This document shows, piece by piece, positions 1 to 20,821 of a stretch of 20,821 bases of DNA (position 1 is its first letter; each line of letters opens with the position of its first letter). The stretch is from a virus. A model generated the notes under the pieces. The model searched no databases. It was not told the origin of the DNA and was given only the letters and a program-made list of their open reading frames with translations. Location: positions 1 to 20,821 of IMG/VR virus record IMGVR_UViG_3300042402_002498; one strand, given 5' to 3'. Both the position numbers and the translations under genes were made by a program.

Positions 1-377
1 TCAACAAGATTTGTAGTTCCTCTTGACTTTTGATTTTCTGCTTCTTCAGCAATTTGGTTTAAAAGTTCTATAATTTTTTTATGACCTTCCAAAAGATCGT
101 TTACCATACCCATAATATCTAGTCCACTATTTGCTTCATCAATATGAGAAACTTCTGTAATTCTTGAAAGTGTAGGAACTGGCTTAATATTCAAGTATCT
201 CATATGTTCAGTAAGACGATCTATTTGATCGGACATTTTTTCATAATGCTTACCAAACAATTTATGATACTCATAAAAATCTTCACCAACTACATTCCAA
301 TGATACAGCCAAGTCTTTTGGAAAAGTACGAAAAGACTTGCTTGAGTATCAGAAAGTAATTTATATAGTGTTTCCAT
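1..377 (-). CDS. dps: Dps-family ferritin (C-terminus outside window)
   Basis: The protein starts METLYKLLSDTQ and runs off the window after about 125 residues; Dps proteins are usually 150-190 aa. The Dps ferroxidase signature is complete. His26 is in HWNVVG, followed by His38, Asp53 and Glu57. The spacings of 12, 15 and 4 are those of E. coli Dps His51, His63, Asp78 and Glu82. Dps proteins form 12-subunit shells that oxidise Fe(II) with peroxide, and many also bind and protect DNA. The start is the ATG 18 bases below a CATAAATA late promoter, just after tRNA-Val. The late promoter implies expression during virion production, perhaps protecting newly made phage DNA from oxidative damage. The role is inferred. 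A ferritin-like protein that only stores iron is the alternative. Confidence 0.87.
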   Translation of the reverse strand, partial: METLYKLLSDTQASLFVLFQKTWLYHWNVVGEDFYEYHKLFGKHYEKMSDQIDRLTEHMRYLNIKPVPTLSRITEVSHIDEANSGLDIMGMVNDLLEGHKKIIELLNQIAEEAENQKSRGTTNLV

Positions 378-394
378 TATACTCTTTTTCCAAG

Positions 395-402
395 TATTTA
401 TG
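395..402 (-). promoter_or_regulatory. T4-type late promoter for dps (CATAAATA)
   Basis: CATAAATA on the minus strand, 18 bases upstream of the dps ATG and 5 bases beyond the 3' end of tRNA-Val. It matches the late consensus NATAAATA of T4-like cyanophages. Confidence 0.6.
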
Positions 403-406
403 CAAG

Positions 407-478
407 TGGGAAATATCGGATTCGAACCAATGACCGTCTGCGTGTAAAGCAGCTGCGCTACCACTGCGCCAATCTCCC
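407..478 (-). tRNA. tRNA-Val(TAC)
   Basis: A 72-nt cloverleaf with a 7-bp acceptor (one G-U pair), D-arm, anticodon loop TTTACAC reading TAC, and T-loop GGTTCGAATCC. The discriminator is A and no CCA is encoded. It is the last tRNA of the array before dps. Confidence 0.93.
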
Positions 479-480
479 GT

Positions 481-554
481 TACCTCTGTCTAGGAATCGA
501 ACCTAGTTTCCAAGTGCATTGTCTGCCTGTCCTTACCAATAGACTACCAGAGGT
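481..554 (-). pseudogene. degenerate tRNA, no foldable anticodon arm
   Basis: The acceptor pairs (CCTCTG with CAGAGG), the D-arm (GTCT with GGAC, loop containing GGTAA) and a perfect T-arm (CTAGG, loop TTCGATT, CCTAG) are all intact. The 21 bases between D-arm and T-arm do not give a 5-bp anticodon stem in any register, and no 7-base loop with U33 can be placed. The amino acid cannot be assigned. It looks like a tRNA gene that has lost its anticodon arm, or a tRNA-like RNA with another role. Confidence 0.6.
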
Positions 555-726
555 TGTGGTAGGCGTTGGAGACTTTACCTATGTCCCCACTCTTGACATT
601 CACTCAGACACAGAATACTAGGACTGAGGAGCGGTTTTGGCACCTACGAGCGGGGGTGATCAAGTCCCCCGACCTAAGAAAACTTAGGATTTCGAAGGAA
701 GAACCGAACATTTCCAGTCCTTCCTA
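555..726 (-). ncRNA. structured inter-tRNA spacer, possible stable RNA
   Basis: This 172-base gap between tRNA-Asn and the degenerate tRNA has no credible coding frame. On the minus strand it holds a run of hairpins: GGAAG with CTTCC; CCTAAG-TTTT-CTTAGG; GGGGG-acttgatca-CCCCC; and GGGGAC with GTCTCC. The tRNA cluster of T4 also encodes two stable non-tRNA RNAs of unknown function, so a stable RNA is plausible. No dedicated promoter was found; transcription would come from the promoter at 901-929. Confidence 0.35.
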
Positions 727-798
727 CTCCCCCTCCTGGATTCGAACCAGGGACCCTACGATTAACAGTCGTTTGCGCTACCGCTGCGCCAAGGAGGA
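727..798 (-). tRNA. tRNA-Asn(GTT)
   Basis: A 72-nt cloverleaf. Acceptor TCCTCCT pairs with AGGGGGA, the anticodon loop CTGTTAA reads GTT, the T-arm is CCTGG/CCAGG, and the discriminator is G. A perfect palindrome, GAACCTTAAGGTTC (803-816), separates it from tRNA-Gly. Confidence 0.93.
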
Positions 799-818
799 AT
801 AAGAACCTTAAGGTTCAG

Positions 819-890
819 AGCGGAGTATCGGAATCGAACCGACGACATCTAACTTGGAAGGATAGCGTTCTACCGCTGAACTAACTCCGC
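819..890 (-). tRNA. tRNA-Gly(TCC)
   Basis: A 72-nt cloverleaf with acceptor GCGGAGT/ACTCCGC, anticodon loop CTTCCAA reading TCC, and T-loop GGTTCGATTCC. One U-U mismatch sits inside the anticodon stem. The 5' end lies about 4 bases after the predicted start site of the consensus promoter at 901-929. Confidence 0.93.
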
Positions 891-900
891 TTATGAGACA

Positions 901-929
901 ATTATAAACTACTTAGTTTTAATTGTCAA
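901..929 (-). promoter_or_regulatory. perfect sigma-70 promoter
   Basis: TTGACA (929-924), a 17-base spacer and TATAAT (906-901) on the minus strand, identical to the bacterial consensus. The -35 box begins two bases beyond the 3' end of tRNA-Leu. Predicted start near 894, driving tRNA-Gly, tRNA-Asn, the structured spacer and tRNA-Val. Confidence 0.85.
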
Positions 930-930
930 G

Positions 931-1012
931 TGTCGATGAAAGGACTTGAACCTTCACAGATTAATCTACTGGAACCTAAACCCAGCGCGTCTACCAATTC
1001 CGCCACATCGAC
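931..1012 (-). tRNA. tRNA-Leu(TAG)
   Basis: An 82-nt class II tRNA with a long variable arm. Acceptor GTCGATG/CATCGAC, anticodon stem CTGGG/TCCAG, loop TTTAGGT reading TAG, discriminator A. Confidence 0.93.
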
Positions 1013-1077
1013 TTGATGGATTAAGTGTGATATACCTCATAAGGGTATAACAGTGACTTAACCTCTATCACTTTTAT

Positions 1078-1106
1078 ATAGTAACAGATTCTTATGAATC
1101 TGTCAA
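1078..1106 (-). promoter_or_regulatory. sigma-70 promoter with palindromic spacer
   Basis: TTGACA (1106-1101), a 17-base spacer and TACTAT (1083-1078), just beyond the 3' end of tRNA-Arg(ACG). The spacer and flank contain the inverted repeat AGATTC-ATAA-GAATCT. The likely product is tRNA-Leu, after a leader of about 55 bases that can itself fold (GTGATA with TATCAC; ATACC with GGTAT). Confidence 0.65.
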
Positions 1107-1107
1107 G

Positions 1108-1181
1108 CGTCCTTTGAGAGATTCGAACTCCCGACACATAGGTTCGTAGCCTACTGCTCTGCTCCACTGAGCTAAAAGGAC
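1108..1181 (-). tRNA. tRNA-Arg(ACG)
   Basis: A 74-nt cloverleaf with acceptor GTCCTTT/AAAGGAC, anticodon loop CTACGAA reading ACG, T-loop AGTTCGAATCT and discriminator G. A34 would be expected to become inosine through host TadA. Confidence 0.93.
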
Positions 1182-1184
1182 AAA

Positions 1185-1256
1185 TTCTGAGAGTAGGATT
1201 CGAACCCACGAATGGCGGGACCAAAACCCGCTGCCTTACCACTTGGCGACCTCAGA
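1185..1256 (-). tRNA. tRNA-Gln(TTG)
   Basis: A 72-nt cloverleaf with anticodon stem GCGGG/CCCGC, loop TTTTGGT reading TTG, and acceptor TCTGAGG/TCTCAGA. Its first base directly follows the discriminator base of tRNA-Thr, with no spacer. Confidence 0.93.
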
Positions 1257-1328
1257 AGCCCTCAGTCGGATTTGAACCAACGACCTACTCATTACTAGTG
1301 AGTTGCTCTACCACTGAGCTATAAGGGC
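1257..1328 (-). tRNA. tRNA-Thr(AGT)
   Basis: A 72-nt cloverleaf with acceptor GCCCTTA/TGAGGGC, anticodon stem ACTCA/TGAGT, loop CTAGTAA reading AGT, and T-loop GGTTCAAATCC. An A at position 34 in a Thr tRNA is unusual in bacteria and phages. It abuts tRNA-Gln. Confidence 0.9.
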
Positions 1329-1330
1329 GG

Positions 1331-1402
1331 GGTGTCGTATGAGAATTGAACTCATCTAGGTAGTTCCACAAACTACTGCCTTAACCACTAGGCTAACGAC
1401 AC
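1331..1402 (-). tRNA. tRNA-His(GTG)
   Basis: A 72-nt cloverleaf with acceptor GTGTCGT/ACGACAC, anticodon stem GTAGT/ACTAC and loop TTGTGGA reading GTG. The discriminator is C73, as expected for tRNA-His. The base at -1 is T, so the G-1 identity base is not encoded and would have to be added. Confidence 0.92.
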
Positions 1403-1403
1403 A

Positions 1404-1486
1404 CGGAAGATGTTGGATTCGAACCAACGGAGGTGTTACCCTCACGGTTTAGCAAACCGCTGCATTAACCGCTCTGCCAATCTTCC
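1404..1486 (-). tRNA. tRNA-Ser(GCT)
   Basis: An 83-nt class II tRNA with a long variable arm (GAGGGTAACACCTC). Acceptor GGAAGAT/ATCTTCC, anticodon loop TTGCTAA reading GCT, discriminator G. Confidence 0.93.
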
Positions 1487-1488
1487 AA

Positions 1489-1561
1489 TGGAAACAACTG
1501 GACTTGAACCAGTGGTCTTTCGATTATCAGTCGAATGCTTTACCAACTAAGCTATGTTTCC
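1489..1561 (-). tRNA. tRNA-Ile(GAT)
   Basis: A 73-nt cloverleaf with acceptor GGAAACA/TGTTTCC, anticodon stem TTCGA/TCGAA, loop CTGATAA reading GAT, and discriminator A. Confidence 0.93.
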
Positions 1562-1565
1562 ATAG

Positions 1566-1637
1566 TATTCCTAACGGGATTCGAACCCGTGCTGCCACCT
1601 TGAAAGGGTGGTGACCTAACCGCTAGTCGATAGGAAC
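1566..1637 (-). tRNA. tRNA-Glu(TTC)
   Basis: A 72-nt cloverleaf with acceptor GTTCCTA/TAGGAAT, anticodon stem CCACC/GGTGG, loop CTTTCAA reading TTC, and discriminator A. Confidence 0.93.
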
Positions 1638-1802
1638 TTGGTGAGGAAGAAGCAAATGCACCTCTAAGTTGATTTAAAATCAACGGCTTCCACTTCCTCC
1701 CCGCTTCCAGTTTCTCGCTACGTCATTCCTTACCTAACTGGCAACATTCAGGATGACGTACTACAACCACCAAGGAGGGACACTCCATCGGCAGCGTAGC
1801 AA
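1638..1802 (-). ncRNA. structured inter-tRNA RNA with a predicted pseudoknot
   Basis: This 165-base gap between tRNA-Asp and tRNA-Glu has no coding frame. On the minus strand TACGTCAT (1760-1753) pairs perfectly with ATGACGTA (1726-1719). CCAGTT (1741-1736), inside that loop, pairs with AACTGG (1712-1707) beyond it, giving an H-type pseudoknot. Downstream, GAGGAAG (1699-1693) pairs with CTTCCTC (1649-1643) around an inner hairpin GTTGAT/ATCAAC, and the 3' side ends in an encoded ACCA. The last unit resembles a tRNA lacking a D-arm and a T-arm, but a normal tRNA cannot be built. A stable RNA like those in the T4 tRNA cluster is plausible. Confidence 0.4.
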
Positions 1803-1874
1803 CGACTCTAACGGGATTTGAACCCGTGATACTACCGTGACAGGGTAGCGTGATAACCGCTTCACTATAGAGTC
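1803..1874 (-). tRNA. tRNA-Asp(GTC)
   Basis: A 72-nt cloverleaf with acceptor GACTCTA/TAGAGTC, anticodon stem CTACC/GGTAG, loop CTGTCAC reading GTC, and discriminator G. Confidence 0.93.
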
Positions 1875-1878
1875 AAGG

Positions 1879-1950
1879 TGGGACATCTCGGATTCGAACC
1901 GAGGACTAATCGGTTAAAAGCCGAATACTCTACCGCTGAGTTAATGTCCC
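1879..1950 (-). tRNA. tRNA-Lys(TTT)
   Basis: A 72-nt cloverleaf with acceptor GGGACAT/ATGTCCC, loop CTTTTAA reading TTT, T-arm CTCGG/CCGAG and discriminator A. It is the first tRNA of the long sub-array running to tRNA-Arg(ACG). No clear promoter is seen between it and the terminator at 2072-2105. Confidence 0.93.
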
Positions 1951-2071
1951 GATAATGTGGTAATTATTGAGTTGTCGATGTGCTGGTGGTCTCTCAACCA
2001 CCCTTTAAGAATACCACCTTTTGGACTCTGGGGGGAGATTGGTGGTCGCTTAGGGAAGTGTCACAGGCAAT

Positions 2072-2105
2072 AAAAAAGGGGAGGAAACTTTTGGTTTCTC
2101 TCCCC
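2072..2105 (-). terminator. intrinsic terminator
   Basis: On the minus strand, a strong hairpin of GGGGAG and GAAAC with GTTTC and CTCCCC closes over a short A-rich loop and is followed by TTTTTT. It ends the unit that carries the 33-aa gene. Its + strand side is less U-rich. Confidence 0.75.
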
Positions 2106-2131
2106 TGTCTTTTGCTTTTATGGATCACATC

Positions 2132-2233
2132 TTACATATGTCTTTCCATTTCAGCAAACAGGGGAGTACCCTCAATATGCCAATCGCGGCAATCGAGATT
2201 ACTAATCTGTTTGATGGTGATTTGGAAAGACAT
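2132..2233 (-). CDS. 33-aa mini-protein in its own transcription unit
   Basis: A short frame starting MSFQITIKQISNLDC and ending EMERHM, between tRNA-Arg(TCT) and tRNA-Lys. I do not recognise it. It sits 22 bases below a TATAAATA late promoter that doubles as the -10 of a TTGACT-17-TATAAA promoter. An intrinsic terminator follows about 27 bases after the stop. A complete promoter-gene-terminator cassette in an otherwise non-coding stretch is the main argument that it is expressed. The ribosome site is weak: AGG lies about 9 bases before the ATG. There is no membrane segment or known motif. It could also be a small RNA with a chance reading frame. Confidence 0.42.
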   Translation of the reverse strand: MSFQITIKQISNLDCRDWHIEGTPLFAEMERHM

Positions 2234-2254
2234 TGTTTTCGACCTAAGTGTGTT

Positions 2255-2262
2255 TATTTATA
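2255..2262 (-). promoter_or_regulatory. late promoter TATAAATA for the 33-aa unit
   Basis: An exact T4 late promoter octamer on the minus strand, 22 bases upstream of the 33-aa start. Six of its bases also form the -10 box of the overlapping sigma-70-like promoter at 2257-2285. Confidence 0.65.
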
Positions 2263-2285
2263 AGACTTTTTTGTTAAAAAGTCAA
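2257..2285 (-). promoter_or_regulatory. sigma-70 promoter sharing its -10 with a late promoter
   Basis: TTGACT (2285-2280), a 17-base spacer and TATAAA (2262-2257). The spacer contains the inverted repeat GACTTTTT/AAAAAGTC. It lies just beyond the 3' end of tRNA-Arg(TCT). Confidence 0.6.
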
Positions 2286-2286
2286 A

Positions 2287-2360
2287 CGACTCAAGTAGGA
2301 CTCGAACCTACGACCGACTGCTTAGAAGGCAGTTGCTCTATCCATCTGAGCTATTGAGTC
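2287..2360 (-). tRNA. tRNA-Arg(TCT)
   Basis: A 74-nt cloverleaf with acceptor GACTCAA/TTGAGTC, anticodon stem ACTGC/GCAGT, loop CTTCTAA reading TCT, and discriminator G. Confidence 0.93.
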
Positions 2361-2435
2361 ATAAAGCAGGTTCCTATCGCCGCCACTCCTGAACCTACCG
2401 AAGGGGAGTGCCGCAGTTGATTTCTCAACTCCCAT

Positions 2436-2464
2436 ATCATACCAGATCGGGATTTGATTGTCAA
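2436..2464 (-). promoter_or_regulatory. sigma-70 promoter for tRNA-Arg(TCT)
   Basis: TTGACA (2464-2459), a 17-base spacer and TATGAT (2441-2436), starting two bases beyond the end of tRNA-Tyr. The leader of about 70 bases to tRNA-Arg contains a GTTGA-gaaa-TCAAC hairpin. Confidence 0.78.
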
Positions 2465-2466
2465 GG

Positions 2467-2548
2467 TGGGCAGGGAGGGATTTGAACCCCCGTAGGCAGA
2501 GCCAGCGGATTTACAGTCCGCCTCCATTAACCACTCGGACACCTACCC
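2467..2548 (-). tRNA. tRNA-Tyr(GTA)
   Basis: An 82-nt class II tRNA with a long variable arm. Acceptor GGGTAGG/CCTGCCC, anticodon stem GCGGA/TCCGC, loop CTGTAAA reading GTA, discriminator A. It is the promoter-proximal end of the array. Confidence 0.93.
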
Positions 2549-2634
2549 AAGAGACCTCCCTGTTTGTGCTTCTATGAGAGGCATGGGAGGGACGAGTCTT
2601 ACACAAGGTTTGGACCCCTGTTGCTCATGTGATT

Positions 2635-2663
2635 ATTGTACTAGTCTTTTTTACAGGAGTCAA
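2635..2663 (-). promoter_or_regulatory. sigma-70 promoter for tRNA-Tyr
   Basis: TTGACT (2663-2658), a 17-base spacer and TACAAT (2640-2635). It is built into the last codons and stop of the membrane protein gene above it. The leader of about 80 bases contains a CCTCCC/GGGAGG stem. Confidence 0.68.
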
Positions 2664-3051
2664 GCCATGGTGAACAGAGTCTCATTTCTCCTCCAAGTTT
2701 TTTACACTCTTCAGTATAACACTTAGAAGTATCTAAAGCTTTCTCTATCAACCTGGGCAAAGGTACTCTAGGTGGTTCTGAGTCCCTTGTCAAGCGTTCA
2801 TATTCACGAATGGCTTTATCAACATCACGCTCAACTCTCCTATCCACCACACCAGGATCCTGAAGCAGCACATCATTGATTACGGTGCCTGGGAACAGAA
2901 CCCTTTGTACCTCGTCTAGAAGGTCCCAGAGGCGCCCCTGGGGCGCTCCTGTGCATTGGGAGAGGGTTGCTACAATACCACTGAGTATGACGCTTATAAG
3001 GATTATCTGCTTCTTATCTGGTCTCTTCTTACCGAAGTTAAAATTGAACAT
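2641..3051 (-). CDS. small membrane-anchored protein, 136 aa
   Basis: The protein begins MFNFNFGKKRPDKKQ, a basic stretch of about 15 residues. A hydrophobic segment (about residues 16-33) ending LSQC follows, then a charged domain with three more cysteines near the C-terminus (CYTEEC, RLCSPW, DSCKKD). This suggests an N-terminal anchor with a folded domain outside the cytoplasm. The LSQC could be read as a lipobox, but Gln before Cys is not typical. It lies between a lysozyme/nuclease unit and the tRNA array, and a late promoter (AATAAATA, 3081-3088) precedes it. I do not recognise the family. A spanin-like role near the lysozyme is only a guess. Its ATG directly follows the U-tract of an intrinsic terminator and has no obvious ribosome site. 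Confidence 0.75.
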   Translation of the reverse strand: MFNFNFGKKRPDKKQIILISVILSGIVATLSQCTGAPQGRLWDLLDEVQRVLFPGTVINDVLLQDPGVVDRRVERDVDKAIREYERLTRDSEPPRVPLPRLIEKALDTSKCYTEECKKLGGEMRLCSPWLDSCKKD

Positions 3052-3079
3052 AAAAAAAGAGGAGTAGCAACACTCCTCT
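3052..3079 (-). terminator. terminator hairpin abutting a start codon
   Basis: AGAGGAGT, loop GTTGCT and ACTCCTCT, then seven Ts on the minus strand. The last T of the run is followed at once by the ATG of the 136-aa gene. It ends transcripts coming through the gene at 3087-4217. Confidence 0.75.
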
Positions 3080-3080
3080 T

Positions 3081-3088
3081 TATTTATT
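3081..3088 (-). promoter_or_regulatory. late promoter overlapping a stop codon (AATAAATA)
   Basis: AATAAATA includes part of the TAA stop of the upstream gene. The expected start, about 6 bases downstream, falls inside the 5' arm of the terminator hairpin. Transcripts made here would therefore not form that terminator. Confidence 0.5.
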
Positions 3089-4217
3089 ATCTACTTTTCA
3101 ACTTTTTAATAGCACCAAACACTTTACTTGGTTCTTGCCCTGCTTTTTTTATTCCTTTATCTAGAGCATCATACTCTCTATGAGCTCCTCCAGCGCCTCT
3201 ATGTCGTTCTGGAGAAAGACCTACTAAATTTTTAGGATTATTTCCAAAGTGAACACCAACTTTTGAATGTCTTTTTCGTATTTCTTGCCGTTCTTCTGGA
3301 CTTTTATTTTTAAAAAGTTCTCTTGCTCTAGTTAAAGGAACTCTGTGGTGTGCTTCTTTACCTTTTGACGTGATTCTAGAAACTTTATCTTTATATTCGT
3401 TAGGTTTTACCTCGGGATCAGTTTGATCTTTAGTACTACCACCTCTCGTTTTTCCTTGTCCGGATATTGAAGATTTTCTTTTAGTCGTCCAATTGCCACC
3501 ACCAACATTCCTAACACGCCACTCATCAGGATTACTTTTAGCAAGTCTTTTCTTTTCAGCATCTTCCCTAGATGCTTCCAAAATAAACTCCCCAAAAGTT
3601 TTTCCATTAAAAGAATCACTTAACTTTGCCATCTGAACACCAGTCTTTGGGTTTCTTTCGCCCATACCTAGTTTGCTATAAATTCTACCTCTTTGTTCTG
3701 CACCCTCCTCACCACTTCTACTCTTTTTACCCTTAGACTTGGCAGAATCAATAGCAGTGGGGGTGTTAGTAGCAACACCTTTTTTGGATTTTACCGCATC
3801 TTTAACACCTTTAAGGGCACCAACAAATTGTCTTGCTCTTTGTCCGGGATCTTTTACTTTAGATTTTGGAGAACCAACAGTAATATCGTGAACTGGAGAA
3901 TCTTTCTTAGCACCAGTTTTACCAAACTGCTTTTTTAATTCTTTACTCTGCGGTTTATCACCCTCTCTATGCTGCTTCTTTGCAGTATGAGCAGCATAGT
4001 CGCCAGGAGACTTGTGAGTTCTTACCCAAACAGGCACATCCTTCCCACTTTTTTCTACTTTTGGATCTTGAATGGGACCTTTCTTTCTAAATCCAGCACG
4101 AGACACATCTCTTCTAGCGGCACCTTCGGAACCACGCATATCCATAGTTCCAGAAGGTCTAACCTTCTTTCCTACCATCAAAGTCCTCTCATCAAGGATT
4201 TCTTCTTGAAACTGCAT
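3087..4217 (-). CDS. basic protein with C-terminal AHH/HNH-like nuclease domain, 376 aa
   Basis: A very basic, low-complexity, Lys/Gly/Ser-rich protein. Residues about 285-350 hold an HNH-like pattern: EAHHRVPL (His290/291), then NNPKNLVGL (Asn327, Asn330), then two further His (339 and 346) in ERHRG and GAHREYD. This resembles the His-Me-finger nucleases of the AHH/HNH type used as toxin tips. Near the middle, FGEFILEAS (about 209-216) matches the EFI.EA form of the T4 capsid targeting and gp21 cleavage motif. That suggests a head protein, possibly a fusion of two shorter ones. The ATG at 4217 is preferred over a GTG at 4229, giving a leader of about 15 bases from the TATAAATA promoter. Nuclease activity and head location are inferred. 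Confidence 0.75.
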   Translation of the reverse strand: MQFQEEILDERTLMVGKKVRPSGTMDMRGSEGAARRDVSRAGFRKKGPIQDPKVEKSGKDVPVWVRTHKSPGDYAAHTAKKQHREGDKPQSKELKKQFGKTGAKKDSPVHDITVGSPKSKVKDPGQRARQFVGALKGVKDAVKSKKGVATNTPTAIDSAKSKGKKSRSGEEGAEQRGRIYSKLGMGERNPKTGVQMAKLSDSFNGKTFGEFILEASREDAEKKRLAKSNPDEWRVRNVGGGNWTTKRKSSISGQGKTRGGSTKDQTDPEVKPNEYKDKVSRITSKGKEAHHRVPLTRARELFKNKSPEERQEIRKRHSKVGVHFGNNPKNLVGLSPERHRGAGGAHREYDALDKGIKKAGQEPSKVFGAIKKLKSR

Positions 4218-4237
4218 TTCTATAAACACTTTTTAGA

Positions 4238-4245
4238 TATTTATA
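4238..4245 (-). promoter_or_regulatory. late promoter TATAAATA fused to a terminator
   Basis: An exact late octamer on the minus strand, 21 bases upstream of the ATG at 4217. It directly continues the U-tract of the terminator at 4245-4270. Confidence 0.75.
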
Positions 4246-4270
4246 AAAAAGGAGGGTATTTCTACCCTCC
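4245..4270 (-). terminator. intrinsic terminator of the lysozyme gene
   Basis: GGAGGGTA, loop GAAA and TACCCTCC, then TTTTTT on the minus strand, 21 bases after the lysozyme stop. The U-tract runs into the next late promoter. Confidence 0.85.
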
Positions 4271-4290
4271 TCATTTATTATTCTATTGTA

Positions 4291-4944
4291 TCAAACTTCT
4301 ACCGTGATCAGTCTGGAAGCATAATCATGAGCATACGAAGTGCGAGCACCATGATGCCCCCAACCAATCCAACTATACGCATAGTCCATGTAACGATCGA
4401 TAGACTTACCAGGAGTTTTCATCCTATCTTCAATTCGTTGCCATTGAACCTCAGTCGTTAGATAACGAAGTTGCGTTGGAAGTGCTGATGGAGAACCACC
4501 AAACTTCTTAGCGAAATCACCCAATCCATAATAACGATCGGCAGATGTCCATTGAATCAGTCCGTAACCACGTCCGCAGTTACTCCAACTGGTTCTACTA
4601 CCACCTTCGCAAATGTTAGGAACAAAAGTTGATTCTTGCCTAATATTGCCCATGATGGTAGCAAGGGCGTTTCTGTCTTTAATACCACGTTCCTGGAAAT
4701 ATGCCAGGGTAGCGTTTTCATGTTCATTACACCCTTTACAAATTAGCCTTTTCTCTTTTGGCTTTGGAATTGCAACCTCGCGGATTGCTGTCGTCTCTGG
4801 TTCAAACTCTTTAATAATGGAGTAAGGTTTTGCATCCACTGGTGGAGGCGGACCTTGCAGTTTATAACTAGAGAATGGCAGTGTTGCCGTATTGGTTGTA
4901 ACCATCGCTACTAGAGGAACGGCTACAGTAAAGAAGTTAAGCAT
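4291..4944 (-). CDS. phage lysozyme with N-terminal signal/anchor, 217 aa
   Basis: Residues 1-22 (MLNFFTVAVPLVAMVTTNTA) are hydrophobic, like a signal or signal-arrest segment. A Pro-rich linker (about 30-65) and a CxxC pair (Cys69, Cys72) follow. Residues about 75-210 match the phage tail lysozyme family, a goose-type lysozyme-like fold: ALATIMGNIRQES with probable catalytic Glu104, then GRGYGLIQWTSADRYYGL, then a Trp-rich end (WIGWGHHGA). It would cut the glycan strands of peptidoglycan. The N-terminal hydrophobic segment favours an exported endolysin over a tail-tip enzyme. Its own terminator follows. The leader of over 100 bases holds a CCCACC/GGTGGG hairpin and a promoter region at 5075-5103. 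The enzyme class is fairly sure; the exact role (lysis or entry) is not. Confidence 0.82.
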   Translation of the reverse strand: MLNFFTVAVPLVAMVTTNTATLPFSSYKLQGPPPPVDAKPYSIIKEFEPETTAIREVAIPKPKEKRLICKGCNEHENATLAYFQERGIKDRNALATIMGNIRQESTFVPNICEGGSRTSWSNCGRGYGLIQWTSADRYYGLGDFAKKFGGSPSALPTQLRYLTTEVQWQRIEDRMKTPGKSIDRYMDYAYSWIGWGHHGARTSYAHDYASRLITVEV

Positions 4945-5042
4945 TAAAATTAATTGAACTCTACATCCGTATAGAAGAGGGGTACACCCACCTCTCGGTG
5001 GGCATCTTCCACGGCTCTAATTGTCACTCAAAGTCTCATAAT

Positions 5043-5069
5043 AAAAAAAGATCCACATTGTTGTGAATC
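5043..5069 (-). terminator. hairpin with U-tract directly after a consensus promoter
   Basis: GATTCACA, loop ACAA and TGTGGATC, then seven Ts on the minus strand. It would end transcripts of the 57-aa gene. It also lies within the first 25 or so bases of any transcript started at the promoter at 5075-5103. Confidence 0.65.
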
Positions 5070-5074
5070 TTAAC

Positions 5075-5103
5075 ATTATAAGTGATTATTTAGATCTTGT
5101 CAA
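5075..5103 (-). promoter_or_regulatory. perfect sigma-70 promoter upstream of lysozyme
   Basis: TTGACA (5103-5098), a 17-base spacer and TATAAT (5080-5075). The -35 overlaps the TGA stop of the 57-aa gene. The spacer contains a late-like TCTAAATA (5094-5087). The predicted start (about 5068) is the first base of the terminator-like hairpin. Confidence 0.75.
5087..5094 (-). promoter_or_regulatory. possible late promoter TCTAAATA
   Basis: A late-like octamer inside the spacer of the sigma-70 promoter, about 140 bases upstream of the lysozyme ATG. The terminator hairpin lies in between, so its use for lysozyme is uncertain. Confidence 0.35.
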
Positions 5104-5273
5104 TCTTCTGGCTCTAAAGAGACAATCTCCAATTCATCTTCTTCTGGATCAATCCATTCATAAAATTCAGCAAGAATCGCACGGGCATCCTCTTTATCAA
5201 TACTCATATCTGCAGCACGGTCAATAGACCAAGACCTTACGTGAGCGACAATATCTTCAGTCGTTGCGTTCAT
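5100..5273 (-). CDS. small acidic protein, 57 aa
   Basis: It begins MNATTEDIVAHVRSW and ends in a strongly acidic tail (DPEEDELEIVSLEPED). I do not recognise a domain; it looks helical and soluble. The ATG at 5273 is the best start. It overlaps the end of the GIY-YIG gene by 17 bases in another frame. A sigma-70-like promoter (5311-5339, inside the GIY-YIG gene) would give a leader of about 30 bases. Longer readings upstream are low-complexity and run through the neighbouring gene, so they are rejected. It is a likely early gene at the end of the nrd operon. A DNA-mimic or inhibitor role is conceivable from the acidity alone, but nothing else supports it. Confidence 0.65.
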   Translation of the reverse strand: MNATTEDIVAHVRSWSIDRAADMSIDKEDARAILAEFYEWIDPEEDELEIVSLEPED

Positions 5274-5700
5274 AATAATCTTTTCGGAAGTATCTGTTGA
5301 GGATGTTGCTATTGTAGTATCTGGGCACTCCGATGTCAAGGGATTCTGTGAGGACGTTGTGAGCAAAGAGTTGTCGCGTTTCTTCAAAGTTAGTTTTGCC
5401 CTTTGTTTTATGTAATGATAAAATAGTGCGCGTAAAATTCTCCCTACCATATTTGTCTACATCTTCTTTGAGTTCTGGGCATGATCCATAGTATTTTTTC
5501 CAATCAGACTCCGATTTAACTTTTCTAGATTTTCCCTTCGGTGTTCGGAAACTCCAGAAATATTTTCTACCAATATAGTCCCTACCAGTTGTAATGCAGT
5601 GAATATGATAAACAAAACCAAAATAATCTTGAATATCAACTGATAGAAACACCTTTCCATTATAACTCCAAGGGTTTTCATAGTCAATATCTGTACTCAT
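5257..5700 (-). CDS. GIY-YIG-like nuclease, 147 aa
   Basis: The core begins GFVYHIHCITTGRDYIGRKYF. GFVY (28-31) stands for the GIY motif and YIG (42-44) is exact, followed by Arg45/Lys46. A Glu in NFEE (106) is at the expected position for the metal-binding acid. Trp-Lys-Lys-Tyr-Tyr-Gly-Ser (67-73) and KYGRENFTR (83-91) match a family I recall from T4-like cyanophages annotated as putative endonucleases. Such enzymes make single- or double-strand cuts and may be homing or host-DNA-degrading nucleases. The start is the ATG at 5700, overlapping the 53-aa gene upstream by 17 bases. It lies downstream of nrdB and is not inside an intron. The substrate is unknown. Confidence 0.75.
   Translation of the reverse strand: MSTDIDYENPWSYNGKVFLSVDIQDYFGFVYHIHCITTGRDYIGRKYFWSFRTPKGKSRKVKSESDWKKYYGSCPELKEDVDKYGRENFTRTILSLHKTKGKTNFEETRQLFAHNVLTESLDIGVPRYYNSNILNRYFRKDYYERND
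5311..5339 (-). promoter_or_regulatory. sigma-70 promoter inside the GIY-YIG gene
   Basis: TTGACA (5339-5334), a 17-base spacer and TACAAT (5316-5311), about 38 bases upstream of the 57-aa ATG. It lies in coding sequence, so chance is possible. Confidence 0.5.
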
Positions 5701-5845
5701 CAATTATATCAAGAACTTCGTTCAGATATTTATGAGCAACCCCTTTCATATCCATTTCGGGTCTGATGTGTTCTTTATGAAGTTTATCCTTTAACTTTAA
5801 AACACGAACTTTAAGTTCTTCTTTGGTGAGTTGATTTTTGGGCAT
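5684..5845 (-). CDS. 53-aa helical protein
   Basis: A charged, Lys-rich protein starting MPKNQLTKEELKVRV and ending EVLDIIDEYRY. It is predicted to be all helical, perhaps a short coiled coil. I recall similar small proteins in T4-like cyanophages but know no function. Its stop overlaps the GIY-YIG start region (17 bases shared), indicating translational coupling. The ATG directly follows a U7 tract that ends a GGAGG/CCTCC hairpin. This leaves no free Shine-Dalgarno in the usual place, because the only GGAGG is in the hairpin arm, about 18 bases upstream. Confidence 0.75.
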   Translation of the reverse strand: MPKNQLTKEELKVRVLKLKDKLHKEHIRPEMDMKGVAHKYLNEVLDIIDEYRY

Positions 5846-5869
5846 AAAAAAAGGAGGATTAACCTCCCC
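5846..5869 (-). terminator. terminator hairpin ending at a start codon
   Basis: GGAGG, loop TTAAT and CCTCC, then seven Ts on the minus strand, followed directly by the ATG at 5845. It comes a few bases after the stop of the gene at 5873-6034, so it would end the primase-nrdA-nrdB transcript. Confidence 0.75.
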
Positions 5870-5872
5870 TAT

Positions 5873-6034
5873 CTATACAACATCATTACTTCCTGTACCA
5901 TTCCAAATATAAGAATAATCATAATCGCCAAACAAGAAATCATCCTGTTTTGCTGCTTCGGTATATGCGTTCAGGATTTCCTGTTCACACCATTCATCAT
6001 AGTTTGAATCCTGAGAAAGTATTTTTGGTAACAT
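5873..6034 (-). CDS. 53-aa acidic protein overlapping nrdB
   Basis: The frame reads MLPKILSQDSNYDEWC and ends SYIWNGTGSNDVV. It overlaps the 3' end of nrdB by 38 bases in a different frame. It is rich in Asp, Tyr and Phe (DDFLFGDYDYSYIW) and acidic. GGAGG lies about 11 bases upstream of the ATG, inside nrdB. I do not recognise a domain; the composition and the conserved look of DEWCEQEI argue for a real gene. The position immediately after nrdB and before a terminator makes it the last gene of the ribonucleotide reductase transcript. A role tied to reductase is possible but unproven. Confidence 0.68.
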   Translation of the reverse strand: MLPKILSQDSNYDEWCEQEILNAYTEAAKQDDFLFGDYDYSYIWNGTGSNDVV

Positions 6035-7187
6035 CCTGTCTAATGCCTCCTACGACATAGGATTCTACTTCAGTTTCCTGAGGAGCAACCTGAAGACCTT
6101 TGGAAGAAATCCAGTGCTGAGTCCAAGGAAGTGGATTATTGTTTGCCGAAATATCATATTGTGGTTTAAGACCAATTGCCTTAAGTCTTCGGTTTGCCAC
6201 CCATTCAACATACTGCTGAAGAAGTTTGTCGTTAAGTCCAATCATGCTGCCATCTTTAAACAGATAATCTGCCCATTTCTTTTCTTCGTTTACGGCACGA
6301 TCAAACATCTTATACGTCCATTCTTCCTCTTCTTTCATAATCTTTTGCATTTCAGGATCATCACCTTCTCTCCACTTATTCAAAATATTCTGAGTAAGTG
6401 CTAGATGCTGGTTTTCGTCTCTTGCAATGAGAGAGATAATTTTAGCTGATCCTTCCATAAGCTTAAGTTCACCGAAAGCGAAAGAACAAGCAAAACTAAC
6501 GTAAAAGCGAATACCTTCAAGAATATTAACGTTTGCGACTGCTCTATAGAGTTTTCTTTTAACGTCATTGAGTGATTCCTTTGTGTATGTGACTTCTTCA
6601 AGTTTATGCTTCCATTGTTCGGAAGTTCCATAAAGTTGAGCTGATTGGATAAAGTCATCATAAGACTCTGTAACGCTCTTTGCACGTTCCAGAATACGTT
6701 GATCCCCGATGATAGTATCAAACACCTCGGAAGGGTCTGAATAGATATTTTTGATGATATATGTATATGAACGACTATGGATCATCTCCATAAATCCCCA
6801 CACTTCCATACATGCCTCAAGTTCTGGCAATGAGCAATAAGGAATAAACGCCATACCAGGTCCACGTCCCTGAACACTATCAAGCATAATCTGATACTTC
6901 AGATTGGAAGTATAGATATGCTTTTGTTCGGGACGAAGTGTTTGATAGTCTCCGCGATCCTTCTGGAGAGAAACCTCTTCGGGCCTCCAAAAATATCCAA
7001 GTTGTTGAGTAGTTAGTTTATCGAAGATAGGATATTTGTATGAATCATATCTCTGAACTCCAAGTGGTTGACCAAAAAACATCGGTTGTTTTTTGGCATC
7101 CACCTTTTCAGTATTAAAAACAGTCATTCCTTTAATGTTTGTTTTGGGTTCTTCGGTTGAAGAAATTTTAAACTGCACAGGATTCAC
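5997..7187 (-). CDS. nrdB: ribonucleotide reductase class Ia, beta subunit
   Basis: This is the 396-aa radical-generating subunit that works with NrdA to reduce ribonucleoside diphosphates to dNDPs. The di-iron ligands and radical Tyr are intact: Asp103 (MLDSVQGRGP), Glu134 and His137 in MEMIHSRSYTY with Tyr141 as the radical residue, Glu224 (NILEGIRFY), and Glu258 and His261 (RDENQH). The C-terminal tail (TKNTFSGFKL) is where NrdB proteins bind NrdA. The start is GTG at 7187. It is preceded by GGAGG six bases upstream, lies within the end of nrdA, and overlaps it by 20 bases, so the two are co-translated. Length and motifs are normal and no intron is present. It supplies dNTPs for phage replication. 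Confidence 0.96.
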   Translation of the reverse strand: MNPVQFKISSTEEPKTNIKGMTVFNTEKVDAKKQPMFFGQPLGVQRYDSYKYPIFDKLTTQQLGYFWRPEEVSLQKDRGDYQTLRPEQKHIYTSNLKYQIMLDSVQGRGPGMAFIPYCSLPELEACMEVWGFMEMIHSRSYTYIIKNIYSDPSEVFDTIIGDQRILERAKSVTESYDDFIQSAQLYGTSEQWKHKLEEVTYTKESLNDVKRKLYRAVANVNILEGIRFYVSFACSFAFGELKLMEGSAKIISLIARDENQHLALTQNILNKWREGDDPEMQKIMKEEEEWTYKMFDRAVNEEKKWADYLFKDGSMIGLNDKLLQQYVEWVANRRLKAIGLKPQYDISANNNPLPWTQHWISSKGLQVAPQETEVESYVVGGIRQDVTKNTFSGFKL

Positions 7188-9462
7188 ACTCCCCCTCCTC
7201 TACTGAACTTAACTCACTAATCAAATCTTGAAGATTGGGTTTCTCTTCCACTACCTCATCAGTCTTAATATCGTAAGTGTTTTGGTAATAAGAAGTTTTC
7301 CACCCGTACTTGTATGTAGTCAAAAAGTCATTTGCCATTACTGACACAGGAACTTCATTGTCTGGATAATTTTCTGGATTATAGGACCAGTTTCCAGAAA
7401 TCGCTTGATCAAAGAACTTCTGCATCACAGCAACAATATTAATATAACCGCGATTGCTAGGCATATCCCAAAGAAGCGTATACGCATTTTTAAGAGATTG
7501 ATATTGTGGAACAATCTGTTTAAGGGGACCTTTCTTTGATTTCTTAATGGACAAGTATCCGCGAGGAGGTTCAATTCCATTGGTTGCGTTTGACACAACG
7601 GAACTGCTCTCCGATGGCATCTGTGCGGACAGCGTTGAGTGCCTGAGACCGTGAGCCAGGATGGATGTTCTAAGTGCTTCCCAATCATGTTGCAATGGAA
7701 TAGAAGAAATTTCGTCTACATCTTTTTTGTAAGTATCAATTGGGAGAATGCCATCTGCATACTTAGTACGACCAAAGTATTCGCAATATCCTTTTTCTTT
7801 TGCGATTTGATTTGATGATTTCAGAAGATAATATTGAAAAGATTCAGATAGACCATGAACAGCATTCCAAGCTTCTTGCGATTCATAATTATATCCCAAT
7901 TTTGCCAAATAGTGCGCCAACCCAATAAACCCTATACCAAGCGAACGACGTGCCTTAGTGGCGATTTCCGCCGCTTCTACGGGATATTTTTGATAGTCAA
8001 TCAACTCGTCTAATCCACGAACAGAAAGATCACAAAGATCTTCGAGTTCTTCATCAGACTTAACTTTGCCAACATTAATAGCAGAGAGAATGCACAAAGC
8101 AATCTCACCTTCACCGTCAATATGCTGAATGGGATCAGTAGGTAAAGTAATTTCCTGACAAAGATTACTCATATTCACTTTGTCTTTAAATGAAGAGTGT
8201 GAGTTGCAATGGTCAATGTTCATAATGTAGACACGACCCGTTTCAGCACGTTCTTTGAGGAGACTAAGAATGAGTTCCTGTGCCTTAACAGTTTTCGACG
8301 GAATGGACGAATTGTTTTCGTATTCAACATATAAATCGTCAAACTTGTCTGTTCCGAAAGAATCATAAAGTCCAGGTACATCGTGCGGAGAGAAAAGTGT
8401 AATCTCACCGTCCTGAATAAATCTTTCATAGAACAGTTTGCTAATTTGAATTGAGTAGTCCAGTTTACGGACACGATTATCTTCCGTACCTTTATTGTTC
8501 TTAAGAACTAGAATGTCTTGGATTTCTTGGTGCCAGATTGGGAAGTGTACGGTTGCGCTCCCACCTCTGATGCCATTTTGAGTGCAGCATCGGACAGTTG
8601 CTTCAAACTTCTTGAGAAATGGAACAACGCCTGTATGCTGCACTTCTCCACCTCTAATTTTACTGTTGATACCACGGATTCGACCTGCGTTGATGCCGAT
8701 GCCCGCCCTTTGTGCAACATATCTGCCGATAGCCATATCAGAACTAAAGATGCTATCGAGGGTGTCATCAACATCAACAAGAACACAGCTAGCAAATTGT
8801 CGAAGTGGAGTTCGCACTCCTGCCATGATAGGTGTGGGAATGTTGATTTTGTGTTTTGAGATTGCGTCATAGTACCTCCTGACATATGACATTCTGGTTT
8901 CTTTAGGATACTCTGCAAAGATAGTCAGAGCAATCATCATGTACATAAACTGTGGAGTTTCATATACTCCACCACCGCTTCTATCTTGCACGAGGTACTT
9001 ATCAACGACTTGACGTAAACCCGCATAAGTGAACAGATAGTCACGGTCATGGTCAATGAAACTATCAGCTTTCTCAATTTCTTCTTTTGAATACTTGTTG
9101 AAGATGTCACTATCGTAAACTTCATGATTAACACATTGATAAATGTGTTGCTCTAGAGTGGGAAGTTCTTTCATCTTCCCATACAATTGTTTACGAACAG
9201 AGAATAGAAGTAACCTTGCGGCAACATATTGATAGTTTGGGTGGTCTAGATCAATCAAATCAGAAGCAGAACGAATTAGGATCTCTTGAATTTCTCCGGT
9301 TGTAATTCCGTCATAAAACTGAATACCAGAAGTCATCTCAACTTGACTTGCAGATACCCCAGCAAGACCACTACACGATTCTTCGACCATCAAATGCATT
9401 TTATCCAGGTCAAGAGACTCAATCCGACCATCACGCTTTTTAACTTTTGTACCGTTGCTCAT
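7168..9462 (-). CDS. nrdA: ribonucleotide reductase class Ia, alpha subunit
   Basis: This is the 764-aa catalytic subunit. An N-terminal ATP-cone-like region (VKKRDGRIESLDLDK) suggests allosteric control by ATP/dATP. Active-site residues match E. coli NrdA: the redox Cys226 (FASCVLVDVDD) and Cys457 (EIALCILSA); Asn433, Cys435 and Glu437 in SNLCQEITLPT; the radical-path Tyr pair in KTSYYQNT; and the C-terminal redox pair CESC followed by AV. The ATG at 9462, with GGAAG six bases upstream, is chosen over an in-frame TTG at 9474. It overlaps the primase stop as ATGA and the nrdB start by 20 bases. It has no intron or intein. Together with NrdB it converts the host nucleotide pool into DNA precursors. 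Confidence 0.97.
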   Translation of the reverse strand: MSNGTKVKKRDGRIESLDLDKMHLMVEESCSGLAGVSASQVEMTSGIQFYDGITTGEIQEILIRSASDLIDLDHPNYQYVAARLLLFSVRKQLYGKMKELPTLEQHIYQCVNHEVYDSDIFNKYSKEEIEKADSFIDHDRDYLFTYAGLRQVVDKYLVQDRSGGGVYETPQFMYMMIALTIFAEYPKETRMSYVRRYYDAISKHKINIPTPIMAGVRTPLRQFASCVLVDVDDTLDSIFSSDMAIGRYVAQRAGIGINAGRIRGINSKIRGGEVQHTGVVPFLKKFEATVRCCTQNGIRGGSATVHFPIWHQEIQDILVLKNNKGTEDNRVRKLDYSIQISKLFYERFIQDGEITLFSPHDVPGLYDSFGTDKFDDLYVEYENNSSIPSKTVKAQELILSLLKERAETGRVYIMNIDHCNSHSSFKDKVNMSNLCQEITLPTDPIQHIDGEGEIALCILSAINVGKVKSDEELEDLCDLSVRGLDELIDYQKYPVEAAEIATKARRSLGIGFIGLAHYLAKLGYNYESQEAWNAVHGLSESFQYYLLKSSNQIAKEKGYCEYFGRTKYADGILPIDTYKKDVDEISSIPLQHDWEALRTSILAHGLRHSTLSAQMPSESSSVVSNATNGIEPPRGYLSIKKSKKGPLKQIVPQYQSLKNAYTLLWDMPSNRGYINIVAVMQKFFDQAISGNWSYNPENYPDNEVPVSVMANDFLTTYKYGWKTSYYQNTYDIKTDEVVEEKPNLQDLISELSSVEEGECESCAV

Positions 9463-10427
9463 ATTTTCTTCCAAGTAGTAAATTTAAGTTTTGCTTCTAA
9501 TCCAGAATAGGTATTTGATTCTATCACAGACTGAACATTAAGTCCAGATAAAATCATATCATTAATATCTTTTTCATTTATTGTTGAAGGCCAGATGACA
9601 ACTTTTTGTCCATCTCCGATAACACGGGAAATTCTTGATAGGATTTCTGTATTACGTGGTTCGTTATCGTATATCCAAACACAATCGCCAATACCCCACT
9701 TAGTAACATCACCATCAGCTCCACAAAGAGCAATCGCGTTGCGAATGAAAGTTGAGTCGAAGGGACCTTCGGTGATGTAGACAGTTTCACTTTTTTGGAC
9801 TTCATCGAGACCATAAATTTTTGGTGCGTCATCGTCAAGCATTATAGTAATGTATTTAACCTTACTGGGACCAAGTGCTCTTCCCTGAAATCCGACTAGA
9901 CTATTTTGATAAAACAAAGGAATTATTATCCTAGGTTCATCTTTATCTGTAGTGTCGAATGTTTGTCGAAGAGAGTTTGTCCACTCCTTAAATTTTTCGG
10001 TGTAATAATAGTTATCTGGGTTTAATTTTCTACTTTCCAGATACTTTTTTGCATCAAAATTTAATGATGCCTTTGGTAGATCCAATTTTGTTTTAAACTT
10101 AGGTTCTTCAAATTTAAATACTGGTTCTTCTACTGTAAAGTTTTTTCCAGTATGCCCCTCCTTAAACTTTTCAAAAGTATATTGCTTATGAGTTGCAGTA
10201 TCAATCTGTTTTAGAAAATTATTAAATGACATATTGATTCCGCAATTATGACATTTATAATTTGTATTATTTTTTACTTGATATAAATATCCCCTTGCCT
10301 TATTCTTGTTTCTTTGAGAATCTCCACAAATAGGGCAACGGAAATTATAAAGATCATTCTTTACCCTCTTAAACTTTTGAAATCTAGAAGATATCAAATT
10401 GATGTACTTAACATCAACAAAATCCAT
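9459..10427 (-). CDS. 61: DNA primase, gp61/DnaG type
   Basis: A 322-aa primase that makes RNA primers for lagging-strand synthesis with the gp41 helicase. The N-terminal zinc ribbon is complete (CPICGD at 31-36, CHNCG at 59-63). The TOPRIM domain has the catalytic Glu220 in VYITEGPFDS and an acidic DxE-like motif (IYDNEPR, Asp254), with a further Asp in NEKDINDM. The length is close to T4 gp61 (342 aa). The ATG at 10427 is preferred over an in-frame TTG at 10433. A TTGACA-16-TAGACT promoter lies about 25 bases upstream, so this gene heads the primase-nrdA-nrdB operon. The stop overlaps the nrdA start (ATGA). The helicase partner is encoded in the same window, about 10 kb upstream. Confidence 0.93.
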   Translation of the reverse strand: MDFVDVKYINLISSRFQKFKRVKNDLYNFRCPICGDSQRNKNKARGYLYQVKNNTNYKCHNCGINMSFNNFLKQIDTATHKQYTFEKFKEGHTGKNFTVEEPVFKFEEPKFKTKLDLPKASLNFDAKKYLESRKLNPDNYYYTEKFKEWTNSLRQTFDTTDKDEPRIIIPLFYQNSLVGFQGRALGPSKVKYITIMLDDDAPKIYGLDEVQKSETVYITEGPFDSTFIRNAIALCGADGDVTKWGIGDCVWIYDNEPRNTEILSRISRVIGDGQKVVIWPSTINEKDINDMILSGLNVQSVIESNTYSGLEAKLKFTTWKKI

Positions 10428-10451
10428 AATCAAATTTTAATCTGTTTATGT

Positions 10452-10479
10452 AGTCTACCAGACTATCGTGCTTTGTCAA
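10452..10479 (-). promoter_or_regulatory. sigma-70 promoter of the primase-nrdA-nrdB operon
   Basis: TTGACA (10479-10474), a 16-base spacer and TAGACT (10457-10452), with a short leader to the primase ATG at 10427. The -10 is only a 4/6 match. Confidence 0.55.
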
Positions 10480-10502
10480 GGCAAAGGGAAGTCATTATCC
10501 CT

Positions 10503-10550
10503 GTCCATTTTACAACAGAATTTGTTATTTTTTGTAGAGAATAAATGGAC
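10503..10550. repeat. long imperfect inverted repeat between late and early blocks
   Basis: GTCCATTT (10503-10510) and TACAA (10511-10515) pair with TTGTA (10532-10536) and AAATGGAC (10543-10550). It lies in the 160-base gap between the 136-aa gene and the primase promoter. There is no U-tract, so it is not a classical terminator. A 35-residue frame (10463-10570) crosses it but is not convincing. Confidence 0.5.
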
Positions 10551-10593
10551 GGTTTCTTTTTTATCTTCATGGCAACAAGTGCCAAATTCAATA

Positions 10594-11004
10594 TTATTTA
10601 TTTTCTACTTGAACTTGTGAAGAATCCGGTGTTAGAAGATCTACAACCATATGAGATTGAGAGAGACCAAGAGAAACAACAGCAAAAACTCCAACGATTA
10701 TCCAACGAAACTTTACAACTTCTTCTAGTTTATTTTCTACTTTTCCTATTCTTTCTGATACTGATTCATGCTGTTCTTTATTTTCGTTTCTTAAATCATT
10801 AATCATTTTAGAAATCATATCATCAGTTTTCCCACACTGTTCTATTCTTTCATCATGAACAGCAAGCATCTTACTTATATTTTGACTTGTTTTACCCATG
10901 ATCTGAATTGCTTCGTCAATTTTTTTCAACATCAATTCATACGAAGAAAGTCTTTCTTCAAGAACAGCAATTTTAGTGTCTGCAGAAGTATTTGGATTAA
11001 ACAT
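10594..11004 (-). CDS. coiled-coil protein with C-terminal membrane segment, 136 aa
   Basis: Residues 1-95 are charged and heptad-like (KIAVLEERLSSYELMLKK and VENKLEEVVK), suggesting a coiled coil. A single hydrophobic segment follows (about 100-118, RWIIVGVFAVVSLGLSQS), then a short tail. I recall the same layout in a family of T4-like cyanophage proteins of unknown function that begin MFNPN. It is likely a tail-anchored inner membrane protein with the coil in the cytoplasm. A holin or superinfection role is possible but unsupported. A late-like AATAAATA (11065-11072) about 60 bases upstream overlaps the stop of the previous gene. Confidence 0.78.
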   Translation of the reverse strand: MFNPNTSADTKIAVLEERLSSYELMLKKIDEAIQIMGKTSQNISKMLAVHDERIEQCGKTDDMISKMINDLRNENKEQHESVSERIGKVENKLEEVVKFRWIIVGVFAVVSLGLSQSHMVVDLLTPDSSQVQVENK

Positions 11005-11064
11005 TTCTTCGATGAGTTATTGTTGATTACACTACAAAACCAAACAACTCAAGTAGTTTCAAAT

Positions 11065-11072
11065 TATTTATT
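11065..11072 (-). promoter_or_regulatory. late promoter overlapping a stop codon (AATAAATA)
   Basis: AATAAATA on the minus strand, sharing bases with the TAA stop of the 65-aa gene. It is arranged like the one at 3081-3088. Confidence 0.45.
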
Positions 11073-11268
11073 ATTTTTGTTTTGTCCACCTTTTACGGGA
11101 ACCTGGTGGAAGTTTTATTTGTGGTCCTTTTCTTTTTTGAAGTCCCATCACAGGATCAAATCCAGCAGTTGGTCCTTTGGGATCTGCAGATCCCGTAAAT
11201 CCGCCAGCACCAACTACCATGTTTTCTCTTATTATTTGAATGATGCGATCAATCTTCTTCTTTTCCAT
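11071..11268 (-). CDS. small Gly/Pro/Lys-rich protein, 65 aa
   Basis: It starts MEKKKIDRIIQIIREN and ends with a basic tail (KLPPGSRKRWTKQK). The N-terminal helix followed by a Gly-rich middle (VVGAGGFTGSADPKGPTAG) resembles small cyanophage proteins that begin with a short helix and end GSRK-W. The ATG at 11268 is preferred to an upstream in-frame start at 11319 because the extra residues run through the neighbour gene. It overlaps the 130-aa gene by 20 bases and belongs to the structural-protein late unit. A minor virion component is possible. The function is unknown. Confidence 0.65.
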   Translation of the reverse strand: MEKKKIDRIIQIIRENMVVGAGGFTGSADPKGPTAGFDPVMGLQKRKGPQIKLPPGSRKRWTKQK

Positions 11269-11641
11269 TGTAGATTTTATAAAGTTCGGATAAACAATAA
11301 AGATCGACCTGTATATCATGAATGCCAGTTTTTGGATATTCTGGCCACTTCCCCAAGAATATTATAAAACTCTTCATTGTAGGCCACAAATCATTTTCTA
11401 TTTTAAAAAATAGCATTGGAGTTGTGGCCTCACCAAATATATTATAAAGAATAATAAAATGATTTAATAAAAGATGTGTCTTTAACTGTCCACCACTTTT
11501 ATATCGTTTCAATAATCTTTTAATATATTTGAAATGGTTTAAATCTTTGTCAAAATCCTCTCGCGTTACTGCTTGAGGATTTTCATAATGTTTAATTGCG
11601 AACAGGAGGAAATTATCCTCATTCAATTCATTAAATAGCAT
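11249..11641 (-). CDS. conserved T4-like phage protein, 130 aa
   Basis: It begins MLFNELNEDNFLLFAIKHYENPQ, a start I recall from a family common in T4-like cyanophages and other marine phages. It is annotated only as conserved hypothetical there. It is predicted helical and Phe/Leu-rich (NHFIILYNIFGEATTPML) with a Lys/Arg-rich helix (FKYIKRLLKRYK). There is no enzymatic motif or membrane segment. It starts one base after the stop of the structural protein gene and overlaps the 65-aa gene, so the three are one operon. In phage genomes this family often sits near tail or structural genes, suggesting a virion assembly role. Confidence 0.8.
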   Translation of the reverse strand: MLFNELNEDNFLLFAIKHYENPQAVTREDFDKDLNHFKYIKRLLKRYKSGGQLKTHLLLNHFIILYNIFGEATTPMLFFKIENDLWPTMKSFIIFLGKWPEYPKTGIHDIQVDLYCLSELYKIYNGKEED

Positions 11642-11642
11642 A

Positions 11643-12689
11643 TCATAGAGTAACCGTTAGTGTAGTGGTGCCAATACCAACACCAGAAGATACTGCACCA
11701 GCACCTCCAATGTTACGGGTGATATCTGCATTAAATGCACTAATTACACCAACACCGTTTGATCCATCAGTAATAACACCAACAAATCCTCTAGCAACAT
11801 CAATTGCTAATTTAGTTTGATTTGTACGAGTGCTAAAGGTTACTGTCGATCCAACACCAAGTCCATAATTTGCAGTGCTTCCTGTACCAATTTCAATAAA
11901 TGTTGATCCTACAGCAACAAGTGGCGCATTAGTAATTCTAATTCCTCTGTCGGTGTTAACCGTTACAGAACTACCAAGAGAAACTCCAGATGTGGAATCA
12001 ACATAAATTACTGTTGCACCTATGCCAGCAGTGTTTCCTGAAGAAACCGTTGTGGTCAAGAACAGAACGTTTGCAGATAGAACAGTTCCAGGAGCAGTAA
12101 ATGCAAATGCTACTCTATTAGTAATTTGTCCATTAAAGTTTGTATAAACATCAGGAGATCCGTGATTTGCAGCAGGACCAATCCAAGCTTGTTGTGGTGC
12201 TCCATACAATGATGAAGTTGCATAAGCTACAATTGATGCAGATTCATTTGCATTATTTGCATCAAAAGTTCTGATGTTTACAGTAGCACCTGCGCCGGCA
12301 AATACAATTTCATTAAAGACAAGATGAGCATAAGCAGTTGTTCCTGTGGTGATTCCAGATGTTCCGCCACCACCAACACTAATTCTTGAAGACTTATTTG
12401 GATCTTCAAAGAAAACCGCAACAGGAGATCCAATTCCAAGTCCTGTTGATCCACTATCACCGCCTTGTCCTGTGGTATTTAATCCTGTTACAGGAACTAA
12501 GACTTCATCATAATATCCAGTGGATAGTCCAGATTGTTCTGATGAATGATATCTTCTATAAACCCAACCGCGCACATCTGCAAAACAATTCCAAGGAGTA
12601 TTGTTTCTATCATTCTCGGATAAATGCTTTGGAATAGCATAATTATTATCTACAGTTTCAGTTGTTGTGGAAATGCCCCAGAGTGCCAT
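11643..12689 (-). CDS. cyanophage-type virion structural protein, 348 aa
   Basis: The N-terminus (MALWGISTTTETVDNNY, NDRNNTPWNCFADVRGW, STGYYDEVLVPV) matches a structural protein I recall from T4-like cyanophages. The rest is Gly/Thr/Ser/Val-rich with many short beta-like repeats (GIGTTT, GIGATV, GVGSTV), as in tail-fibre or whisker-like surface proteins. It has no Cys-rich or catalytic motif. A strong late promoter (TATAAATA) lies 34 bases upstream, directly fused to a terminator. It heads an operon with the 130-aa and 65-aa genes. It is probably a beta-rich virion surface or head-decoration protein; the exact location is unknown. Confidence 0.85.
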   Translation of the reverse strand: MALWGISTTTETVDNNYAIPKHLSENDRNNTPWNCFADVRGWVYRRYHSSEQSGLSTGYYDEVLVPVTGLNTTGQGGDSGSTGLGIGSPVAVFFEDPNKSSRISVGGGGTSGITTGTTAYAHLVFNEIVFAGAGATVNIRTFDANNANESASIVAYATSSLYGAPQQAWIGPAANHGSPDVYTNFNGQITNRVAFAFTAPGTVLSANVLFLTTTVSSGNTAGIGATVIYVDSTSGVSLGSSVTVNTDRGIRITNAPLVAVGSTFIEIGTGSTANYGLGVGSTVTFSTRTNQTKLAIDVARGFVGVITDGSNGVGVISAFNADITRNIGGAGAVSSGVGIGTTTLTVTL

Positions 12690-12722
12690 TCTTTTTACCT
12701 TTACTAATTTTATTCGTAGAAA

Positions 12723-12730
12723 TATTTATA
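12723..12730 (-). promoter_or_regulatory. late promoter TATAAATA fused to a terminator
   Basis: An exact late octamer for the structural protein gene, contiguous with the U-tract of the terminator at 12730-12757. Confidence 0.75.
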
Positions 12731-12757
12731 AAAAAGGAGACGTTGGTTTTTGTCTCC
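12730..12757 (-). terminator. intrinsic terminator of the 58-aa gene unit
   Basis: GGAGAC, an A-rich loop and GTCTCC, followed by TTTTTT on the minus strand. The U-tract leads straight into TATAAATA. Confidence 0.8.
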
Positions 12758-12803
12758 TTTATACAATATATTTTTTTTAAACGTTGAGTGTTAGATCAAC
12801 TAA

Positions 12804-12980
12804 TCAAGCTTGTGGCGTAAAGAGTTTATCTTTTACAAGCTCATAAACAACATTATCAATACTATTATCTGTCGATTTAACGTATTTTGCAAGTAACTCA
12901 AGAACCAAATTTTTAACCGCTGGATGTGTTGCGATTGAAATAATTAGTGGTTTCACCACATTAATTAGAGCGTCCCTCAT
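12804..12980 (-). CDS. small helical protein, 58 aa
   Basis: It starts MRDALINVVKPLIISIA and ends KDKLFTPQA. It is mostly helical and amphipathic (KNLVLELLAKYVKSTDNSIDNVVYELVK). I recall very similar 50-60 aa proteins in T4-like cyanophages, without known function. A clear ribosome site (GGAG, 7 bases before the ATG) and a TCTAAATA late promoter 30 bases upstream support expression. A virion or assembly accessory is likely from its place among late genes. Confidence 0.8.
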   Translation of the reverse strand: MRDALINVVKPLIISIATHPAVKNLVLELLAKYVKSTDNSIDNVVYELVKDKLFTPQA

Positions 12981-13009
12981 AATTTTCTCCGTAATAGAGT
13001 ATCCAGCAC

Positions 13010-13017
13010 TATTTAGA
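13010..13017 (-). promoter_or_regulatory. late promoter TCTAAATA for the 58-aa gene
   Basis: A late-like octamer 30 bases upstream of the ATG at 12980, just after the stop of the histone-like gene. Confidence 0.5.
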
Positions 13018-13020
13018 AAC

Positions 13021-14604
13021 TCAAGCAGTAATAGAGGGATCAGAACCTTTTGGCGCAGATCTCAATGCTTGAAGTTTTCTTTGAAGAATTTGAACTTCTT
13101 GCTGCCTTGTTCTATCTTTTTGTTGCTGCATTTTCTTGTTCTCTTGCTCAGAACCACCAGTCTTTGAAGATTTTGGGTTAATTTCCATTGCCTGCTCAGC
13201 AATTTTCTTAGCCATCTTAGTGGCGGTTGCCATTTTGACTTCCATACCACGACCAGGATATCTTCTTTCAAAATCAGATAAGTTCATAGACTGTGCAATT
13301 TCTTCTCTTTTTTTCTTCTCAGCAGCAGTTAAAGTCTTTTCATCAATTCGAACTTGCTCGCTTCTTACACTTGCAAGGAGATCATCCAATTTTGACTTTC
13401 TTTTTTTCTTTGTTGCTGTTGCAGCAGGTGCTTTTGCTTTTGCTTTTGGCGCAGCTGCTTTTTTAGTTGTTGCTTTTGCTTTTGGTTTTGCTGGAGTTGT
13501 TGCACTACCTTCCCAAGGATCAGAAGGTTTTTCTGGTTTTGCTTTTGGTTTTGGTTTTTGAGGAACTGTAGAACTTCCCTTCCAAGGATCAGCAGGTTTT
13601 TCTGCTTTCTTTTTGGCAGGTGGAGTATAAGAACCACTGCTTACTCTTTCTTTTTGACCAACACCAGCACCACGATATGTTGATGGCTTTCTTTCTGTAG
13701 TGCTTGTTTTTTTATCACCACCTTCCATTTTGCGTGCAACACCTAATGCACCTTTAGCAACTTTTCTTGCTCCTCTTGCAACTGCCCCAGCAGCTGCTTT
13801 TTTAGCGCCACGAACTTTACTTGTAAGTTTTTGCCTAGCAAGTCTTCCAACTGCTGCAACTAAATTACCCCTTTTCTTTTTAGGAGTAGCAGTATCATGA
13901 CCAAAAGTTACTTTTGCTTCAGTGAGTGCAAACTCAAGTGCTTCCTCAATATCATCTTCTCCATATCCCTCTTCTAGGAGTTCATCATAAACACTTTCTA
14001 CAATATAATCAACTTCATCGATCTCAACCATCTCAATAAGAGTTCCACCAAGATTCTCTACTGCTTCACCAAGATCAAGTTTTGGATTGATATCAATTTT
14101 ATTATCAACTTGCTTTTCTACTATTTTTTGGTCATGATCTTTTTTTGGTTGTATTTTATCGACAACCTCAATTAAGTCCTCTCTCCAATTAGAATATCCT
14201 TCTTTTGCAATTACTTTTGAGCGAACTTTTCTACGATTCTTCAAATATGCATCAGACTTATCCGAATCACCATCATTATCAATATCATCATCTTCCTTAC
14301 CAACTGGATCCAGTGCTTCTTTTACTTTCTTTTTCTTGAACTTACCAGAAACTTCTCCCTCTTCCCAACCTTTTCCGTCACCATCATTGTCCCACCAACG
14401 CTTCGCTTTCTTTTCTTCTTTAATACCTTTCTTTGCTCTCATTGCTTTTGCTTTTGCAAGTGCTCTTTCTCTAGCAGCATCTCTTTCCGATTTTGGAATA
14501 GCAGTTACGGCACCAAGTTTTTCTGCTGGTTTTCCAGGAACTGCTGACTCAGCAACCTGTTCCAAATAAACTTTGGAAATTTCATTCAGAGGATTAATTG
14601 ACAT
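13021..14604 (-). CDS. histone-H1-like, Lys/Ala-rich head-associated protein, 527 aa
   Basis: The N-terminus MSINPLNEISKVYLEQVAES is a signature I recall from cyanophage structural proteins, with possible gp21-type cleavage after VAE. Two acidic Ca-loop-like stretches follow: WWDNDGDGKGWEEGE (about 69-83) and DDDIDNDGDSDKSD (about 104-117). A middle acidic helix pair (YDELLEEGYGEDDIEEAL) comes next. A long Lys/Ala/Pro-rich region (about 330-410, for example AAAPKAKAKAPAATATKKK) resembles the tail of linker histones, and a coiled, basic C-terminus ends the protein. This composition suggests DNA binding inside the head, like the T4 internal proteins. The start has a CATAAATA late promoter 35 bases upstream, inside the previous gene. 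DNA condensation is inferred; a scaffold role is an alternative. Confidence 0.8.
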   Translation of the reverse strand: MSINPLNEISKVYLEQVAESAVPGKPAEKLGAVTAIPKSERDAARERALAKAKAMRAKKGIKEEKKAKRWWDNDGDGKGWEEGEVSGKFKKKKVKEALDPVGKEDDDIDNDGDSDKSDAYLKNRRKVRSKVIAKEGYSNWREDLIEVVDKIQPKKDHDQKIVEKQVDNKIDINPKLDLGEAVENLGGTLIEMVEIDEVDYIVESVYDELLEEGYGEDDIEEALEFALTEAKVTFGHDTATPKKKRGNLVAAVGRLARQKLTSKVRGAKKAAAGAVARGARKVAKGALGVARKMEGGDKKTSTTERKPSTYRGAGVGQKERVSSGSYTPPAKKKAEKPADPWKGSSTVPQKPKPKAKPEKPSDPWEGSATTPAKPKAKATTKKAAAPKAKAKAPAATATKKKRKSKLDDLLASVRSEQVRIDEKTLTAAEKKKREEIAQSMNLSDFERRYPGRGMEVKMATATKMAKKIAEQAMEINPKSSKTGGSEQENKKMQQQKDRTRQQEVQILQRKLQALRSAPKGSDPSITA

Positions 14605-14609
14605 TTTGA

Positions 14610-15899
14610 TTAGGCACTTACTTTACTTTTTCTATACTTATTTATGAAATTCAAGAATGCCTTACCTCCTGCCTGAAGATTCTCCTTTCCCAAAGTTGAA
14701 CCAGGTGTCTGTTTAACCGCATACTTTAAATATCCCGTTGTTCCTGCAAGTGTATTTGGTTTTCCTGGTTCTCTATACATACTATCCATCTTAACTTCAG
14801 TATACTCCATCACATCTTTAATCCAAGACTTGAACATATAACCTTCTTCAGTTACGCAAATTAAATGATTAGTTCCTCTACGCATTACCTCACCAATCAA
14901 TCCAGTGTTTAGGTTTTGGACTTTATCTCCGATTCTAAAAATTTTTCCTCTTACATAATTCTCACGAAGATTTTTCATATCATACTTTGGAGCAATCTCC
15001 CATAATGCATAACTTTCCGTTTTAACCTTTACCTTCTTAACACCCATTCCCTGGCGAACTGCAGTGAAAAGTGCTTGAGCTTCTCCATCATCAAGAGTCT
15101 TTGGAGTTCCTCTACGGAATGATTTAAAATCATCATCCATCACTGCCTTTCTCATTTTAGATGCAGACATTCCCTCAACACCTTCAGCATCTGCATCTCT
15201 TACACCAGCAGAAATTACACGAATCTGTTCAAAATCATAAAGATTTCCATTATATTTCTGTGCTAGATTTTCAAATTCTGCTTGACGATCAGATCCAACA
15301 ACAATATTTACATTAGTATACCCATCCTCATTTGCATTAATCAATACATCAAAAATAGTTTTCATGTCCCTATCATTAATAATGTTCTCCTCAAAATCAG
15401 GGAACATTTTTTTCATAAAGGAAACTTTATTATCAGGGTCTAAAGGATTCTTCTTTGGATCTTGAGATCTTGAGGGATAGATTTTAATATCTCCGCCAGC
15501 AGATATTCTCTTTGCCGACTTAAGAAGTTTATCATGCCCTACTGTTGGTGGATTAAAGCGACCAAACACAATGGTAAGTGGTGGCAGTTCCTCCGCAGGT
15601 TGCTCTTCTGGTGCTTGTCCTGGCGCTGCTTGAGGTTGTGGTGCAGGTACTTGTGCTGCTTGAGGTTGTTGTGTAGTTGGTGCAGCACCAGCGGGTTGTC
15701 TTCCTGCTGCTGGTTCTTCTGCACCTTTCGGTTGGCGACCATCAATATACTTAAGTTTTCCTTTATCAGTTCTCGCAACAAGTTTACCAGAACGATCTAA
15801 CCATCCACCATGACCGTCTCCAGTATATCCAAGTTTTTTCGCCTGCATTGCTGCTTGCGACTCTTTTGCTTCGGATAGAAAATTGAAAAAACTCTTCAT
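14610..15899 (-). CDS. nucleotidyltransferase with capsid-targeting-like N-terminus, 429 aa
   Basis: Three parts are visible. Residues 1-15 (MKSFFNFLSEAKESQ) closely resemble the T4 internal-protein targeting sequence MKTYQEFIAEA, cut by the gp21 protease after the Glu. A Gln/Pro/Ala-rich linker (about 60-105) follows. Residues about 107-270 are a cytidylyltransferase-like fold. The nucleotide-binding motif LTIVFGRFNPPTVGH contains the (H/T)xGH box, and GMSASKMRKAV stands in for the ISSTxxR box. Residues about 310-370 (RIGDKVQNLNTGLIGEV and CVTEEGYMFKSWIKDV) form a small beta domain like an SH3/KOW fold. Such enzymes transfer a nucleotide from CTP or ATP; the acceptor here is unknown. Packaging in the head is inferred from the N-terminus. 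A late promoter precedes it. Confidence 0.85.
   Translation of the reverse strand: MKSFFNFLSEAKESQAAMQAKKLGYTGDGHGGWLDRSGKLVARTDKGKLKYIDGRQPKGAEEPAAGRQPAGAAPTTQQPQAAQVPAPQPQAAPGQAPEEQPAEELPPLTIVFGRFNPPTVGHDKLLKSAKRISAGGDIKIYPSRSQDPKKNPLDPDNKVSFMKKMFPDFEENIINDRDMKTIFDVLINANEDGYTNVNIVVGSDRQAEFENLAQKYNGNLYDFEQIRVISAGVRDADAEGVEGMSASKMRKAVMDDDFKSFRRGTPKTLDDGEAQALFTAVRQGMGVKKVKVKTESYALWEIAPKYDMKNLRENYVRGKIFRIGDKVQNLNTGLIGEVMRRGTNHLICVTEEGYMFKSWIKDVMEYTEVKMDSMYREPGKPNTLAGTTGYLKYAVKQTPGSTLGKENLQAGGKAFLNFINKYRKSKVSA
14639..14646 (-). promoter_or_regulatory. late promoter CATAAATA for the histone-like gene
   Basis: CATAAATA lies inside the last codons of the nucleotidyltransferase gene, 35 bases before the ATG at 14604. 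Confidence 0.5.
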
Positions 15900-15919
15900 A
15901 TTGCTTTTTGATATACTTT

Positions 15920-15927
15920 TATTTATT
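15920..15927 (-). promoter_or_regulatory. late promoter AATAAATA for the nucleotidyltransferase gene
   Basis: AATAAATA is 21 bases upstream of the ATG at 15899. Confidence 0.5.
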
Positions 15928-15930
15928 TGT

Positions 15931-17106
15931 TTAGTAAATCTTTAAAAATGGACCATTTGCAGATCCAAACTCCTTTTTCGCCCCATAGTATAAAACTCTA
16001 CACCATTCTTTCATTTTCTTTTTCTTTCCAATCTCAACCCAAGTATTTGCCCATTCCATTGCTATAAGTTTTGAAGAAAATCTTCCAGCCGAACTTCTAT
16101 CACTGGTATTTGATTCATATATAATTGCATTTTCCAAAATATCTTCAAAAGTATCTCCAATTTTTTTGCCATTTTGATATACGGCAACTTCGCCAAAATC
16201 AATCATAGAATTACTTTTTAATTTATTATACAAATCTATCCAGTATTTTTTATCAATGTCTTTCCAATTTCCTACGGGGGGGATATGAGGATGTTTACTT
16301 GCAGATGATGGTCTTGTCATTCCAAGATCTGAAAAAAACTTATCCATAGCAACACTAGAAACTTTTCCAAGTTTTGCTCCAGCATCTTTTCCCTTTGGAG
16401 TTAAGTCAGTTTGAACTACATTTCTTGCTTGAGAATATTGAAAATTTCTAGATTGTCCATGTATTTGTCCCCCAGATTCTGTTTTTAAATCAAATCCAAG
16501 TTCTCCAGTATCAAATAAAAAGTTTGCCTTTTTGCCCAAAGTGAGAGTACATTTTAAAGAACCAGGAATGAGATCGATATCAACTCTTGATGTTTTATCT
16601 CCCCCCATATTTGCCAATTCCACACTGGCAGTTTTTTTGTTTTTTGAGATCGCCTTCAAAGAAACTCCAATTAATATTTTATCCTCTAGTGCCTCTTTCA
16701 TATAAGTATTCAAAAGAGAAAGATTTGCCTGCTGACTGATCCCATCAATATTAGTAAGTTCTCTTATTGTCCCCTCAACAGTTTTTTTCATATTTTTTTT
16801 AACCATAACAATATCCATGGGATTCCATCTATCTTTGACAGAAACTCCACAATCTTTTTTGGCAATACCTTCAATATATGGCATTATCCCAGAATCTCTA
16901 GAATACTCATATCCTTTATTTGAACCAAGAAATTTCTTTAGTGCTTCTACTTGTTTTCTATATGTCTCTTTCCATTCTGCATTATATCCATCATAAACTT
17001 TCAACATAACTGCATCCGATGGTTCTTTTCCAGTTTCAATTACAGATTCAAAAAAAACTCTTGAACCATTTTCCTGTTTAGCAGTTTCTGTAGCACTGGT
17101 GGCCAT
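15931..17106 (-). CDS. possible PD-(D/E)XK-type nuclease, 391 aa
   Basis: The protein has one striking motif, CGVSVKDRWNPMDIVMVKK (about 86-104), followed about 45 residues later by ILIGVSLKAISKNKK (about 144-158). An NP-x-D-I acid and a later hydrophobic beta strand ending S-L-K are the spacing seen in restriction-endonuclease-like folds (PD-(D/E)XK), with Asp98 and Lys151 as candidate catalytic residues. The rest is Lys-rich with several Gly-rich turns (ELANMGGDK, TESGGQIHGQSRN). There is no transmembrane segment. A TCTAAATA late promoter lies between tRNA-Ala and the start. It sits between two likely head-packaged proteins, so packaging is possible, although no clear targeting motif is seen. 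The fold is a guess from motif pattern only. Confidence 0.72.
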   Translation of the reverse strand: MATSATETAKQENGSRVFFESVIETGKEPSDAVMLKVYDGYNAEWKETYRKQVEALKKFLGSNKGYEYSRDSGIMPYIEGIAKKDCGVSVKDRWNPMDIVMVKKNMKKTVEGTIRELTNIDGISQQANLSLLNTYMKEALEDKILIGVSLKAISKNKKTASVELANMGGDKTSRVDIDLIPGSLKCTLTLGKKANFLFDTGELGFDLKTESGGQIHGQSRNFQYSQARNVVQTDLTPKGKDAGAKLGKVSSVAMDKFFSDLGMTRPSSASKHPHIPPVGNWKDIDKKYWIDLYNKLKSNSMIDFGEVAVYQNGKKIGDTFEDILENAIIYESNTSDRSSAGRFSSKLIAMEWANTWVEIGKKKKMKEWCRVLYYGAKKEFGSANGPFLKIY

Positions 17107-17127
17107 CGGATAAAATACTCTTTAAAG

Positions 17128-17135
17128 TATTTAGA
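17128..17135 (-). promoter_or_regulatory. late promoter TCTAAATA
   Basis: A late-like octamer between the 3' end of tRNA-Ala and the ATG at 17106, 22 bases upstream of it. Confidence 0.5.
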
Positions 17136-17136
17136 A

Positions 17137-17209
17137 TGGAGAATAGGAGACTCGAACTCCTGACTTCCTGCTTGCAAAGCAGACGCACTACCAACTGTGC
17201 TAATTCCCC
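17137..17209 (-). tRNA. tRNA-Ala(TGC), isolated from the array
   Basis: A 73-nt cloverleaf with acceptor GGGGAAT/ATTCTCC that includes the G3-U70 pair identifying Ala. Loop TTTGCAA reads TGC and the T-loop is AGTTCGAGTCT. The discriminator is A. It stands alone among late genes, about 15 kb from the array, with its own promoter. Confidence 0.95.
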
Positions 17210-17218
17210 AATACAAAC

Positions 17219-17247
17219 AGTATAAAACCCCCCAACTAAAAAGTCAA
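17219..17247 (-). promoter_or_regulatory. sigma-70 promoter of tRNA-Ala
   Basis: TTGACT (17247-17242), a 17-base spacer and TATACT (17224-17219). The predicted start is about 3 bases before the tRNA 5' end. A CCCC/GGGG stem, possibly a weak terminator for the gene above, overlaps the spacer. Confidence 0.78.
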
Positions 17248-17277
17248 GGGGTTAGAGCAACCTTCCATGGTTATTTA

Positions 17278-17964
17278 TCAGTCGAGCTCACCCATTGCTT
17301 TTTGCTTACGAAGTTTCTTAGGATTCTTGGTTACTGATCCAGATCCATATGAAGTCTCCAAATCGAAGGCACGTTCAGACCTTCTTTCTGTTCTATCATC
17401 AGCAGTCATTTTACCTCTTCCATGATGAGGTCCACCTCTAAGAGATCTCCACATATGCTTCTCAGCAGACTTCACTTTTTTAGTCTTTTCTCCTTTTTTA
17501 GAATACTCAGATGCGGGTTTATTAGTTCTCTTTCTAACTAGGGCGCTATATGCTGCAGATGCCTTTGGAGTTTTACCATAGGAACCTTCTGCTTCCAAGA
17601 TTTCTTCAATATCATCAACATCAAGTTCATTTGCCATCATCCACTCTGCTTCTTCCAGAGTTTCTGCGTATCCTTCTACTTGGAGGAACTCAAGGACTAC
17701 ATCAAAGATATCAAGGTCTTCTTTTCTTGTTCTCTTATCTAGAGTTTTAAATGCTCTATGTTGACCAATCTCATGTCCAATAGACTTACTCTTTTCTTTA
17801 TCAGTTGCAGTTCCTTGGTCCCACTTTTTGTTTATTTCAGCATGACTTTTGCCAGATTTTTTAATGTAAGCACGCAACTTACGATTGGAGAGTTCATCAA
17901 TCTGTTGAGGAGCATAAACTTCAGAATATGCTTCCATCAAACCGCGTAGTTCTTTAGGGTCCAT
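17278..17964 (-). CDS. charged head-associated protein, 228 aa
   Basis: It begins MDPKELRGLMEAYSEVYAPQ. LME followed by Ala matches the (L/I)xE cleavage rule of the T4 gp21 head protease. An acidic helical part (about 85-130, FDVVLEFLQVEGYAETLEE and DVDDIEEILEAEG) is of a type I recall in cyanophage head proteins, and it resembles the EGY helix motif in the 527-aa protein. The C-terminal 90 residues are basic and Gly/His-rich (RSLRGGPHHGRGKMTADDRTE), which fits DNA binding. A TATAAATA late promoter, fused to a terminator, lies 21 bases upstream. It is probably an internal or scaffold-related head protein; the exact function is unknown. Confidence 0.78.
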   Translation of the reverse strand: MDPKELRGLMEAYSEVYAPQQIDELSNRKLRAYIKKSGKSHAEINKKWDQGTATDKEKSKSIGHEIGQHRAFKTLDKRTRKEDLDIFDVVLEFLQVEGYAETLEEAEWMMANELDVDDIEEILEAEGSYGKTPKASAAYSALVRKRTNKPASEYSKKGEKTKKVKSAEKHMWRSLRGGPHHGRGKMTADDRTERRSERAFDLETSYGSGSVTKNPKKLRKQKAMGELD

Positions 17965-17984
17965 TTTTACAAATACTTTTTAGT

Positions 17985-17992
17985 TATTTATA
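17985..17992 (-). promoter_or_regulatory. late promoter TATAAATA fused to a terminator
   Basis: An exact late octamer 21 bases upstream of the ATG at 17964, continuous with the T10 tract of the terminator at 17992-18015. Confidence 0.75.
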
Positions 17993-18015
17993 AAAAAAAA
18001 AGACCCCGAAGGGTC
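17992..18015 (-). terminator. intrinsic terminator of the helicase-ahcY-mazG operon
   Basis: GACCC, loop TTCG and GGGTC, followed by ten Ts on the minus strand. The 5' arm includes two bases of the TGA stop of the 61-aa gene. Confidence 0.88.
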
Positions 18016-18199
18016 ATACACCAAGAACAGCACCAATATTATCATCAAGTTGTTGAATCACACTACGAATATCAACTACCCGAGGAGGAACACTCATTTC
18101 ATCATAAGTGTATCCTTTTTGTGCGTCAAACAGAACTTGACGAACTGCTGCAGCTGTACGAGCATCCATTTTGATTGCTACTTGTTTTTCTTTAGTCAC
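18014..18199 (-). CDS. small conserved protein, 61 aa
   Basis: It begins with GTG (MTKEKQVAIKMDARTAAAV) and ends QQLDDNIGAVLGV. GGAGG lies 8-9 bases before the GTG, and the start overlaps the mazG stop as GTGA, so translation is coupled to mazG. It is a helical protein with no recognised catalytic motif. I recall similar proteins in cyanophages as conserved hypotheticals. It is the last gene of the operon, and the terminator hairpin begins in its stop codon. A link to MazG activity is suggested only by gene order. Confidence 0.78.
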   Translation of the reverse strand: MTKEKQVAIKMDARTAAAVRQVLFDAQKGYTYDEMSVPPRVVDIRSVIQQLDDNIGAVLGV

Positions 18200-18668
18200 A
18201 GGTCTCCCTCCACACGGTTTTCAGAACGGTAAACATCAAAAGCACCCTCAGGATAACGAGCACTCAGTTTCTCATAGTTCATCTGAAGTACTTCATCAAA
18301 TGAAGTGCCAAGAGACATACATGCTTGAGCGAGATACCAACAGATATCTCCAAGTTCACGCTTCATATGGAAAACACTTTCTTCATTATAGGTTTTGCCC
18401 TGAAGGATAATCTTTTTAACTACTTCAGTAAACTCACCCGCTTCTGCACTGATACCAAGAGCAGCAGTAAGAAGACGAGGAACATCAGTGTCAGTAGAAG
18501 TTTCCAATTCAGCAATACGGGCAAGAAGTGCTGCTAGATCACTACTTGCGGGACTTGTAGTTTGACGAACAAATTCGATGTACTTATTCGTATCAATAAC
18601 TTTGTTTTCAGACATAGTAAATTTAGTAGATCCGTTTTCTAGAGTTTCTTTTTTTATTGTAATGGTCA

Positions 18669-18669
<1 letters not shown>
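18196..18669 (-). CDS. mazG: MazG nucleotide pyrophosphohydrolase, 157 aa
   Basis: The core (residues about 67-140) has the MazG metal-binding pattern: AEAGEFTEVVKKI (acids at the ExxE positions), then MKRELGDICWYL (ELGD), with a final YPEGAFDVYRSENR tail. The MSENKVIDTNKYIEFV section is the start I recall from cyanophage MazG proteins. The enzyme cleaves nucleoside triphosphates to monophosphate and pyrophosphate. In cyanophage S-PM2, MazG was shown to act on dGTP and dCTP and not on ppGpp, which favours nucleotide recycling from host DNA. The ATG at 18669 overlaps the ahcY stop as TGATG and has GAGGG 8 bases upstream. It adds about 18 residues before the usual MSENK start. Confidence 0.92.

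Positions 18670-20821
<2,152 letters not shown>

Follow-up and report, generated by a model that had tools for sequence, protein, structure and literature searches.

We propose that a fragment of a cyanobacterial virus with T4-like genes encodes a late adenylyltransferase that is loaded into the phage head by an N-terminal tag, injected together with the DNA and, as an NMNAT-like enzyme, works with a DUF6267 protein; we put the probability of this whole explanation at roughly 0.58. The gene lies in the window, i.e., the whole stretch of DNA analysed (20,821 nucleotides, positions 1 to 20,821 of IMG/VR record IMGVR_UViG_3300042402_002498), a 20.8-kb fragment that also has primase-like, NrdA, NrdB and MazG ORFs. 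Earlier publications already cover the enzyme family, its name and its occurrence in virions. Three points appear to be new, namely the agreement with the T4 capsid-targeting sequence, a module common to different packaged enzymes and the link to a ligase-like DUF6267 protein, none of which features in the published work on S-SCSM1 ORF91 and T4-GC190. In addition, a full-text search outside subscription papers found no earlier report of such a tag in cyanophages.

Results

The gene and its family

The ORF at 14610..15899 (minus strand; 429 aa, ATG start), which a sequence-only reading had picked out, is confirmed as a real gene of a large, already annotated family of T4-like cyanophages, named "cytitidyltransferase" (T4-GC190/phrog_395). 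Its product matches phrog_395 at 5e-104 and is not an orphan, with relatives in 533 phage records; the nearest named ones are in S-SM2, Bellamy and S-SCSM1 (Kyanoviridae). The S-SCSM1 ORF91 "NMNAT" (QFG06348.1) and the S-SM2 and Bellamy proteins are full-length homologues, 60-63% identical, and the T4-GC190 proteins of S-SM1, S-SM2 and Bellamy are likewise full-length homologues that show no difference in kind. All have the tag, the adenylyltransferase and an SH3-like domain in the same order, and the S-SCSM1 and S-SM1 forms are found in virions. An AlphaFold2 (AF2) model built with 74 sequences has confident domains at residues 13-52, 105-290 and 326-365, together with a disordered linker.

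Catalytic domain and likely reaction

The HxGH-type adenylyltransferase domain (residues 105-290; 15030..15587, minus strand) is modelled with pLDDT mostly >90. Its catalytic box FGRFNPPTVGH (residues 112-122; 15534..15566, minus strand) is invariant in the family except for N116 (N/Q) and the residue preceding G121. The KNPL box (residues 150-153; 15441..15452, minus strand), with N151 and P152 invariant, aligns with ENPF in archaeal NMNAT, while the distal SASKMR box (residues 245-250; 15150..15167, minus strand) has the consensus S(A/G)(S/T)(K/R).R in 74 diverse relatives. These 74 aligned sequences do not vary at G113, R114, P117, T119, G121, H122, S143, N151, K158, R205, S245 and R250; the boxes are therefore no chance resemblance. 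The sequence-only reading, which had called both boxes intact, is thus borne out on the two points that could have overturned it: the catalytic His and the Ser/Arg box are conserved in homologues, and structure prediction followed by structural search returned a nucleotidyltransferase fold. The protein has the features of the HxGH nucleotidyltransferase superfamily, namely an H/T-x-G-H box, a distal S-x-S/T-x-x-R box and a Rossmann-like fold in the AF2 model.

Structural alignment of residues 105-290 placed CoaD on top (Z 14.4, 2.8 Å over 150 residues), followed by NadD (13.5) and archaeal NMNAT/NadM (13.4); since rows less than 1 apart in Z were counted as tied, this result singles out no acceptor. 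When a profile built from 12 diverse members of the family was run against all PDB sequences, NadD and NadM led, and R114 and H122 aligned with two residues that have been probed by mutagenesis in the M. thermautotrophicum NMNAT, R11 and H19; phmmer with the single sequence gave no informative match in the PDB. The likeness to NadM and NadD extends to the fold, the GRF.P...GH box and the S...R box, whereas identity is only about 13-15% (12-13% for CoaD) and scores lie below all curated cut-offs. NCBIfam matches were mostly to NMNAT models, with NMNAT leading, but the best NMNAT scores were far below the curated cut-off, which was reached by no NCBIfam model. This counts against NMNAT, and we therefore call the enzyme NMNAT-like rather than NMNAT. 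Against PF01467 the 429-aa protein scores 16.9 bits, below the gathering cut-off of 21 that its close family members S-SZBM1_140 (35.6 bits) and S-PM2 (30.3 bits) pass.

Taken together, predicted fold, profiles and conservation make an ATP-type adenylyltransferase well supported, with NMN adenylylation as our best guess for the reaction. The "cytidyl" in the family name is probably a misnomer, because the predicted fold is that of the ATP-type enzymes CoaD, NadD and NadM. The earlier proposal, which placed the enzyme in a family making NAD, CDP-alcohols or activated sugars, is partly supported: the nucleotidyltransferase fold stands, and the nearest folds and profiles are those of the ATP-dependent NadM, NadD and CoaD and not of CTP enzymes.

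The N-terminus resembles a capsid-targeting sequence

The first 11 residues, MKSFFNFLSEA, resemble the start shared by T4 ipII and ipIII, MKTYQEFIAEA. According to mutational work on the T4 IPIII targeting sequence (PMC9026906), head targeting depends on positions 4 and 7 and processing on positions 8 and 10, and gp21 cleaves behind L/I-x-E. The cyanophage sequence fits at all four mapped positions, with an aromatic residue at 4, F at 7, I/L at 8 and E at 10, followed by A, and has the cleavage motif as L8-S9-E10. We therefore mark MKSFFNFLSE (residues 1-10; 15870..15899, minus strand) as capsid-targeting-like, with a predicted gp21-type cleavage site after E10. The tag is kept in 67 of 68 non-redundant full-length relatives (F7 in 68/68, E10 in 67/68 and F4 in 66/68), while residues 5, 6 and 9 vary. 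The targeting peptide proposed earlier is therefore real, but judging by its sequence it resembles a phage-head targeting sequence and not a membrane or organelle signal. IPII and IPIII are, like the proposed cargo, late and head-internal; the mature T4 proteins, however, are small, basic and unrelated, whereas the cargo here is an enzyme and its cleavage is predicted.

Tagged proteins in virions

Tagged homologues have been detected by published mass spectrometry in virions of S-SM1, S-SCSM1, S-SZBM1 and S-CREM2, which supports the earlier idea of a packaged enzyme. All four detected homologues bear the tag, whereas the S-PM2 form, which is fused behind DUF6267 and has no tag, was reported as not detected. 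A T4-type tag would therefore explain why relatives of the enzyme occur in purified virus particles.

Across the S-CREM2 genome as a whole, 4 ORFs show the tag pattern at the N-terminus, i.e., gp6 (SAM hydrolase), gp13, gp14 (kinase) and gp154 (the enzyme homologue); gp12 (HNH, annotated Cas9) and gp136 have the tag slightly further in or as a variant. All six are detected virion proteins. For the four N-terminal matches, set against 52 virion-detected proteins among 221 CDS, Fisher's test gives p = 0.003, which is suggestive and not blind, because the pattern was chosen after seeing the enzyme family. A looser pattern over all possible start codons gave spurious matches near the shuffled rate, and the N-terminal form was therefore used for tag statistics. 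S-SCSM1 has two matches, one the virion-detected enzyme homologue and the other SSCSM1_30, which is not marked as a virion protein; the tag rule is therefore good, not proven.

The S-CREM2 (OR473000) virion protein gp12 (positions 1-2314 of locus L304) is annotated "CRISPR Cas9 nuclease", a doubtful name. It is of the phrog_3561 type, carries the cargo module described below and has an HNH-like region near its C-terminal part. A further ORF of the window, at 3087-4229 (minus strand), contains near 3596 a stretch that looks like the tag but lies inside the ORF (MAKLSDSFNGKTFGEFILEAS); it is followed by an HNH-like region (EAHHRVPL ... NLVGLSPERH). If translation begins at the internal Met, the product could be one more packaged nuclease; the ORF matches a single named phage record, and this covers only its first half.

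Accessory module, linker and C-terminal domain

After the tag comes a folded module of about 40 residues (13-52) that the sequence-only reading did not have. This DGHGGW module (residues 13-54; 15738..15863, minus strand; pLDDT about 92) is common to packaged kinases and HNH-like proteins. Profile matches place it in virion kinases and their relatives in S-CREM2 and S-N03 (two copies) and S-CRM01, in the HNH-like proteins of S-CREM2, S-N03 and ACG-2014f, and in a protein of Xanthomonas phage X1. Of the virion kinases (S-CREM2, S-N03 and S-CRM01) and the S-CREM2 HNH protein, most also have a tag-like start, although their catalytic domains are unrelated to the adenylyltransferase. The module is dispensable for packaging, because the S-CREM2 and S-SZBM1 enzymes do not have it and yet occur in virions.

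A low-complexity disordered linker (residues 55-104; 15588..15737, minus strand; pLDDT mostly <50) leads to the catalytic domain, and the protein ends with an SH3-like beta domain (residues 320-368; 14796..14942, minus strand) that matches phrog_4808. A separate beta domain had been predicted near residues 310-370, and the AF2 strands at 326-365 (pLDDT about 90) agree well with this. The all-beta shape also fits the SH3/KOW label, which rests on shape and not on a fold match: the fold-search matches are filled by the nucleotidyltransferase domain and cover residues 105-290, not the module or the SH3-like domain. In S-PM2 and S-CAM1 the SH3-like domain is a separate small gene (phrog_4808), encoding S-PM2p141 (8297-8572 of locus L087), annotated as a ribonucleotide reductase subunit, and S-CAM1_185 (5534-5809 of locus L086), annotated as hypothetical. 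The reductase name appears to be a propagated misannotation, because the match of the 91-aa S-PM2p141 falls in the section of the family profile that contains the enzyme's C-terminal domain and because true NrdA and NrdB are annotated elsewhere in these genomes.

Gene neighbourhood and late promoter

The T4-type late-promoter-like box ATAAATA lies at 15920..15926 (minus strand), 27 nt upstream of the ATG, and supports the late expression suggested earlier. Of 51 relatives, 29 have the same box no more than 60 nt upstream, as against 2.7% of background windows. The gene lies between a phrog_1462-family gene upstream (15931..17106, minus strand) and a gene for a Lys/Ala-rich protein downstream (13021..14604, minus strand), in a stretch that corresponds to the mazG-gp61 interval of relatives. 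The equivalent stretch of S-SCSM1 holds a run of 5 consecutive CDS, SSCSM1_89 to 93, that are all marked as virion proteins, a tRNA separating the first from the second; SSCSM1_90 and SSCSM1_92 are the positional counterparts of the upstream and downstream neighbours, respectively. SSCSM1_90 has no tag, and the phrog_1462-family protein has a W-x-P-x-D-I ... G-V-S-L-K pattern that is, by eye, reminiscent of PD-(D/E)xK nucleases.

Elsewhere in the window, 16 of 17 tRNA genes are clustered at the left end (406-2548), and the remaining one, a tRNA-Ala (17136-17210), is just upstream of the cargo genes, a position that a tRNA-Ala also takes in S-SM2 and S-SCSM1. The 17 include two tRNA-His genes (anticodons atg and gtg). 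An S-adenosylhomocysteine hydrolase-like gene (18669-19925, minus strand; PF05221 6.6e-66, PF00670 3e-56) is unusual in phages, given that there is hardly any PHROG match.

DUF6267, a candidate partner

Of the genomes checked, all 13 that have the enzyme gene or are members of the same group encode DUF6267 (PF19782), as against none of 14 control genomes. Its gene is directly upstream of the enzyme in syn9, S-CAM1, S-SM1 and S-SZBM1; 20 of 70 environmental loci have the two side by side, and in S-PM2 they are fused. Two observations count against a partnership: in the nearest relatives of the source phage DUF6267 is elsewhere in the genome, and the virion proteins reported for S-SCSM1 and S-SZBM1 do not include it. 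For the latter reason, we rejected DUF6267 as a co-packaged protein.

DUF6267 is predicted to be a covalent RNA/DNA-ligase-like nucleotidyltransferase. Of the ligase motifs, I (KxDG), IV (EGxV) and V (K) are represented by residues that are invariant in 27 sequences (K48, D50, G51, E364, G365, V367 and K376), and the invariant motifs read K-x-D-G, E-G-x-V and K-x-x-x-R. The structural model (mean pLDDT 84) matches Naegleria RNA ligase (Z 8.2), a tRNA ligase (7.2), T4 Rnl2 (7.1) and T4 Rnl1 (6.8), and almost every top VIA row is an RNA or DNA ligase. The Foldseek result by itself is weak (a DNA ligase, at E 0.2, is the best match), which is why the ligase identity stays a prediction. The earlier view that no partner pathway is visible is weakened by the co-encoded DUF6267.

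Only the S-PM2 fusion was accepted as real. A 728-aa fusion in metaG-MbCM1 is probably a frameshift or assembly artefact, because the ORF also runs into the next gene. In S-PM2 (AJ630128; 4764-6543 of locus L087) a frame change splits DUF6267 into two ORFs, the second of which is fused to the adenylyltransferase; this frame change may be a sequencing error, because BFVD holds a 591-aa S-PM2 protein (A0A0M6VVW4).

Discussion

We envisage that the enzyme would be synthesised late, that its tag, seen in the sequence, would dock it on the prohead core, and that the gp21-type protease of the phage would then cut after E10. The protein would be packaged, as its relatives are, and ejected into the cell with the DNA. 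Early in infection its adenylyltransferase domain, intact by conservation and predicted fold, would use ATP, most likely to convert NMN to NAD+, and the enzyme would act in one pathway with the DUF6267 protein. A cycle is conceivable in which an NAD+-using ligase releases NMN and the enzyme converts it back to NAD+; the NAD+ supply could support NAD+-using reactions or offset NAD-depleting defences. The C-terminal beta domain may bind nucleic acid or a partner.

The main rival of the NMN/NAD+ reading is an RNA-directed adenylyltransferase that modifies an RNA end or tRNA and, together with DUF6267 and the SH3-like domain, repairs RNA against host cleavage, with NAD uninvolved. We consider this rather unlikely, albeit worth keeping in mind. 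The RNA-ligase-like prediction for DUF6267, its co-occurrence with the enzyme, often side by side and once fused, and the attached SH3-like domain would all suit such a role, and the profile also matches MJ0951, a HIGH_NTase1-type protein, at E 0.01. Nevertheless, the best whole-domain matches (NadD, NadM and CoaD) act on small molecules. Among small-molecule enzymes, we regard two other kinds as improbable, namely a genuine cytidylyltransferase, as the annotation has it, and an adenylyltransferase of the pantetheine or FMN type. The database name and the place of CoaD among the top structural matches speak for such an enzyme, and CoaD, too, has the box in its T-x-G-H form. By contrast, the GRFNP form with R114 matches NadM-type NMNAT, and CTP enzymes are missing from the best structural and profile rows, which makes cytidylyltransferase function unlikely but by itself does not exclude it.

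It is also quite improbable, in our view, that the protein is no cargo at all but an abundant late contaminant of CsCl-purified virions, with an unrelated amphipathic helix at its N-terminus. The proteome authors themselves caution that CsCl preparations can carry over abundant proteins and that such proteins might be carry-over, and the tag-like start of SSCSM1_30 fits this explanation. However, the protein is found in four different phages, its conservation pattern obeys the T4 mutational rules, the N-terminal tag in S-CREM2 is confined to detected proteins, and the untagged S-PM2 form went undetected.

Beyond this one enzyme, we tentatively suggest, as a possibility, that T4-like cyanophages have a modular set of injected enzymes, combining the tag and often the module with unrelated enzymes (adenylyltransferase, kinase, HNH protein and SAM hydrolase), and that the adenylyltransferase works with DUF6267, a hitherto overlooked RNA-ligase-like protein, in the metabolism of NAD or of RNA ends as infection begins. 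The packaging of cyanophage virion enzymes has hitherto been unexplained and was sometimes ascribed to contamination; a ten-residue T4-type tag offers a testable reason. The tag may also serve as a simple sequence predictor of the proteins that these abundant aquatic viruses inject into cyanobacteria, and DUF6267 as a partner would narrow the search for the substrate of the adenylyltransferase.
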